NCBI GenBank assembly: GCA_015232315.1
Contig: JADFZZ010000006.1
Location: forward strand, 1 to 64,000
Direction: 5' to 3'
From: SAR324 cluster bacterium
Lineage (GTDB): Bacteria; SAR324; NAC60-12
DNA: 64,000 bases
Shown here: piece after piece, positions 1-64,000 of the stretch
How the letters are laid out: every line of letters starts with the position of its first letter
How positions within the stretch are numbered: the first letter of the stretch is position 1
The notes under the pieces: generated by a model
What the model saw: only the letters and a program-made list of their open reading frames with translations
Databases searched by the model: none
What the model was told of the DNA's origin: nothing
Translations under genes and position numbers: made by a program

Positions 1-31
1 AAAATGATGAATCATTTTTTTTGGGAGGACT

Positions 32-740
32 ATGGAAAGGTGGAACATGATTTATAAAATAAAAGCGCTTCATGATGATGGAAACGGACTATCGATCCAT
101 CAGATCGCGGAGCAGTTGAAACTGTCTGATTATGGCATCAGCCACTTTCCCAAACTGGCAACCGAAAATTATTATTTCATCGACCGCACAGTTTTTCTGG
201 AACAACTGGAAAGTCTGCCGGAATCCTATCTGGTGTTCCTGCGTCCGCGGCGTTTCGGCAAAAGTCTGAGGAGCGTTCTGGCATGGAAACCCGGTTTCTT
301 GCCATCGGGGCCACCATGCGCAAAATGGCCTATGACAACCAGCCCAGTGATTTTTTTGCGCTCATTGAAGCTGAACTTCAGGGACTTTCCAACCGGGATT
401 TATCAAGTTTGACGAGAAATACGTGCAGTTGCTGTTTGTGACCTTTGCCCGTCTGAGCGACCTGTATTTTGTGCTGAGCCAGCGGGAAGTGAGCCAGACC
501 TACCCGGACATCCTGCTGACGCACCGACCACCGTTTTTTCCACCGTCCCAGTTCATGTTCGAGTTCAAGTATCTCAAGCAGGCTGATGAACGTCAACTGG
601 AGGAAAAACGCAGGGAAGCCGTCGAACAATTGAAGCGCTACCGCCAAAACGCAGAACTCCGCAACATCGCCCAACTGAAAAGCTACGCTGTGGTCTTCGT
701 CGGCTCCCGACTCGCTGTGCTGGAGGAAGTGACGGACTGA
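32..740 (+). pseudogene. Broken AAA-ATPase/PD-(D/E)XK family gene with an IS21-like N-terminal graft
   Basis: Three reading frames together encode pieces of one family. The first frame begins with a helix-turn-helix stretch like the N-terminus of IS21-type IstA transposases (KALHDDGNGLSIHQIAEQLK). It then switches at about residue 33 into the start of an AAA-ATPase-like/PDDEXK_9 protein (YGISHFPKLATENYYFIDRT, then the nucleotide-binding stretch RPRRFGKSL). Near base 270 that frame loses similarity. The next frame carries a later piece (ending LSNRDLSS), and a third frame resumes at FDEKYVQLLF and runs to the nuclease-like FEFKYL and the C-terminus. Most of the ATPase domain between RFGKSL and the C-terminal region is missing. 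So there is an N-terminal fusion, a large internal deletion and at least two frameshifts. A GGGAGGA sits just before the first ATG, but no functional product is expected. Such genes are common, often multi-copy accessory genes. Confidence 0.75.
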
Positions 741-759
741 GAGGAATTTTTCAGCGTTT

Positions 760-1650
760 TCAGGGCAGACAGAGTTTTTGATAAAAAACGTAAGAGAGAA
801 CTTTATAGGTGAGTTTGGCCACAGCAAAATCGGCATAAGACAATCCGGGCATCGGCGAAAGTTCCATGATATCAGCGCCCACAACGTTATGTCCCAAACA
901 GATCTCCTTCAGTAACATCATCGTTTCATGCCATAGCAATCCTCCCGGCTCCGGTGTGCCTGTCGCTGGCACCACCGACGGATCCAGACCATCGACATCA
1001 ATGGTTAGATAAACCGGTTCCTGAATACCACGCAGATGCGTGATCAATTGATCCCACAGACCTGAGGATTTGATGGCCGAAGATTTCCACAATTTGACAT
1101 CCGGTCCAGTCTTGAGGAAATCATGTTCTTCCTCCGAGCAGTTGCGTATCCCGATTTGTGTGACAGGGATACCCATTTCAACCACTCGCCGCATCACACA
1201 GGCATGTGAATATTTACTTTTTTGATAAGTATTTCTCAGATCCGCATGAGCATCAATCTGCACCACTCTTAAATCAGGGTATTTCTCTTTATGAGCCTGA
1301 ATGACAGGCGCACTGACAGAATGTTCCCCTCCCAGACTCAGTACAAAATCATCCGATTGCAGCAGATTTTTTGCGGTTTCATAGACTTTCTTCATCATGT
1401 ATTTAGGGCCGCGCGAATCTGTCTCAATGTCTTCTTCAACCCGGAAACGAACATCCTTTGAAACATCCCATTCCAGTTCATCATCAAAAAACTCAAGTTG
1501 AGGACTAGCATTAAGAATGGCCGCAGGCGCAAACCGGGCCCCCGGATTATAACTGGTTGTGGAATCATAAGGAATCGGCAAAATTCTGACGGTGCCCCGT
1601 GCTTCAGAAAGATTCTGATTGTTGACACCAAAACAACGTAAAGACGACAT
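760..1650 (-). CDS. speB: Agmatinase/arginase-family ureohydrolase
   Basis: Likely hydrolyses agmatine to putrescine and urea, or a related guanidino substrate, in the cytoplasm. The binuclear manganese site is complete: GGEHS at about residue 108, DAHADLR at about 134, and DVDGLDPS followed by GTPEPGG near 220-235. The SHACVMRR stretch is also typical. At 296 residues it has the usual family length and ends just after the last conserved helix. It is the last gene of a minus-strand run, 13 bases after the beta-helix gene. The ureohydrolase fold is certain, but arginase, agmatinase, guanidinobutyrase and guanidinopropionase are hard to tell apart by eye, so the substrate is an inference from overall resemblance to SpeB. 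Confidence 0.85.
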   Translation of the reverse strand: MSSLRCFGVNNQNLSEARGTVRILPIPYDSTTSYNPGARFAPAAILNASPQLEFFDDELEWDVSKDVRFRVEEDIETDSRGPKYMMKKVYETAKNLLQSDDFVLSLGGEHSVSAPVIQAHKEKYPDLRVVQIDAHADLRNTYQKSKYSHACVMRRVVEMGIPVTQIGIRNCSEEEHDFLKTGPDVKLWKSSAIKSSGLWDQLITHLRGIQEPVYLTIDVDGLDPSVVPATGTPEPGGLLWHETMMLLKEICLGHNVVGADIMELSPMPGLSYADFAVAKLTYKVLSYVFYQKLCLP

Positions 1651-1663
1651 AACTATAACTCAT

Positions 1664-2998
1664 TTAGATTTTATGAAGAACTTCGTTATGGAACAAATGT
1701 TCCGCACGATGCACAATAGAGGATAACCAGGAATTCCCGAAAGCCACACTTTCATGAGATAAATTCTGAATCAACCGCGTGTAGCGATTGCCATGTTCAA
1801 GACTTAAATTTTCCAATTCATTGGTCAGTGTGTTGGGTACATTCCAGACGTGATCCTGATAATCCAGCAGTTTATTTTTGAGTTTGGGCCAGTGTTTCAT
1901 AATATTTTTCTGTTCTTCGATCGAATTTTTAGGAGGTAACACCTGCTGACTCAAAATTTGGACAGAATCTTCCAGTGAATTGACAAAATGCTCAATTTGT
2001 TTGATTCGCTCTTCAATATTACGTTGAATCACGGCCTGTCCAGCTTGATAGGAGCCACGTTGTTCCTCGTTATTCCGGGCAATAAACATGCGGATTTTAT
2101 CATACCAGTGAAACATGGCATCCAGTTGTCCCACATAATTAATCTGGGAATTCATAATGTGTTTGGCTCGGGTAAAAATTTTTGGATTATAATCCATTTT
2201 ACCGGTGGGCAAGCCCCGTCCGAGATTCAAGCCATTTTCCAGTTTTCCGGCAACTCTGATACCCGCGGCTGTGAAGGCGCCAAAAGGACAGCTCAAGGGC
2301 CCAAGCAAGCTGTTATTCCCGCCGATAAAAATGCGTTCTTCTCTTAAAAAAATTCCATTTGGAACATCACCCAGCAAAGACGCTGTGGCCTTGTCGCCTC
2401 TCAACGTGAAATTAAAATGAATCGTTCCACTGCCAATTTCGGTAAACTCCCCCAAATTCAATCCTGTTCCACCCGCAACAAGAGCATCACAAAAATTAAT
2501 ATTGCTTCCCATTGTGACCCAGGGAAACAGAATCGTCATTTTTGTATCTGTATGCTGAGCCGAGGAGGCATCTTCTTCATAGAGAGACCCCTTGCGAACC
2601 CTGAATCCCATGCCAGTTGTCAAATCACTCAAAAATTCTTCCCTGCCCAAAAAAACGGCATCTTCCGCCACGCCACTCCCAAGAATGGAATTAGGCCCAA
2701 CCCAGGTATTTTTAAGAGTGACAGGTCCAAGTTCACCAATCACACTATTTGAACCGACCACACTGTTGTTCAATGTCGCAGGACCATTCAATCCGATTCG
2801 GGCATTGGGAAATAATCTGGTTTGACTCCCTGAAAGGCGGGTGAATGGATATAAAATCACTCCGGAACTGATGCGTTCCAGTTGAACATCCTGTTGAATC
2901 GCAACCTGTTCCGGTACAGGAATCACGACTCCACGCGATTGAAGTTCCTGAATGACTTTCACAGGATAATACCCTGAAGCATTGTTGGATGGTTTCAT
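1664..2998 (-). CDS. Left-handed beta-helix (hexapeptide-repeat) protein, GlmU/UDP-sugar pyrophosphorylase C-terminal-like
   Basis: Residues 60-280 contain imperfect hexapeptide repeats with regularly spaced V/I-G-x-N and V/I-G-x-x-S units (for example NARIGLNGPATLNNSVVGSN and WVGPNSILGSG). This is the signature of a left-handed parallel beta-helix as in the GlmU C-terminus. There is no N-terminal nucleotidyltransferase signature (no GGxGTRL), so it is not a full GlmU. The C-terminal third (about 300-444) is charged and probably helical. Family knowledge suggests acyl- or nucleotidyltransferase-like binding, but no catalytic residue can be assigned. It lies between serB and the agmatinase-like gene in a minus-strand run. 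An AGGGA lies about 9 bases before the ATG. Function unknown; the fold call is fairly safe. Confidence 0.6.
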   Translation of the reverse strand: MKPSNNASGYYPVKVIQELQSRGVVIPVPEQVAIQQDVQLERISSGVILYPFTRLSGSQTRLFPNARIGLNGPATLNNSVVGSNSVIGELGPVTLKNTWVGPNSILGSGVAEDAVFLGREEFLSDLTTGMGFRVRKGSLYEEDASSAQHTDTKMTILFPWVTMGSNINFCDALVAGGTGLNLGEFTEIGSGTIHFNFTLRGDKATASLLGDVPNGIFLREERIFIGGNNSLLGPLSCPFGAFTAAGIRVAGKLENGLNLGRGLPTGKMDYNPKIFTRAKHIMNSQINYVGQLDAMFHWYDKIRMFIARNNEEQRGSYQAGQAVIQRNIEERIKQIEHFVNSLEDSVQILSQQVLPPKNSIEEQKNIMKHWPKLKNKLLDYQDHVWNVPNTLTNELENLSLEHGNRYTRLIQNLSHESVAFGNSWLSSIVHRAEHLFHNEVLHKI

Positions 2999-3079
2999 AA
3001 GATCATTGTCCCTGAAAGTTTGAAATAATTTTATGCCGATAATATGAATGGCGTGGTGTTTGGCAAAAACTGAGTGAAT

Positions 3080-4255
3080 TTAGTGGCTGAGAAATTCCAG
3101 ATCCTGACGGGACATTCCCAGAAAATATAACAATGCGTCAAGGTTTGGCTGAGATAAACTTCCTGTGGCCCGTTCCTGTAAAAAACGTTTTGCGTTAAAC
3201 GCAATTCCCAAACCAGCGCAAGCCAGCATTTCCAGGTCATTTGCACCATCGCCGACCGCGATAATCTGCTCGGTAGCAATATTCTCCGATTGCGCAATTT
3301 CCTTGAGCACAGAGGCTTTCCGGCGGGCATCCACAATGTCATTGTCCAGTTCACCAGTCAACACACCATCCCTGATTTGCAGGGTGTTGGCAAATCCATA
3401 ATCCAGTTTGAATTTTTGACGGATGTGATCAATGAACAGTGAAAAACCGCCACTGACAATGGCAATTTTATATCCCAGTTTTTTCAGAATCCGCACCAGA
3501 CGTTCAACACCCGGAGTGTATGGAATGTCTGGAATCAGTTGTTCAATGCGTTCCACCGACAGTCCTTTGAGCATTGCGACACGTTGACGTAGAGACTGCT
3601 CAAAATCGAGTTCGCCATTCATGGCTCGATGGGTGATGTCTTCAACCTCCCGAACTTTTCCTACCAACTTGCTGAGTTCATTGATCACCTCGCATTGAAT
3701 AAAGGTCATGTCCGCGTCAAACACGATCAGACGTTTATTTTTACGAAGCAGGGTATCCGGTTGAATCGCCAGATCCAGGTGATATTGTGTTTTGAAATCC
3801 AGAAGTCCACCAATAAAATTTTGACGATCAATCGGTTGATCCGAGGTGATTTTGACATCAAACACATGCAGATTTTGATAATCCAGTGGGCAGATACCCG
3901 TAACTTTGAGCCGTTTGTCATTCAGATAATGAAACAATTGCGACAAGGCCTCCGAAGAAAAACTTCGGCTGAGCATGGTGAGAATATAGCGATTGGACGG
4001 ATCTTCCGCAGTCAACAAGGTGATGTCCCGGTTGAAAAACAGATTGAGTCCAAAGTGATCGGCAATTTTCTGAATTTCAGATTCAAGATGTTCAAACGAG
4101 CCGTTGGAACCTTGATCAATCAGAATATGAAGATTCAAACTGTGATAAAGATCCTGATGATACATCTCAAGAATTCGGACAGGAAACCGCGATAACAGTT
4201 CTGTCATTGTTTCAAGAATATGTGGGTGGTTTTTCCCCTGAAGAGAAATCAGCAT
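3080..4255 (-). CDS. serB: Phosphoserine phosphatase with N-terminal ACT-like domain
   Basis: Catalyses the last step of serine synthesis, phosphoserine to serine plus phosphate. The C-terminal half (about 170-391) is a HAD phosphatase. The nucleophile motif is FDADMTFI near residue 178 (DxDxT), followed by SGGF, a conserved lysine region and the Mg-binding GDGANDLEML. The N-terminal ~160 residues look like two ACT-type modules, as in the long SerB of proteobacteria and mycobacteria, which bind serine for feedback. DADMT replaces the common DMDST, but both catalytic aspartates and the threonine are kept. The start overlaps the end of cobA-hemD by 7 bases with GGAGA about 7 bases upstream, so translation is probably coupled. 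Confidence 0.9.
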   Translation of the reverse strand: MLISLQGKNHPHILETMTELLSRFPVRILEMYHQDLYHSLNLHILIDQGSNGSFEHLESEIQKIADHFGLNLFFNRDITLLTAEDPSNRYILTMLSRSFSSEALSQLFHYLNDKRLKVTGICPLDYQNLHVFDVKITSDQPIDRQNFIGGLLDFKTQYHLDLAIQPDTLLRKNKRLIVFDADMTFIQCEVINELSKLVGKVREVEDITHRAMNGELDFEQSLRQRVAMLKGLSVERIEQLIPDIPYTPGVERLVRILKKLGYKIAIVSGGFSLFIDHIRQKFKLDYGFANTLQIRDGVLTGELDNDIVDARRKASVLKEIAQSENIATEQIIAVGDGANDLEMLACAGLGIAFNAKRFLQERATGSLSQPNLDALLYFLGMSRQDLEFLSH

Positions 4256-5811
4256 GATTCAATCTCCGGAATCCTTAATGTTTGACTGTGAGTAGCAACA
4301 TATTCACACATGGCGTTTACCATCCCGTCAAAATCCTGAATTTGGGGTTGAACAGTGACAGGCAGATCAAATTTTTTAACTGCGGTGGCTGTTGTTTCGC
4401 CAATACAGGCAATCAATGGCGGATTTTTTTGCATCTGCAACAAAATATCCGGAGGTAACATTCCCATCAAATTTTTTACAGCAGAAGGGCTGGCAAACGA
4501 CAACCAATCGAACTTTTCATTCTTGAGCCGATCCAACAATGGCGCAAAATCAGTATCGGGCATAAGTGTCTGGTAAACCGTGGTTTCTATCACTGTTGCG
4601 CCCCACTGTCGCAATGCTTGTAAAACCAGATCCCGCCCTTCCCTGGCTTTGGGCAACCAGACTTTTTTATGTTGCATGTCATGATCCTTGAGATTTTCAA
4701 TCAGCCCTTCCCCCTGGTAATGATCAGGAACAACATCGGCTGTCAATCCATAAGGTTGAAGAGCCCTGGCTGTTGCCAAACCCACACACGCGATCTTCAT
4801 ATTGCCAAAAAAACGGGAATCTCTTCCAAGATGCCGCAATCGACCCAGGCAACAATGAACCGCATTGGCGCTCGAAAAAATAACCCAGTCTACCAGCTCA
4901 CCGGATTCAACCAGCTTATCAAACGCATCCCACGAGTCAGGCTCTTGAATCGCAATCATGGGATAGCATTTTACACTGGCACCCGCCTGTTTCAATTTTT
5001 CAGAAAGAGAGTTTTCTCCAGATTCCTGTCGTGTCGTCAGGACACATTGTCCAAACAAAGGTTTATTTTCAAACCAGGCCAAAGATTGTCTCAATTCACA
5101 GACTTCGCCAATGATCACCAGAGCGGGCAGGAGTTCAGTGGCACATTGAATCCGGCTGACAATGTTTTCCAGAGTGCCTTCAATGGTTTGTTGAGTCGGC
5201 CATGTTCCCTGCTGAATCATCGCCACCGGAGTCGCCTGTGATTTGCCATGATGGAGCAATTCTTTCACAATGGTTTCCAGCATCATGTTTCCCATCATGA
5301 CCACAATCGTCCCCATCCGACTCACTGCGGCCCAGTCCACTTTATTGAACGTATCCTGATGTTCAACCCCTGTCAGCAATGCTACATTGGATGAATAATG
5401 ACGGTGAGTCAGAGGAATTCCGGCGTATGCTGGAGCCGCAATAGCCGATGTAATTCCCGGCACCACTTCAAACGAAATTCCCGCCTTTGCGATTTCCTGC
5501 AGTTCCTCGCCTCCCCGGCCAAAAACAAAGGGATCTCCGCCTTTGAGGCGCACCACGCATTTTCCTTCCTTTGCCTTGGCAACAAGCAACTGATTCAACT
5601 GATCCTGGGGAATGGTATGATTTTTCTGGTGCTTTCCCGCATGAATCATTTCTACATGGGCAGGAATTTTTTCCAGAATGGACTCATGAACCAACGCATC
5701 ATAAATCACAACATCACATTGCTGAAGAAGATTCTGAGCTTTCAATGTGAGCAATTCAGGATCACCGGGACCCGCACCCACTAAATACACTTTACTTCTC
5801 GGTTCAGCCAT
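4249..5811 (-). CDS. cobA/hemD: Fused uroporphyrinogen-III C-methyltransferase / uroporphyrinogen-III synthase
   Basis: Residues 1-245 are a SAM-dependent SUMT/CobA domain: VYLVGAGPGDPELLTLKA at the N-terminus, then VVRLKGGDPFVFGRGGEE and VVPGITSAIAAPAYAGIPLT. It methylates uroporphyrinogen III to precorrin-2 for siroheme or corrinoids. Residues 255-510 match uroporphyrinogen-III synthase (HemD), which closes and inverts ring D of the tetrapyrrole; the WVIFSSANAV and FASPSAVKN segments fit. The fusion puts the enzymes before and after uroporphyrinogen III in one chain, an arrangement known in firmicutes and deltaproteobacteria. No clear ribosome site precedes the ATG, but MAEPRSKVYLVG is the natural family start. 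It heads the minus-strand run into serB. hemH and hemN, for the heme branch, lie elsewhere in the window. Confidence 0.92.
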   Translation of the reverse strand: MAEPRSKVYLVGAGPGDPELLTLKAQNLLQQCDVVIYDALVHESILEKIPAHVEMIHAGKHQKNHTIPQDQLNQLLVAKAKEGKCVVRLKGGDPFVFGRGGEELQEIAKAGISFEVVPGITSAIAAPAYAGIPLTHRHYSSNVALLTGVEHQDTFNKVDWAAVSRMGTIVVMMGNMMLETIVKELLHHGKSQATPVAMIQQGTWPTQQTIEGTLENIVSRIQCATELLPALVIIGEVCELRQSLAWFENKPLFGQCVLTTRQESGENSLSEKLKQAGASVKCYPMIAIQEPDSWDAFDKLVESGELVDWVIFSSANAVHCCLGRLRHLGRDSRFFGNMKIACVGLATARALQPYGLTADVVPDHYQGEGLIENLKDHDMQHKKVWLPKAREGRDLVLQALRQWGATVIETTVYQTLMPDTDFAPLLDRLKNEKFDWLSFASPSAVKNLMGMLPPDILLQMQKNPPLIACIGETTATAVKKFDLPVTVQPQIQDFDGMVNAMCEYVATHSQTLRIPEIESC

Positions 5812-5858
5812 ATTACTAACTGCAGAAGCTCATTCTTTCTTCTAAAGAGAGGGGAATC

Positions 5859-6026
5859 ATGGATCAAAAATTTCGGGGGATCCACCTTGATTTGATGAAT
5901 GACAAACGGGTCCGCCATCATCATGATATGAGCCTGTATCAAGGCCACCAAGCGATGGCCAACATAAATAAAACAGGAAGAACCACAAGTCTTTTTATGG
6001 TTTGCGAAAACGGGCAACATGGGTGA
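5859..6026 (+). CDS. Candidate small ORF upstream of and overlapping the PilZ gene
   Basis: An open frame of 55 codons begins at an ATG preceded by a purine-rich AGAGAGGGG about 4 bases upstream. It ends 8 bases inside the PilZ gene that follows. The product would start MDQKFRGIHLDLMNDKRV, contain a short HHH, and end VCENGQHG. I recognise no family. The PilZ ATG lacks a ribosome site of its own, so coupling from this ORF is plausible. Alternatively the stretch is untranslated leader. Only the start context and overlap support it. Confidence 0.3.
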   Translation: MDQKFRGIHLDLMNDKRVRHHHDMSLYQGHQAMANINKTGRTTSLFMVCENGQHG

Positions 6027-6564
6027 AAAATTTCAACGGGAATTTAAACGGGCGATCGGTGTCGCGCCTATAATTTGTGGTGGTATCAGAGGACGATTGG
6101 TAGATATAAGTCGAGGTGGTTTGGCTTTCACAGTTCCGCCGGAATCAAAAGACCATTTTGAGAAAGACGCCATCTATGATTTGATGATCAAAACCCCTCA
6201 GACCGAAGCCGTGAACCGAACGGAACTCCATATCAATGCCCAGATCCGTAGTATCAGTTATATTGAAAACCAGAAACGCTGTAACATTGGCGCACAATTT
6301 GTGGAAATTTCGGACACACAAAAAGAACAGATCAGCCAGGTCATTCTATTTTTTGCCACCAATTTTGGTGAACTTCAAAACCTGCATCAACTGCTGGATT
6401 CTATCGGTGAATCCCGCACACTGAACGTGAAGGAGCTCCAAAAAGTATATCAGGTTTCTCTTGATAATTATGAGAATCTCCCGGTGGAAGTTCAAAAGAA
6501 AATACATGAATTTGCCATGTTTCTTATCAACAAGATGCGCATCTCGCTGTCATCCGCTAATTAA
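6019..6564 (+). CDS. PilZ-domain protein
   Basis: Probable cyclic-di-GMP-responsive protein. The N-terminal ~110 residues match PilZ: a basic segment (REFKRAIG) followed by RGRLVDISRGGLAF, the counterpart of the DxSxxG ligand motif, then INAQIRSIS and CNIGAQFVEIS for the later strands. The usual RxxxR c-di-GMP arginine motif is not clear here (only FQREFKR), so binding is likely but unproven. The remaining ~70 residues are predicted helical with no second domain I recognise. The in-frame stop at 5965 and lack of other start codons make the ATG at 6019 the only reasonable start, though no ribosome site precedes it. The next gene starts 30 bases downstream on the same strand. Confidence 0.75.
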   Translation: MGEKFQREFKRAIGVAPIICGGIRGRLVDISRGGLAFTVPPESKDHFEKDAIYDLMIKTPQTEAVNRTELHINAQIRSISYIENQKRCNIGAQFVEISDTQKEQISQVILFFATNFGELQNLHQLLDSIGESRTLNVKELQKVYQVSLDNYENLPVEVQKKIHEFAMFLINKMRISLSSAN

Positions 6565-6594
6565 TCACTCTCTTCAATATTTCAAAACCGGACC

Positions 6595-7284
6595 ATGGAA
6601 TCAGTTTTAAATGTAAAACAATTGTATAAGGGCTTCAAAAGCCATGATCTACCACGGCTGGATGTGATTAAAGAGCTGAACCTCGAAGTGTTTTCAGGAG
6701 ATACGATTGCCATTGTCGGTCAATCAGGGAGCGGGAAATCAACGTTGTTGGCACTGCTGGCCGCGCTGGACCAACCGGATTCCGGACAAATCCTGGTCAA
6801 AGGGCAGGATATTGCGCAAATGAATGAAGACCAACTGGCACGATTTCGAGCCAGACATATTGGAATTGTTTTTCAGCAATTTCATCTGCTCTCACACCTC
6901 TCCGCACTTGAAAATGTGAGTTTACCCATGGAACTGGCCCGACATAAAAACGCGGAAAAAAAGGCAGTTGACGCCTTAGGCAGGGTCGGTCTGATCCACA
7001 GAACCAGTCACTTTTCACATCAATTAAGCGGGGGAGAATGTCAGCGAGTTGCTATCGCCAGAGCCATTGTAAGCAACCCGGCCATCCTGCTGGCAGATGA
7101 ACCCACGGGGAATCTGGATGTCAAAACTGGAGAATATATTTCTGATATGCTGTTTGATCTGGTTCATGACATTGGCATGACCATGATTCTGGTGACTCAC
7201 AATGAGGCACTGGCCAGCCGTTGTTCCCGACAGTTCTTACTCAACAATGGCAGACTTGAGCAAGTGGCACCCAAGCCCTTATGA
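6595..7284 (+). CDS. ABC transporter ATPase, YbbA/LolD family
   Basis: A single ABC ATPase domain of 229 residues with Walker A GQSGSGKST at about 43, Q-loop FQQFHLLSHL, signature LSGGECQR, Walker B ILLADEPTGNLD and H-loop LVTHNE. The GNLD..TG..I..LLF segment and the final R.C.R...L.NG.L pattern resemble E. coli YbbA more than LolD. Partners of this family are FtsX/MacB-type permeases that act mechanically on periplasmic or lipoprotein substrates. No permease lies next to it: the following gene is convergent and overlaps its last 6 bases, and PilZ precedes it. It therefore either pairs with a permease encoded elsewhere or has been separated from its original operon. Confidence 0.85.
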   Translation: MESVLNVKQLYKGFKSHDLPRLDVIKELNLEVFSGDTIAIVGQSGSGKSTLLALLAALDQPDSGQILVKGQDIAQMNEDQLARFRARHIGIVFQQFHLLSHLSALENVSLPMELARHKNAEKKAVDALGRVGLIHRTSHFSHQLSGGECQRVAIARAIVSNPAILLADEPTGNLDVKTGEYISDMLFDLVHDIGMTMILVTHNEALASRCSRQFLLNNGRLEQVAPKPL

Positions 7285-8613
7285 TTTTTTTTCAGGTGGT
7301 TTGGAATCATCTTCTTTTTTCCTGGTTTCATCCCGTTTTTTCCCTTCCATACCTCTAACCTGATTTCTCAATTCAGCGAGTTCCTTGACCATGGCTTCTG
7401 TTTTTCTGGGAGCTCCGTGCTCCTTACTGATTTCGATGAAGTATTCCAGCATATTGATTTTCTCATTGCCTTTTTCGATGGCTTTCAGATTTGCCTTGGA
7501 CAAGGCAACCAGTCCTTCCTGCAAACATTCCATTGCGGGTTTGGCCTTGTCGCCAAGCATGTGATTGCGAGCCTTGCATAAATAAGCTTTGTGACGATGG
7601 GGAAACCGCTCGTTGTTGCCAGCCTGGGTATAATAATGATTGGCAATACTCAAAAAACTGGCGATGGTTTTATTCAGTGGCAAAGGCCCCGTGCCGACCA
7701 ACGGCTGGAGTTGCAAACTCCTGTTATCCAGATTGAACCGAAAAATGAAAGATCGTAATTTGCCCATATCCTTCACTTGCTCTTTTTCTTTCTGTCCCGA
7801 GGCAACTTTGGAATAAAAATCTACAATCTGTTGAAAAATAAGTGCCTTTCTGAACTGAATTTCTCCAGCTTTGAGCACATACATCGACCGGCTTTTCAAC
7901 TGCATGATGCTTTCAAATTCAACCAACTGATAAAAGGCCTCATAATATCGCCGTCCCTGCATGCATAAATTAATCATGCGGTTTCGGGATTCAAGATCGT
8001 TCAAATCTTTTTTCTGATTGGTCATCACGGTCATTTCCTTGAGTATCTCTTTCTCAATCATATAACCGGAAGATGTTCCACCTGTAATCTTGAAAACCGC
8101 TACAATCAAGGACTGGGCAGAAAGATTCACTCGCTTGGCAGAATGCTGAACCGCCATCGAAAGCGTATCAAGCGTTTGATACAGCAAATAGCGTTGGTAA
8201 CCCTGATCCGTTTTTTCTTTGGACGCACCCTCCAGTAATTTTCTGGCCAGAACTTCGAGATAATGTTCAGGATCCTTGTCCATACGTTTATAATAGAGCT
8301 GACATTCTTTAAGAGGCAGATCCAGTTCCTTCACAGAAGTTTTATTTTCAATCAGGGACGCGATCTGTGAAATGGGCACTTTGGGTTTTTTCCCAAATAA
8401 TGATTTGAGTTTTTTCTGCTCCAGTTCCAGCATTTGTCCGGTGATCGGTTTTGAATTGGCATCAAACGGAAAATCGACACACTGGGGTCCGCCGCCGCCC
8501 TTGGGTTTGAGACCAGGTCCCGGTTTTCCTACAGGAGCTTTGCCCGGTGCAGTAGGAGCTTTGCCCGGTGCAGCAGGAGCTTTGGATGCGGCAGGAGGTG
8601 GTTGTGCTGGCAT
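7279..8613 (-). CDS. Uncharacterised 444-residue protein with Ala/Pro-rich N-terminus
   Basis: I do not recognise this family. The first ~45 residues are low complexity (Ala, Pro, Gly, Lys) with repeated APGKAP units encoded by a 21-bp tandem repeat. Then come PQCVDFPFDA and a long, mostly helical body (50-410) whose alternating aromatic and charged helices resemble a TPR/alpha-solenoid (for example FLSIANHYYTQAGNNERF...KAYLCKAR). The C-terminus is strongly charged (KRDETRKKEDDSKPPEKKS). No signal peptide or membrane segment is visible. The low-complexity start looks like a flexible tether. It overlaps the end of the ABC ATPase gene by 6 bases, tail to tail, and is divergent from ldcA. A scaffold or adaptor role is only a guess. 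Confidence 0.6.
   Translation of the reverse strand: MPAQPPPAASKAPAAPGKAPTAPGKAPVGKPGPGLKPKGGGGPQCVDFPFDANSKPITGQMLELEQKKLKSLFGKKPKVPISQIASLIENKTSVKELDLPLKECQLYYKRMDKDPEHYLEVLARKLLEGASKEKTDQGYQRYLLYQTLDTLSMAVQHSAKRVNLSAQSLIVAVFKITGGTSSGYMIEKEILKEMTVMTNQKKDLNDLESRNRMINLCMQGRRYYEAFYQLVEFESIMQLKSRSMYVLKAGEIQFRKALIFQQIVDFYSKVASGQKEKEQVKDMGKLRSFIFRFNLDNRSLQLQPLVGTGPLPLNKTIASFLSIANHYYTQAGNNERFPHRHKAYLCKARNHMLGDKAKPAMECLQEGLVALSKANLKAIEKGNEKINMLEYFIEISKEHGAPRKTEAMVKELAELRNQVRGMEGKKRDETRKKEDDSKPPEKKS
8533..8584. repeat. 21-bp tandem repeat in a coding region
   Basis: Two full copies and a 10-base partial copy of a 21-bp unit beginning AGGAGCTTTGCCCGGTGCAG. They differ at one position (T or C before the next unit). 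On the minus strand they encode Ala-Pro-Gly-Lys-rich repeats at the N-terminus of the 444-residue protein. The unit is a multiple of three, so copy-number change would keep the frame. Confidence 0.8.
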
Positions 8614-8709
8614 GAGGCATATCCTTCAATTGTGACTGGTGTTGGTTGAAAATGAGCGTTGTTTATCTATACAGAATCTATCCTGTTTTCTCAATAGGTA
8701 TGGTAATTT

Positions 8710-9615
8710 ATGTGGAATCCCTCTCCCTTGAAACCAGGAGACAAAGTAGGAATCATTGCTCCGTCGAGCCATCAGCCTGCCGGTAAAGACACCTATATTC
8801 AACAAGCAGTAACGACATTGCAATCGTGGGGACTTGAAGTTATTACACAAGCATCACAAGCCAGAGATTTTTATCTGGCCGACAAGGATAGCGAGCGAGC
8901 ACGGCAATTTCAAGAAATCTATACTAATAATGACATTAAGGCCATTTTTACAACACGAGGCGGATATGGTGCGGCTCGTCTGATTCCCTATCTGGAAAAA
9001 ATGTCTCTGGAACCCCACGCCAGGATACTGGCAGGATGCAGTGACATCACAACCCTGCTTCTTTACCTGCATAAACGTTGTGACATGGTTGTGTTTCACG
9101 GTCCATGTGTCGCGACTGATCAGTTTTTAACTGAAAAAAACGCCCCGCTGACAAGGGATTCTCTTTATCAATGGCTGTTTAATCCTGATCACACACCAAC
9201 GCATCAGGTCCAAACCATTAATCCGGGTCAAGCTTCAGGAAAGTTGACTGGAGGTTGTTTGTCCATTGTAGTCACATCGCTTGGAACACCCTATGAAATT
9301 CAAACAGACAACAAGATTCTGTTTCTCGAAGATGTGAACGAACCTGCTTATCGGATTGACCGCATGCTGACACATTTGAAAAACGCTGGAAAATTTGATA
9401 AGGTTTCCGGCCTGGTTTTTGGAGTCATGGATCAATGTGGTCCTGACAAAGATATTTTACGGGAAATACTGCTCAATCTGTTCCGTGATGGGCCATTTCC
9501 AGTGGCCTTCGGCTTGCCTTCAGGACATGGCCCCTTTGGAGTCACTTTGCCCCTGGGACACCCTGTTGAACTCAACACCCACAGTGGGTACCTGCGCTTC
9601 CTGAGAGCCTTATGA
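8710..9615 (+). CDS. ldcA: LD-carboxypeptidase (peptidase family S66)
   Basis: Trims the terminal D-alanine from L,D-linked tetrapeptides during murein recycling; related S66 enzymes (MccF) cleave microcin C-type compounds. The 301-residue chain has the family layout. N-terminal GDKVGIIAPSS and RGGYGAARL are typical. The nucleophile Ser111 lies in GCSDIT. The catalytic glutamate region is FLEDVNEPAYRIDRML and the histidine is in GLPSGHGP near the end. There is no signal peptide, so it is cytoplasmic. It heads a plus-strand run of four genes and its stop overlaps the next start (ATGA). Confidence 0.88.
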   Translation: MWNPSPLKPGDKVGIIAPSSHQPAGKDTYIQQAVTTLQSWGLEVITQASQARDFYLADKDSERARQFQEIYTNNDIKAIFTTRGGYGAARLIPYLEKMSLEPHARILAGCSDITTLLLYLHKRCDMVVFHGPCVATDQFLTEKNAPLTRDSLYQWLFNPDHTPTHQVQTINPGQASGKLTGGCLSIVVTSLGTPYEIQTDNKILFLEDVNEPAYRIDRMLTHLKNAGKFDKVSGLVFGVMDQCGPDKDILREILLNLFRDGPFPVAFGLPSGHGPFGVTLPLGHPVELNTHSGYLRFLRAL

Positions 9616-9794
9616 TCGACAACTTGTCTCAATGGTTATTACAGCATCCACGCGAAGGTGTGGTTTTATTATTATGCCTGATTTTACTATTGAGTGTATT
9701 GACATTGAGGCAATTGTGGCTGATTTTTTCATATCGTAGCAGCCAGAAGAAAGTTCGTAAAAAAATTACCGAACATCTTTCAAAACCCCAATAA
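9612..9794 (+). CDS. Small single-pass membrane protein
   Basis: 60 residues with one hydrophobic helix at about 17-40 (VVLLLCLILLLSVLTLRQLW) and a basic C-terminal tail (SSQKKVRKKITEH). The ATG overlaps the ldcA stop as ATGA, a sign of coupled translation, and the JAMM peptidase follows within 20 bases. No known family. The basic tail predicts N-out/C-in orientation. Its tight position between two real genes is the main support. Confidence 0.55.
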   Translation: MIDNLSQWLLQHPREGVVLLLCLILLLSVLTLRQLWLIFSYRSSQKKVRKKITEHLSKPQ

Positions 9795-9813
9795 TACAAA
9801 CAGGAGTGATTTG

Positions 9814-10269
9814 ATGCATGTGAGCGAACATATTCTCGAACAATGTCTGGCACACGGGATGGAATCCTATCCTGAAGAAGCCTGCGGTTTCATCAGCGGA
9901 CCACGGGAACAGGATGGACTGACAGACGTTCACCGAATGGCAAACCTCATGAATGAATATCACGCTCGTGATCCGCAGATGTTTACCAGAACCAACCGTA
10001 ATGCCTATATGATTGATCCGCTGGCACAAACCAGACTTGAACGACATTTGAAAAAACAAGGACAACAGATCAAAGTCATTTACCACACACATCCAGATGT
10101 CGGTGCGTATTTTTCTGAAAAAGACCAGGCCGATGCCCTTTGGAACGGTGAGCCCCGATATCCCGGAGTTTATTACCTGGTTTGTGGAATCACACAGGGA
10201 AAACCCGATGGAGTGATTCTCGCATGGTTCAATACAGACACCCGTTCTTTTGATATCATCACACTTTGA
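9814..10269 (+). CDS. JAMM/MPN+ metallopeptidase (Mec/RadC-like fold)
   Basis: A 151-residue zinc peptidase of the JAB1/MPN/Mov34 family. The complete JAMM motif is present: a glutamate in YPEEACGF near residue 21, then HTHPDVGAYFSEKD, which matches HxHx7Sx2D exactly. Bacterial relatives such as mycobacterial Mec remove cysteine from the sulfur-carrier protein CysO; others process ubiquitin-like proteins. The next gene is a cystathionine gamma-synthase, so a sulfur amino acid role is attractive, but no ThiS/CysO-like carrier is visible nearby. I place the start at the ATG preceded by AGGAG with 7-base spacing, not the TTG one codon earlier. Confidence 0.82.
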   Translation: MHVSEHILEQCLAHGMESYPEEACGFISGPREQDGLTDVHRMANLMNEYHARDPQMFTRTNRNAYMIDPLAQTRLERHLKKQGQQIKVIYHTHPDVGAYFSEKDQADALWNGEPRYPGVYYLVCGITQGKPDGVILAWFNTDTRSFDIITL

Positions 10270-10279
10270 ACATACCACT

Positions 10280-12040
10280 ATGAAACTGGCTGAACTTTTA
10301 TCTCAACTTGATGCACAACAGGATTCTTCATTTTTTCGGCAAGTTGATCCTGTTGGTGGAAAATATACTGTGACTGCCGTTCTACCAACGGTTGAAGATA
10401 TTCTGGACTGGCAGGAAGGGCGGTGCAGTTTTAATTATGGATATTACCGGTTTATTGACCATCCACTGATCCATACATTGCAAGAAGAGCTTGCACGCTA
10501 TTATCACATAAAAAACTGTATGGCTTACACCACCCATCAATGCGCATTGATGGAACTGCTGGATTATTTGTTGCTGGCAAAACCGCGAATGACAATCAAA
10601 GTGATTCATGAACAGGCCAATGATCCTTTGCTGAACAGACTTGAACAACTCCAGACCAACATCGTCCAGGTGCTTCCTGCGGATATCAATAAACTACAGC
10701 CCTTATCTGCCGGAAAAGATGAAATTATACTGTTGGCCGTGCCTTCCCCTGATTCATTGATTGAGCAGGAATCATCATTTTTTGAGTTGGTCAGACAACA
10801 ACGAATTCCTGTGATTGTCTCCACTTCTGAATTGCCGGAAACCACATGGGATACCGCCACAATCACCTATCGGGTGTGTGAACTGGATTCTGAAAAAAGA
10901 ATCCAGGGTGGAGTGATTTTAAGCAATGCAGACCGTCCGCTGGCGGCTTTGAGAGAATTACGAAAGCAAAAAGGACCCGTTCTCTCCAGCAGAAATCTGG
11001 ATGCTCTAAAACAGAATATATCCACACCGCCATCCAGAGAATCACAAATTCTGGGTCGGCTATGCGACATGGAACATGCCCGCTATGGATTTCTGTTTCC
11101 ATCGGGAATGAATGCCATTGCCACGCTCTTCTCAATATTACGCACCGAAACAAAAAATCAGATGGTATGCATCGGTCATCTTTATACCGATACCTATTCT
11201 CTGCTGACATATGGGAAATTAAGGTCTGGAAGGCCCGACAATATTTTTCTCAACACTCACGAGTTGGATCAACTGCCCGGTATTTTGCATGAAAATACTG
11301 CGGCCATCATCACTGAAACCATTACCAATCCGCTGAATGATGTACCGGACCTGAGAAAAATTTCAGAAATCGCACGGCAACACAATATTCCTGTTCTGGT
11401 GGATAATACCTTTGCTACTCCGTTCAATTGCAATCCATTGGATTTTGGAGTCACCGCGGTGATTCACAGCACCACTAAATATCTGAGTGGCGCCAATGAT
11501 CATGCCGGAGGTGCCGTCCTGGTCAATGATGAAACGCTCGCCCGCAAAATTGAAACCTTTCAGCAGGCATGGGTCAATCGAATGTCAGAATTTGAAACTT
11601 CTGTCCTGTGGGACCATATGCAGGATTTTGAACAAAGAATGGTGCGGTTCAACCACAATGCACTGCAGGTAGCCCAATTTCTGGAACAACATCCTGCGGT
11701 TCAACAGGTTTTTTATAATCAAAACCCATCCCATGATGATTACGCTGTTGCCAAATCCCTGTTGAGGGGCGGAGGAGCGGTGGTGAGTTTTACGCTGAAA
11801 AATGATTCGCTTCAGGGACTGACACAATTTTACAATGCGTCTCTTCAACCAATTATCAAGGCACCCAGTCTGGGATCAAACACCACACTGGTTTGCCCCT
11901 ACACCCTACTGGCTCATTATCATGAATCTGATGACACATTGACAGAACTTGGATTATCCCGTTATCTGATCCGGATTGCAGTGGGATGTGAGGATGATCT
12001 TTCCAAAATCATAGATGCTTTGAATCAGGCACTGTCATAA
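10280..12040 (+). CDS. Fungal-type (STR2/Met-7-like) cystathionine gamma-synthase
   Basis: PLP enzyme of the Cys/Met metabolism family, expected to join an activated homoserine ester and cysteine into cystathionine. The catalytic half (about 245-586) has FPSGMNAIATLF, the aspartate in LVDNTFATPF, the PLP lysine at residue 400 in HSTTKYLSG, and PSLGSNTTLVCPY. The ~240-residue N-terminal extension starts with a segment (YTVTAVLPTVEDILDWQEG, YYRFIDHPLI) closely resembling yeast Str2, which has SVCLPTWE...GYEEG...GYPRFFIH. The C-terminal CPYTLLAHYHESD also follows Str2 (CPYAIIAHYQELD). Ordinary bacterial MetB (~390 residues) lacks this extension. The ATG 10 bases after the JAMM gene is the likely start. 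The Str2 comparison is from memory. Confidence 0.82.
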   Translation: MKLAELLSQLDAQQDSSFFRQVDPVGGKYTVTAVLPTVEDILDWQEGRCSFNYGYYRFIDHPLIHTLQEELARYYHIKNCMAYTTHQCALMELLDYLLLAKPRMTIKVIHEQANDPLLNRLEQLQTNIVQVLPADINKLQPLSAGKDEIILLAVPSPDSLIEQESSFFELVRQQRIPVIVSTSELPETTWDTATITYRVCELDSEKRIQGGVILSNADRPLAALRELRKQKGPVLSSRNLDALKQNISTPPSRESQILGRLCDMEHARYGFLFPSGMNAIATLFSILRTETKNQMVCIGHLYTDTYSLLTYGKLRSGRPDNIFLNTHELDQLPGILHENTAAIITETITNPLNDVPDLRKISEIARQHNIPVLVDNTFATPFNCNPLDFGVTAVIHSTTKYLSGANDHAGGAVLVNDETLARKIETFQQAWVNRMSEFETSVLWDHMQDFEQRMVRFNHNALQVAQFLEQHPAVQQVFYNQNPSHDDYAVAKSLLRGGGAVVSFTLKNDSLQGLTQFYNASLQPIIKAPSLGSNTTLVCPYTLLAHYHESDDTLTELGLSRYLIRIAVGCEDDLSKIIDALNQALS

Positions 12041-12171
12041 ACAATAGTTATATCAGTTTTTAAAAAGTTAAAAAAAGATGGCAAAATAATATTACTATTG
12101 TTTTCATTTCAGCACTTTAACAACATGACTGAGTTTCTTCCCCGCCGCACAGAGTATCATGTCGGGGCCGA

Positions 12172-12222
12172 AACCCAAACCTACCAATTATTGGTTCTGG
12201 CTAAGCCGGGTTAGGTTTGGTT
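12172..12222. repeat. Nested inverted repeat over the end of the kinase gene
   Basis: Outer arms AACCCAAACCTA and TAGGTTTGGTT pair over 11 positions with one bulged C; inside them is CCAATTATTGG, an exact 5-bp inverted repeat with a 1-base centre. The right arm contains the stop codon of the 1753-residue gene (minus strand). There is no following U-run on either strand, so it is not a classic intrinsic terminator. It could mark a 3' end or stabilise the transcript. Confidence 0.4.
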
Positions 12223-15200
12223 AAAACGAAACACAATCACCGAAACATCATCATCTGACGGATTCCCCTCTGCAAACTGTTCCACCGTCTGAAGCAGTTT
12301 ATCCAGGAGCAACTCCAATTCCAGAGTCTGATTCTCTTTCATAAACTGAAGCAGACGCGCCTCTCCAAATAATTCAGACCCATTGTTCCGTTCAGTGATT
12401 CCATCCGTATAAAGGATTCCCACGTCCCCTGAATGAAGGGTATATGTGGATTCATGACAATTGAAAAAAGGAGTTGGAAATGGCCCCAGCATCAGACTTC
12501 TGGAGGATATAAGGACAGGTTCCTCTCCGTTGGCAGGCAGGATCATCACGGAAGGATGTCCGGCATTGACAATGGTCAGCAAACCATCATTCTGGAGGTT
12601 CAGCAAAACGGCAGACATAAAGCGATCCTCCGGCAAATGGGCGTGGAGTTGGTCATTGACAAAGGTCATGACTTCCTGGGGAGAAGCATCGGCTTTTTGC
12701 CCAATCAGAATATCTGCCATGATGGTGGTCAGCGCAGCCGCCACCCCATGTCCGGTACTGTCGCCAAGAAAAAGGTTGAACCCCCCGGAAGAGTCTGCAT
12801 ACAGTTTGTAAATATCTCCTGAAACATGGGAATGTGGAAGATACCGCACTGCCACATTCAGAAATCCAGGAAGTTTATATCCTGTGAATAACTGGGACTG
12901 CACCACGGCCGCAGTCTTTAAATCCTGGGTCATCTCGGTATTTATCTGTGCCAGTTCCTGATTGGCTTGAGTGAGCGTCTCCGTTTTTTCCTGTAATTGT
13001 TGGGTACGATCCTGAACTTTCTCTTCCAGATTGGCATACAGTTGAGCATTTTCGATAGAGATGGAAGCTTGGGTCGCCAACATGTTCAGAACTTCCAGAC
13101 GCTCAGAAGTAAAGGCACCCGTCAGCAAATTATTTTCCATGTACACCACGCCGGTGAGTTGTCCATGCTGGAGAATGAGTTCACAGAGAACGGATTTCAG
13201 GGAATGCTGTTTCACATAAGAATCTTGGGAAAACCTTGATTCCGCAAGAGCATGGTCTAACAGAACGGTTTGAGAGTTTCTCAGAGCGTGACGGATGATC
13301 GAACAGGGAATCAGGGAAGTTGCCTGTTCAGAGTCCAGAGGAATATCCTGAAACACCTGAACCTGCTTTCCTGTGTTGTCTGCCATCGCCTGGATGGCCC
13401 ACTGTTTTCCTTTCAGGAGCAGAACTCCTTTTTGAGCGCCGGCATTTTCCATCATCAGCCAAACCAGTTTTCCCAATAGATTTTCCAGATGGATTTCTCC
13501 TGAAATGGCCTGAGCTGATTTCATCAGACTTCCAAAATCCAGATCGGTCGGAATGGTGTTTATGGACGTGGAATGGATTGTAAGATGTCCTGGATAGCTC
13601 CGGGTTGTGCTTGAACTACGGTTCAGGACTGAGAGTTCTTCATAGTTTTCTTCCAACTGATGGACTTTGGCATTCGCTTCCAGGATTTGATACAAATGAT
13701 GAGCCTGTTTTAAATACGTAGTGGCGATCAGGAATTTGCCCCGTTTTTTGAAATATTTGCCTGCATATTCGTAGGCTATGGCTTCATCGAGGGGAAATTC
13801 ATGGGTTTGCGCTCCCTGGATGGCTTTTTCGTAAAAAAGTTCTGCATCCTCAAAATGACTTGCCAGACGGCAACGTTCGGCTTCGATCAGATCCCATTTA
13901 TGCTGATAGGTCATGGGATTATGTTTTGCCCATAGTTTGATCATTTTTTGTCGTTGGACTGCCTGTTTTTTCAGACGGGCCGCCGCCTGTGGTTTCAATT
14001 CCGAAAGCTGCAGGGAATTCATGGCATCCAGAAAAGATAACATCCCAAAGTAAGCCAGCCCCTTCATGGCATCCTTATTGGGGATTTGCTGCACGCATTC
14101 CCAACCCTGTTCATACTCCTCAAACAGGAACGCCAGGTGCAGTTTGGTGGTTAACACGTATGTGACTCCATTATGATCATTCGCTGCACGCAGTTCTTCC
14201 AGGAGTTCCTGTTCCTGATCCAGTAGCAGGGGGGATTTTCGAATTTCATACAGATTTTTCAGTGTTGCCTGACTGATGAGTGCATACAGATAGGAGGTAC
14301 GATGATTGAGAACTCGGGTTTGTTCTACCAGGATTCTGGTTTCCTCCTGAGCCTGACGGATATTTTTTCCATGGAGTATAAAATATTGGGCTACAACGCA
14401 GTTACAATAGGCGGCATATTCGACATCACCCGATTCCAATCCTGCCTTGTATCCCATCAGGAGGGGTTCCCTGGAATCCCAGAGATTGTGAAACCAAGGG
14501 GACACAAAATGAGTATTCAAAAATAGCGCTTTGCTTTGCATTTGACGCAAATTGTATTTCTGGAGGAGTCCCATAGCCAGCCGAGAAACGGATTGCCCTG
14601 TTTTCATATCCAGAAGCACTCCGCAATGAACAATGCTATAGGTTAACAGGCAGATGATCGACTCTGGGGCAATGCCATAACGCAGGGTCAGTTGAATCCC
14701 TATCAGTGAAAGATTCAGAAAAAGATTCTGTTCACTCATATAGGCAACCCCGGTCAGCGCTGACAGTATTTTCATTGCACCCAACATTTGGGTATCACTC
14801 ATGAGAGGCGCTTCTTTTAAAGACTCCATTGTGTGCCAACGCATCAGAAATTTTGTTTTAAGCAGAGAGATTACAATATCGATGGAGGTTGGATGAGGAG
14901 AAAGCGGAATACCCACCAGTTTTAAGGCTTCACAACCCGTTACTAACGCCTGCTCATTGTCTTGACGTGCGGTGAGTACTCCAATTTTGATTTCATAAAA
15001 TTCCAGTTTTCTGGTCAGTTGAATCCGATGTTGAAACACAGCCTCTATCAAGGAATCCACCAAAGAATACTTTCCTCCCAAATAAGCCGCACTGACCGCC
15101 GCCTGATACAAATCTACGGTCAGCTCATGAAACCGTTCCCATGAATCGGCAGGCAACAGGGTGATGGCACGTTGAACATAATTCAAGGAGGGTTCAAAGG

Positions 15201-17472
15201 CTGAATTCTGAAGAGCTTTCTGTCCAGCCTTCAGATTGAGATGGATGAGTTCCAGATAATCCTCTTTGCTTTTCAGAAGGGTTTGTCCCTGATTCAGGTG
15301 ATAAACGCATTCAAACAAGGATTCGTCCTGATGCGGAAGGGAGTCCTGCTGGATCAAACGGCCTGCTTTCAGATGCAAGGCCGGAAGTTCCCCCGAATCG
15401 AGGAGAGAAAACGCGGCCTGTTGGAGTCGGTCATGGGCAAACCGATAGCCAACCCGGCTATGGTCTGTTTCTTCTCCAATCTGCAGATATTCTGAATTGA
15501 CCGGCAGGAGAATCCGAATTTTCAGGAGTTCCAGAAGGCTTTTACTCAATTCTAACGGATTGAGTCCACAGAGTCCTGCCAGTCGTTTGAGGGAAAACCG
15601 GGTTCCCAACAAGGCGGCGAGCGCCAGAATTTTCTGTTCCTCTGGACTCCGCTTTTTCAATTGGGTGAGGATCAGTTCCACGACATTTCCAGACATCTGC
15701 TGCTGGATCACCGCGTTCATGTTCCATTGCCAGATTCCTGTGCCGGCTTTCTGATGAAGGATTTTTTCCTGATGCAGAAATTCCAGAAAGCGAATCAGGA
15801 AGAAGGGATTTCCGTCTGTTCGTTTCAGACACTCTTCAGCAAGGGCTGTGACCTCCACCTGGGAAACATGGAGGGTGTCACACAACAGGTTTGCGACATC
15901 CTGACGCCCCAGGTGGCCCACGGAAATCAGGCAAGCGTCGAAAGGGTGGGCGTCTAGCTTGGCAAACCATTCGGTGAGGGGATGAGCCGCATCCACCTCA
16001 TTATCCCGATACGAAATCAGGAGCAATAATCCCTGAATTCGCTCATTGAACAATAGTATTTTTAGAAGCTCCAGGGAAGACAGATCGACCCATTGCAAGT
16101 CATCCAGAAACAACACCAGGGGATGCTCTGGTGTTGCCAGAACCTGGACAAAATTCTGAAATACCAGGGAAAACCGATTTTGTTGTTCCAGGAGTCCCAG
16201 TTCAGGGAGTGGAGGTTGTTTCCCAATGATCTTTTCCAGTTCAGGAAAAACATCGACCATCACCTGTCCATTGGGTGACAAGGCTTCCTGAAACCGTTTT
16301 TTCCAAACAGCAGTGGTTTGTGAACCTTCATCCAGAATGCCCTGCAGAAATTTCTGGAACGCCTGGATCAATCCGGAATAAGGCACATTGCGCTGGTACT
16401 GATCAAATTTGCCTTCCAGAAAAAAACCTCGCCGTTCCAATACCGGTTTATGGATTTCATGAACCAGAGAGGTTTTTCCAATTCCAGAATATCCAGCAAT
16501 CCGTACCAACCTCCGGGAAGTGACCGACTCTCCAAACTGTTGCAGCAGGGTCTGGATTTCAGCTTCCCGTCCATAGAGTTTTTCAGGAATCATAAACTGT
16601 CTGGAAAAATCTTGTTCTCCCAAGGGAAAGGGCTCGATCCTTCCCTGCTGGCGAAGCAGATCCTGACACCGTCTCAAATCAGCCTCCAACCCCTGGGCAG
16701 ACTGATAACGATCTTCTGCCATCTTGGACAGCAATTTCAGAATAAGGTGAGACAGAGTCAGATCGATTCCTTCCACTCGTTCATGAGGAGAAACCGGGGC
16801 TTTGGCAATGTGGGCATGAACCAGTTCAAGAGGATCCTCACTGACAAAGGGTAAATCTCCGGTAAGCATTTCATACAGTAGGACTCCCAGCGAGTACAAA
16901 TCCGTTCGGTAGTCCAGACTCCGGTTCATCCGTCCCGTTTGTTCAGGAGACAGATACGATAAGGTTCCCTCCAAAATATTGAATTGGGTGAGAGTCACCG
17001 TCTCCTGAGACAGTTCTGTGGAAATTCCGAAATCAATCAGTTTGAGCACCCCTGTTTGAGGATTCCAGACAAAGTTGGAAGGGTTGATATCCTTGTGGAT
17101 GATTTTTCGCTGATGAATCACACCCAGGATCTGAGCCATCTGAATTCCCAGTTCCAGGCATTGCATCAGATCCAGTTTTTTCTGTTTCATCCAGTATTGC
17201 AGGGATTCTCCGCCAAAGTCTTCCAGAATCAGGAACCATGTGTTGTGGAATCCTTCAAATCCGTAAACCTGGATAATAGAGGCATCCTGAATGGAATGGG
17301 TGATGTGATACTCTCTCTGAAATTGTGCTGCCTTCTGGGGTGAAGGATAATCTTCATGAAGGAGTTTCAGAATGACCTGTTGACGCGTTTTGGAATGAAC
17401 GCCCCGATAAATCAGTGAGTTGGTGCTTTCGTATATTTTTTCTGAAATTTCATAGTTTAACAAGGTTTGCAT
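12211..17472 (-). CDS. Giant Ser/Thr kinase - AAA ATPase - GAF - SpoIIE/PP2C phosphatase
   Basis: 1753 residues in one chain. Residues 1-270 are a Hanks-type kinase: catalytic loop HKDINPSNF (HKD instead of HRD) near 127, LIDFGIS, then SPEQTGRM. From about 300 there is a STAND-like ATPase with Walker A GYSGIGKTS near 329 and LVLFLDDLQWVD. About 650-1300 is a helical, TPR-like solenoid. A GAF domain covers about 1310-1475, a coiled coil about 1478-1520, and a SpoIIE/RsbU-type PP2C phosphatase from about 1527 (FLGDSTGHGVAAALT, YTDGITERN, SDDDVSV). Relatives usually end in a histidine kinase; here phosphatase replaces it. RsbU-like phosphatases act on STAS antagonists. AAGGTGA lies about 7 bases before the ATG. 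Preceded by a cyclic-nucleotide-binding gene with a 93-base gap. Confidence 0.92.
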   Translation of the reverse strand: MQTLLNYEISEKIYESTNSLIYRGVHSKTRQQVILKLLHEDYPSPQKAAQFQREYHITHSIQDASIIQVYGFEGFHNTWFLILEDFGGESLQYWMKQKKLDLMQCLELGIQMAQILGVIHQRKIIHKDINPSNFVWNPQTGVLKLIDFGISTELSQETVTLTQFNILEGTLSYLSPEQTGRMNRSLDYRTDLYSLGVLLYEMLTGDLPFVSEDPLELVHAHIAKAPVSPHERVEGIDLTLSHLILKLLSKMAEDRYQSAQGLEADLRRCQDLLRQQGRIEPFPLGEQDFSRQFMIPEKLYGREAEIQTLLQQFGESVTSRRLVRIAGYSGIGKTSLVHEIHKPVLERRGFFLEGKFDQYQRNVPYSGLIQAFQKFLQGILDEGSQTTAVWKKRFQEALSPNGQVMVDVFPELEKIIGKQPPLPELGLLEQQNRFSLVFQNFVQVLATPEHPLVLFLDDLQWVDLSSLELLKILLFNERIQGLLLLISYRDNEVDAAHPLTEWFAKLDAHPFDACLISVGHLGRQDVANLLCDTLHVSQVEVTALAEECLKRTDGNPFFLIRFLEFLHQEKILHQKAGTGIWQWNMNAVIQQQMSGNVVELILTQLKKRSPEEQKILALAALLGTRFSLKRLAGLCGLNPLELSKSLLELLKIRILLPVNSEYLQIGEETDHSRVGYRFAHDRLQQAAFSLLDSGELPALHLKAGRLIQQDSLPHQDESLFECVYHLNQGQTLLKSKEDYLELIHLNLKAGQKALQNSAFEPSLNYVQRAITLLPADSWERFHELTVDLYQAAVSAAYLGGKYSLVDSLIEAVFQHRIQLTRKLEFYEIKIGVLTARQDNEQALVTGCEALKLVGIPLSPHPTSIDIVISLLKTKFLMRWHTMESLKEAPLMSDTQMLGAMKILSALTGVAYMSEQNLFLNLSLIGIQLTLRYGIAPESIICLLTYSIVHCGVLLDMKTGQSVSRLAMGLLQKYNLRQMQSKALFLNTHFVSPWFHNLWDSREPLLMGYKAGLESGDVEYAAYCNCVVAQYFILHGKNIRQAQEETRILVEQTRVLNHRTSYLYALISQATLKNLYEIRKSPLLLDQEQELLEELRAANDHNGVTYVLTTKLHLAFLFEEYEQGWECVQQIPNKDAMKGLAYFGMLSFLDAMNSLQLSELKPQAAARLKKQAVQRQKMIKLWAKHNPMTYQHKWDLIEAERCRLASHFEDAELFYEKAIQGAQTHEFPLDEAIAYEYAGKYFKKRGKFLIATTYLKQAHHLYQILEANAKVHQLEENYEELSVLNRSSSTTRSYPGHLTIHSTSINTIPTDLDFGSLMKSAQAISGEIHLENLLGKLVWLMMENAGAQKGVLLLKGKQWAIQAMADNTGKQVQVFQDIPLDSEQATSLIPCSIIRHALRNSQTVLLDHALAESRFSQDSYVKQHSLKSVLCELILQHGQLTGVVYMENNLLTGAFTSERLEVLNMLATQASISIENAQLYANLEEKVQDRTQQLQEKTETLTQANQELAQINTEMTQDLKTAAVVQSQLFTGYKLPGFLNVAVRYLPHSHVSGDIYKLYADSSGGFNLFLGDSTGHGVAAALTTIMADILIGQKADASPQEVMTFVNDQLHAHLPEDRFMSAVLLNLQNDGLLTIVNAGHPSVMILPANGEEPVLISSRSLMLGPFPTPFFNCHESTYTLHSGDVGILYTDGITERNNGSELFGEARLLQFMKENQTLELELLLDKLLQTVEQFAEGNPSDDDVSVIVFRFNQT

Positions 17473-17565
17473 AAGAGATCACCTTTTCAGAGAGCAGAGG
17501 GCTTGGAAAGAGTTCCACATCACAATTTTGAAATTTATCGATGATATTGAAACCATTGATAAAAA

Positions 17566-18216
17566 TTAATTCAGATAATTCGAAAGCTGGTCTGAAAGAA
17601 TCATGAGTGAGGCGGCCCCGGCACTGCTGTTGACCATGTATTCCCTCAACTGATCCTTTTGCGACATATAATGTGGAGGGGTTTCCAATGCGGGCGAGGG
17701 ATGAATCGGGTTGATGCCACGTTGAGACAATTCGTTTTCAACACTGCGGAGTCGTTTGAAAATTGTCCGCTGGATCACTTGAAACACCAGGATTTTACTG
17801 GACAGATCCATCCTTGAATCCTGAACATTGGAAAAAACTGAAAAATCTATTCCCACCAGCAACGTTTCAGGTTCATCAAAATTTGCCACAATAAATGCGG
17901 TTCGGGGCAATCCCATGATGGCTGTCAATTCACCAACAATATCTCCCGGTTTCAGATGATTGATGGGAATCCGGTCATCTTTTTCAATATACGCAAAGCA
18001 TCCTCCCTTCAACACGACATACATCCACGAACTGATATCGCCCTTGTTGATCACATACTCTCCCGGTTTCACCCGGAATAAACGGCAGTTGGACAACAGA
18101 CTCTTTTGCTTTTCATCAGAAAGAGCGCCGAATAAGGCATCCAGGAAGGGAGCCTTCCGCAAAATGCCTGTAATTTTTTTTATTTCGTACTGATCCAGAA
18201 GCCCTGTAATTTGCAT
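17566..18216 (-). CDS. Cyclic-nucleotide-binding domain protein
   Basis: Residues ~25-150 form a cNMP-binding beta-barrel: FRVKPGEYVINKGDISSWMYVVLKGG, then HLKPGDIVGELTAIMGLPRTAFIVA, where PGDIVGEL...PRTA is the phosphate-binding cassette (the usual RxA becomes R-T-A). No helix-turn-helix follows; the C-terminal ~65 residues are helical then polar, so it is not a CRP-type regulator. It probably relays a nucleotide or similar signal to a partner. It lies 93 bases upstream of the giant kinase/phosphatase in the same orientation, probably co-transcribed, and divergent (53-base gap) from the 756-residue gene. Confidence 0.8.
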   Translation of the reverse strand: MQITGLLDQYEIKKITGILRKAPFLDALFGALSDEKQKSLLSNCRLFRVKPGEYVINKGDISSWMYVVLKGGCFAYIEKDDRIPINHLKPGDIVGELTAIMGLPRTAFIVANFDEPETLLVGIDFSVFSNVQDSRMDLSSKILVFQVIQRTIFKRLRSVENELSQRGINPIHPSPALETPPHYMSQKDQLREYMVNSSAGAASLMILSDQLSNYLN

Positions 18217-18269
18217 AACTTTTCCAAGATGGAAATTTTATTCACAACAACTGTTACGAGAATTGATTC

Positions 18270-20540
18270 ATGAATTTCGCCTTGCGCCACGACAAAACCG
18301 CGCCAGATTTTCCCGACCCGGAAACCCTTCAGGCTTTGTTAAAAACACATGGCTATTCGTTGCCACAATTTGAAAGGCTTCAAGCATTTCTGCACACAAC
18401 ACAGCATGAATTCTTTGCCCGCAAAACAATTGGTTCGATACATTCTCAATTGACACAATTTCGCAAGGATGCCAAATGGAAACGTGTCCGCAGAACATTT
18501 AATAAAATCTGGTCTTCTGCCATAACCCAGGAAGAATTGGGATTTTTGAAGATTGATGAACCTGAAGGCGACTGTGTTTTCATCAACCGACTCCTGATGG
18601 ATCATGCCATGAAAGCCTCTCCCGCCTTGTTTGACGCACTGGTTATTCCCGAGTTAAGAAACGCTCGCAACCGTTCACAGGCGCCTTCACTGCCATCAAG
18701 GTCCCCGCACCAGACTGACGCTGTAATTTTTACCGCCAATCCGTTCAGTGTCTTTGATTTACTGAACGAGGTCATTGCCTATCAGAAAAAATTGCTCCAT
18801 CCTTCCCGTTGGCTCTATCTGGAAGCGTTCATTGACCGCTGGTTTTACAAGCTCAATCAATACATCCTTGTGTTTTCTCCCGTACCTGATGCGCATCTTA
18901 GCCTGCTCCTGAGTCAACGAAATCCCCAAGGTCTTGATTCAATCAGGGATTTTATCAAAACCCAAACTGAAAAACAACGCAACAGGCATCAGTTACGGAA
19001 CCTCCCCGAAGGCAGAAATAACCTGAGAACTTTTTATATACTGCTCATGCGTTCGGTTCTTTATCATTTAACCATGGGTGACCTGCCAAACAAGGAAATT
19101 TTTGAAATCATGTCGCTCCTGAATGAACTGCATATCTTCAGTCTACAGGATTATTCAAAAGACGGCATGAGAAGTATTTATGAAAAACACCACCTTTTGC
19201 CCAAATTATTTCGTTCCGTCAAGACGAAGGAAGAACAACTGAAATTAAAGCGATGGATCTCTCAAAAGTTTGAATTCTTCTGGAAAACCTGTTCACAACT
19301 GGACCTGCCGATATATCGGGGTTTATTTCTCATGACCTTTGCCGATGAAGATCAGGACTGGTTTTTAAGCCAGTGTCATTTTCACGGAAAACTCATCGAA
19401 CTGGCAGAACTTTATGAAGTCATCAATTCGCATATATACAATCCGGAAAGCCCCTTTTATCCTATTCTTCAAACAGGCGCGCTCGGCAGTCGACTGCTCA
19501 ATAATCTACTGAAATTTTCTCAAAAACAGGGCTTGACCCAACCCACGCTGATACGGAATCAAGCTGAACAGCTTAAACTCCAATCTGTCTTTGACGCAAA
19601 AATTGCCGACCTTACCAATCTTGAAGACTATGAAACAAACTCGGATGAACGATTCAAACACAGACAACTCAACTGGAAACAAAAATCCATTCATGACATT
19701 CCACGCTATAATCGTGTCCGGAAATGGGAACATGTGCCCAAACAACCTTTTTCAGTCCCTGATTCAAAGAATTTGCTGGAATCCTTTCTGCCCTATCTGC
19801 GTCTGGAAGGAGACAACCTGAAAGAACGGTTCCCCCTGTATCACTGTGTAGAAATTGCCCGTATCGCCTTTTGCTACATGGTACCTGATCTGGCCCGTCG
19901 CTTCAGGTTTCATTTTCTGAGTGCCGCCGATTTGCTCATCATGAGAATTGTTGGCTCAGAACAGGAAGGCGCTGATCAGTTTTTTGATTTTGTGTTGAAG
20001 AGCGGTCAGCTTCAACTGGAAGAATCCGCGGATTTGCTCAAACACCTTTATCCTGTGTTGGAATTGAATATGGGCGAGGCGCTCACACAAAATATTCCGT
20101 TTGTACGAACGCATGTATACACCCACCGTTCAGGAAGGTTGCATGGTCACAATGTGGGAATTGGTATCAAACGAATCAATGAAGCGATGGATACTGGAGT
20201 ATCCTATCTTTCGGCTGGGAAAATGTTTTTAAGAATGGCGGAAGAATTGTTTTGGCGGCTTTCTTCGGTGCTTGAACCCAAATTCATTCAGGATGACATC
20301 GACATTCCATCCATTAAATTTGAAGCCCTGTTAGCAGAACACCCACTGAAAAAAATCCTGATTGATAATCCTGATCAAAATCTGGACAAAAAATTTCCTG
20401 TGCTGATGCGCTGGTTGAAAGGACTTCCTCCCGATGAACAGATCCTCTGGCTCAATGAGTTAAAAAATGAGGTATTGCGACTGCAACGCATGTTTTTTGC
20501 GCCGCAATACCCGAATCCATTTTTACTGCATGGTGAATGA
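18270..20540 (+). CDS. Uncharacterised 756-residue protein
   Basis: Not a family I recognise. The chain is mainly alpha-helical and basic, rich in aromatic residues and Leu/Phe/Trp/Arg, with no signal peptide and no convincing membrane span. Notable stretches are the N-terminal HTTQHEFFARKTIGS, a middle RWISQKFEFFWKTCS and the His/Arg-rich FVRTHVYTHRSGRLHGHNVG near 615-635. The last could bind metal or phosphate, but I can name no motif. Codon use looks like the neighbours. It is divergent from the cyclic-nucleotide/kinase operon, with a 53-base shared promoter region, and convergent (15-base gap) with the diiron gene. No good ribosome site precedes the ATG. Confidence 0.7.
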   Translation: MNFALRHDKTAPDFPDPETLQALLKTHGYSLPQFERLQAFLHTTQHEFFARKTIGSIHSQLTQFRKDAKWKRVRRTFNKIWSSAITQEELGFLKIDEPEGDCVFINRLLMDHAMKASPALFDALVIPELRNARNRSQAPSLPSRSPHQTDAVIFTANPFSVFDLLNEVIAYQKKLLHPSRWLYLEAFIDRWFYKLNQYILVFSPVPDAHLSLLLSQRNPQGLDSIRDFIKTQTEKQRNRHQLRNLPEGRNNLRTFYILLMRSVLYHLTMGDLPNKEIFEIMSLLNELHIFSLQDYSKDGMRSIYEKHHLLPKLFRSVKTKEEQLKLKRWISQKFEFFWKTCSQLDLPIYRGLFLMTFADEDQDWFLSQCHFHGKLIELAELYEVINSHIYNPESPFYPILQTGALGSRLLNNLLKFSQKQGLTQPTLIRNQAEQLKLQSVFDAKIADLTNLEDYETNSDERFKHRQLNWKQKSIHDIPRYNRVRKWEHVPKQPFSVPDSKNLLESFLPYLRLEGDNLKERFPLYHCVEIARIAFCYMVPDLARRFRFHFLSAADLLIMRIVGSEQEGADQFFDFVLKSGQLQLEESADLLKHLYPVLELNMGEALTQNIPFVRTHVYTHRSGRLHGHNVGIGIKRINEAMDTGVSYLSAGKMFLRMAEELFWRLSSVLEPKFIQDDIDIPSIKFEALLAEHPLKKILIDNPDQNLDKKFPVLMRWLKGLPPDEQILWLNELKNEVLRLQRMFFAPQYPNPFLLHGE

Positions 20541-20555
20541 AACAACGTCCATTGG

Positions 20556-21719
20556 TCACGCCGCACGATTTACGACATTATTACCAAAAACTTCTTGTTC
20601 AACAATCAGTTCTTTTTCACCAAGTGTTGTCTCTGAGTCCAGAAATTGTGTGTGAACATGCCCTTTCCGTGTTAAAAAACAATAAGAGTTGAACAGTTCA
20701 TTGAACATATTTGTCACCGTGCTATTCGGAAGAGCCAACTCAAAGCCAATTTTATTCGACAGATGCAATACCTTCCTTGCCACGGAACCACCAAATTCAA
20801 ACACATCAATTCCCAGTTCCGCCAAATCTTCTTCCATATAAAAAACAAAGGGAATGACAGGCAACAGGAGATTCAACCGCTGAATTTTTCCGCTGAACTT
20901 GTTTTTTTGTTTATCACTGAGCGGAAAGACATCAAAATAATTGGCTGGTAATCCTGTGTGACGGGCTTCGTCCAGATGAAAAAACCTTAATATCTCAAGT
21001 CCCGGAAAGGTGCTGAACATTCCAAAAATTCCCAGTGCAATGGATTCAATCAACACGTTCATTCCAAAAAATTTATCCAGTCCCTGTGCTTTGTGCACTC
21101 TTTCCAGCATGAGATATTCCCAGGATGAAAGCTTCGGAATTTCAACATCAAACGCCTGCACCAATTCGCGTAGCACCACAAAGTGTTTGGCTTCTTCCAG
21201 CACTTGCATGGTCAGGGCGGCCCTAGCACCGGTGCTCTGAACTTCCTGCAAAAGTTCCGCAGAAACCAGCCAAGCATAGGCTTCTCCGTGACCAATCGCT
21301 GATAAAATTTTGACAATGGCCTCTTTCTCTCTCGTAGTATATTCCCGATTGAGTTTGTCTTTAAATTCCTGACTGTTCATCTGTTGCCTGGCAATTTTTT
21401 CTTTTTTGGTCATAGATTGATCTGCCATCTCCATCAACATTTTTTCTTCACGGGAGGCATCCTTGAAGGACAACCATGGCGCATGCTGTTCCGCTTTCCA
21501 AAGTAATTTTAGACTTTTGTCATAATGTTTCTTGCGTAAATAGTCCCCATCACCTCCGACAAATTCGTATTTGATATCATCATAATTCGCTTTTCTTCCT
21601 GTTAAACCGATGCGGGACTTCAACAGATCCAGGTTTCTGACACCATCATTGAATATGGCATCAAGCTGCCGATGAAATTTACTGACACTTGGATTGATCA
21701 TCACCTTTTCAAAAACCAT
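20556..21719 (-). CDS. Ferritin-like diiron-domain protein
   Basis: Contains paired ExxH metal motifs on helices, LEEAKHF at about residue 192 and LDEARHTG about 90 residues later, with upstream glutamates in GHGEAYAW. This is the arrangement of ferritin-like diiron oxygenases and ribonucleotide reductase R2-like proteins. The substrate is unknown. The ATG chosen gives 387 residues and follows AGGAGG at 4 bases. An open frame extends 30 codons further upstream but lacks support. The gene is divergent from a TetR-family regulator, and the shared region carries two 17-bp operator-like repeats, so local repression with an inducing small molecule is likely. Alternatives include an acyl- or N-oxygenase. 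Confidence 0.72.
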   Translation of the reverse strand: MVFEKVMINPSVSKFHRQLDAIFNDGVRNLDLLKSRIGLTGRKANYDDIKYEFVGGDGDYLRKKHYDKSLKLLWKAEQHAPWLSFKDASREEKMLMEMADQSMTKKEKIARQQMNSQEFKDKLNREYTTREKEAIVKILSAIGHGEAYAWLVSAELLQEVQSTGARAALTMQVLEEAKHFVVLRELVQAFDVEIPKLSSWEYLMLERVHKAQGLDKFFGMNVLIESIALGIFGMFSTFPGLEILRFFHLDEARHTGLPANYFDVFPLSDKQKNKFSGKIQRLNLLLPVIPFVFYMEEDLAELGIDVFEFGGSVARKVLHLSNKIGFELALPNSTVTNMFNELFNSYCFLTRKGHVHTQFLDSETTLGEKELIVEQEVFGNNVVNRAA

Positions 21720-21832
21720 AACGCCTCCTAATGAATGATTTCGGAACAGCAACCCCGGAGGGTCACATAAATAATTTCCCCCTTTTGACTGGAGGTTTTG
21801 CCTGTTCAACCACAGGATACAATTTTAGTGTT

Positions 21833-21849
21833 GTATACAATGCGTATAC
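21833..21849. promoter_or_regulatory. Probable TetR operator, copy 1 (perfect palindrome)
   Basis: GTATACAATGCGTATAC: two 6-bp GTATAC half-sites flanking a 5-bp centre. It lies in the divergent region between the diiron gene and the TetR gene, 50 bases before the TetR start. The left half-site sits within a 10-bp perfect palindrome, TTGTATACAA. Confidence 0.6.
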
Positions 21850-21852
21850 CAT

Positions 21853-21869
21853 ATATACAAACCGTATAC
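21853..21869. promoter_or_regulatory. Probable TetR operator, copy 2
   Basis: ATATACAAACCGTATAC: same layout as copy 1 with one half-site change (A for G at the outer left). It is offset exactly 20 bp from copy 1, about two helical turns, so two dimers could bind the same face. Consensus of both copies: RTATACAAnnCGTATAC. Confidence 0.58.
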
Positions 21870-21898
21870 AGCAAGGTCAACATTTTTATCAGGGGCAC

Positions 21899-22585
21899 AT
21901 GCTTTTAAAAGACAAACCATTCAAAATAGAATCCCTACTGGGTTTCCTTAGCAGTTGGCGCGTGGATATTACGCCGTTCATTGACATCTCCGTCAAAAAT
22001 AAAATTTTGTGGGGAGCCGCAAGGGTTTTCAGTGAAAAAGGACTGAATAAAACAACGGTAGAAGATATTTTAAGTGCCGCTAATGTATCCCGACGAACTT
22101 TTTACCAATCCTTTCATAATAAGGAAGATGTCCTGTCTGACATTTTCAACATTTCCGCCGAGTTGATTGTTGTGATGATCAAAACAGTGACTGACTCACA
22201 CAACAGTATTTTCCATAAACTGGAGGCTGGAATTAATATTTTTATTGATTTTCTGATCGTGGTTGGCCCTTTGGGTAATTTGCTGCTGAGCGAATCCATG
22301 CGCCCGGAATCGCCGTTAAGTCACCAAAGAGTCGTGCTGTATTCCAAAATTATCGAAATCATTGATAATGAAACATGGGAATCTCAAGGTTTTCACCTGG
22401 ACCCTATGGTGTATCAGGTTTTGATCTTTGCAGTCGTTGGAACCGCGATTCATCTTTATCAGGAGACAGATATTCAGGAAGCTGATATTGACAGAGCAAA
22501 AATGGCACTGATTGCCATCATGGCCAGGGCGTCAGCCATGCCAGGTGAAGAATTGCCGCCCTGGCCTGTCAAATCCATTTCATAA
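21899..22585 (+). CDS. TetR/AcrR-family transcriptional regulator
   Basis: 228 residues from the ATG preceded by AGGGGC at 2 bases. The open frame continues upstream across the operator region, but those codons are unlikely to be translated. The DNA-binding domain is standard: ILWGAARVFSEKGLNKTTVEDILSAANVSRRTFYQSFHNKEDVL spans the HTH (quoted here in pieces: FSEKGLNKTTVEDIL, then VSRRTFYQSFHNKE). The C-terminal ligand domain is helical and hydrophobic. It probably represses itself and the divergent diiron gene through the two upstream palindromes. yacG follows 15 bases after the stop, so the yacG-mutL pair may be read through from this promoter. Confidence 0.85.
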   Translation: MLLKDKPFKIESLLGFLSSWRVDITPFIDISVKNKILWGAARVFSEKGLNKTTVEDILSAANVSRRTFYQSFHNKEDVLSDIFNISAELIVVMIKTVTDSHNSIFHKLEAGINIFIDFLIVVGPLGNLLLSESMRPESPLSHQRVVLYSKIIEIIDNETWESQGFHLDPMVYQVLIFAVVGTAIHLYQETDIQEADIDRAKMALIAIMARASAMPGEELPPWPVKSIS

Positions 22586-22600
22586 CGCGGAGATTATCAT

Positions 22601-22807
22601 ATGACAGACACAAAACTACGAAGGGTTCCTTGCCCACAATGCAGGAAAACAACACCATGGCAGGACAATCCCTTTCGACCTTTTTGCTCAGATCGCTGTA
22701 AAACCATTGATCTCGCCGCATGGGGTTCCGAAAAATACAGGGTTCCCGCAGCGTTGGACCCTTCATTGGATGAACTGGATTTTAACCTGGATGAGCCTTC
22801 TCAATGA
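22601..22807 (+). CDS. yacG: DNA gyrase inhibitor YacG
   Basis: Small (68-residue) zinc-finger protein that binds GyrB and inhibits gyrase. The four zinc cysteines are present as VPCPQCRK and FCSDRCKTIDL (CxxC...CxxxC), followed by the family's LAAWGSEKYRVP and an acidic tail. Its end overlaps the mutL start by 4 bases. Confidence 0.9.
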   Translation: MTDTKLRRVPCPQCRKTTPWQDNPFRPFCSDRCKTIDLAAWGSEKYRVPAALDPSLDELDFNLDEPSQ

Positions 22808-24750
22808 CAATGGATTCCGCCACCAGAATCAAAATTCTGCCTGAGCTCATCATCAACCAGATTGCCGCCGGGGAAGTTGTGGAACGCCCGGCATCCGTGG
22901 TGAAGGAACTGATTGATAATGCGCTTGACGCTCAGGCGGATCAAATCATGGTGACTGTTAAAAATGGCGGGAAAGATTATATTTCCATAGTGGATAATGG
23001 GATTGGCATGAATGAGGCTGATGCCCGGCTTTCCGTAGAACGGCATGCCACCAGCAAAATATATACGGAAAGTGATCTTGCCAAGATTCAGACCATGGGG
23101 TTTCGGGGAGAAGCTCTTGCCGCGATTTCTTCGGTTTCGCATTTTGAACTCATCACTTGCGAAGATGAACAGCAGGGTGGGATCAGGATGATGATCAAGG
23201 GCGGATATATGGAGCATATCGGTAAAACCGGATTTGCCAGAGGAACCAAAATCACGGTTCAGAATTTGTTTTATAACACACCTGCCCGTCTAAAATTTTT
23301 AAAAGCCACCACCACCGAATATCAACACATCCAGCAGATTCTGCTCAATGTTGCTCTGGCCCGGCCTTCCATCCAGTTTCGTCTCACACACAATCAGCAA
23401 TTGCAGATGAACACCAGTCGGGGACAAACACTGGATGAGAGAATTTATCAATTGTTCGGTGAAGAATTTCAGGATGGGCTGATTCCGGTTGACTATCAGG
23501 ATAACTATTTACGACTGCATGGTTTTGTTTCTTCGCCAACAGCCTGTCGTCAGACACGACGGTGGCAATATCTGTTTGTGAACAACAGGACCGTCAAATG
23601 TGTTTCCTTCACTCATGGAGTGTATGATGCCTACCAGCCCTTTCTCAGCAAAGGTCAGCATCCCGTTTTTTTTCTGAATCTTGAACTCGACCCGACAGAA
23701 ATTGATGTGAATGTGCATCCCGCCAAAACCGAGATCCGCTTTCGCAACAGCCAGCTTGTTCACACCATTATCGCCGACAAGCTTCGTGGATTCCTGAAGG
23801 ACGGAATGCACCGTCGCTTTTTTGCCCGGGACCGATCCTTCATTCCCCCCATGGAATCACGACAATTATCCATGCTAGACGAGGAACCTGAGCCAGAAGA
23901 TCTGGTGTTGACAGCACCTGAAAAAAAAACGACACGACAACATCCCTCTCCGAAAAAACAGGTGCGGGAATCTGATCTCAAAAATCAGGAACCTTCACCC
24001 GAAATACAGAAAGTCCCTGCTCCGTCAAAGCCTGAAACCATCGCCCTTGAAGAAACTGTTTCTGCCCCATCAAAACATGAAACCATCACCATTGAAGAAA
24101 CAGTTCCTTCCTCAAAAGATTTATCAGAAAATCAAGTGCGAAAACTGCTGGATGAGCATTATGCGATACGTCAACATTTCCGTGTTCTCGGACAGATGCG
24201 AAATCACTGGATTGTCGCAACGACGGACACATCGCTGGTGGTGATTGACCCTCATGCGGCTCATGAACGAATTATTTTTGAAAAGTTTCGCAATGATTTT
24301 TATAACAAAACCATTGAGATCCATTCTCAATCAATTCCTGCGCTGATAGAACTCAACTCCCAACATGCCATTTTGATGGATCAATATCTGCCCCAGTTTC
24401 AGAAATTGGGATTTCAAATTGAGCCTTTTGGCGGAAAGACCTTCTCCATCCATGCATTTCCCCTGATTTTACCTGAGTCAAGCATGCAGGCGAGCATTTT
24501 GTCCATCCTTGAGGAAGTGAGCTTTTTCGGCAAACGAAACCGGCCTGAAGAGATTCTGGAAACGGCCCTGAAGAACATTGCCTGCCATTCTGCGATTTCT
24601 CAACAACAACTTCCTGTTGAACGCATGGAAATTCTGCTGGATCAATTGTCACGGGTAGATTTTCAGATTTTCAGATTGCATGAACAGCCGATTTTAATTG
24701 AACTCCGTCAGGAAGAGTTGATGAAACGCTTTGAAAAGGAAGCTTTTTAA
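22804..24750 (+). CDS. mutL: DNA mismatch repair protein MutL
   Basis: The N-terminal GHKL ATPase is clear: NQIAAGEVVERPASVVKEL, then DNGIGM, MGFRGEALAAISS, GTKITVQNLFYNTPAR and the transducer NNRTVKCVSF. A linker at about 370-440 carries an internal duplication. The C-terminal dimerisation domain begins near residue 445 and contains DPHAAHERIIFE, the counterpart of the endonuclease metal motif DQHAxxExxxxE. The later ACHSAI is also kept. The motif usually written CPHGRP reads RLHEQP here, so one zinc-ligand cysteine is missing and nicking ability is uncertain. The first ATPase motif reads KELIDNALDA, a conservative E-to-D change with the catalytic glutamate kept. MutS is not in the window. 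Confidence 0.95.
   Translation: MTMDSATRIKILPELIINQIAAGEVVERPASVVKELIDNALDAQADQIMVTVKNGGKDYISIVDNGIGMNEADARLSVERHATSKIYTESDLAKIQTMGFRGEALAAISSVSHFELITCEDEQQGGIRMMIKGGYMEHIGKTGFARGTKITVQNLFYNTPARLKFLKATTTEYQHIQQILLNVALARPSIQFRLTHNQQLQMNTSRGQTLDERIYQLFGEEFQDGLIPVDYQDNYLRLHGFVSSPTACRQTRRWQYLFVNNRTVKCVSFTHGVYDAYQPFLSKGQHPVFFLNLELDPTEIDVNVHPAKTEIRFRNSQLVHTIIADKLRGFLKDGMHRRFFARDRSFIPPMESRQLSMLDEEPEPEDLVLTAPEKKTTRQHPSPKKQVRESDLKNQEPSPEIQKVPAPSKPETIALEETVSAPSKHETITIEETVPSSKDLSENQVRKLLDEHYAIRQHFRVLGQMRNHWIVATTDTSLVVIDPHAAHERIIFEKFRNDFYNKTIEIHSQSIPALIELNSQHAILMDQYLPQFQKLGFQIEPFGGKTFSIHAFPLILPESSMQASILSILEEVSFFGKRNRPEEILETALKNIACHSAISQQQLPVERMEILLDQLSRVDFQIFRLHEQPILIELRQEELMKRFEKEAF
24019..24108. repeat. 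45-bp in-frame duplication in the mutL linker
   Basis: Two adjacent 45-bp units encode APSKPETIALEETVS and APSKHETITIEETVP. They lie in the flexible linker between the ATPase and C-terminal domains. The substitutions between the copies suggest an old duplication. Confidence 0.75.
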
Positions 24751-24965
24751 AAACTTGTAAACCTGCCTTTGATTTGTTAGGGTTTGGCCCATTTTCCGGT
24801 CCGGACATTTTGATAAAACCATAAATTTATTAAAGAGTTTTTAAACTCCTGTCGAATCAGATTGTCGCTCCGGAAGTCGCTTCTCCCTGCTCGCTGATCA
24901 TGACGTTTTGAATTCAGCATCACCCAGACAAATTTAGCCCATATCATTCAAGGAGTATGGTTCTG

Positions 24966-27900
24966 ATGAAAGAAGTATCCAGCAAAGTGTCTTTTCCTGA
25001 CCAGGAAAACAGCATTCGAACGTTCTGGCAGGAAAACCGGATTTTCAAAAAATCTGTAGAACAACGCCCCAACGACAAACAGTTTGTGTTTTATGATGGC
25101 CCTCCTTTCGCAACAGGCTTACCCCATTATGGACATTTACTGGCTGGAACCATCAAAGACGTCATTCCCCGTTACAAAACCATGAAAGGCTTCAGGGTTG
25201 AACGTCGCTTTGGCTGGGATTGCCATGGCTTGCCCGTGGAATTTGAAATGGAAAAAAAGCTGAACCTCAACGGCAGATCAGAAATTGAGAAATTCGGCAT
25301 CGACCGGTTCAATGAAGAATGCCGAAGTATCGTCCTGCGCTATACCAACGAATGGCGATCGACCGTGGAACGGATGGGACGCTGGGTTGATTTTGACAAT
25401 GATTATAAAACCATGGACCGCTCTTTTATGGAAACAGTCTGGTGGGTTTTTAATCAACTCTGGAAAAAAGGCTGGATTTATGAAGGATTCAAGGTCCTGC
25501 CTTATTCCTGGAGAGTTTCCACACCCGTTTCCAATTTTGAAGCCAATCTCAATTACAAAGATGTCCAGGATCCCTCTGTCACGCTGCGATTCAAAGTTCT
25601 TGATGAAGAAAATGCCTGGTTTCTGGCCTGGACCACCACCCCCTGGACATTGCCCTCCAATCTCGCATTATGTGTCGGTCCCGAGTTGCCTTATGTCAAA
25701 CTGCTCGAAAAAAGCTCCCAATCTGTTTACTACCTTTGTAAAACCAGAATCCCAACCTACTTTGAAGAAGGCACCTTTGAAATTCTGGATGAATTTCCAG
25801 GGACAGCATTGGAAGGACGACGTTATGAGCCACTGTTTACCTTTGCCCAGGGAAAAATTGATACTCAGCAAACCTGGCGTATTCTGTCTGATGGCTATGT
25901 GAGCGATGACAGTGGAACAGGCATTGTTCATCAGGCCCCAGCCTTTGGAGAAGACGACTTACGAATTTGCCAAAAAGCCGGTTTACCGGTGTTTGATCCT
26001 GTTGATTCAGAAGGGAACTTCAGGGAGTTCATGGGGTTTATTGCCGGAATCAACATCAAGGAAGCTGATAAATTAATCATCCGCCAACTCAAAACAGACA
26101 ACAGACTGTTCCGTCAGGAAACTTTACAGCACAGTTACCCATTTTGCTGGAGGACGGACACCCCCTTGATATATAAGGCGATATCCACATGGTTTGTGAA
26201 TGTTGAAGCCATCAAGGAACTGATGGTTGCCAATAATCAGCAGATCAACTGGACCCCCGGTCACATCAAGGACGGACGTTTTGGGAAATGGCTGGAAAAT
26301 GCCAGAGATTGGGCCATCAGCCGCAACAGATTCTGGGGAACGCCCTTACCGATCTGGAAAAATGAGGAGGGCGAACTTCTTTGCTTTGGCAGTGTTTCAG
26401 AACTGGAACAGGCTTGTGGGAAAAAAATAGACGATCTGCATAAGCATTTTATCGACGATGTGGTCATTGAAAGGAACGGAAAAACATACCGGCGTGTTCC
26501 CGAAGTGCTGGACTGCTGGTTTGAGTCAGGCTCCATGCCCTATGCCCAGCAGCATTATCCCTTTGAGCGCAAGGACGTTTTTGAAAACAATTTCCCGGCG
26601 GATTTTATCTGTGAAGGACTCGATCAAACACGAGGTTGGTTCTATACCCTGCTGGTGATCAGCACCGCACTGTTTGATAAACCAGCTTTCCGTAATGTCA
26701 TCGTGAATGGACTGGTTCTGGCGGAAGACGGGAAAAAAATGAGCAAGTCGCTGAAAAACTATCCGGACCCTAATCACATGCTTGACAGTTATGGGGCCGA
26801 TGCCATCCGGTTGTACATGCTCAATTCCGTCGCTGTAAAAGCGGATGATCTGAAGTTTTCTGAAAAGGGCGTCCTGGAAACAGTACGTTCAATTTTATTG
26901 CCGTTATGGAACTCACTCTCCTTTTTAACAACCTACGCTAAAATCGATGGTTGGCAGCCAACTCCTGAAAATTTGCGGATCCCGTTGAATAATCCGCTAG
27001 ACCGCTGGATCCGTTCAAGACTGCATGCGCTTATTGAGGACGTTGGGAATGCCATGGATCAATATGATCTCAATCGTGCGGTTTCACCCCTGGTTGGATT
27101 CATTGATCTGTTAACAAACTGGTATATCCGTCGAAGTCGACGTCGATTCTGGAAGGCCGGACAGGGCAATGACAAACTGGAAGCTTATGCCACCCTCTAT
27201 CTGACCCTGATTGAACTTTCAAAAATGATTGCTCCGTTCACGCCATTTTTAGCTGAAAGCATTTATCAGAATCTAAAAAGTGACACTGAAACCGAAAGTG
27301 TTCATCTTTGTGAATTCCCCGCTTATCAGCCTGAATTCAGGGATCATGGACTTGAAAAAAAGATGGACTTGATTCTCTCTTCTGTTAGTATGGGACGTGC
27401 TTTGCGTAGCAAACATCAATTAAAAATCCGGCAACCCCTGCCCAGAATTTTCCTCATTACACGTGACGCGAAAGCACAAGAAATATTGAAGGATCTGTCT
27501 GAGTTGATTACAGATGAACTCAATATCAAGGAAGTCGTAATCACTCCAAACGAAGAAGAATTGGTGCACCTGTCCGCAAAACCAAATTTCCGTGTTCTTG
27601 GTCCTAAACTCGGAAAGAAAATGAATCAAGCTGGTCAACAAATAGCCAATTTCGATCTGGCAACTATTCAGAAACTGATGACTGGACAAGAAGTTTCTAT
27701 CACACTGGACAATGAAGCCATCAATCTCAGTCAGGACGATGTTTTGATTCATCGGCAAGAAAAAGAAGGCTTGCTGGTGTTGACAGAAAACAACCTGACA
27801 GTCGCCCTTGACACCAATCTGAACGAAGAATTGCTGAATGAGGGATACGCCAGAGAACTGATCAATAAAATTCAGAACATGAGAAAAACACAGGAACTGG

Positions 27901-28085
27901 ATGTCATGGACCGCATTGAGGTTGTGATTCAGACCTCCGCTATTCTTGAAAAAGCGCTCTCACACTATCATGAATTTATTAAATCAGAAACTCTGGCATC
28001 AAACTTGGAATCAGGTTCCGTAGAACATGGAACCGAATGGGATATCAATGGAGAACTCTGTACGGTTTCAATCAAATCCGTATAA
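24966..28085 (+). CDS. ileS: Isoleucyl-tRNA synthetase, type 2 (eukaryote-like)
   Basis: Class I synthetase of 1039 residues charging tRNA-Ile. The HIGH-region reads [21 protein letters not shown], which is the type 2 form; type 1 bacterial IleRS has the DGPPYANG..HIGHA form. [12 protein letters not shown], the editing-domain [11 protein letters not shown], and the KMSKS loop [15 protein letters not shown] near residue 600 follow in order. Type 2 enzymes are typically mupirocin-resistant and C-terminally extended, as here. AGGAG sits 10 bases before ATG 24966 and only 1 base before an in-frame ATG at 24957, so I prefer the later start. The ~200-base leader holds two small inverted repeats (24795-24805 and 24835-24848) and no recognisable T-box. 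Confidence 0.95.
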   Translation: [1039 protein letters not shown]

Positions 28086-28127
28086 TTTTTAACCGATAAT
28101 AGATCATGCACTTATTGGAGAATAGCC

Positions 28128-28697
28128 ATGGCCCTGGATCCTTACGCAAAGCAACAACTCCGCAAGCAAGCGGAAGTCAGCGTAGAAGAGATATGCCGCT
28201 GGCAAAATGAAGTTCTGAAAGTCGCGTCTGAATATGCTAAAGATGTGATTGTACGGCAATATCAGACCTTCAACAAAGTGGAATGCAAACGAAGAAACAA
28301 TAAGGCCAGAAGAAAGAAGCAATTAAACAAATGGCGGAATAATATAGATCGATCTTTGGGGAATATTCTCGGATTCACTCCGCTGGCCCAGCATCTGCCA
28401 AGCATTCAGCCATTACTGGATCTCCCGATCAAGGGCGTTGATTTTGTTGAGGATCGCATTGATCAGGTTATTTTTGAGAGAATTGATCATTACCTGGGAG
28501 CAAACAGAGTGGTGGTTGATAAATTGATCGAGCAAGCATTCCAGAAGCTTGGAACTTATCAGCAGGCGTGGGGCGATAAAGTCAAAGAACAACTTGCTTC
28601 AAAGTTTCCTGTCACTGAAGAAGAACACCTTGCACTGGCAAGAGATATCACACATCTGGTACGTCGTCTGGACCTTATTGAAACATCCATGTCCTGA
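28128..28697 (+). CDS. Uncharacterised 189-residue helical protein
   Basis: Unknown family. Wholly helical and basic in the middle (KRRNNKARRKKQLNKWRNN), starting MALDPYAKQQLRKQAE and ending RRLDLIETSMS. The arginine/lysine patch could contact nucleic acid or acidic lipid; a segment LPSIQPLLDLPIKGVDFVEDR has an amphipathic look. GGAG lies about 9 bases upstream. It starts 42 bases after ileS in the same direction and ends 1 base before the convergent receiver gene. Coding nature rests on position, start context and composition. Confidence 0.55.
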   Translation: MALDPYAKQQLRKQAEVSVEEICRWQNEVLKVASEYAKDVIVRQYQTFNKVECKRRNNKARRKKQLNKWRNNIDRSLGNILGFTPLAQHLPSIQPLLDLPIKGVDFVEDRIDQVIFERIDHYLGANRVVVDKLIEQAFQKLGTYQQAWGDKVKEQLASKFPVTEEEHLALARDITHLVRRLDLIETSMS

Positions 28698-28698
28698 T

Positions 28699-29082
28699 TT
28701 ATTCCTGAATTTTTTTGAGATGATCTTCGCTGAAAAATTCCGCAATGACCTGACTCAAGGATTCATGAAACGGATTTTCCAGAATTTGGGTACAGCCTAC
28801 CTGAAGTGCAATTCTTTCAATTTCTTCGCTTTTCGGTAAAGTAAATCCCAAAACGGGTAACTGACATAGGGCTTCTTCTGTTCGTAATAGACGAACAGCT
28901 TCAACACCATCCATGATACGGGCATTCAGATTAAAAAGAACTATGTCCGGTTTGTATAACATAGCCGCAGCCAATCCTTCCCATCCATTAAGCGCAACTT
29001 CCAGATTATGCTGACTGGAAAGAAGTTCCTGGATTTGAATGATTCGCTCCAGATCGTGATCAACATACAGTACTTTTGACAT
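28699..29082 (-). CDS. Degenerate receiver (pseudo-REC) domain protein
   Basis: 127 residues with the fold of a CheY receiver and nothing else: VLYVDHDLERI, then KPDIVLFNLNARIMDG, GFTLPKSEEI and QILENPFHES at the five strands. The phosphoacceptor aspartate is replaced by asparagine (FNLN where DLN is normal), and the conserved lysine of the KP motif is replaced (ENP). Of the acidic pair only one residue remains (VDHD). It therefore cannot be phosphorylated in the standard way and may act as a constitutive or ligand-responsive partner. It is divergent from hemH with a 152-base gap. Confidence 0.75.
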   Translation of the reverse strand: MSKVLYVDHDLERIIQIQELLSSQHNLEVALNGWEGLAAAMLYKPDIVLFNLNARIMDGVEAVRLLRTEEALCQLPVLGFTLPKSEEIERIALQVGCTQILENPFHESLSQVIAEFFSEDHLKKIQE

Positions 29083-29234
29083 TTATATCCCCAGAGAGTT
29101 GAGGCGAAAAAACATTCTTGAAATGTGATGGATGAATTGATTTTTTAGTTCATCATACCCTAATTTATACATCAGGTTTCTAAAACTCATAACAAGTTCT
29201 AATCGATATTTCCATTAAAACCTTAAATATTTTT

Positions 29235-30323
29235 ATGTCTGAAAAATCTGCCGTAATTTTACTCAATTTTGGAGGACCTCGGTCGCTGGAAGAGGTACCG
29301 TCCTTTCTATATGAAATATTAAGAGATCCTCAAGTGATCCAGTTTCCCTTTCCTTACTGGCTTCAAAACAGGCTTGCCCGCAAAATTTCGCAAAAACGCG
29401 CTCATAAAGTTCAGGCTCAATATCAACAAATTGGTGGCAAATCACCCATTGTGGAAGCCTCTGAACAACAACGGCAGGCGTTGCGGCAAATGCTCCTACA
29501 ACAGAATTTGAACATGCCCGTCTATGTGGTTCATCGTTATCTCGATGGCTATACGGAATCCGTCGTGAAACAGATTTTAGAGCAAAAACCGGATAAACTT
29601 TACATGATTCCTATGTATCCTCATTTTTCGTGGACAACAAGTGGATCGTCCTTGTTGCAAATCATTTCACTATTGAAAAATCAAGGATTTAGAGGTTCCA
29701 TTCAATGCCTGCGTTCCCATCCAGATCATCCCAAATACATTGAAGCCCTGAAACATAACATTCTGGAAACCATCACCAAACATGGGCTTAAGCCGAATGA
29801 TTCCCTGATTTTCTGTTCCGCTCATGGGGTTCCCCAATCCTATGTAAAAAAAGGAGATCCCTATCTCATTGAACTCAATTTAACGATGGAGGCCTTACGA
29901 ACCGCTCTGCCTGGATGGAATCTGGAACTTTGTTTTCAAAGTAGGGTTGGCCCCGCGACTTGGCTTCAACCTTATACAGAGGAACGCATTCCTGAACTTG
30001 GGCAGGAAGGAACATACAAGAATATTGTTTTTGTTGGAATCAGCTTTGTCAACGATCATCTGGAAACACTGTTTGAAATTGGGCAAACTTATTTTGAATT
30101 GTCCCGACAGTCCGGATTAACTCCGTTTCTGGTTCCAGCGATTGAGTCATCGCAAGAATATATCGAATTGCTCGGACATAAAGTGATGGCATGGTTTCAT
30201 CATGGCACAGGATTTGATCCTGATTTGATATTGCCCCCTGATCAGTATTTTCAACGCTATGGTCGATGGGCTTTATATTTCTGGATTCTGGGAATGATGG
30301 GCACTTTGAGTATCGCTATTTAG
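29235..30323 (+). CDS. hemH: Ferrochelatase
   Basis: Inserts ferrous iron into protoporphyrin IX, the last step of heme synthesis. N-terminal VILLNFGGPRSLEEVPSFL is the family start. The catalytic histidine is in FCSAHGVPQSYVKKGDPY near residue 196 and the conserved glutamate follows in GISFVNDHLETLFEI. LCFQSRVGPATWLQPYTE is the porphyrin-contact loop. The C-terminus ends in a hydrophobic helix (WALYFWILGMMGTLSIAI), consistent with membrane attachment. No CxxC-type iron-sulfur ligands are visible. The ribosome site is weak. hemN and cobA-hemD lie elsewhere in the window. Confidence 0.95.
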   Translation: MSEKSAVILLNFGGPRSLEEVPSFLYEILRDPQVIQFPFPYWLQNRLARKISQKRAHKVQAQYQQIGGKSPIVEASEQQRQALRQMLLQQNLNMPVYVVHRYLDGYTESVVKQILEQKPDKLYMIPMYPHFSWTTSGSSLLQIISLLKNQGFRGSIQCLRSHPDHPKYIEALKHNILETITKHGLKPNDSLIFCSAHGVPQSYVKKGDPYLIELNLTMEALRTALPGWNLELCFQSRVGPATWLQPYTEERIPELGQEGTYKNIVFVGISFVNDHLETLFEIGQTYFELSRQSGLTPFLVPAIESSQEYIELLGHKVMAWFHHGTGFDPDLILPPDQYFQRYGRWALYFWILGMMGTLSIAI

Positions 30324-30335
30324 TCATTTGTTTGC

Positions 30336-30370
30336 GCATTATAATGATAATGCTAAAGATTATGCATAAT
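30336..30370. promoter_or_regulatory. Two AT-rich palindromes between hemH and the CheV-like gene
   Basis: 30336-30353 is GCATTAT-AATG-ATAATGC, a 7-bp stem with a 4-base loop; 30359-30370 is the perfect 12-bp palindrome ATTATGCATAAT. Bases 30340-30358 agree with the classical 19-bp Fur box at 13 of 19 positions, by hand. There is no U-run for a terminator. Role uncertain: 3' end of hemH, operator for the next gene, or chance. Confidence 0.3.
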
Positions 30371-30460
30371 TCCTGTTTGTGCTATTGCCCAAATCTAAAA
30401 ATTTTATTATGACTAGACTCAGAGCCTATTTCATAATCATGTCTGGACCTGAACAAAGCT

Positions 30461-31378
30461 ATGACAGAAATTTTACTTGAATCCGGAACTAACGAGCTGG
30501 AAATTGTCGAATTTTACATCCACAACGTCCGTTACGGTGTGAATGTGACCAAAGTCGAAGAAGTCCGTTACCTGCCCAAATACAGGAAAATCCCCCAAAC
30601 TTCACCCATCATTCTGGGATTTTTCAATCTGCGAGGAAAGGTCATGCCCATCATCGACTTGCCTCAAGTCATGGGAGCTCCTTCGATCTCACAGGATCAC
30701 GCACAAGTCATCGTAATGCATTTCAATCGTCGAGTGGTTGGCTTTCTGGTTGAACGCGTCGTTAAAATTATCCGCCTGTCCTGGGAAAATATCATTTCGC
30801 CACCCTGTTCTTTTGAGAATCAGCAAGTGGTTGGTGTCATCATTGAGCCAGGCAGAGAAAGAGATCTCATACAATTGATTGATTTTGAAAAAATCATGGA
30901 AGAAATCACACCCTCGTTCCATGACATTGAAGATCTTGTGGAAGAAATACCGCCGGGTTCATTTGACCGATCCCAGAAAAAAATCTGGATCGCGGAAGAT
31001 TCAAAAATGATTCAGAAAGTTGTTGCGGAAGGCTTAGGGTTGTCTGGTTATTCCAATCAGCGCTGGTTCAATAATGGCGCAGAAACATGGGATGCTCTGA
31101 ATGCAATCCCTGAAGACAAGGTTTTTGATGAAATCGAGCTACTGGTATCAGATATTGAAATGCCGCAAATGGATGGTTTACATCTTGTCAAACTGATGAA
31201 ATCCACTCCCAGACTCCAAAAAATTCCTGTTATTATGTTTTCTTCCCTGATCAATGACAGCACAATTCACAAATGTATGGAAGTGGGAGCCGACGCTCAG
31301 ACAGCCAAGCCCGGAGTGGATGAACTGATTATTTTAATGGATGACTTTTTACAGCGAATTTCATCACCTACAGATTAA
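30461..31378 (+). CDS. cheV: CheV-like CheW-receiver chemotaxis protein
   Basis: Residues 1-160 are a CheW coupling domain (IVEFYIHNVRYGVNVTKVEE, GFFNLRGKVMPIIDL), which docks on chemoreceptors and CheA. Residues 180-300 are a complete receiver domain: IWIAEDSKM, phosphoacceptor aspartate in LLVSDIEMPQMDG near residue 231, then MFSSL and the lysine in AKPGVDEL. This is the CheV architecture, which tunes receptor-kinase coupling by phosphorylation. No other che gene is in the window. Confidence 0.88.
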   Translation: MTEILLESGTNELEIVEFYIHNVRYGVNVTKVEEVRYLPKYRKIPQTSPIILGFFNLRGKVMPIIDLPQVMGAPSISQDHAQVIVMHFNRRVVGFLVERVVKIIRLSWENIISPPCSFENQQVVGVIIEPGRERDLIQLIDFEKIMEEITPSFHDIEDLVEEIPPGSFDRSQKKIWIAEDSKMIQKVVAEGLGLSGYSNQRWFNNGAETWDALNAIPEDKVFDEIELLVSDIEMPQMDGLHLVKLMKSTPRLQKIPVIMFSSLINDSTIHKCMEVGADAQTAKPGVDELIILMDDFLQRISSPTD

Positions 31379-31602
31379 CGCTGATCCCATCCTGCCCGTT
31401 TCCGGGATGTCATCCTAATAAATTTTCCCCAATACAATGGTCTGTCAATAAACTATATTTTTTAATACATAACCTTGTAGAAGATACTCAACTTTGTTAA
31501 AATTTTTTCCAAAGACCAATTAAGTCTGATTTGATTCAATTGGATTCTGTCAGTTCTTTCATAGATTAAATCAATTATATCATTCCGTTCTCAGGAGAAT
31601 CT

Positions 31603-34152
31603 ATGTTGCCAGAAAAAATATCACCCCGTATTTCATCTGAACTGGTACCTGAAGCAATAATATTTCGTACCAAGGGTATGATGCTTCGCAATCTGGCACG
31701 AAGAATCTACCAATTACTGACGGCGTACCCAACACCCGACGGCAATAATTTTCACCGAACGATCACCATCACGGAAAACAAACATCCCCAATACACCTTG
31801 GATCGTTTGTATAAATATCTTCATAATCTTTATTTTTTTTCGTCAGAAGAACAGGAAAACAGCGAAAATCGACTGATTGAAGAACATGGGCAACTTTATC
31901 TTCGATCTAAAACAGATCTTTGGAATGCACTTAAATTAATTGGTATTTCTCCTGATTTTTATGAAATCCCCCTGCATCTTCGCGAACACTCCAGTATCCA
32001 GATGCTGGAAGGTCTGGTCAAAGCTATTCCTGAATCCGGGATTCTATATAAAGATCGAGCAAATACGTCCCAACATTTCCGGGTTTCCATTCAAACGGAT
32101 TCATTTTATGGCAAGCATCCGGATGGCAGTGTGATGCCTGAATACATTCACTGCATTAAAATTCACAGAATTTCATGGCATAAAATGCGCTCCATAAAAA
32201 TCTGGGAATTGATTCCAAAGCAATGGACACGCCCCACCCCCGTTTGCCTGATCCATGGATTCATGTCCAATTATTACAGTTTTCATCTGGAAGGCAACAC
32301 CAGTATGGACTATGAGTTAGTCCGATCAGGAAGCCGGGTCTTTGTTCTCGATCATATCCGGGTGGATAATAACGCAAACCTGGATGTTTTTGCTGAATAT
32401 CTGGTGACCAGCATCGTTGATTTCGCCAGAGAAATCACAGGTTCGAGTCAGGTCATGCTTGCCGGTCACAGTATGGGCGGAATTTTATCAATCATCCAAA
32501 CCATTCTTGACACCATTCGGCAACCACGTTTTTTTACCGCGGTCAAAGCATTAATGATTATCAACTCCCCGTTAACCATGAAACGGGGTTACTGGATGCC
32601 CGGCAATGTGCTGAACTATATGCTGTTGCCCTTATCATTGCTGAGTCGGGATGGCACCCTGCCTTTCAAGGAGTTATCCCGATTAGCCAAATTTATTCCG
32701 TTCATTGAGTATCTGGCAACCGCTGATATTTCTCCGACCATCAAGCGTCTCAGCCGATTGATGGGTCTGAACAGTGATAAAGTTCTAGGACAATTTAACA
32801 CCTGGCACGAACGGCTCAACCCAATCAGCATTTCTCCTCAAATTCTGAAAACCAGTATGGAGCATGCCATCACAAACCCTCCGGAACCACTGCTTAGACA
32901 CTTTGCCAAGATCGTCGAAAACGAAATAGGCGTGACTTCCTATAATTATGAGCTGACCTCTGGTTTGGTCGATCAGGATTTTTCTCCTGAAGAAAAAAAA
33001 ATGATGGAGATGAAAACCAGGTATGCCCACATCAATTATACTGAAAATTATTACAGAATCCCGGCAACCATTCCACTCCTCGAAATCCATAACACCAATG
33101 ACCCACTGGCTAATCCTGATCAATTTAACAGTGTGTGGAATTTATGGCCTCAACTCCATAAATTAAAAATATCGCATACCCCCAGTGATGAACTGGATGA
33201 ACGACGTTGTATTGATCGCATGAATGAATGGTTCAACGAACATGGTCTGTCTTGTGTGATTGGACTTCATGTCACGGAAGGACGTCATATGGACTCCCTG
33301 GTTACAGAAAAAGGGATTATCAATGCGTTCGTAGACAAAATTGAGCAATGCTCCTGTACTCTGGCCGACAAAATCCGGCATGACATTGAAGCCCATGTGA
33401 AGTTTCGAAATTATGAAACACGTCCTGAAATCAAATTTATCGCGGAACGTGATTTTTCTAAAAAAATCCGTTTTCTGGAACAGTCTTTATTGAATGAACA
33501 GGAGCAGAAACAAGTCATTGACATGATGATTGAGTTGATAAGCACCTATGAACCTCATGCGAAAGTAGGAGAAAGCTTTCACAATTTCATGATCAGAAAT
33601 CCTTCAATGGAACAGAACAAAGAAATCCAGTACAATGTGCTTTACACCAGTGTTCGTAAAATTTTATCCATGGCAAAAGCCCCACTTGAACTAATGCATA
33701 AAATCAACAACAAAGTAATTTCAAGTGATCCGGTACCTGTTCCTGAGTGTTTCCGTTCTTTAATTGATTTGAGTTTGGGACTGTTCGATCAAATTCGAAA
33801 ACGTTCTCATGCGGGGCACATGGAATTCAGACCGGTTTTTGAAAATTTCTTAAATTTCTCGTTTGAGCAACCTCAGAAAGTTGTGAGCCTTCATGCGTTC
33901 CGCGCGTATCTGCATACTCGAGATCCGGAATTTATCAAAAAAGGTGGGGAGTTGCTCATGAATATCAAACAAGAATGGCAGGATCGCGCCCATCAGGTGT
34001 TCAGAGAAGAAATTGAGCATCAACTCAATGAATTAAAATACGCATCTATTCCGACCTTCACGAAAAACATCAAACCCCTCATGGATGTTTATCGACAACT
34101 TGAGGAACGTGTTCTTGATCAAACAGTAGATTATTCATCCATTATGAAATGA
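31603..34152 (+). CDS. Large alpha/beta hydrolase with long C-terminal helical extension
   Basis: 849 residues, far longer than the hydrolase core. The core lies at about 205-560: LIHGFMSNYYSF (oxyanion loop), nucleophile elbow AGHSMGG with Ser290, and a possible catalytic histidine in TEGRHMDS. An acid such as the Asp in EIHNTNDPL is a candidate. The N-terminal ~200 residues (bearing GMMLRNLARRIYQLL) and the C-terminal ~280 (helical, FDQIRKRSHAG) match nothing I know. The HGF.SN and GHSMGG spacing resembles lipase/polyester-type hydrolases. AGGAGA lies 7 bases before the ATG. The next gene starts 6 bases after the stop, so the two are almost certainly co-transcribed. Confidence 0.7.
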   Translation: MLPEKISPRISSELVPEAIIFRTKGMMLRNLARRIYQLLTAYPTPDGNNFHRTITITENKHPQYTLDRLYKYLHNLYFFSSEEQENSENRLIEEHGQLYLRSKTDLWNALKLIGISPDFYEIPLHLREHSSIQMLEGLVKAIPESGILYKDRANTSQHFRVSIQTDSFYGKHPDGSVMPEYIHCIKIHRISWHKMRSIKIWELIPKQWTRPTPVCLIHGFMSNYYSFHLEGNTSMDYELVRSGSRVFVLDHIRVDNNANLDVFAEYLVTSIVDFAREITGSSQVMLAGHSMGGILSIIQTILDTIRQPRFFTAVKALMIINSPLTMKRGYWMPGNVLNYMLLPLSLLSRDGTLPFKELSRLAKFIPFIEYLATADISPTIKRLSRLMGLNSDKVLGQFNTWHERLNPISISPQILKTSMEHAITNPPEPLLRHFAKIVENEIGVTSYNYELTSGLVDQDFSPEEKKMMEMKTRYAHINYTENYYRIPATIPLLEIHNTNDPLANPDQFNSVWNLWPQLHKLKISHTPSDELDERRCIDRMNEWFNEHGLSCVIGLHVTEGRHMDSLVTEKGIINAFVDKIEQCSCTLADKIRHDIEAHVKFRNYETRPEIKFIAERDFSKKIRFLEQSLLNEQEQKQVIDMMIELISTYEPHAKVGESFHNFMIRNPSMEQNKEIQYNVLYTSVRKILSMAKAPLELMHKINNKVISSDPVPVPECFRSLIDLSLGLFDQIRKRSHAGHMEFRPVFENFLNFSFEQPQKVVSLHAFRAYLHTRDPEFIKKGGELLMNIKQEWQDRAHQVFREEIEHQLNELKYASIPTFTKNIKPLMDVYRQLEERVLDQTVDYSSIMK

Positions 34153-34158
34153 TGTGAT

Positions 34159-35184
34159 ATGAATGCCTCCAGCATACCAACGCTCGAACAATATTTTCGT
34201 ACTTTTTATCGAGGTGATCCAGACCTGGGATACCATAATGTTGCCCAATATCTGATTGATCTGGACACATCTCAGCAGTATTACGATCAGCATTATCTGA
34301 TTCAACCAGAACATGAAGAAGAATTCCAACGAATCATCCGGATCATTTCAGGAGCGTTGTATTCACCGACAAACCATGAAAATTCCATTTTCCGGGAGTA
34401 TGTCGTGGATGATGTCTGTGTCATGGTGGAAGGCAGTACTCGTCCTATCCGAATTAGGATGAAACATCCGGACCTGCCTGATGAACAGGGCTTTGAACGA
34501 GTGTTTTATATCAAAAAAAATTCAGATTTTAATCCACGGCTCATTTGCTCATATCTCTACCATCTTTTTTCCAAAAATCCTTTGGGCCTCTGGGTCAACA
34601 ATAAAATGATTGTAACCAGCGAAGCCAAGGGGACGATCGGGAGCCGATTGCCACCGGGTCGACTGGATTATCTGATGCACCAGCGTCAATTTCTCAGGGA
34701 AGTGATTCGGATCAATGTGAGTGTCAATCTCATGATGATCGCTGATATGTTTCCCAAAAACTATGTGATTCGCCAGGTTTTGAACAAACAGCATTGGCCG
34801 ACCTGGCAGATCGTTCCCATTGATTTTGACCATGCTTTTCTTCCGGAAAACCTGGATGAACCCCGATTGATCATTCCTGATCCATCTAAACCCCTAGTGC
34901 CAGAAAACAATTTGCTGGACACCATTATTCCTGAATTTTACTCTCAAGCGGCAATCCGGGTTATTGTCAGAGAAGAAGAAGAACGTCTCGCTGCGATTTA
35001 TTTAGTGTATTATGATCAATTGAATCTCCTGTTTGAAATTTTGAAAGGAAGAAAATATTCGCGGTCAATATTTCGCTCACTGAGTGAGGAGTTTGTGCAA
35101 AAATATAAATTTGGTGTGGTTTCCAATTACCTGGGAGACCTGCTGAAAAATTCTTTCGATTATCTTGTCAAAAAATTAAACTAA
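34159..35184 (+). CDS. Uncharacterised protein with possible kinase-like fold
   Basis: 341 residues with a kinase-like order of motifs. A lysine in RVFYIKKNSDF may be the ATP-anchoring residue. MMIADMFPKNYVIRQ resembles a D-x4-N catalytic loop, and WQIVPIDFDHAF 16 residues later resembles the metal-binding IDFxHAF of PI3K/HipA-like kinases. The spacing fits, but there is no glycine-rich loop I can identify and the resemblance is by eye. It follows the 849-residue hydrolase by 6 bases. It could be a phosphotransferase acting on the hydrolase's product or a pseudokinase. The C-terminal ~100 residues are helical. Confidence 0.5.
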   Translation: MNASSIPTLEQYFRTFYRGDPDLGYHNVAQYLIDLDTSQQYYDQHYLIQPEHEEEFQRIIRIISGALYSPTNHENSIFREYVVDDVCVMVEGSTRPIRIRMKHPDLPDEQGFERVFYIKKNSDFNPRLICSYLYHLFSKNPLGLWVNNKMIVTSEAKGTIGSRLPPGRLDYLMHQRQFLREVIRINVSVNLMMIADMFPKNYVIRQVLNKQHWPTWQIVPIDFDHAFLPENLDEPRLIIPDPSKPLVPENNLLDTIIPEFYSQAAIRVIVREEEERLAAIYLVYYDQLNLLFEILKGRKYSRSIFRSLSEEFVQKYKFGVVSNYLGDLLKNSFDYLVKKLN

Positions 35185-35381
35185 GCAAAACAACTGTTTA
35201 AAAAATTCAACTGAAATTTTTGGATACTGACTTTATTTTTAAAACAAACATCTGTAGTTTTTCTCAAATTTTCAAAAAATAACCATTCCGTTTTGTGTTT
35301 TCTGTTATTCTTTCAGCAGAAATCCACAAACCTCAGTTTTTCTTTTGATACACCAGTATAAACATCCACCCAAAGATAAAT

Positions 35382-38300
35382 ATGCCAAAAAGAACTGATA
35401 TTAAAACCATCTTGTTGATTGGATCCGGACCTATTGTGATTGGACAGGCCTGTGAATTTGATTATAGCGGAACTCAAGCATGCAAAGCACTTAAAGAAGA
35501 AGGCTATCGGGTGGTGCTGATCAATAGCAATCCCGCAACAATCATGACTGATCCGGGTCTCGTTGACGCGACCTACATTGAGCCCATCACCGTCCAGGCA
35601 CTGGAAGCTGTGATTATTCAGGAAAAACCTGATGTCCTTTTACCGACAATGGGTGGCCAGACCGCATTGAATATGGCGATCAAACTGCATGAGGCTGGAA
35701 TACTGAAAAAATACAATGTTGAATTGATCGGTGCCTCCATTGAGGCCATCAACAAAGCTGAAAATCGGGAACTTTTCGCCAAGGCCATGAAAAAACTGGG
35801 AATCCACATGCCCAGGAGTCGAGTCGTTCACAGTTTGAAAGAAGCGAAAGATGTAGCCAATGACCTCAGCTTTCCCATCATTATTCGCCCTTCTTTCACG
35901 ATGGGTGGAGCCGGGGGTGGAATCGCACGAGACCTTAAAGAACTGGAAGCCATTGTTTCTCATGGTTTAGCTGAATCTCCCTCCAATGAAGTCTTGGTGG
36001 AACAATCCATCATGGGCTGGAAAGAATATGAACTTGAAGTCATGAGGGATAAAAAAGACAATGTTGTAATCATCTGCTCCATTGAAAATCTGGATCCGAT
36101 GGGTGTTCATACCGGTGACAGCATCACAATTGCGCCCGCCCAGACCCTGACCGATGTCGAATACCAGAATCTGCGAGACATGTCTCTGGCTATTATCCGT
36201 GAAATCGGTGTGGATACCGGAGGCTCCAACATTCAATTTGCCGTAAATCCTGAAAATGGCGACATCATGGTGATTGAAATGAATCCCAGAGTTTCCCGAA
36301 GTTCAGCTCTGGCCTCAAAAGCCACAGGATTCCCCATCGCCAAATTTGCCGCCAAACTCGCGGTTGGTTACACACTGGATGAAATTCCTAACGATATTAC
36401 CCGGAAAACCCCTGCTTCCTTTGAACCGTCGATTGATTATGTTGTCACTAAAATCCCCCGGTTCACCTTTGAAAAATTTCCTCTGGTTGAAGACAGGCTT
36501 GGCACTCAAATGAAATCTGTGGGTGAAGCCATGGCTATTGGCCGAACATTCCGTGAATCTTTTCAAAAGGCCCTACGCTCGCTGGAAACGGGGAATACCG
36601 GGCTCGATGAAATGACCTATAAAAATATGACTGAAGAACAGATTCAGGAAAAACTACACAAAGAACTGTCTGCGGTGAGCAGTAAACGAATCTGGTTTGT
36701 GGGTGATGCCATGCGACATGGCTGGGATAATCAAAAAGTGTTTGATTACACAAAAATTGATCCCTGGTTTCTGGGCCAAATCCGTGCCATCATTGATACG
36801 GAAGCTGACATCCGCCAACACACGTTTGACAACATTTCACCTATTGAAATGCGTTACTGGAAACAGATGGGTTTCTCTGACGCGAGAATGGCCAAACTCC
36901 TGAAAATCAAGGAATCTCAAGTCACTCAAAAACGCAAAAACTGGAACATTACCCCTGTCTTTAAACTGGTTGATACGTGTGCTGCTGAATTTCCCTCTGA
37001 AACCCCGTATTTTTATTCAACCTATGAAGATGAAAATGAGTCTGTTCCCACAGAAACCCCCAAGGTCATGATTTTAGGAAGTGGGCCAAACCGGATTGGA
37101 CAAGGAATTGAGTTTGATTATTGCTGTGTTCATGCGGCCTTGGCTATCCGTGAACAAGGCTATGAATCAATCATGGTCAACTGTAACCCGGAAACAGTGA
37201 GCACCGACTATGATATTTCTGACCGTCTTTATTTTGAGCCTGTGACCTTTGAAGATGTCATGCACATCATTGAAACAGAGCGTCCGATTGGGGTGATTGT
37301 GCAACTTGGAGGACAAACTCCGTTAAAGCTGGCCAAACAACTGCACGACGCAGGCGTCACCATCATGGGCACTCCCTTTGAAAGCATCGACAAAGCTGAA
37401 GACCGTGAACTCTTTGCAGAAGTCCTCAATTCGCTCAAGCTGAAACAGCCTGATAATGGCATGGCCCGCTCTCTCCCTGAAGCGCACAAAGTAGCAAAAC
37501 GTATTGGTTATCCCGTACTGGTACGTCCGTCCTATGTACTTGGCGGAAGAGCCATGATGATCGTTTATTCTGAAAACGAAATGGATGAGTTTTTTGAAGA
37601 AGCCGCCAAGGTTTCTCCGGACCATCCTGTGTTGATTGATAAATTCCTGATGAACGCCGTGGAACTTGATGTTGATTTGCTGTGTGATGGTGAAAATGTC
37701 GAAATTGCGGGAATCATGGAACACATTGAACGGGCAGGGATCCACTCAGGTGACAGTGCCTGTTGTCTGCCACCACACAAACTGACATCCGATATGATCC
37801 AAAAGATCAAGGATCAGGGCGTCCTGATGGCCAAAAAACTTGAGGTGAAAGGTTTGATGAATGTTCAGTTTGCCATCCAGGATCATGAAATTTATGTACT
37901 GGAAGTCAACCCGAGAGCCTCACGTACTGTGCCCTTTGTCAGTAAGGCTATTGGTCATCCTATTGCAAAATATGCCACACGATTGATGCTGGGAGAGACC
38001 TTGGAAGAAATCGGATTTCACTACACCACGCCTACCAACTTTTCCGTCAAGGAAACCGTTTTTCCCTTTGCCCGTTTTGCCGGGGCTGATACTGAGCTTG
38101 GCCCGGAAATGAAATCAACCGGCGAAGTGATGGGGCGTGGCAAAACCTTTGAAGAAGCTTACATCAAAGCTCAAGCGGCCATTTATCCCAAATTTCTCAA
38201 CAAGGGATATGTTTTTATTGGCGTCAGAGATCTGGATAAAGCGGCCATGATTCCATTGGCCAAAACACTGGAATCTTTAGGGTTTTCTATTCTTGCAACG

Positions 38301-38606
38301 CCCAGTACCTTAAAAGTATTAAAGGATGCGGGTGTCGTCAAACTCCAGGAAACTCATTTGGATTATACACGAGCAGAGAGTGTGTATGAATATATGGATC
38401 GTAATGAAGTGATTCTGCTGATCAATACAACGCAACGTTCCAAAAGCCTGATCGACCCACGTCATATACGCAGGATGATTCTGCATTACAATTTACCCTA
38501 TTGCACCACGGTAGAGGCGGCTGAACACTATGTGGATGCTCTGGCAAAAGTCAGAACTCCAGCATCATTCACCTATCAACCACTGGAATTCACAAAGAAA
38601 GAATAA
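35382..38606 (+). CDS. carB: Carbamoyl-phosphate synthase, large subunit
   Basis: 1074 residues in the standard duplicated layout. Two ATP-grasp synthetase halves each begin with a dinucleotide-like signature: [20 protein letters not shown] at the start and [20 protein letters not shown] at about 565. Each half carries a [12 protein letters not shown] or [10 protein letters not shown] loop. The last ~130 residues ([20 protein letters not shown]) are the MGS-like allosteric domain. Makes carbamoyl phosphate for pyrimidines and arginine from glutamine-derived ammonia. carA is not adjacent. The 197 bases before it are AT-rich with no clear hairpin. Confidence 0.97.
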
Positions 38607-38641
38607 TAGAAATCAGGCAGGATTTAGTAGAGGGATAAACT

Positions 38642-38691
38642 GGTGGTCTTCAGGCTTTACGGTTAACCGGACAAGGCGCAGACGGACCACC
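38642..38691. repeat. Nested inverted repeat downstream of carB
   Basis: GGTGGTC pairs with GACCACC (7 bp), enclosing the palindrome CGGTTAACCG at 38660-38669. Only four T follow on the plus strand, so it is a weak terminator candidate for carB in the 147-base gap before the convergent minus-strand gene. Confidence 0.35.
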
Positions 38692-38753
38692 TTTTCCGCG
38701 ACTGTTCCCTTTAATTTATAAAACAGATTCCATGAGTTCCAATAATGATCGTC

Positions 38754-39260
38754 CTACACTATTGCTGAACGGGCTAAAAGCGTCGCATCATCCATGTCAA
38801 CAGCATCTCGCATGATCAAAGATTCCTCATCATCAGATTGAGATGAATCTGTATTCTGATGTCCTATGTAAGTTTGATAGGAAAGACGTCTCGCCAGCAA
38901 CCGTAGCAAGGTGTCCTGAATGGGGCCAAATACTTTAGCAAATTCATGGTCTTGAAGTGGTTTTTTCATCGACCCCTTGAGCCTGACTTTTAACGTAACT
39001 CTCAGTTCCTTGCCATTTCCACGGGCACCACCAAATCCTGAATTTTCAGCCAGGACCTCCTCAACATCATCCAGACTCCTTAAATGATCAACCCATGTGA
39101 CCAATGACATTAAAGGAATCAGTTGTTCTTTGGGATTGGATGGATTTTTCGGACATCCAATAAAATCTTCCATTTCAAGAACAGTATCCCCGCTTTCCTG
39201 ATACAGCTCAGGTAGTCCATTTTCCTCGAGAATTTGATAAATCAGATTGGTGTTTGACAC
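38754..39260 (-). CDS. Uncharacterised 168-residue protein
   Basis: Unknown family. The likely start is a GTG preceded by AAAGGAGG at 4 bases, giving MSNTNLIYQILEENG as the N-terminus; the frame is open a further 20 codons upstream. Sequence is mixed alpha/beta: PLMSLVTWVDHLRSLDDVEE, then an Arg/Lys-rich RVTLKVRLKGSMKKPL strand pair, then an acidic, Asp-rich tail (SSQSDDEESLIMRDAVDMDD). No membrane segment. It follows sohB by an 85-base gap in the same orientation and may be the last gene of that run. Confidence 0.55.
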   Translation of the reverse strand: MSNTNLIYQILEENGLPELYQESGDTVLEMEDFIGCPKNPSNPKEQLIPLMSLVTWVDHLRSLDDVEEVLAENSGFGGARGNGKELRVTLKVRLKGSMKKPLQDHEFAKVFGPIQDTLLRLLARRLSYQTYIGHQNTDSSQSDDEESLIMRDAVDMDDATLLARSAIV

Positions 39261-39345
39261 TTGTCCTCCTTTGTCCAAAATAAGCAATAAATGTAGAACT
39301 AAGTATCTATAACCAATCAAGCTATGACACGTCCAGCATTTTTTC

Positions 39346-40476
39346 TTATTGAGGCCATGATATGGAATCTTGAATTGTGTTTAGAGGATGGTGCCTTGAC
39401 CATAACAGTCCCCATGCGGAAACGCCTCTCTCCATGACTTTTTCCAGCCAGTTATGATTTTCAAGGGTTTCAATACGAATCACCTCATAGTCCTTGAGCT
39501 TAGACATCAGATAATCATCACTGGTCATGATTTCATCCACAAGCCCCATTGATTTTGCCTGTGATGCCAGCCAATATTCACCTGTCGCGATTTCTTCAAT
39601 ATTGACCTGCGGACGATATTCCTGAATATGAGACTTAAATGCTGTGTGGATATCCGTCAGACTTTCCTGAAATTTCTGTTTGCCTGATTCTGTCACTTCA
39701 GACAATGGGGTGACTGTTCGTTTATATTCTCCCGCAGTGAACAGATAATAATCAATATCATGTTTTTTCAATACTTTATGAAAGTTCGGAATCCCCGCGA
39801 CAACACCGATCGAGCCAATAAACGCAAAAGGAGCCGCCACAATTTTGTCCGCCACAGCCGCCATCATATATCCACCGCTGGCGGCGACAACATCCACACA
39901 AACAGTTAATCTCAAACCAGCGTGCCTTAACCGCGCCAACTGAGAACTGGCCAGACCATATTGCGGAACAGCTCCTCCAGGACTGCTTAAACAAACCACA
40001 ATCTCATCCGATGGTGTTGCCACCTGAATTAAAAATGAGATTTCTTCACGCAGATATTCCATGCGACTTGCCATAAGATTTCCCACGAACTCAAGCACAT
40101 AAATTTTATTTGAATGCTGTTTTAAAATTTCCTCGCTTGAAATCCCTTCGTCCAGTTGCGTTCGGACTTTCAATGACAAATCATCAGAACGTTGCTGTTG
40201 AATCAACTTTTCCTGTTTCTGAGCCGATTTATGATTTTTTTTCAATAATTTTATTACTTCCTTTGAAAAATCTGGATGTTTCCTAAGTTCTTTTTCCAGA
40301 TGATGCATGTCTTTTTCAAAACGGTTATTCATTCTCTCAAAGGAAAGAGATTTATGTTTTTCATGTCCTTCCTTGCGAGCAAACAGCCATTTGCCAAGTA
40401 ATACCAATCCTGCCAAAGCAAACAACAGAACACTTACATGATAAAATGTAAAAAACTGGTCTAAAAATTCATTCAT
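39346..40476 (-). CDS. sohB: SohB-type inner-membrane signal-peptide peptidase
   Basis: Serine protease of the SppA family anchored by an N-terminal helix (about 14-33: VSVLLFALAGLVLLGKWLF). A ~80-residue charged, coiled segment separates the anchor from the protease. The Ser-Lys dyad is visible: Ser in VAASGGYMMAAVADK and Lys in TAGEYKRTVTPL. IVAAPFAFIGSIGVVAGIPN and ATGEYWLASQAKSMGLVDEI closely follow E. coli SohB. Located in the periplasmic face or cytoplasmic face of the inner membrane, it clears cut signal peptides. It sits 33 bases downstream of the sugar transferase gene. Confidence 0.9.
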   Translation of the reverse strand: MNEFLDQFFTFYHVSVLLFALAGLVLLGKWLFARKEGHEKHKSLSFERMNNRFEKDMHHLEKELRKHPDFSKEVIKLLKKNHKSAQKQEKLIQQQRSDDLSLKVRTQLDEGISSEEILKQHSNKIYVLEFVGNLMASRMEYLREEISFLIQVATPSDEIVVCLSSPGGAVPQYGLASSQLARLRHAGLRLTVCVDVVAASGGYMMAAVADKIVAAPFAFIGSIGVVAGIPNFHKVLKKHDIDYYLFTAGEYKRTVTPLSEVTESGKQKFQESLTDIHTAFKSHIQEYRPQVNIEEIATGEYWLASQAKSMGLVDEIMTSDDYLMSKLKDYEVIRIETLENHNWLEKVMERGVSAWGLLWSRHHPLNTIQDSISWPQ

Positions 40477-40509
40477 TATTTCCTCAGCAGTTGAATCTTA
40501 TAGGAAATG

Positions 40510-41922
40510 TCAGTAGGCATTAGGATGGATAAACCCTTTGACAGCAGTGATACATAGAATACGAATATCAAACCAGACTGACCAGTGTTCAATATAAAAC
40601 AAATCATATTCAATACGTTTTTCCAGGGAGGTGTTACCACGCCAACCGTTGATTTGAGCCCATCCTGTGATACCAGCCTTGACTTTATGCCTCAGCATAT
40701 AGTTAGGAATTCTTTTTTTAAATTCATCAATAAAAACGGGTCTCTCCGGACGAGGTCCAACCAGACTCATTTCACCTTTTAACACATTAAATAACTGTGG
40801 CAGTTCATCCAGACTGCTACGCCGTAAAAATGAGCCAAACGGCGTACAGCGGTCATCATCCTTTGAAGCCCAAACCGCGCCTGTTTCTTTTTCGGCATCA
40901 ATCCTCATAGTCCGGAATTTCAGAGTCTGAAAGGTAACCCCATCCAGTCCCATGCGTTCCTGCTTATAAAAAACAGGCCCCGGTGAAGTTATTTTAGTCA
41001 TCACGGCAATGATCAGCATCACCGGTGAAAACAACAAAATCGCAACGATGCTTCCCAGATAATCCACAGATTGTTTGACAATCCGATTCCAGCCCACCAT
41101 TGGACTCTCAATCAAGGTGACAATCGGAATTTCCTCAAACGTATCCACATCACTTCGTAATGTTTTGAACACACCGATATCCGGAATCAGCTTAATATCG
41201 ACCAGTTGATCATACAGCAATTCACGGATCAACGGCATATGTGAATGCTCATCTGCCGTCAAGGCGATAAAAACTTGATCAATTTCATACTGCTTAATAA
41301 TTTGAGGAAGTTCCTCCACTGTTCCCAGCAAGGAAATATTGGACTCAAATTTTAGTTGATCTGAGGGATTCAATCTTACATAACCTTTCAGTTCCAGTCC
41401 TACCGAACGATATTGTCGGATTTTCTGTGCGAAATTCAATCCGGCATCAGAGGACCCAATCAACAGAATATTCAGAATATGAACACCCTGTTGATGCAAA
41501 ATCGTCAATATCCAGCGCGCAATAAAACGGGAAATAATCAGAAACAGGGTAAAATACGCAATAAAATGAATTAAATGCAGTCTGGAAAAAGAAAATTCCC
41601 TATAAAAAAAGGCGATTGAAAGGATAAAAACCTGCAATCCGATCATCCCTTTGATCAGTCTGAATATTTCAGATACCAATCGGGTGAGATGCTGAGGACG
41701 GTAGACTCCATTGAAGCCAAAGGAAATCAGTGTCAGCAAGGACACCGCCCCACCAGCCTGAATATAGGGCATTTCAGGAGGTATCCAGGTTTCAGGATAG
41801 TTAAACCAGTAAAATCTGGACCAATACGCACAAGCCCAAGCCAGATTAGCCAGGATCAGATCCACTACGGCCAGTATGGTTGCGGGTATCTGGTTATGAT
41901 GTTTCAGCACAACACCTCTCAA
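40510..41922 (-). CDS. Undecaprenyl-phosphate sugar phosphotransferase (WcaJ/WbaP type)
   Basis: Starts exopolysaccharide or O-antigen assembly by moving a hexose-1-phosphate onto undecaprenyl phosphate. Four N-terminal membrane helices (about 14-150) are followed by a CoA-binding-like Rossmann segment (ILLIGSSDAGL). A fifth hydrophobic segment near 290 precedes the catalytic C-terminus: SPGPVFYKQERMG, FRTMRIDA, then RRSSLDELPQLFNVLKGEMS, VGPRPERP and GITGWAQINGWRG. Full length at 470. The sugar is unknown, glucose or galactose being usual. The rest of the sugar pathway (rmlA-like, rmlB, GT61) lies 11 kb away. Confidence 0.88.
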   Translation of the reverse strand: MRGVVLKHHNQIPATILAVVDLILANLAWACAYWSRFYWFNYPETWIPPEMPYIQAGGAVSLLTLISFGFNGVYRPQHLTRLVSEIFRLIKGMIGLQVFILSIAFFYREFSFSRLHLIHFIAYFTLFLIISRFIARWILTILHQQGVHILNILLIGSSDAGLNFAQKIRQYRSVGLELKGYVRLNPSDQLKFESNISLLGTVEELPQIIKQYEIDQVFIALTADEHSHMPLIRELLYDQLVDIKLIPDIGVFKTLRSDVDTFEEIPIVTLIESPMVGWNRIVKQSVDYLGSIVAILLFSPVMLIIAVMTKITSPGPVFYKQERMGLDGVTFQTLKFRTMRIDAEKETGAVWASKDDDRCTPFGSFLRRSSLDELPQLFNVLKGEMSLVGPRPERPVFIDEFKKRIPNYMLRHKVKAGITGWAQINGWRGNTSLEKRIEYDLFYIEHWSVWFDIRILCITAVKGFIHPNAY

Positions 41923-41958
41923 TCACCAATGTTACAGGATTTCTAAAGGAGAATATTT

Positions 41959-42990
41959 ATGTTTGATCCAAATCACATTCAATCTTTAATATTTGATTTG
42001 AATCACCTCGTTTCACATTCAGCCAGGCAGGAATGGACCATATTTGAACAAATTCTTCAGGTTTTAATTGAAAGAGATTATCATATCATCCTTATTTCAC
42101 AGGAAATTCCAGCATTCAACTATCATCAGTATGAACAAATTTCCTTGATCCAAAGCGCCGCTATTCCTGCAATTGCCAATAATCCGTCACTGCTTCAAAA
42201 CACTACATTCTGGGTGACAAATGATCCTGAAGTTCAGGAAAAACTGGGCTCTGTAAGACAAGTATTTGCTGGCAGCACGTTGATTGAAAAAAATTATCCT
42301 TCTTTTCAGTTCCAGCAACTGCAAGATATTTTGTATATGTTTCATCCCAGTCAGAATACAGCCGATTATTTAGCCCAACAAATTATAAAAACCAAACAGA
42401 AAGCAGAATCTATCCCATTGATTGTTGGTATTGGCGGACCAGAGGATTGTGGGCATGCCTATTTTATCGGCCCGTTGGTAGATGCGCTGGAAAATCATGA
42501 TGTTTTGCTGGCAGGACTCGATTTGACTGAAATCCTGGGAACAGAGTTTCAAGCATCCACCCGGGCAGGATACTGGCGTTCACAGGAGATTCGTGACTGG
42601 ATGTTGAACACCATCATTTTGCCTTTTTCCAAAGGTGAACGGGTTTTTATTGAATCAGCACCAGATTTTATTGAACCCTACGAAATCAGTGTTTTTCCCT
42701 TATTTATTGCGCCAGAAATGGTTTTACTTCTATGGGGAACAACCATATTCCTCCCGGAACTCTCATGTATTGATTCCAAAATTCTGCTCGACCTCTCTCC
42801 CAAATCAGCAACAGCCAGAATGTTCGGGCTGGATGATCGGCAAAACTTCAGTCCTGAGTTTGTTCAAAACTATGAGACACATGACCAGCAATATTATGCG
42901 GAATACCTGAGTAAATATAACGTGCTTAAGAACACAGAACATTGGGTGGATTTTAATAATTTCCACGCATTTCGGCTAAAGCAACGATAA
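41959..42990 (+). CDS. Degenerate HAD-like / P-loop kinase-like fusion
   Basis: Residues 1-130 resemble a HAD phosphatase but the nucleophile motif is FDLNHLVSHS where FDLDGTLVDS is expected, losing the second aspartate. Residues ~150-343 resemble a uridine-kinase-like P-loop fold. IVGIGGPEDCGHAYFIGPLV takes the place of a Walker A (GGPSGSGKST), with histidine where lysine should be. The later layout (GYWRSQEIRDWML, VLLLWGTTIFLPE, YAEYLSKYNVLKNTEHWVDF) is like uridine kinase helices and the final strand. Both active sites look dead, so a binding or scaffold role is more likely. The tail overlaps ccmH by 15 bases, tail to tail. Confidence 0.6.
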   Translation: MFDPNHIQSLIFDLNHLVSHSARQEWTIFEQILQVLIERDYHIILISQEIPAFNYHQYEQISLIQSAAIPAIANNPSLLQNTTFWVTNDPEVQEKLGSVRQVFAGSTLIEKNYPSFQFQQLQDILYMFHPSQNTADYLAQQIIKTKQKAESIPLIVGIGGPEDCGHAYFIGPLVDALENHDVLLAGLDLTEILGTEFQASTRAGYWRSQEIRDWMLNTIILPFSKGERVFIESAPDFIEPYEISVFPLFIAPEMVLLLWGTTIFLPELSCIDSKILLDLSPKSATARMFGLDDRQNFSPEFVQNYETHDQQYYAEYLSKYNVLKNTEHWVDFNNFHAFRLKQR

Positions 42991-43479
42991 GTCCTCAGAT
43001 TTATTGAATTCTTTTAAATCCTTGTCCAATAACTTTTGCTCTTCTGGTGTGAGAGGTGCCGCAGTTGGATCAATTTTCGTTTTTTGAACCCAATAACGAC
43101 TGCGGAGCCATACCAGAAACAACCCTGCGACAATACCAACCCCAGGTAAAAACCACAGAATCAGATTAAAGCCCGCTTTAGGTGGAGCTCTCAAAATCCA
43201 TTCACCATACCGTTTTACAAAATAGGCTTCGATTTGTTCGTCAGACTGTCCTTCCTGAATAAGCTCAGCGACTTTCTCACGAATTTTCAATGAAAAACCT
43301 GTTGAAGATTCCTGAACGGACAACCCCTGGCATGTGGGACATCGCAACTCATTTGAAATTCTTTGAACCTCAAGTTCCAGTTCATCAGGCGTAAGAGCCC
43401 ATACCTGGTGAGCAAGCAACAGGAACAGCCCCATATAAAATAATTTTGTTCTCATCATAAAGGATAACATAGACATCAC
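42976..43479 (-). CDS. ccmH: Cytochrome c maturation protein CcmH
   Basis: Membrane-anchored thiol protein that holds apocytochrome c for heme ligation. An N-terminal signal/anchor (LFYMGLFLLLAHQVWA) is followed by the redox motif in NELRCPTCQGLSV and FVKRYGEWILRAPPKAGFN. A second membrane helix lies at about 112-130. The usual CcmH tail is present; no fused CcmI-type TPR. It starts within the last 4 bases of ccmG (overlap) in the same transcription unit. Confidence 0.92.
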   Translation of the reverse strand: MMSMLSFMMRTKLFYMGLFLLLAHQVWALTPDELELEVQRISNELRCPTCQGLSVQESSTGFSLKIREKVAELIQEGQSDEQIEAYFVKRYGEWILRAPPKAGFNLILWFLPGVGIVAGLFLVWLRSRYWVQKTKIDPTAAPLTPEEQKLLDKDLKEFNKSEDLSLL

Positions 43480-44012
43480 GACTCACTTTTTAACATTTCA
43501 TTCAATTTGAATTGCAACAATTCCGGAGTAAGACCACCAATCTGTTTAAACACAATCGTCCCCTCCGGATTAATAAAAAACGTTTCCGGAACGCCATAGA
43601 GCCCGTAATCCAGAGAAATATTACCAGAATCATCCAGACCCAGGAAATACGTTTTTCCAAACTTGCGGGCAAACGCGATACTGCGATCAGGAGAATCCTG
43701 AATTGCAATCCCCAGAACCCTGACCTTGTCTCCGAATTGCTTATGAAAGCGTTCCAGAATTGGCGCTTCCTGACGACATTCAACGCACCATGAGGCCCAG
43801 AAATTAACAATAACCGGAGTTCCTTTCAATTCACTCAACTTTATCTTACTTCCAGACTCCATCAAACTTGTCAGTTCAAAATCAGGAGCCGGTTTTCCGA
43901 TCAGTGGAGAAGGAACTTTTTTGGGATCCGTCATAAATCCGAATACAAACATTGCGACCATCCCGCTGATACCGGCCATCACCAACCAAAACTGCCATTT
44001 TTTGAATATCAT
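43476..44012 (-). CDS. ccmG: Cytochrome c maturation thioredoxin CcmG/DsbE
   Basis: Periplasmic thioredoxin-like protein held by an N-terminal helix (FWLVMAGISGMVAMFVFGF). Active site WASWCVECRQEAP (CVEC), preceded by KLSELKGTPVIVNF; GVPETFFINPEGTI carries the cis-proline and the recognition loop. It reduces the CcmH/apocytochrome thiols. It starts 3 bases after ccmF ends and overlaps ccmH by 4. Confidence 0.92.
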   Translation of the reverse strand: MIFKKWQFWLVMAGISGMVAMFVFGFMTDPKKVPSPLIGKPAPDFELTSLMESGSKIKLSELKGTPVIVNFWASWCVECRQEAPILERFHKQFGDKVRVLGIAIQDSPDRSIAFARKFGKTYFLGLDDSGNISLDYGLYGVPETFFINPEGTIVFKQIGGLTPELLQFKLNEMLKSES

Positions 44013-44015
44013 AGA

Positions 44016-46007
44016 TCACACCGTGCTGGATATGTATTGAGAACGCATGACTGATTCATGTTGAACCAGACTTTTAGGGCGATATGACAAGCAGATTCCA
44101 ATGCCTAGAGTGAAGCAGGGAAGACTCATCCATGCCCAAAGGACGAGAGGATTGATAAATATTTTAAGTGTCACTGATGAATTTTCAGTAGCGTTTTCAC
44201 TGGAAAAAACCAGATAAAGGTCTTCCATCAGGCTTCTGCGAATCGCGACTTCCGTGAGAGGATCAGGTTGAGTAGGATAAAAACTTTTGGCAGGTTTGAG
44301 TATCTCAGTCATTTTGCCATCCTCCCAAACTTCAATAGAGGCGGCACGATGAGTCGCGTTTCTTACCTGAAATTCCTCAACCCCTTTAAATACCAGTTCA
44401 TATTGACCAATCGCAATTTTTTGGTCTTTTTCCAGAGTGATGTCCTTCTCGACCGTGAACAACCGACCGGTCAAGCCGATGAACATGAAAACCATCCCCA
44501 AATGAATGATCAAGCCGCCATAACGACGTCTATTGCGCATAATCACATACACCAATCCTGACAGATAATTAGTAGACATCTGTTTCGATTTGATGCGTGT
44601 CGCATTGCCTAACTCAATCATAATGGTTGCGGTAACAAACATCGTGATCCATATAACAATCAACGCCAACGGGTGGCCTCCAGCCCAAATTGACGAAATC
44701 GCAGTCAACACGATCGCCACCAAGATGGGCATTAAAAAATTACGTTTAAGGCTTTCCAGACTTGAACGCCGCCAGGCCAGAAGGGTCCCCACTCCCATCA
44801 GCAATGCCAGTATACATCCCAGCGGTGTGATTATGGTATTGAAGAATGGAGCCTGAATTGACAGCTTTGTTCCCCGGATCGCTTCAGCCAGCAAGGGGAA
44901 CGTTGTTCCCAGAAGGACAGTGAACGCCATTCCGACAAAGATAATATTCTGTGCCAGAAACGCGTTTTCCTTGCACAAGACAGATTCCATTTTATGCTCT
45001 GATTCCAGCATTTGCATACGCATGAACAACAGCGTGAACGCAAAAATTAGCATGATAGCCAGGAATACCAGAAATGCTGGTCCAATTTCTGATTGAGCAA
45101 ACGCATGGACTGAATTAAGAACACCAGAGCGTGTGATAAATGTCCCAAGAACACTCAAGGCATAAGCAATGATCACCAGTACAATATTCCAGACTTTAAG
45201 CATGTTTCGTTTTTCCTGAATCATCACTGAATGCAAAAACGCTGATGCGACCAGCCAGGGCATGAAGGCCGCGTTTTCAACAGGATCCCAGGCCCAGTAT
45301 CCTCCCCAACCCAATTCCTCATAAGCCCATTGCCCGCCGAGGATCAGTCCAAGAGATAAAAAATACCATGACACTAAGGTCCATCGACGAGTGGTCATAA
45401 CCCATTGATTATCCACTTTTCCACGCATCATTGCCCCCATGGCGAAAGCAAAGGGCACGCTCAGTCCAATGTATCCCAAATAAAGCGATGGCGGATGTGC
45501 CACCATGGCAGGATGCTGAAGCAATGGATTGAGTCCACGGCCTTCTATCGGAACCATGGTTTGGATCGCAAGAGGATTCGACCAACCCACCAGTAAAAAC
45601 AGTAAAAATGTCATCATCACATTCAGGGTCAGCAGAACATAGGGCAGGATTTCACGATTAGAATATTGATAGCGATAGGCAACAATCATGGTGAAACAGC
45701 TTTGAACAAGTGCCCAAAGCAAGAGTGAACCATCCATTCCCCCCCAAAATGCGGTCACTTTATAGAAAATGGGTAAATCCGTGCTGGAATGGTGCCAGAC
45801 ATATTCCACGCTGAAATCACTGACCACCAGACAATAAATCAAGGCCCCGCTCGCCAGACTTACCAGAATAAAATTAAGAATACTCCCGATCTGAACAGAT
45901 CTGATCAAATTCCAGTTATTGGTTCTCACCCCAATATGCGGAACCAGTGTGCCATACAGTGACACAGCCAGTGCCGCAACCATCATGATATATCCAAAAG
46001 TTGCCAT
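44016..46007 (-). CDS. ccmF: Cytochrome c heme lyase subunit CcmF
   Basis: Large polytopic membrane protein (663 residues, over a dozen hydrophobic segments) that transfers heme to apocytochrome c. The WWD-type heme-handling signature is WGGYWAWDPVENAAFMPWL near residue 240. FITRSGVLNSVHAFAQS and the periplasmic domain between the last helices (DITLEKDQKIAIG, then AIRRSLMEDLYLVFS) are typical. It follows ubiE by 2 bases. CcmABCDE are not in the window. Confidence 0.94.
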   Translation of the reverse strand: MATFGYIMMVAALAVSLYGTLVPHIGVRTNNWNLIRSVQIGSILNFILVSLASGALIYCLVVSDFSVEYVWHHSSTDLPIFYKVTAFWGGMDGSLLLWALVQSCFTMIVAYRYQYSNREILPYVLLTLNVMMTFLLFLLVGWSNPLAIQTMVPIEGRGLNPLLQHPAMVAHPPSLYLGYIGLSVPFAFAMGAMMRGKVDNQWVMTTRRWTLVSWYFLSLGLILGGQWAYEELGWGGYWAWDPVENAAFMPWLVASAFLHSVMIQEKRNMLKVWNIVLVIIAYALSVLGTFITRSGVLNSVHAFAQSEIGPAFLVFLAIMLIFAFTLLFMRMQMLESEHKMESVLCKENAFLAQNIIFVGMAFTVLLGTTFPLLAEAIRGTKLSIQAPFFNTIITPLGCILALLMGVGTLLAWRRSSLESLKRNFLMPILVAIVLTAISSIWAGGHPLALIVIWITMFVTATIMIELGNATRIKSKQMSTNYLSGLVYVIMRNRRRYGGLIIHLGMVFMFIGLTGRLFTVEKDITLEKDQKIAIGQYELVFKGVEEFQVRNATHRAASIEVWEDGKMTEILKPAKSFYPTQPDPLTEVAIRRSLMEDLYLVFSSENATENSSVTLKIFINPLVLWAWMSLPCFTLGIGICLSYRPKSLVQHESVMRSQYISSTV

Positions 46008-46009
46008 AA

Positions 46010-46738
46010 CTATTGCTCCGAAGAGGATTTATACGCGACATGAATGGTAGAAGAACCAAACATGAAATTATGAACATCCACCTGTTTGAATCCCAGGCCT
46101 AGCATCAAACGTTTGAGTTGTTCCTGACCGGGGTACTCAAGTGCTGAATGTGGCAGATAATCAAACATTTCCTGCCCTGGCATCAACCATTTGCCTATCC
46201 TGGGAACAATATTGAAAAAAAACCAGTGAAAGATTTGCTTAATTAAAGGAACATTGACTTTTCCCACATCCAGACTCACCAGCACACCACCTGGCGTGAG
46301 TACCCTCAGAATTTCTTTCAAAGCTCCTGAAAGATTGGATACATTTCTAAGACCGAACCCGACTGTAACCGCATCAAACCGATTATCCGCAAAGGGCAGT
46401 TTCATGGCATCGCCCTGTAATAATTGCGGATGCGCCATTCCCGTTTTATAACGCTGTGACGCATGAAACAGCATTGCTGAAGAAAAATCCATCCCATAAA
46501 CCTGTCCATCTGGAGCTTCATTCAACAGATATTGGGCAATGTCTCCAGTCCCACAGCATAAATCGAGACATGTGGCATTCCGACCAATTCCGGTCTGCCT
46601 CACCATGAACCGTTTCCACCAGCGATGCATTCCCATTGTGATCAAATCATTGAACAGATCATACTTTTCCGCGATCTCTCCAAATTTCTGTTGTACATAA
46701 ACAGCTTTTGTCTCTATTTCCGGCATCTGATAGGTCAT
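46010..46738 (-). CDS. ubiE: Ubiquinone/menaquinone biosynthesis C-methyltransferase
   Basis: SAM-dependent methyltransferase, last steps of quinone synthesis. 242 residues with the UbiE start VQQKFGEIAEKYDLFNDLIT, SAM motif LDLCCGTGDIAQYL, YGMDFSSAML, and FDAVTVGFGLRNVSN, which is family-specific. Whether it acts on ubiquinone or menaquinone precursors cannot be told here. It sits between a histidine phosphatase and the ccm genes, linking quinone and cytochrome c supply in one run. Confidence 0.9.
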   Translation of the reverse strand: MTYQMPEIETKAVYVQQKFGEIAEKYDLFNDLITMGMHRWWKRFMVRQTGIGRNATCLDLCCGTGDIAQYLLNEAPDGQVYGMDFSSAMLFHASQRYKTGMAHPQLLQGDAMKLPFADNRFDAVTVGFGLRNVSNLSGALKEILRVLTPGGVLVSLDVGKVNVPLIKQIFHWFFFNIVPRIGKWLMPGQEMFDYLPHSALEYPGQEQLKRLMLGLGFKQVDVHNFMFGSSTIHVAYKSSSEQ

Positions 46739-46755
46739 GAGTTTTTTCCAGGGAG

Positions 46756-47436
46756 TTATACAGACTGACTATTTTTAGACCCTATTTCTGATAATTTTTT
46801 AAGCGGATCCCAATGAGTATAGTTGATTTGACGAATTACAAAGTGATGCGGGGGAAGGCAATCAATAATATTGATCGCACAATTTTCCTGATAGAGTGAC
46901 ATCATATTCTGAAACGGAAGTCCCATGAAATGACACAGCAAGATCATATTTGTTCCGCCATGCGCGTAAACCACAATATTTTTGTGGTTGGATGAGAGAA
47001 TTTTTTGAATTCCAGACAAATAATTTTGGTAAACATCCCTGAAACTCACGCCATCCGCCAGTTGAACTTCATTGTAAGGCAAGCAGGTTAAATCTTCTGT
47101 GAGCGTCAAATAGGCCTGGATAATTTGGCGATACGTAGGCGGTTGAGGGACATCCACTGGCAATTCATTGAGTTCGGGGATTGATGTCACAGACAAGTTT
47201 TGTAAATCCGCCAGCGGTTGCGCTGTTTGAAGTGTCCGTTGCATCCCACTACAAAAGATAGCATCCATGCGGATATGGGCATTTAAAAACTCCGCGATTA
47301 ATTTTGCCTGCTCATGACCTTTACTGGTTAAAACGGCCTCTTGCCCTGGTACAATGGTTTCCAGGGCAGGATCAAACGTATGTCCATGCCTGATCAGAAA
47401 CAGCCTTTGTAACGAGGAAACATTGAGCATAATCAA
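46756..47436 (-). CDS. Histidine-phosphatase (phosphoglycerate mutase-like) protein
   Basis: The catalytic RHG reads LIRHGHTFDP at the N-terminus; the partner arginine and glutamate are in GMQRTLQTAQPL and SIPELNEL, and the second histidine in VVYAHGGTNM. The family includes cofactor-dependent mutases, CobC and broad phosphatases. With no GEW-type mutase motifs it is more likely a phosphatase. Substrate unknown. It is the first gene of the minus-strand run leading to ubiE and ccmFGH (17-base gap), and is divergent from polA. Confidence 0.82.
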   Translation of the reverse strand: MIMLNVSSLQRLFLIRHGHTFDPALETIVPGQEAVLTSKGHEQAKLIAEFLNAHIRMDAIFCSGMQRTLQTAQPLADLQNLSVTSIPELNELPVDVPQPPTYRQIIQAYLTLTEDLTCLPYNEVQLADGVSFRDVYQNYLSGIQKILSSNHKNIVVYAHGGTNMILLCHFMGLPFQNMMSLYQENCAINIIDCLPPHHFVIRQINYTHWDPLKKLSEIGSKNSQSV

Positions 47437-47665
47437 AATTTCTGGAAAATGTTAATAATTTTAACCTGCCGAATGTTCGACCATCCCAACACAAGATCAA
47501 GGCAAAATTCTGTCGCAAGCCCTATGAAAGAAGGGCAATCAGGACTTGACTTCACAAGGAACGTTATTACTTTCAGTTCCGCCCCAAAATATGGTTGGGC
47601 ACATACGCTGTCGATAATAAGATTTCAGAAGTCATAACATAACACTTCGTCTATGGTATAAAACC

Positions 47666-50422
47666 ATGCCTCGTTTATTTGCTATTGATTCCATGGCCAT
47701 TTTGTATCGCAGTTATTTTGCGATGATCAGGTCTCCGCTGATCAATTCAAAAGGACTCAATACCAGTGGTGTCTTTGGATTTTTGACACAAATCATCAAA
47801 GTGATTGAAGAGGAATCCCCTGATTATCTGGCAGTCGTTTCTGATTCGATTGAGCCCACATTCAGGCATCAGCGTTTTCCTCAATACAAAGCAACCCGAG
47901 AAAAAATGCCTGAAGATCTGGTCACACAACTGCCCTATCTTTCCCGTCTGGTTCATGCGCTGAACCTTCCTTATCTGATCATGCCCGGTTATGAAGCCGA
48001 TGACATCATCGGTACCCTGATGCGAGTGTGCGATGAACACGATATCGAAGGCATTATGGTGACCAGTGATAAAGATTATATGCAACTGATCTCTGATAAA
48101 CGAATCATGTTGAACCATAAACAGGAAAAAATCAGAGCGCCACAAGTCCGTGAAAAATTTGGCTGTGCCCCCCATCAGGTGATTGAGGTCCTTGGACTCA
48201 TGGGTGACAGTTCAGACAATGTTCCAGGCGTGCGAGGCATCGGTGAAAAAACCGCGATCAAGCTCATTCAGGACTATGGAAGCATTGATAATATTTACAA
48301 AAATCTGGAAACAATTCAGGGAGCCAAGCTTCGTGAAAATCTGGAAAACGGCAGAGAGCTGGCTTTTCTTTCCAGAGAACTGGTAACAATCCATTGTGAA
48401 GTCCCGATAGCGTTGGATTTGGAGTCATTGCATCTTGATAAGACACGACTTCACAACAACCCTGAATTTCATGAAATTCTAAAGGAACTTGAATTCAAAT
48501 CATTCATTAAACGGTTTTCGGTCGTTCCATCATCCACCGCTGACGCCCCCCCCCCCAACAAGCCCCCCGCAGAGACGCTTCAGCGTTCGGAACAGTCTGA
48601 ATCGTCGCCCGCCATTGAACACGACACTATCTGTCATTGCGTAAAAAAAATTGAAACCTGGAACCAGGTCGCAAAAAACATTCGACAGACAAAAATGTTC
48701 AGTTTCAATGTTTGGCCTGTGGGAACCGTTCCTATGAAAAATGATCAAATTGAAGGTATCGCGGTCAGTTACGACTCCAATGAAGTTTGGTATCTGGATT
48801 CAGAGTTGATTCAATCATCATACTCCAAAGTGATGTCTGTTTTTAAAGATCTGATGGAAGATCCTGCTATCACCAAGACAGGATTCGATTTGAAAGAGCG
48901 ATTCCACCTGTTGATGGAATCAAATATTGTTCCCCAAGCCCCATTTTTTGATGTGATTGTGGCAAACCACCTGTTGGAACCTGTTTCCAAAAAACAGAAT
49001 ACGCTGGAATATCTGATTGAAAGCAGATTGTGCTGGAAAACAGGCCAGATTTCTCGAAAACAACCCGAAATGCAACTGTCTTTACTGCCTGATGAAGCAC
49101 CCGAAATTGATATGCATTGCAGAAATATTGATGGCGCTCGTGACTTATTTGTTTTACTGCGGGAACAATTGATTCAGTCTGGTATGTGGGATTCATTTCA
49201 GACCGTTGAAATGCCTCTACTTTCTGTTCTGGTAGAGATTGAGCACAATGGCGTATCCATTGACACTTCACAATTGTCTGCAATTTCAATCGAGTTTGAA
49301 GAACGTTTAGAACAAATTTCCGCACAGGTTTTTCACCTTGCAGGAGAATCATTTAACATCAACTCTGTTCCTGATTTGCAGAAAATTCTGTATGAAAAAA
49401 TGAATCTGCATCAAATATGCGGAATACGTCCCAGAAAAATCAAAATCGGAAATCAAATGTCAACCGATGAAGAAACTCTGGAAAAAATGCTGGAGCATCC
49501 CTTACCCCAAAAGATTCTGGAATATCGGGAACTGAACAAACTAAAGAATACATACATTGATCAATTGCCAACCTTTGTGAACAAGACAACAGGCCAAATT
49601 CATGCGTCCTTTCATCAAACGGTCACAGCGACCGGGCGCCTGTCTTCAGAAAACCCCAATTTACAGAACATTCCTGTCAGAACCATTGAAGGGCGCAGAA
49701 TCCGCAAAGTATTCATCCCGTCTTCAGCCGAAAAAATTCTTATTTCAGCCGATTACAGTCAGATTGAATTGCGTATCGTTGCCCATTACTCTAAAGATCC
49801 CACTTTTTTAAAGGCTTATCGGGAAAATCAGGATATTCATGCGTTGACAGCCTCTGCTATTTTTAATGTTCCGATTGAAGATGTTTCCCGTGAGATGCGT
49901 TCCAGAGCCAAGGAAGTAAATTTTGGACTGATTTATCGTATGGGCCCTGAACGCCTTTCTGTCGTTACTCAGACTTCCAAATCGCAGGCAAAAGAATTTA
50001 TTGAAAAATTTTTTCTTCGTTATCAGACAATCCATGCCTTACAGGAACAATTCATGGAACAGGCCAGAAAAGAAGGCTATAGTCTGACTTTGATGGGACG
50101 TCGCCGATATCTTCCTGAAATCAACGGAAAGGGACTTGCCAGAAGTCTTGCGGAAGGCGCGGCTGTCAATACTCCGATCCAGGGATCTGCCGCTGAAATA
50201 ATAAAACTGGCCATGATTCGGATTCATGAACGTATTAAAAAACTGAAAATGCGTTCCAAAATGATTTTGACAGTTCATGATGAACTCGTATTTGACGCAT
50301 TTGAAGATGAAGAATCACAACTAACCCAAGTGATAAAAGAAAATATGGAAAACGTAGTCACACTGGAAGTACCACTCGTGGTTGAGGTCGGAAGAGCGCA
50401 TAATTGGCTTGAAGCCCATTGA
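47666..50422 (+). CDS. polA: DNA polymerase I with degenerate proofreading domain
   Basis: 918 residues. The N-terminal 5' nuclease (1-285) has IDSMAILYRSYFA, KATREKMPEDL, EADDIIGTL, TSDKDYMQL and DNVPGVRGIGEKTA. A Pro/Ser linker at ~290-315 includes an 11-cytosine tract. The central exonuclease-like domain lacks motif I: FSFNVWPVG stands where FDTETD is normal, so 3'-5' proofreading is probably lost, as in Taq polymerase. Polymerase motifs A (SADYSQIELRIVAH), B (RSRAKEVNFGLIYRMG) and C (TVHDELVFD) are good; motif B ends YRMG rather than YGMS. Acts in Okazaki-fragment processing and repair. The 229 bases upstream hold only a weak TTGACT/TACTTT promoter candidate. Confidence 0.95.
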   Translation: MPRLFAIDSMAILYRSYFAMIRSPLINSKGLNTSGVFGFLTQIIKVIEEESPDYLAVVSDSIEPTFRHQRFPQYKATREKMPEDLVTQLPYLSRLVHALNLPYLIMPGYEADDIIGTLMRVCDEHDIEGIMVTSDKDYMQLISDKRIMLNHKQEKIRAPQVREKFGCAPHQVIEVLGLMGDSSDNVPGVRGIGEKTAIKLIQDYGSIDNIYKNLETIQGAKLRENLENGRELAFLSRELVTIHCEVPIALDLESLHLDKTRLHNNPEFHEILKELEFKSFIKRFSVVPSSTADAPPPNKPPAETLQRSEQSESSPAIEHDTICHCVKKIETWNQVAKNIRQTKMFSFNVWPVGTVPMKNDQIEGIAVSYDSNEVWYLDSELIQSSYSKVMSVFKDLMEDPAITKTGFDLKERFHLLMESNIVPQAPFFDVIVANHLLEPVSKKQNTLEYLIESRLCWKTGQISRKQPEMQLSLLPDEAPEIDMHCRNIDGARDLFVLLREQLIQSGMWDSFQTVEMPLLSVLVEIEHNGVSIDTSQLSAISIEFEERLEQISAQVFHLAGESFNINSVPDLQKILYEKMNLHQICGIRPRKIKIGNQMSTDEETLEKMLEHPLPQKILEYRELNKLKNTYIDQLPTFVNKTTGQIHASFHQTVTATGRLSSENPNLQNIPVRTIEGRRIRKVFIPSSAEKILISADYSQIELRIVAHYSKDPTFLKAYRENQDIHALTASAIFNVPIEDVSREMRSRAKEVNFGLIYRMGPERLSVVTQTSKSQAKEFIEKFFLRYQTIHALQEQFMEQARKEGYSLTLMGRRRYLPEINGKGLARSLAEGAAVNTPIQGSAAEIIKLAMIRIHERIKKLKMRSKMILTVHDELVFDAFEDEESQLTQVIKENMENVVTLEVPLVVEVGRAHNWLEAH
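48546..48556 (+). repeat. 11-cytosine homopolymer tract in polA
   Basis: An uninterrupted run of 11 C, followed within 6 bases by a run of six C, encodes PPP and PP in the linker between nuclease and exonuclease-like domains. A one-base gain would meet TGA at 48598; a one-base loss would meet TAA at 48642. Either slip would leave the ~290-residue 5' nuclease alone. Confidence 0.85.
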
Positions 50423-50574
50423 CAAATATGATCTGGAAATTTATAAAAACAATGTTAAAGAATCACAGAAAAGGTGTTGATACTCTTTCTTGAAAATGTT
50501 AGCTACACTTCAAAGAGCTATTTTCACGTGGTTATTTTGATAATCATTTTTATCTTTAATTGAGGAATGAACCG

Positions 50575-51027
50575 ATGGATTTGAAAATCACACAGGATGG
50601 CAACAAATTTACCCTGGATGGTATTATCAATGAGTTTGCTAAATTTCAGCCATTGTTTGACTTTGAAGGTCCGGAAATCATTCTGAACCTCAAAAACATT
50701 TCCAGAATCAACTCCACCGGTGTTCGGGAATGGATCAATGCGATTGAAAAAATCAACACTGACATTGCAATATTTTTTGAAGATTGTCCTCCCGTGGTGG
50801 TCTATCAAATGACCATGATTCCAAACTTTACCGCACGAGCCAAAGTATTGTCAGTTTATGCGCCGTTTTATTGCGCTGAATGTGGAAATCAGGAAGATAT
50901 TCTGATCACAATGGAAGGTTTCAATCTGGATGAGGGGCTTCCGGAAGTGAAATGCAAGGAATGCGGAGAAGCAATGGAATTTGATGATGATGAAGAGTCC
51001 TATTTTTATTTCATGGAACTTTCCTGA
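50575..51027 (+). CDS. STAS-like domain with C-terminal zinc ribbon
   Basis: 150 residues from an ATG with GAGGA 8 bases upstream; a TTG five codons earlier is less likely. Residues 1-100 resemble a STAS/anti-sigma-antagonist domain: IILNLKNISRINSTGVREWINAIE aligns with the phosphorylated S/T loop (quoted in part: ISRINSTGVREW), which keeps a serine. The C-terminus carries a four-cysteine ribbon, CAECG and CKECG about 33 residues apart, and an acidic tail. Such STAS proteins are targets of RsbU-type phosphatases, like that in the 1753-residue protein of this window; a link is only a possibility. Confidence 0.6.
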   Translation: MDLKITQDGNKFTLDGIINEFAKFQPLFDFEGPEIILNLKNISRINSTGVREWINAIEKINTDIAIFFEDCPPVVVYQMTMIPNFTARAKVLSVYAPFYCAECGNQEDILITMEGFNLDEGLPEVKCKECGEAMEFDDDEESYFYFMELS

Positions 51028-51033
51028 TCGAAA

Positions 51034-51648
51034 CTATGATTCATTCAACACCTGATGAATGATCTCCCTGGAAAAACCTCGTGTGTAAAGTTTATTCCAC
51101 TGTTTTTGATAAGAAAGATTTTTAGAAGTTTTTTTGATCCACTCTAAATAATTCTTTGCCTTTTCAAGCCATAGATCATCATCTGCCTGTTCCCTTAATA
51201 ATTTTTCAGCCACTTCTTTTGAAATTCCCTTCTGCTGAGCTTCCGCAAGAATCATATACGACCCGCAATCTTTTCTTGTCAGACGTGAAGATATGAATGC
51301 CTCGGCATAACGTTCGTCACTTTGAAAAGCATGTTGCTTCAAATGTTGAAGGCATTTTTCAATCAAGTGTGTTTCCTGAAACCGTGTTGTGAGTTTTTGA
51401 AATAATTCTCTGGAAGAATGTTCTCGAACAGCCAGAAACTCCATCGCTTTACGATAGATTGCTGAATAAATCTGATCTTCTTTTAATTGGAAAACTGTTT
51501 CAACACTCAAACTGGACTGAAGTGTTAAGCCAAGATCATTCACTTTCTTTTCTGGAATCAACAACGAATCACCATCGTTCAATAACAGCAACATCATGTT
51601 TGCGCTTTTTTTTCGCAATTCAACTATAAATACTTCTTGATGAGTCAT
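51034..51648 (-). CDS. recX: Regulatory protein RecX
   Basis: Inhibits RecA filament growth. 204 residues of three-helix repeats: YRKAMEFLAVREHSSRELFQKL is the classical RecX opening (quoted in part: FLAVREHSSREL), then HAFQSDERYAEAFISSRL and YTRGFSREIIHQVL at the end. Its start codon lies inside the trmB coding start on the opposite strand; starting at the internal methionines (MM, residues 18-19) would avoid this. recA is not in the window. Confidence 0.85.
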   Translation of the reverse strand: MTHQEVFIVELRKKSANMMLLLLNDGDSLLIPEKKVNDLGLTLQSSLSVETVFQLKEDQIYSAIYRKAMEFLAVREHSSRELFQKLTTRFQETHLIEKCLQHLKQHAFQSDERYAEAFISSRLTRKDCGSYMILAEAQQKGISKEVAEKLLREQADDDLWLEKAKNYLEWIKKTSKNLSYQKQWNKLYTRGFSREIIHQVLNES

Positions 51649-52362
51649 AATCCGTCAATACCTTATCGTCCACAGGACAACCGAAATCTTCCCCGTGAAG
51701 TTTTTGAACGCAGGATTCAAAACAATCCCTATATCAGTCATATCTACGAGTATGAGTCATGGATTCTTCCTCATCCCGACCCCAAAGTTTTTCAACAAAC
51801 CTACCTGGCTGACAGAAAAAACGCAAAAAATCATGTTGAACTAGGCTGTGGTTCAGGACAATATCTGATGATGCTGAGCCAACAATATCCTCTTGATTAT
51901 TTTTATGGTTTTGAGATTCGATATAAACGAATCGTTCAGGCTGCCAGAAAACTTCAAAAACGGAATATTAACCACGTATTACTGATTAAAGACAAGGCTG
52001 AGTATCTTTCCGATTATTTTTCACCACGAAGCATTGATAGCCTGCATATCAATTTTCCAGATCCATGGGCTAAGGATTCTCAAAAAAAACATCGTTTACT
52101 CAATGAAAACAATCTCTCCACCATTGCTCTTTTGTTGAAAGAAACAGGATATTTGTCGTTTAAAACGGATCATGGCGAATATTTTGAAAGCGTATTCAAC
52201 TTGATTCAAACAATGGCTTGTTACCAGGTTGCGGAATATACTCAGGATCTTCATCAAAGCCAATATAGTCCGCAAAATATCGAAACAGAATTTGAACATT
52301 TATTTAAAACTAAAGGCAATCCGCCCATTTTCTACATGAAAATTGTGAGGCGCGCAGTTTAA
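51640..52362 (+). CDS. trmB: tRNA (guanine-N7)-methyltransferase
   Basis: Makes m7G46 in the tRNA variable loop using SAM. 240 residues: VELGCGSGQYLMMLS (SAM motif), GFEIRYKRI, and the family-specific HINFPDPWAKDSQKKHRL, followed by FKTDHGEYFE. The ATG at 51640 is preferred to the TTG one codon earlier. The start overlaps the divergent recX start by 9 bases. Confidence 0.93.
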   Translation: MSHNPSIPYRPQDNRNLPREVFERRIQNNPYISHIYEYESWILPHPDPKVFQQTYLADRKNAKNHVELGCGSGQYLMMLSQQYPLDYFYGFEIRYKRIVQAARKLQKRNINHVLLIKDKAEYLSDYFSPRSIDSLHINFPDPWAKDSQKKHRLLNENNLSTIALLLKETGYLSFKTDHGEYFESVFNLIQTMACYQVAEYTQDLHQSQYSPQNIETEFEHLFKTKGNPPIFYMKIVRRAV

Positions 52363-52414
52363 ACCTGAGGTATTTAACATCCTCTTTTTTCCTTAATCCT
52401 CAATGGAGCGGTTT

Positions 52415-53134
52415 ATGAAGGGTATCGTCTTGGCCGGAGGCACAGGCTCCCGGTTGTTTCCGTTAACCAAAGTCACCAACAAACACTTACTTCCTGTGGG
52501 CAACCAGCCCATGATTTTTCATCCGATTCAAAAACTGACAGAAGCTGGTATCGAGGAAATTCTGATTGTCACAGGCCTGGACCACATGGGAGATGTTGTC
52601 AATTTGCTGGGCAGCGGAAAAGATTTCAATTGTCGCTTCACTTACAAGGTTCAGGATGAAGCCGGTGGTATTGCCCAGGCACTGGGCCTGGCAGAGAATT
52701 TTGCCGGTGGATCTCCAGTCTGCGTTATTCTTGGCGATAATATCTTTGAAGACTCCATTGCGCCTTATGTTAAAAATTTTCAAAAACAGGAAACCGGCGC
52801 TAAAATTCTGATCAAGGAAGTGCATGATCCTCATCGCTACGGTGTGGCCGAAATCCATGGAAATCTCATCGTCGGGATCGAGGAAAAACCACAAGAACCC
52901 AAATCATCTTACTGTGTCACCGGAATTTATATGTATGACGCTCAAGTATTCAAAGTGATTCCAGTGCTGAAACCGTCAAACCGCGGAGAACTGGAAATTA
53001 CTGATGTGAACAATTATTATCTCCATCAGAAACAAATGACCTTTGATATTCTTACCGGATGGTGGACCGATGCGGGGACTTTTCCTTCCTATCGTCTGGC
53101 AAATGAACTGGCTTTCAGTGAGGAGACAGCATGA
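52415..53134 (+). CDS. rmlA: Nucleotidyltransferase, glucose-1-phosphate thymidylyltransferase-like (short form)
   Basis: Expected to make dTDP-glucose from glucose-1-phosphate. GIVLAGGTGSRLFPLTKVTN, KHLLPVGNQPM, ILGDNIFEDSI, GIEEKP and GWWTDAGT are RmlA/RffH signatures. At 239 residues it lacks the ~50-residue C-terminal part of RmlA that forms an allosteric region, so it may be a short form. The ATG with GGAG 6 bases upstream is preferred to one 12 bases earlier. It overlaps rmlB by 4 bases, so the two act in sequence. Confidence 0.82.
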   Translation: MKGIVLAGGTGSRLFPLTKVTNKHLLPVGNQPMIFHPIQKLTEAGIEEILIVTGLDHMGDVVNLLGSGKDFNCRFTYKVQDEAGGIAQALGLAENFAGGSPVCVILGDNIFEDSIAPYVKNFQKQETGAKILIKEVHDPHRYGVAEIHGNLIVGIEEKPQEPKSSYCVTGIYMYDAQVFKVIPVLKPSNRGELEITDVNNYYLHQKQMTFDILTGWWTDAGTFPSYRLANELAFSEETA

Positions 53135-54186
53135 GGATCATGATCACAGGCGGAGCCGGCTTTATTGGTTCCAATCTGATACTCCACTGGCTCCGAAAAC
53201 ACCCGGACGATGTCGTAATCAATTTTGACAAACTGACATATGCTGGCAATTTGCTGAATCTTGCCAGCATCCAGGATCTTGCCGGTTATCAGTTTGTTAA
53301 AGGCGATCTTTGCAATATCTCAGAAATTGAAGCCGTATTTGAAAAATATTCGGTAGACGCAGTGATCCATCTGGCCGCTGAATCCCATGTGGACCGTAGC
53401 ATCCTTGGTCCGGGTGAATTCATTCAGACCAATATTGTTGGAACTTGGAATCTAATCGAAACCGCTCGAAAATATTGGAAGAACGATCTCTCTGGACACC
53501 GTTTCCATCATGTCAGCACCGATGAAGTTTATGGAACTCTTGGCGAAACTGGTTTTTTTACAGAAGATACACCCTATGCGCCTAATTCGCCCTATTCCGC
53601 CTCAAAAGCCTCCAGCGACCATATTGTAAGAGCCTATCACCACACCTATGGCATGAATGTGGTAACCACCAACTGCTCCAATAATTACGGTCCTTATCAA
53701 TTTCCCGAAAAGTTATTGCCGCTACTGATTAAAAACTGCATGGAAAAACGCCCTGTCCCAGTGTATGGCAACGGTTCCAATATCCGTGACTGGCTGTATG
53801 TGAAGGATCATTGTGACGCAATCGAAACAGCTTTTTGTAAAGGGAAAACTGGCGAAAGCTATAATATTGGTGGTCTGAATGAATGGAAAAATATTGATAT
53901 CGTTCATTATGTCTGTCGCAAGCTGGACACGATTCTTGATCGATCCGGAGCTGAATCCTGCCTGAATCTGATCACCTTTGTCAAAGATCGTCCAGGACAT
54001 GATCAGCGTTATGCCATTGATGCCTCTAAAATTGAAAAAGAACTGGGATGGAAACCCAAATACAACTTTGAAGAGGGAATTAATGAGACCATTGACTGGT
54101 ACATGAAAAACCAGGATTGGGTTCAAAAAGTCACAACTGGTACTTACCGTGATTATTATGAACGGCAATACAATCAACAGCCATAA
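53131..54186 (+). CDS. rmlB: dTDP-glucose 4,6-dehydratase
   Basis: Makes dTDP-4-keto-6-deoxyglucose, the branch point to rhamnose and other deoxysugars. SDR-type: GGAGFIGSN at the N-terminus, HLAAESHVDRSI, HVSTDEVYGTL and the catalytic YSASKASSDH (YxxxK), then NCSNNYGPYQFPEKL and RDWLYVKDH. 351 residues is full length. The next genes of the rhamnose path (rmlC, rmlD) are not adjacent; a GT61 glycosyltransferase follows instead. Confidence 0.93.
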   Translation: MRIMITGGAGFIGSNLILHWLRKHPDDVVINFDKLTYAGNLLNLASIQDLAGYQFVKGDLCNISEIEAVFEKYSVDAVIHLAAESHVDRSILGPGEFIQTNIVGTWNLIETARKYWKNDLSGHRFHHVSTDEVYGTLGETGFFTEDTPYAPNSPYSASKASSDHIVRAYHHTYGMNVVTTNCSNNYGPYQFPEKLLPLLIKNCMEKRPVPVYGNGSNIRDWLYVKDHCDAIETAFCKGKTGESYNIGGLNEWKNIDIVHYVCRKLDTILDRSGAESCLNLITFVKDRPGHDQRYAIDASKIEKELGWKPKYNFEEGINETIDWYMKNQDWVQKVTTGTYRDYYERQYNQQP

Positions 54187-55144
54187 AACTGCCGATTGCA
54201 ATAAATCTCAGGATAATCACCGATACATACCATTTTCACAATCGGATAATGCTGCCAGTTTTTTACTGAGGGATGCCTATGTTTGTGCTGACGATGGTCT
54301 CGTAGAACATGATGGAATATTGTATTTTCATTTTCAGCACTATACGTGGGACTTACTGAATCCTGAAAAAAATCCTGCGCAGGGAGAACGCAAAAGACGT
54401 GTCTTCCGACGAATGGCTGAAGGAACTGTTGATAAAACACAGGCCCAATGGCTTTCCGGAAAATATATTCTAGGCATCAGTCCATTTATCAACAGTTATT
54501 ATCATTTTATCTGTGATCTGCTGCCATATTTGACTCAGGCTCCCCCCTGGCCGTTGTTGATTCCAGCCCATTTACCTCCTTATTATGTAGCGTTTTTGCA
54601 ACAGTGCGGCATTTTGACACTCACACTGTCTCCTCATCAGGTTTATCGGATCGAACAATTACTGATTCCGATGCGAACCATTCCTGATTGGAACGAATCA
54701 AAAATTTTAGTATTACAAAAATATTTTGATTCTCTCATCCCCAACAAGACTGAGAAACCACCATTCCGGAGAATTTATATTTCAAGAAAACTGGTACGAA
54801 GACGTCACTTGGTCAATGAAGAATCATTGTTGCCGCTCTTTCAAAAATATGGTTTTGTCAGAGTATTTATGGAAAAGCTGACCATCCGGGAACAAATCAT
54901 GCTAATACGGGAAACATCTCATCTGATAACCCCCCATGGTGCGGCACTGGTCAATGTATTATTTGCTCACAAGGATCTGCGTTTACTTGAAATAAGACCG
55001 ACGCTCAGCAGCGGACAATTCTGCTTTGAAGCCTTATGCAAATTCGGTTGGCCTGGGTACGAATATATTGTACCACCCCAAAAACCTGAATTTGTTTTGG
55101 ATATTGAACTCTTAAAAAATGTTTTGGAACAATGGTTTGCCTAA
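54158..55144 (+). CDS. Glycosyltransferase family 61-like protein
   Basis: Resembles GT61 (EOGT/xylosyltransferase-like) enzymes: GISPFINSYYHFICDLLPYL in the first half, then FRRIYISRKLVRRRHLVNEE and a nucleotide-sugar segment TSHLITPHGAALVNVLFA near 285. No membrane helix is seen. The gene starts within the end of rmlB, overlapping by 29 bases, so it is in the sugar operon; GTG at 54149 is an alternative start. It may decorate a surface glycan with a deoxysugar made by rmlB. Acceptor and donor are unknown. Confidence 0.78.
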   Translation: MNGNTINSHKTADCNKSQDNHRYIPFSQSDNAASFLLRDAYVCADDGLVEHDGILYFHFQHYTWDLLNPEKNPAQGERKRRVFRRMAEGTVDKTQAQWLSGKYILGISPFINSYYHFICDLLPYLTQAPPWPLLIPAHLPPYYVAFLQQCGILTLTLSPHQVYRIEQLLIPMRTIPDWNESKILVLQKYFDSLIPNKTEKPPFRRIYISRKLVRRRHLVNEESLLPLFQKYGFVRVFMEKLTIREQIMLIRETSHLITPHGAALVNVLFAHKDLRLLEIRPTLSSGQFCFEALCKFGWPGYEYIVPPQKPEFVLDIELLKNVLEQWFA

Positions 55145-55165
55145 ACTGTTTCCAGAGGAGGATTG

Positions 55166-55516
55166 ATGGCTCTCAAGACTGGAGAAAATGCGTTTATCAT
55201 CCTGATGGAAACAGCCAGAGAAGATCCGCAGATAAGACAGCAACTGCTAAATCTTCTCAAAATAGACTCGTTCAATCGCCAATCCATGCTGAATACCTTT
55301 ATGGAAGAAATGAGAATGAAGGGTGCTTCGTCTGAATTTATTGAAGCAGTGTCGTATCTGAAAGAAGAACATATCGCTGAAAAAGCGATTCAATTGATCA
55401 CTGATGTCCGGCATCCAGTAATGCAACCACGATTATTAAATGGTTACTTGCTCTGGCTATTGATTATACTGGTCTGTCTGACAGTGTTTATTTTTTTTGG
55501 AAATATGATCAGGTGA
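55166..55516 (+). CDS. Uncharacterised tail-anchored membrane protein
   Basis: 116 residues: a helical N-terminal domain (about 1-90, MEEMRMKGASSEFIEAVSYL) and one C-terminal membrane helix (YLLWLLIILVCLTVFIFFG). GGAGG lies 4 bases before the ATG. It overlaps the next gene by one base (ATGA-like TGATG), pointing to coupled expression. No family known to me. Confidence 0.6.
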   Translation: MALKTGENAFIILMETAREDPQIRQQLLNLLKIDSFNRQSMLNTFMEEMRMKGASSEFIEAVSYLKEEHIAEKAIQLITDVRHPVMQPRLLNGYLLWLLIILVCLTVFIFFGNMIR

Positions 55517-56214
55517 TGACAATGTGGTCCCCTTTCGGCAAAAAACAAAAATCAATGAGTCGATTTTCTCATGAAACATCCCGGCAGGACTGGGAAAATT
55601 TGCTCAATGAACTCTTCGACCTGGTGGTCAACTCTTGGAAAAATGGACTGGCTGTGATTTCCAACACCACCCAGAAAGGCATGGAAGATCCCACCGGAAC
55701 TGTAACCATCAATCTCTGCTATCGTCTTAAAGAAGGACTTGATCCTGTGTTGAAGCAGGTCATTTCTCAATTCAACCGATCGGAATTTGAACGTATTTTC
55801 ATCCTCGGAAGCAAAAATAAACCTGACTTGTCCGATTGCTATTCGCTGAAAAATCTTGGTCTCCCCAATAACACTCTGGTTTATCTGATCACACAAGCCA
55901 ACAGCAAATCTGGAGAAAGAAAAAAAGCACTACTGGCATTTGCAGGCCCCTGTATCAAAAAAGATCTGGAGCAGAAACTTCTCAAGGCCACTGAAATTAT
56001 CGGTAGCTCTGAAAGAATTCGTGAGATAGCCCCTGCGGCATCGATTCCACCCGCATTAAAACCAACCCAATTACGAAAGGTCAAACCTGCTCAAATCAAG
56101 GACCGTTTGAACTATCTGGAAAGCAAGGATGTGCTGAATTCCATGGAACAAAAAGAAAAGCAGGCTCTTGAGGATTTTCTAATGCATATGTTCAAAACCT
56201 CTGTGAACAAATAG
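55516..56214 (+). CDS. Uncharacterised 232-residue protein
   Basis: Unknown family. An alpha/beta N-terminal part (residues ~15-130; GTVTINLCYRLKEGLDPVLKQ, FERIFILGSKNKPDLSD) is followed by a basic, Pro/Lys-rich linker and helical tail (KEKQALEDFLMHMFK). No membrane helix. Translation probably couples to the preceding tail-anchored gene. It is convergent with trmFO, 8 bases apart. Confidence 0.6.
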   Translation: MTMWSPFGKKQKSMSRFSHETSRQDWENLLNELFDLVVNSWKNGLAVISNTTQKGMEDPTGTVTINLCYRLKEGLDPVLKQVISQFNRSEFERIFILGSKNKPDLSDCYSLKNLGLPNNTLVYLITQANSKSGERKKALLAFAGPCIKKDLEQKLLKATEIIGSSERIREIAPAASIPPALKPTQLRKVKPAQIKDRLNYLESKDVLNSMEQKEKQALEDFLMHMFKTSVNK

Positions 56215-56222
56215 AAACTGTT

Positions 56223-57548
56223 TTACTCAAATTGCTCTGCCCACGCTTTCATATCCGCCAAGGCTCGTTGTGACATCTTTGATTTACGTTCATGTCTTTT
56301 GACTGAATCCCCTAACGAATTCAACAATCCCAAATTTGAGTTCATCGGCTGAAACCTTTCAGGATGTGTTTCTGTAATGTATTTAACCAAACCACCCATC
56401 ATTGTGGTTCGAGGAACTGCTGAAATGGTCTGACTTTTCATTGCCGCATACATATTCAAAGCTGCCAGGACTCCCATAGATGTTGATTCGATATAACCTT
56501 CCACTCCGGTGATTTGTCCTGCGAAAAACAGGCGTGATTCTGATTTCAATCTCAAACCTGAAGTTAGTAAAAGTGGGCTGTTGATAAATGTATTGCGATG
56601 GATTGAACCCATTCTCACAAATTCTGCTTCTTTCAAACCTGGAATCAATCTGAGCACTTCATTCTGTGCAGTCCATGTCATTTTGGTTTGAAATCCAACC
56701 ATATTGAATAAACTTCCCGCCGCATTTTCCTGTCGTAACTGTACTACTGCATATGGCTTGATGGATGAATGGGGTGAGATGAGCCCCACAGGTTTCATCG
56801 GACCAAAGCGTAAGGTATCCCGGCCCCTTTCAGCCATGACCTCAATTGGCAGACATCCTTCAAAGGGTCTGGTTTCCTCGAAGGAATGAAGAGGAACTTT
56901 GGCGGCATGTTGGATTGCGTCAATGAATGCGTAATACTGAGTTGCATCCATCGGACAGTTGATATAGTCCGCATCTCCTTTGTCATAACGCGAAGCTTTA
57001 AACGCAACATTCATATCAATGGAATCAGCAGTCACCACAGGAGCAATCGCATCATAAAAATTAAGTGATTTCTGGCCTAAATATGTTTGAAGTGACTGGC
57101 TGAATTTTTCTGAGGTAAGCGGGCCCGTTGCAACCAGCACATAATCGTAGTTTTCCAGTATTTCTGTAATATCCGATATTTCTTTACGGAAAACGGAGAG
57201 AACGGGGATGCTTTCCAATGTTTCTGTGATTTTTTGAGAAAAGATATTTCTGTCAACGGCCAGTGCCTGTCCTGCAGGAACTTGTGCCTCACGAGCACTC
57301 TTCATAATCAGGGAATCCAATAATTCCAACTCAGCTTTTAACAGTCCATGCGCATTTTCATGAGACAGGCTTTTAAATGAGTTGGAACAGACAAGTTCCG
57401 CAAAACTTCCTGTTTGATGGGCACCTGTTGTCTGATCAGGTCGCATTTCATATAAATCTACCTCAATTCCTCTTTTTGTTAACTGCCATGCCGCTTCTGA
57501 ACCGGCAAGTCCCGCACCGATAACCGCTACTTTATAAACCTTGCTCAT
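56223..57548 (-). CDS. trmFO: tRNA m5U54 methyltransferase TrmFO (folate/FAD)
   Basis: Makes 5-methyluridine-54 in the T-loop of tRNA with methylene-tetrahydrofolate. KVAVIGAGLAGSEAAWQL is the FAD-binding start, then ELVCSNSFKSLS (with the catalytic cysteine), YINCPMDATQYYAFIDAI, LRFGPMKPVGL, GRDTLRFGPMK and GQITGVEGYIES. I start at MSKVYKVA with AAAGGA 7 bases upstream, giving 441 residues; the longer frame adds 34 unlikely residues. Present in firmicutes, alpha- and deltaproteobacteria but not in enteric gammaproteobacteria, which use TrmA. Confidence 0.92.
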   Translation of the reverse strand: MSKVYKVAVIGAGLAGSEAAWQLTKRGIEVDLYEMRPDQTTGAHQTGSFAELVCSNSFKSLSHENAHGLLKAELELLDSLIMKSAREAQVPAGQALAVDRNIFSQKITETLESIPVLSVFRKEISDITEILENYDYVLVATGPLTSEKFSQSLQTYLGQKSLNFYDAIAPVVTADSIDMNVAFKASRYDKGDADYINCPMDATQYYAFIDAIQHAAKVPLHSFEETRPFEGCLPIEVMAERGRDTLRFGPMKPVGLISPHSSIKPYAVVQLRQENAAGSLFNMVGFQTKMTWTAQNEVLRLIPGLKEAEFVRMGSIHRNTFINSPLLLTSGLRLKSESRLFFAGQITGVEGYIESTSMGVLAALNMYAAMKSQTISAVPRTTMMGGLVKYITETHPERFQPMNSNLGLLNSLGDSVKRHERKSKMSQRALADMKAWAEQFE

Positions 57549-57746
57549 GCAACATCCTTTCATGATCAATAATTGAGGATCAACAATTTTTGTATATTTA
57601 CAGGGATTTTCCAACACATTCCTGAGAAAAGTGATCAACGAAAAACCCAATCACTTTTTTTATTGCCAATGATTAGTGGATTTCGTTATGTCTAAAGGAG
57701 ACAATCGGTCTTTTTATCAATAAAGCACCTCAGAAGGAGACGTATT

Positions 57747-58181
57747 ATGAGTGAAAAAGAAAAATTTCAGCAGGCTAGAGCAGCGGAACTCGAAGCCCAT
57801 AAGGCCTCAATTGAAGAATTAAAGACTAAAGCAAAAACACAGGTAAACAAACTGGAAACCAGAATACAGCAAGAACTGGATCAACTGGAAGCCAACGTTC
57901 AGGAAATCATGGACACTGGTGATGAAACCTGGCAGGAAATCAAATCAAAAGTGGAAGATTTGAAAATCAAAACAAGGTCACAAATTGGAAAAACTGAAGC
58001 AAAGATGAAAGAAGAAGTCGAACAATTGGAAAAAGTGATTGAACGATCACGAAACAAACTACAAGAACTGGCAAATACCGGTGAAGACGCTTGGGAAGAC
58101 ATTAAAAAAGGGGTGGAAGGCGCATGGACCGATATGGGAAACTCCATCAAAAAAGCTTTGTCGCGTTTTAATGTTAAATAA
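57747..58181 (+). CDS. Small coiled-coil protein
   Basis: 144 residues, almost entirely a charged heptad coiled coil (Glu, Lys, Gln). Two similar blocks stand out: DTGDETWQEIKSKVED and NTGEDAWEDIKKGVEG, i.e. TGxxxWxxIKxxVE spaced ~64 residues apart. Such apolipoprotein/LEA-like helices can bind membranes or form filaments. AAGGAGA lies 6 bases before the ATG, a strong start, and a hairpin with a T-rich tail follows the stop, so it is a monocistronic unit. No signal peptide. Confidence 0.65.
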   Translation: MSEKEKFQQARAAELEAHKASIEELKTKAKTQVNKLETRIQQELDQLEANVQEIMDTGDETWQEIKSKVEDLKIKTRSQIGKTEAKMKEEVEQLEKVIERSRNKLQELANTGEDAWEDIKKGVEGAWTDMGNSIKKALSRFNVK

Positions 58182-58201
58182 TAACAGATGACTCTGACAG
58201 G

Positions 58202-58226
58202 AAAAGAGATTCTTTGTCTCTTTTTC
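58202..58226 (+). terminator. Probable intrinsic terminator
   Basis: AAAAGAGA and TCTCTTTT form an 8-bp stem around a 7-base loop, with a further T-rich tail. It lies 20 bases after the coiled-coil gene. The stem is AT-rich (two G-C pairs of eight or so), so it is moderately strong. Confidence 0.5.
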
Positions 58227-58347
58227 TGCATTAACCTTCAGACATATCAGATTCCACTGGTAAAGGTATTGCGATTTACTTGTTGAGTGATAGACTCCGG
58301 CCTTCCAATTGATTCAGCTTTTTTCACTTTTGTTTCAATATCAGCTT

Positions 58348-59517
58348 ATGATCCGTCGGTCTGCAGGGCAGTCAAATGCGGATATTTCCTACTCGAACAA
58401 TCTCAAAAACACCTTACAGAGCCTGTTTCGTTTTCAGGATGATATACCTCCGCCCCCGCCTGAATTTGTAGAAGTCAGTAGCATCACCTACATCAATTAT
58501 AAAAAAATTCTGGAAATGTCGCGAAACACCATCGCCGTCATTAAATCAGAAGTTGTTGCTGTTGATGTTTCTGAAGTGAAAGATGTCCTGTTTATTCTTC
58601 AATTGGCCATTTACAGGACTTCCTATAAATTGAATATTCTGGACACACGTCTGGAACAACTGGAAACCTTTATCAGCAGTCAGGCAAACTGGAAAATACA
58701 TTGGCCATGGACTAAATCCTATGATGCGCACGTCAAGAGCAAAAATCTGAAAACCGAATATGAAAAAGGAAAACAGCTACTGGATAAATTGAAATTTCAG
58801 CATCAGGAATTACAGCGCAGTATCCGGCAAATGGCTCTTGCCATGATAAAACATGACCTCCCGCCGGAAGAACATGAGCGCCTTCTCGCTGTTGAACTGC
58901 TGGAAGATACACGCACACATATATTCTATATTCTCGAATCAATTGATGAACATATCCACCAAGCACAGCAACTGAAAAAAATAGTCTATTATGAATCTGA
59001 TCGAATTCAAATTTACAATGCCCTGTCCAAAATAAATCTTTTGATGAACACCCTGGACAATCATGTTCGAATTCTAAATTGGAATCCTGCTTTGTTTAAC
59101 AATGAATTTGTAACCACGTTAAAAACAGGAGTCAAACGGGGAATTTTGTGGTATTTGTTTGATCGATACGTGTTTCGTTTGTTCACTCTCAGAGAACCGC
59201 CCTTGCGATTATTGATGGAACGTTTGGACCATTTGCTACAGCCTGAATCGTATCGGTTGAATCGGTATGCTGAGCAAGTCGCTGGTTTGCATTCATTGAT
59301 TGGCCATTATCAGTTTGAAAACAATTTTACTGAAGGAAAAACCACTTCTTCCGACTCCATAGTAAATGATGAAGGCTTCACTGATGTTTTTGATTCTAAT
59401 CCGCAACAAGAAAATGTAATTCTGGAAAAAGACCAACTTCCACAAGATTCAACACTTGAACTGAGCCTTGATATGGAAGAATTTTCCAAACTGAACAATG
59501 ACTCAACCAAATTATGA
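58348..59517 (+). CDS. Uncharacterised 389-residue helical protein
   Basis: Unknown family. A Pro-run (PPPPPEF) lies near residue 40, then helices typical of a long bundle (YRTSYKLNILDTRLEQLE, RSIRQMALAMIKHD, EHERLLAVELLED). The C-terminal ~70 residues are acidic and disordered-looking (SLDMEEFSKLNND). There is one weak hydrophobic stretch (GILWYLFDRYVFRLF), not a clear membrane helix. The start could be ATG 58348 or the TTG at 58309; neither has a good ribosome site. It is next to a TPR gene starting 10 bases after the stop. Confidence 0.6.
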   Translation: MIRRSAGQSNADISYSNNLKNTLQSLFRFQDDIPPPPPEFVEVSSITYINYKKILEMSRNTIAVIKSEVVAVDVSEVKDVLFILQLAIYRTSYKLNILDTRLEQLETFISSQANWKIHWPWTKSYDAHVKSKNLKTEYEKGKQLLDKLKFQHQELQRSIRQMALAMIKHDLPPEEHERLLAVELLEDTRTHIFYILESIDEHIHQAQQLKKIVYYESDRIQIYNALSKINLLMNTLDNHVRILNWNPALFNNEFVTTLKTGVKRGILWYLFDRYVFRLFTLREPPLRLLMERLDHLLQPESYRLNRYAEQVAGLHSLIGHYQFENNFTEGKTTSSDSIVNDEGFTDVFDSNPQQENVILEKDQLPQDSTLELSLDMEEFSKLNNDSTKL

Positions 59518-59527
59518 GAAACATCTG

Positions 59528-60136
59528 ATGATTCCAAATTTCATTGCATGGTTAAAAAACAGAGCACAGGAAAATGCTGTCAATTATTTAAAACATCAGG
59601 CAAATGCAAACCTGAACAATAAAGACTGGAGTCAGGCTGAAAAAACGCTCCTTAAAATCCTGGAACTGGATCCTGACCAGGAAGAAACCTTAATTTCATT
59701 GAGTTCTCTGTTGAGAAAAGAGAATCGTTTGGAAGAAGGTGTCACTCTGTTACGAAAAGCCATTGAAATCAATCCCTCTCATCTGGAAAAAATCCTGAAA
59801 TTTGTTGAAGCTTATCAACTGAAAAAGGATTATGATTCCATGAAAAACCTGTTGTTCAGCATGTTGCAACAATTTCCTGAAGCTGTCCCATTAAGACTCT
59901 ATCTTGCACAAAGATTATTCGAAAATTCACACATTCATGAGTCCCAAAATGAGCTTTATGAAGTGCTGAAATACGACCCTGCCAATCTTGAAGCCGATAT
60001 TGGTCTGGCGTACTGTTTCATTGCTCATGGAAAAAAAGATAAAGCACTGGCACAGGTAGAAAAAATAAAGAAATTGTCCGAACCCAAAGCGAATGAAGTT
60101 TTATCCGCTATTTATCAAAACGTTCAAAATTTTTAA
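59528..60136 (+). CDS. TPR-repeat protein
   Basis: 202 residues of tetratricopeptide repeats: DWSQAEKTLLKILELDPDQEE, RLEEGVTLLRKAIEINPSHLE, HESQNELYEVLKYDPANLEA (quoted by motif; each with W/Y-x2-L/A and P at the end). Typically a protein-protein interaction module. An N-terminal amphipathic helix precedes the repeats. An alternative ATG lies 30 bases upstream within the previous gene. yhbY starts 4 bases after its stop. Confidence 0.75.
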   Translation: MIPNFIAWLKNRAQENAVNYLKHQANANLNNKDWSQAEKTLLKILELDPDQEETLISLSSLLRKENRLEEGVTLLRKAIEINPSHLEKILKFVEAYQLKKDYDSMKNLLFSMLQQFPEAVPLRLYLAQRLFENSHIHESQNELYEVLKYDPANLEADIGLAYCFIAHGKKDKALAQVEKIKKLSEPKANEVLSAIYQNVQNF

Positions 60137-60140
60137 TTGT

Positions 60141-60437
60141 ATGCTGACATCCAAACAAAAACTTTATTTAAAAGGCCTGGCACATTCCCTGAAACCATTG
60201 GTCAATATTGGAAAACAGGGATTGACAGAGCCTCTTAAAAAACAAACTGACACCTACCTGACACAACATGAATTGATAAAAATTAAAATTCTTGAAGCCT
60301 GTCAGGAAGACAAAAAAATCTGTGCCCAAACGCTTTCAGAGCAAACGACATCCCAGGTTGTTCAGATCATTGGCCGAACCGTAGTTCTTTATCGTCCTCA
60401 TCCAGAAGAACCCGTGATTATTCTCCCTTCAACCTGA
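60141..60437 (+). CDS. yhbY: CRM-domain RNA-binding protein YhbY
   Basis: 98 residues of one CRM domain, which binds precursors of the large ribosomal subunit. MLTSKQKLYLKGLAHSLKPL is the family start, then NIGKQGLTEPL (the GxxG-type loop), ELIKIKILEACQED and GRTVVLYR. A longer frame upstream (to 60093) is unlikely as it overlaps the TPR gene. Confidence 0.9.
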   Translation: MLTSKQKLYLKGLAHSLKPLVNIGKQGLTEPLKKQTDTYLTQHELIKIKILEACQEDKKICAQTLSEQTTSQVVQIIGRTVVLYRPHPEEPVIILPST

Positions 60438-60468
60438 ATTTATTTCTGTCATCCAAGGCCTATTGATT

Positions 60469-62379
60469 ATGGAATCAAAATTTTACATCACAACCCCCAT
60501 TTATTATGTCAACAGTCACCCACATATCGGTCATGCTTATACCACCGTAGTGGCCGACGTGCTACGGCGCTATCATCAACTGTTTGAACAACCAACGTAT
60601 TTTCTGACAGGTACTGATGAACACGGACAGAAAATCGCGGAATCGGCCAAAAAAGAAAATTGCACCCCCCAGGAATTCGTGAATCGGATATCACAGGAAT
60701 TCAAAGATCTGTGGCCCCACCTGAATATTCAATATGACTATTTCGTTCGAACAACAGATTCTCATCATAAAGCCTTTGTTCAGTCCATTCTGAAAAAAAT
60801 TTATGACAACGGTGAAATCTATTTAAGAGAATATGAAGGATTGTATTGTGTAGGTTGTGAACGATTTCTGGATGAAAGCGAACTGATCGAGGGCAAATGC
60901 CCTGATCACCAGAAAACCCCCGAACAACGACAAGAAAAAAACTATTTTTTTCAGATGAGTCGTTATCAGGATTGGCTTGTTCAATCTATCGAATCCAACC
61001 CTGAACTGATTTATCCGACCCGATATAGAAATGAAGTCCTTCAGTTTTTAAAATTTCCGCTTCAGGACTTATGTATCTCACGTCCGAAAGAGCGCTTGAC
61101 CTGGGGCATTGAACTACCCTTTGACAGCAACTTTGTTACCTATGTCTGGTTTGACGCGTTGTTGAATTATGTCAGTGCGCTTGAGCATGAAAATCAATAT
61201 GATCATTTCTGGCCTCATGTGCATCATTTGATCGGAAAAGACATCTTAAAAACTCATGCCATCTATTGGCCCTGCATGCTCCACGCGGCTGGAATCCCAA
61301 TATTCAACCATTTGCTGGTTCATGGACATTGGGTCAGTTCCGGAAGCAAAATGAGCAAGTCCGTGGGAAATGTGATCAATCCCCTGGATATGAAGGATTT
61401 GGTAGGAATTGATGCGCTAAGGTATTTCTTAATCAGAGACATGAGTTTTGGTGAAGACTCTAACTTTACCCAGGAGCTCGTTATCACTCGTTACAATGGT
61501 GAATTGGCAAACAATATCGGCAATTTGATCAATCGCAGTATCAGCATGTGTAGGCAACATTTCAATCAATGTATTCCGCCAAGAGGTACACCCGAAGAAA
61601 CTGAACAGCAGTTGTATCAGGTGTTTCACGATGGAGTGGCGCAAATAAAAAATTTCATAGAAGGATTTCAGTTGCACCGTGCTCTGGAAGTGGTTGCCAC
61701 TCTAAGCAGTCACGTCAACAAATATCTCGACACCTGTGCTCCCTGGAATCTGGCCAAGCAGGAAAATTCAAGAGACAGGCTTGGAACTGTGCTGTATACC
61801 GCAGTCGATATGAGCCGAATTGTGGCAACCATTTTGTTGCCTGTCATGCCTGAAAAAATGACATCGGCCTTGGAGGCTATGGGAATCAGCAAGCCATCAA
61901 CCTCCTGGAACGATCTTTGCCCGGGACTTTTGGTTGAAAATATTCAGATCCCGGCACCATCGCCCCTGTTTCCCAAGATAAAACCTGCTGAAGTACAACC
62001 TGAAACCAGGCAACAGCCACAGGAACATTCTGAAATGGTGGAAACAGACTCAGCCATGATCACCATTGATGAGTTCAGTAAAATGGTCCTGAAAGTTGGC
62101 AAAATATTATCGAGTGAAAAAGTAAAAAAATCTGATAAGCTTTTACATTCACAGGTTGATGTGGGCGAAGATAAACCCCGTTCAATTGTTTCAGGAATTG
62201 CTTTGCACTATCAGCCCGAAGAGATTATTGGTCGAAATGTGATGGTTGTCAGTAACCTTAAACCTGCCAAATTGAGAGGAATCCTCTCTGAAGGCATGAT
62301 TTTATGTACTGATGATGGAACTAAACTCAACCTGGTTGAACCTCCTGCCGAGGTTCCCCCTGGAACTGTCATCAAATAA
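60469..62379 (+). CDS. metG: Methionyl-tRNA synthetase with C-terminal tRNA-binding domain
   Basis: Class I synthetase, 636 residues. HIGH motif TPIYYVNSHPHIGHAYT at the N-terminus, TGTDEHGQKIAESA, zinc region CVGCERF ... CPDH, then the KMSKS loop GSKMSKSVGNVINP near residue 297. An appended EMAP/Trbp111-like domain (about 530-636; VLKVGKILSSEKVKKSDKLL, IVSGIALHY, NLKPAKLRGILSEGM) binds the tRNA elbow. The later ATG is preferred; a TTG two codons earlier is possible. Confidence 0.95.
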   Translation: MESKFYITTPIYYVNSHPHIGHAYTTVVADVLRRYHQLFEQPTYFLTGTDEHGQKIAESAKKENCTPQEFVNRISQEFKDLWPHLNIQYDYFVRTTDSHHKAFVQSILKKIYDNGEIYLREYEGLYCVGCERFLDESELIEGKCPDHQKTPEQRQEKNYFFQMSRYQDWLVQSIESNPELIYPTRYRNEVLQFLKFPLQDLCISRPKERLTWGIELPFDSNFVTYVWFDALLNYVSALEHENQYDHFWPHVHHLIGKDILKTHAIYWPCMLHAAGIPIFNHLLVHGHWVSSGSKMSKSVGNVINPLDMKDLVGIDALRYFLIRDMSFGEDSNFTQELVITRYNGELANNIGNLINRSISMCRQHFNQCIPPRGTPEETEQQLYQVFHDGVAQIKNFIEGFQLHRALEVVATLSSHVNKYLDTCAPWNLAKQENSRDRLGTVLYTAVDMSRIVATILLPVMPEKMTSALEAMGISKPSTSWNDLCPGLLVENIQIPAPSPLFPKIKPAEVQPETRQQPQEHSEMVETDSAMITIDEFSKMVLKVGKILSSEKVKKSDKLLHSQVDVGEDKPRSIVSGIALHYQPEEIIGRNVMVVSNLKPAKLRGILSEGMILCTDDGTKLNLVEPPAEVPPGTVIK

Positions 62380-62412
62380 AGATTTCTTATTTAAACCTTA
62401 TATAAAATTGCC

Positions 62413-63810
62413 ATGCAAACTGTACTTACGGATTATAAGGAAGTCACCCCTGAAATCATTCAACGATATGATCGCTCAGGTCCTCGTTATACCAGTTATC
62501 CGACCGTTCCAATCTGGGATAAAGGAGAATTTTACTCTGAAGATTATGTCGAATTTCTGGAACGTGAAGGACAATCTGATAAATCCTTGTCTCTCTATAT
62601 CCACCTGCCTTTCTGCAAGCGATTGTGTACTTTTTGCGGTTGCAACAAATTCATTACCAACAATCAGGACGTTGTTGAACAATATCTGACCACGGTTCAA
62701 ACCGAACTGAAAATGATTTCCCAATATATGGGACCTCGAAAAACAGTGAAGCAACTCCATCTTGGCGGGGGAACCCCCACTCATCTTTCTGTTTCACAAT
62801 TGCAAAAGTTAATAGCCACAGTTCATGAGTATTTTGATGTGGATTTTTCAGGTGAAATCGCATTTGAGGCTCATCCTAAAGTTACAAGAGAAACACATCT
62901 GAAAGCTCTTTATAATCTTGGCTTCCGGCGAGTGAGTTTCGGAGTACAGGATATTGATTCACAAGTCCAGAAAGCCATCAATCGTGATCAAACCTTGGAA
63001 CAAACCCAGAAAACCTTTTATTCAGCCCGGGAAATTGGATATACCAGTATCAATATTGACTTGGTCTATGGATTGCCGAAACAATCGGTTGCTACATTTA
63101 CCAGGACGATGGAAGAAGTAAACGCCATGCGTCCAGATCGACTGGCTATTTATAGTTTTGCATATATTCCGGAAATGTTCCGTACTCATAAAAAAGCCAT
63201 TAAAGAACAGGATCTGCCCACACCAAAAGATAAAATTGCTATTTATATTGAATCGATCCGTTTTTTTACCGAGGCGGGATATGAGATGATCGGAATGGAT
63301 CATTATGCAGGCCAAACCGATGAATTAGCCGTGGCTCAGGCAAACCATACCTTGCACAGAAATTTTATGGGTTACACCACACTAAAGGGCCTTAGCCAGA
63401 TTGGTGTGGGAGTATCCTCTATCTCCGATTTTGGAGATGGATATTTTCAGAACGATAAGGAATTATCCATTTATATGGAACAAATCCAGCAGCAGAGGTT
63501 TCCTGTTGTGAGGAGAAAAGTTCTGGATAAAGATGATGTATTGCGGCGAGAATTGATTGAATCGCTGATGTGTCATTATTATTTACCCATACAGCAATTT
63601 GAAACCAGATATGAAATTAAGTTTCATGAATATTTTTCCGGCGAGATGGAATCCCTCAAAATTTTGGAACAGGAAGGATTACTGAGCATGGACAACCATG
63701 AGATCCGACTGACAAAACTGGGAACTTTATTCATGCGTAATGTTGCAATGGTTTTCGACCGATATCTTCATGATAAATCACGTATCTTTCATTTTTCGAG
63801 AACAGTATAA
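62413..63810 (+). CDS. hemN: Oxygen-independent coproporphyrinogen III oxidase
   Basis: Radical SAM enzyme converting coproporphyrinogen III to protoporphyrinogen IX without oxygen. The cluster motif is CKRLCTFCGC (CxxxCxxC plus the extra Cys), near residue 70; YTSYPTVPIW is the HemN-specific start, and HLGGGTPTHLS and VSFGVQDIDSQVQKAINR follow. 465 residues with the C-terminal HemN domain (DELAVAQANHTLHRNFMGYTT in part). It is more likely true HemN than HemW because it has this N-terminus and the tail. Confidence 0.92.
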   Translation: MQTVLTDYKEVTPEIIQRYDRSGPRYTSYPTVPIWDKGEFYSEDYVEFLEREGQSDKSLSLYIHLPFCKRLCTFCGCNKFITNNQDVVEQYLTTVQTELKMISQYMGPRKTVKQLHLGGGTPTHLSVSQLQKLIATVHEYFDVDFSGEIAFEAHPKVTRETHLKALYNLGFRRVSFGVQDIDSQVQKAINRDQTLEQTQKTFYSAREIGYTSINIDLVYGLPKQSVATFTRTMEEVNAMRPDRLAIYSFAYIPEMFRTHKKAIKEQDLPTPKDKIAIYIESIRFFTEAGYEMIGMDHYAGQTDELAVAQANHTLHRNFMGYTTLKGLSQIGVGVSSISDFGDGYFQNDKELSIYMEQIQQQRFPVVRRKVLDKDDVLRRELIESLMCHYYLPIQQFETRYEIKFHEYFSGEMESLKILEQEGLLSMDNHEIRLTKLGTLFMRNVAMVFDRYLHDKSRIFHFSRTV

Positions 63811-63831
63811 AATTCTCTTTTTGGGGGAAGC

Positions 63832-64000
63832 ATGTCCAAACGTATTTTAGTAGTAGATGATTTGGCAACCCAAAGAGCCGCCGCCGCCTATACTCTGACT
63901 GGTGCGGGATATGAAATATTTCAGGCTGAAAATGGCGAAGACGCTATTTACCAGATGGAAGTATTGGGTGGAGTCCATCTGGTAATCGCTGATTTAAGCA
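63832..64000 (+). CDS. Response-regulator receiver domain (truncated by window end)
   Basis: 56 residues visible: KRILVVDDLATQRAAAAYTL and HLVIADLS, the first two-thirds of a CheY-type receiver with the DD pair and the phosphoacceptor Asp in ADLS. A GGGGGAAG lies about 4 bases before the ATG, 21 bases after hemN. What lies beyond the window, a single-domain CheY or a longer regulator, cannot be seen. Confidence 0.8.
   Translation, partial: MSKRILVVDDLATQRAAAAYTLTGAGYEIFQAENGEDAIYQMEVLGGVHLVIADLS

Follow-up and report, generated by a model that had tools for sequence, protein, structure and literature searches.

The polA gene and its C11 tract

The window analysed here, a 64,000-nucleotide stretch of a SAR324 cluster bacterium contig, contains a single intact reading frame for DNA polymerase I, and polA is present in only one copy in this genome (one match). 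The 5_3_exonuc_N, 5_3_exonuc and DNA_pol_A domains all score above the Pfam cut-offs in the 918-residue product, such that an N-terminal 5' nuclease and a C-terminal family A polymerase domain lie in one chain, as in PolA proteins generally; the top PDB sequence matches are Taq polymerase, another DNA polymerase I and the Klenow fragment. The domains are joined by a linker that is distinctly GC-rich (60.5%, vs 42.4% for the whole gene), and it is here that a run of eleven C residues is found. The features of the locus are as follows.

47666-50422, + strand: polA, DNA polymerase I, 918 aa, frame intact (open reading frame, Pfam, PDB sequence matches)
47675-48442, + strand: 5' nuclease domains, residues 4-259 (Pfam PF02739 and PF01367)
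48512-48640, + strand: proline-rich inter-domain linker, approximately residues 283-325, limits set by eye (alignment with relatives, GC)
48546-48556, + strand: C11 run, GCC CCC CCC CCC (sequence, genome-wide count, frame arithmetic)
48563-48568, + strand: C6 run, six bases 3' of C11 (sequence)
48598-48600, + strand: TGA reached after gain of one C (frame arithmetic)
48642-48644, + strand: TAA reached after loss of one C (frame arithmetic)
48643-48650, + strand: A8 run at about codons 326-328, a second possible slippery site (sequence)
49271-50413, + strand: DNA polymerase family A domain, residues 536-916 (Pfam PF00476)

In proofreading members of PolA the DxE motif constitutes 3'-5' exonuclease motif I. 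At this position the present protein has FNVW, and an exonuclease-fold Pfam match between the nuclease and polymerase domains is sub-threshold (24.3 vs 27 bits). DxE is absent from 11 of the 15 PolA sequences aligned (this one and ten others) and is retained in four of family f2. There are many PolA proteins without DxE, and its absence does not exclude membership; from the alignment, the missing proofreading motif appears to be a family trait unrelated to the C11 tract.

The tract comprises the final two bases of codon 294 together with codons 295-297, and the in-frame sequence GCC CCC CCC CCC AAC encodes A-P-P-P-N. An earlier sequence-only reading had placed the run in the linker after the 5' nuclease and had predicted where each one-base change would terminate translation; the position is confirmed by the sequence and the Pfam boundaries, and both stops are right. 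A C12 tract yields a product of 311 aa that ends at 48598, and C10 one of 325 aa that ends at 48642, while C8, C11 and C14 are all in frame. The predicted truncated products are ∼35 kDa (C12) and ∼36 kDa (C10), at 0.112 kDa per residue, and not the ∼33 kDa fragment that had been claimed. Early stops after a frameshift at the tract are unremarkable for polA, in whose shifted frames the median distances to a stop are 13 and 7 codons.

Several other elements near the tract were considered and set aside. The A8 run cannot compensate the frame, as the gain frame ends upstream of it and the loss frame ends at its first two bases. Reinitiation to give a separate Klenow part would have to use ATG 48695, the first in-frame start after the tract; no Shine-Dalgarno-like sequence was seen by eye within the 20 bases upstream. 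Between 47400 and 50700 there are four promoter-like sites (shuffle mean 7.1) and four terminator-like sites (shuffle mean 2.8, sd 1.5). Together the C11 and C6 runs make up the window's sole G-quadruplex-like motif (- strand, 48546-48568), and a 360 kb genome sample contains none. We have set aside a role for this structure because the motif follows from the two runs themselves, but its solitary occurrence does speak against the plain ordinariness of the local sequence.

Long C/G runs in the genome

The genome (G000; 5,251,075 bases in 88 contigs) contains just one C11, which is the longest C/G run in its 5.25 Mb. There are 49 overlapping C8 matches, representing 36 runs, of which 27, 6, 2 and 1 have lengths of 8, 9, 10 and 11 respectively. 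These 36 runs in 5.25 Mb do not amount to the over-representation of tracts that characterizes genomes with contingency loci. Within the window the run in polA is the only one of C8 or longer; it accounts for four overlapping C8 matches, against an average of 1.56 in shuffled sequence, where 8 of 100 shuffles reach four.

A geometric tail fitted to the run lengths predicts 0.67 runs of at least 11, or 0.38 when the focal run is left out of the fit. Synonymous shuffling of 222 open reading frames of at least 200 codons (321 kb, window included; 200 shuffles) gives 0.055 runs of at least 11 per shuffle, with 11 of the 200 shuffles having one, which scales to ∼0.7 for the genome. Coding C/G runs are scarcer than in the synonymous shuffles, both for runs of at least 7 (8 observed vs a mean of 15.0) and for those of at least 8 (one, the focal run, vs a mean of 3.7); the genome therefore avoids such runs and does not use them. 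When the Ala and Pro codons of polA alone are reshuffled, C11 or longer arises in 423 of 20,000 trials. The tract is thus rare for a single gene (∼2%), yet about one per genome is expected, and its occurrence in polA in particular has a post-hoc probability of ∼2%.

CCC accounts for 26.7% of Pro codons, and for 18 of the 45 in polA. Among the 25 of the 36 runs of at least 8 that were examined, 20 are inside open reading frames of at least 100 codons, and long C/G runs thus occur in ordinary genes; apart from the C11 tract, no run of at least 10 was seen within a gene, both C10 runs being intergenic. A check for frame breaks at other C/G runs, covering the same number (25 of 36), revealed only doubtful instances (L055, L056, L093 and L094), located close to the start of a gene, directly behind a stop codon, or between genes.

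Two loci with long C/G runs have features of their own. At L094 (1497-1510; contig 48 of G000) a G10 run on the coding strand ends four bases before the ATG of a 319-aa open reading frame, whose product by eye resembles a secreted binding protein; changes in its length could alter the efficiency of translation starts. At L035 (contig 2 of G000) two C8 runs, at 1501-1508 and 2365-2372, lie in one 554-aa open reading frame and both encode PPLAEQKRIVA, a repeat that we presume to resemble those of type I restriction specificity subunits.

polA in relatives and the state of mismatch repair

A search of 58 genomes, this one included, gave polA matches in 51, none of them of the same genus, with the nearest relatives at 59-60% identity. 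The gene was read in 29 of the 50 matching relatives (22 from its own family, 4 from the order and 3 from the class), including, directly for the tract, all 22 same-family loci available. C and G runs in these 29 polA genes reach at most 6, and PPP occurs nowhere in their products; no stop codon was seen inside the long polA matches. The linker is conserved neither in sequence nor in length among the aligned PolA proteins, and it is longer here than in the closest relatives by alignment (L003, L004, L009 and L012). Runs of C10 or longer are present in 16 of the 31 family genomes and, among the matches listed, none is at another polA. Nine polA loci of Anaerostipes and other Lachnospiraceae (35-44% identity) were discarded as too distant for a comparison of tract length.

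Absence of the tract in close relatives had been named beforehand as one of the outcomes that would refute a switch, and this is borne out as far as the genomes reach: the tract is absent in 29 of 29, these being relatives at the family, order and class levels with none of the same genus. Contingency tracts that are kept in orthologues have no parallel in these genes (0 of 29), and neither does the conserved shift site of programmed +1 frameshifting, there being no PPP at which it could lie in any of the 29.

Some of the relatives have other peculiarities in polA. In the sister genus g7, 10 of the 12 genes read (L005-L008, L011, L013, L014, L016, L019 and L031) carry A7 or A8 at codons 285-286, immediately downstream of the 5' nuclease domain, with one of the remainder having A6 and the other none. 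The run arises because a Lys-Lys pair is conserved there, and these A runs are better candidates for RNA polymerase slippage than are C runs. Three genomes assigned to another family of the class (G049, G050 and G051; loci L020, L026 and L015) have two polA genes each, with 54-56% and 35-37% identity to the one described here, which may reflect transfer or bin contamination (contamination is 4-7%).

Weak mismatch repair commonly accompanies contingency loci, although they do not require it, and on this point the assembly gives a mixed picture. The mutL frame is open over 651 codons, and 24187-24606 of the window encodes its C-terminal domain. A MutS_V match is present in 27 of the 31 family genomes and is missing here, in a genome 95% complete, and in three genomes of 51-57% completeness. 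On contig 40 MutS_I is split over two frames:

L103, 2568-4297 (contig 40 of G000, 32568-34297): mutS, frame change within the N-terminal MutS_I, followed by 579 N

The run of N may explain why no MutS_V match was obtained. Open mutS frames of 919-925 codons occur in three relatives, and the gene looks broken in this assembly, which points to a mutator genome or else to a fault of the assembly. A true defect would lower the stability of the C11 run. Campylobacter is without mismatch repair, and its poly-G/C loci are reported to change at rates of 4.2e-4 to 4.1e-3 (PMC4235727).

Slippage and the origin of the tract

Replication slippage at C11 is plausible, as noise. Runs of more than seven G are classed as hypermutable in bacteria with contingency loci, according to a review (PMC4235727), and by that length class the in-frame C11 is of hypermutable length. 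Because of this, and because mutS looks broken, real instability is possible, and the tract probably ranks with the more mutable sites of the genome. The earlier claim that the tract mutates readily thus has some backing, but its companion, that the tract slips in transcription, runs counter to published data on C runs. In a study of E. coli and Buchnera, A or T runs accounted for 100% of homopolymer-run insertions, from which its authors concluded that G and C runs are not slippage-prone for RNA polymerase (PMC5574713); the coding runs there reached just 9 and 11 nt, from which we infer that long C runs were hardly present.

We consider it very probable that C11 arose incidentally in a linker rich in proline and under weak constraint, with no evolved switch needed. 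A chance origin is suggested because the smooth run-length distribution of the genome predicts 0.4-0.7 runs of at least 11, because the linker is unconserved and no C/G run over 6 or PPP occurs in the 29 relatives' polA, and because CCC is a common Pro codon and long runs occur in ordinary genes. Against it speak the rank of the tract as the longest C/G run of the genome and the only one of at least 10 seen in a gene, its ∼2% chance within polA alone, and the possible instability just described. In such a scheme A-P-P-P would just happen to be encoded by GCC and three CCC codons, and the normal product would be full-length DNA polymerase I, as the intact assembled frame indicates. Slippage during replication, when it occasionally happened, would leave some cells with the 5' nuclease alone and without the polymerase; such cells would be purged or tolerated, not exploited; changes of three C, computed to stay in frame, would alter linker length alone, presumably without harm.

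A contingency locus, in which slipped-strand replication toggles the Klenow part off and on while the 5' nuclease stays, giving a subpopulation with altered repair and mutation, strikes us as very unlikely. The frame logic is right, polA is single-copy, mutS appears damaged, and a nuclease-only PolA need not be lethal: such H. pylori strains live and have fewer mutations (PMC3121766). H. pylori DNA polymerase I is, as here, a PolA without the 3'-5' proofreading motif, and the same source indicates that its 5' nuclease suffices for viability when the polymerase part is missing; unlike here, that truncation was made in the laboratory, with no C run involved. The locus also resembles the poly-G/poly-C contingency loci of Campylobacter, Neisseria and Helicobacter in having a long in-frame C/G run at which a one-base change truncates the product, but it differs from them in being the single run of such length in its genome, in lying in a housekeeping repair gene, and in being unconserved. 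Most known phase-variable genes are surface-exposed, as reported in PMC3711429, and the assembled state of polA is ON. With the tract missing from all 29 relatives read and C/G runs not enriched in the genome, the functional switch or product pair proposed from the sequence is not supported.

Ribosomal +1 slippage at CCC-C is similarly improbable as an explanation of the tract, although rare shifts of this kind are plausible. Here some ribosomes would end at TAA 48642, producing a 325-aa nuclease beside the full protein, and more of it at low tRNA m1G37 methylation. Three CCC codons lie in the tract, two of them with C next, and CCC-C is slippery for tRNAPro: in E. coli shifting reaches as much as 1% at the second codon, and it increases ∼8-fold without m1G37 (PMC4519876); however, the 1% figure refers to the most shift-prone position, beside the start codon. 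The site is unconserved in relatives, and the only putative stimulator is an imperfect, weak inverted repeat at 48651-48674, downstream of the tract, which remains a candidate; any such shifting would be low-level noise and no programme. While the arrangement recalls dnaX-type programmed transcriptional or ribosomal frameshifting, in that a slippery sequence between domains could yield short and long products of a polymerase gene, it differs in having a C run instead of an A run, in being unconserved in relatives, and in that its stimulator is putative.

The possibility that the feature is the PPP motif and not the DNA run, with a polyproline pause giving the nuclease domain time to fold ahead of Klenow synthesis, also seems to us slight. 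PPP begins 36 residues past the Pfam nuclease domain, and in E. coli polyproline motifs are reported to be depleted in domains, not linkers, and enriched near domain boundaries (PMC5811046), but the motif is absent from the relatives' polA in 29 of 29 cases and is not rare in the genome, with 22 occurrences in 242 open reading frames. We regard as highly unlikely a self-referring mutability switch, in which C11, in a lineage with impaired MutS, toggles the proofreading-less polymerase half while all cells keep the 5' nuclease, such that polA sets the mutation and repair of a subpopulation. RNA polymerase slippage at the C run, giving a mixed mRNA pool and a product pair, is extremely unlikely: homopolymer insertions do increase with run length (PMC5574713) and eleven identical bases are present, but the E. 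coli and Buchnera insertions were all in A or T, programmed transcriptional slippage has an A/T homopolymer at its shift site where this is a C run, and the nearby A8 is a likelier site, albeit an unremarkable one (424 kb contain 99 A/T runs of at least 8).

Evolved phase variation or programmed slippage at C11 is thus not supported, and a tract without an evolved role is most likely. A mutable homopolymer in a linker is an already familiar kind of sequence, and we claim no membership in a regulated class. We found no homopolymer switch in polA described in a non-exhaustive search of the literature; a true switch would subject a core repair polymerase to phase variation, for which the same search likewise found no description. 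As a probable incidental product of its linker, the tract illustrates that a homopolymer arising by chance in a flexible segment can mimic a switch, and it provides one named site in this genome where read-level length variation can be sought.
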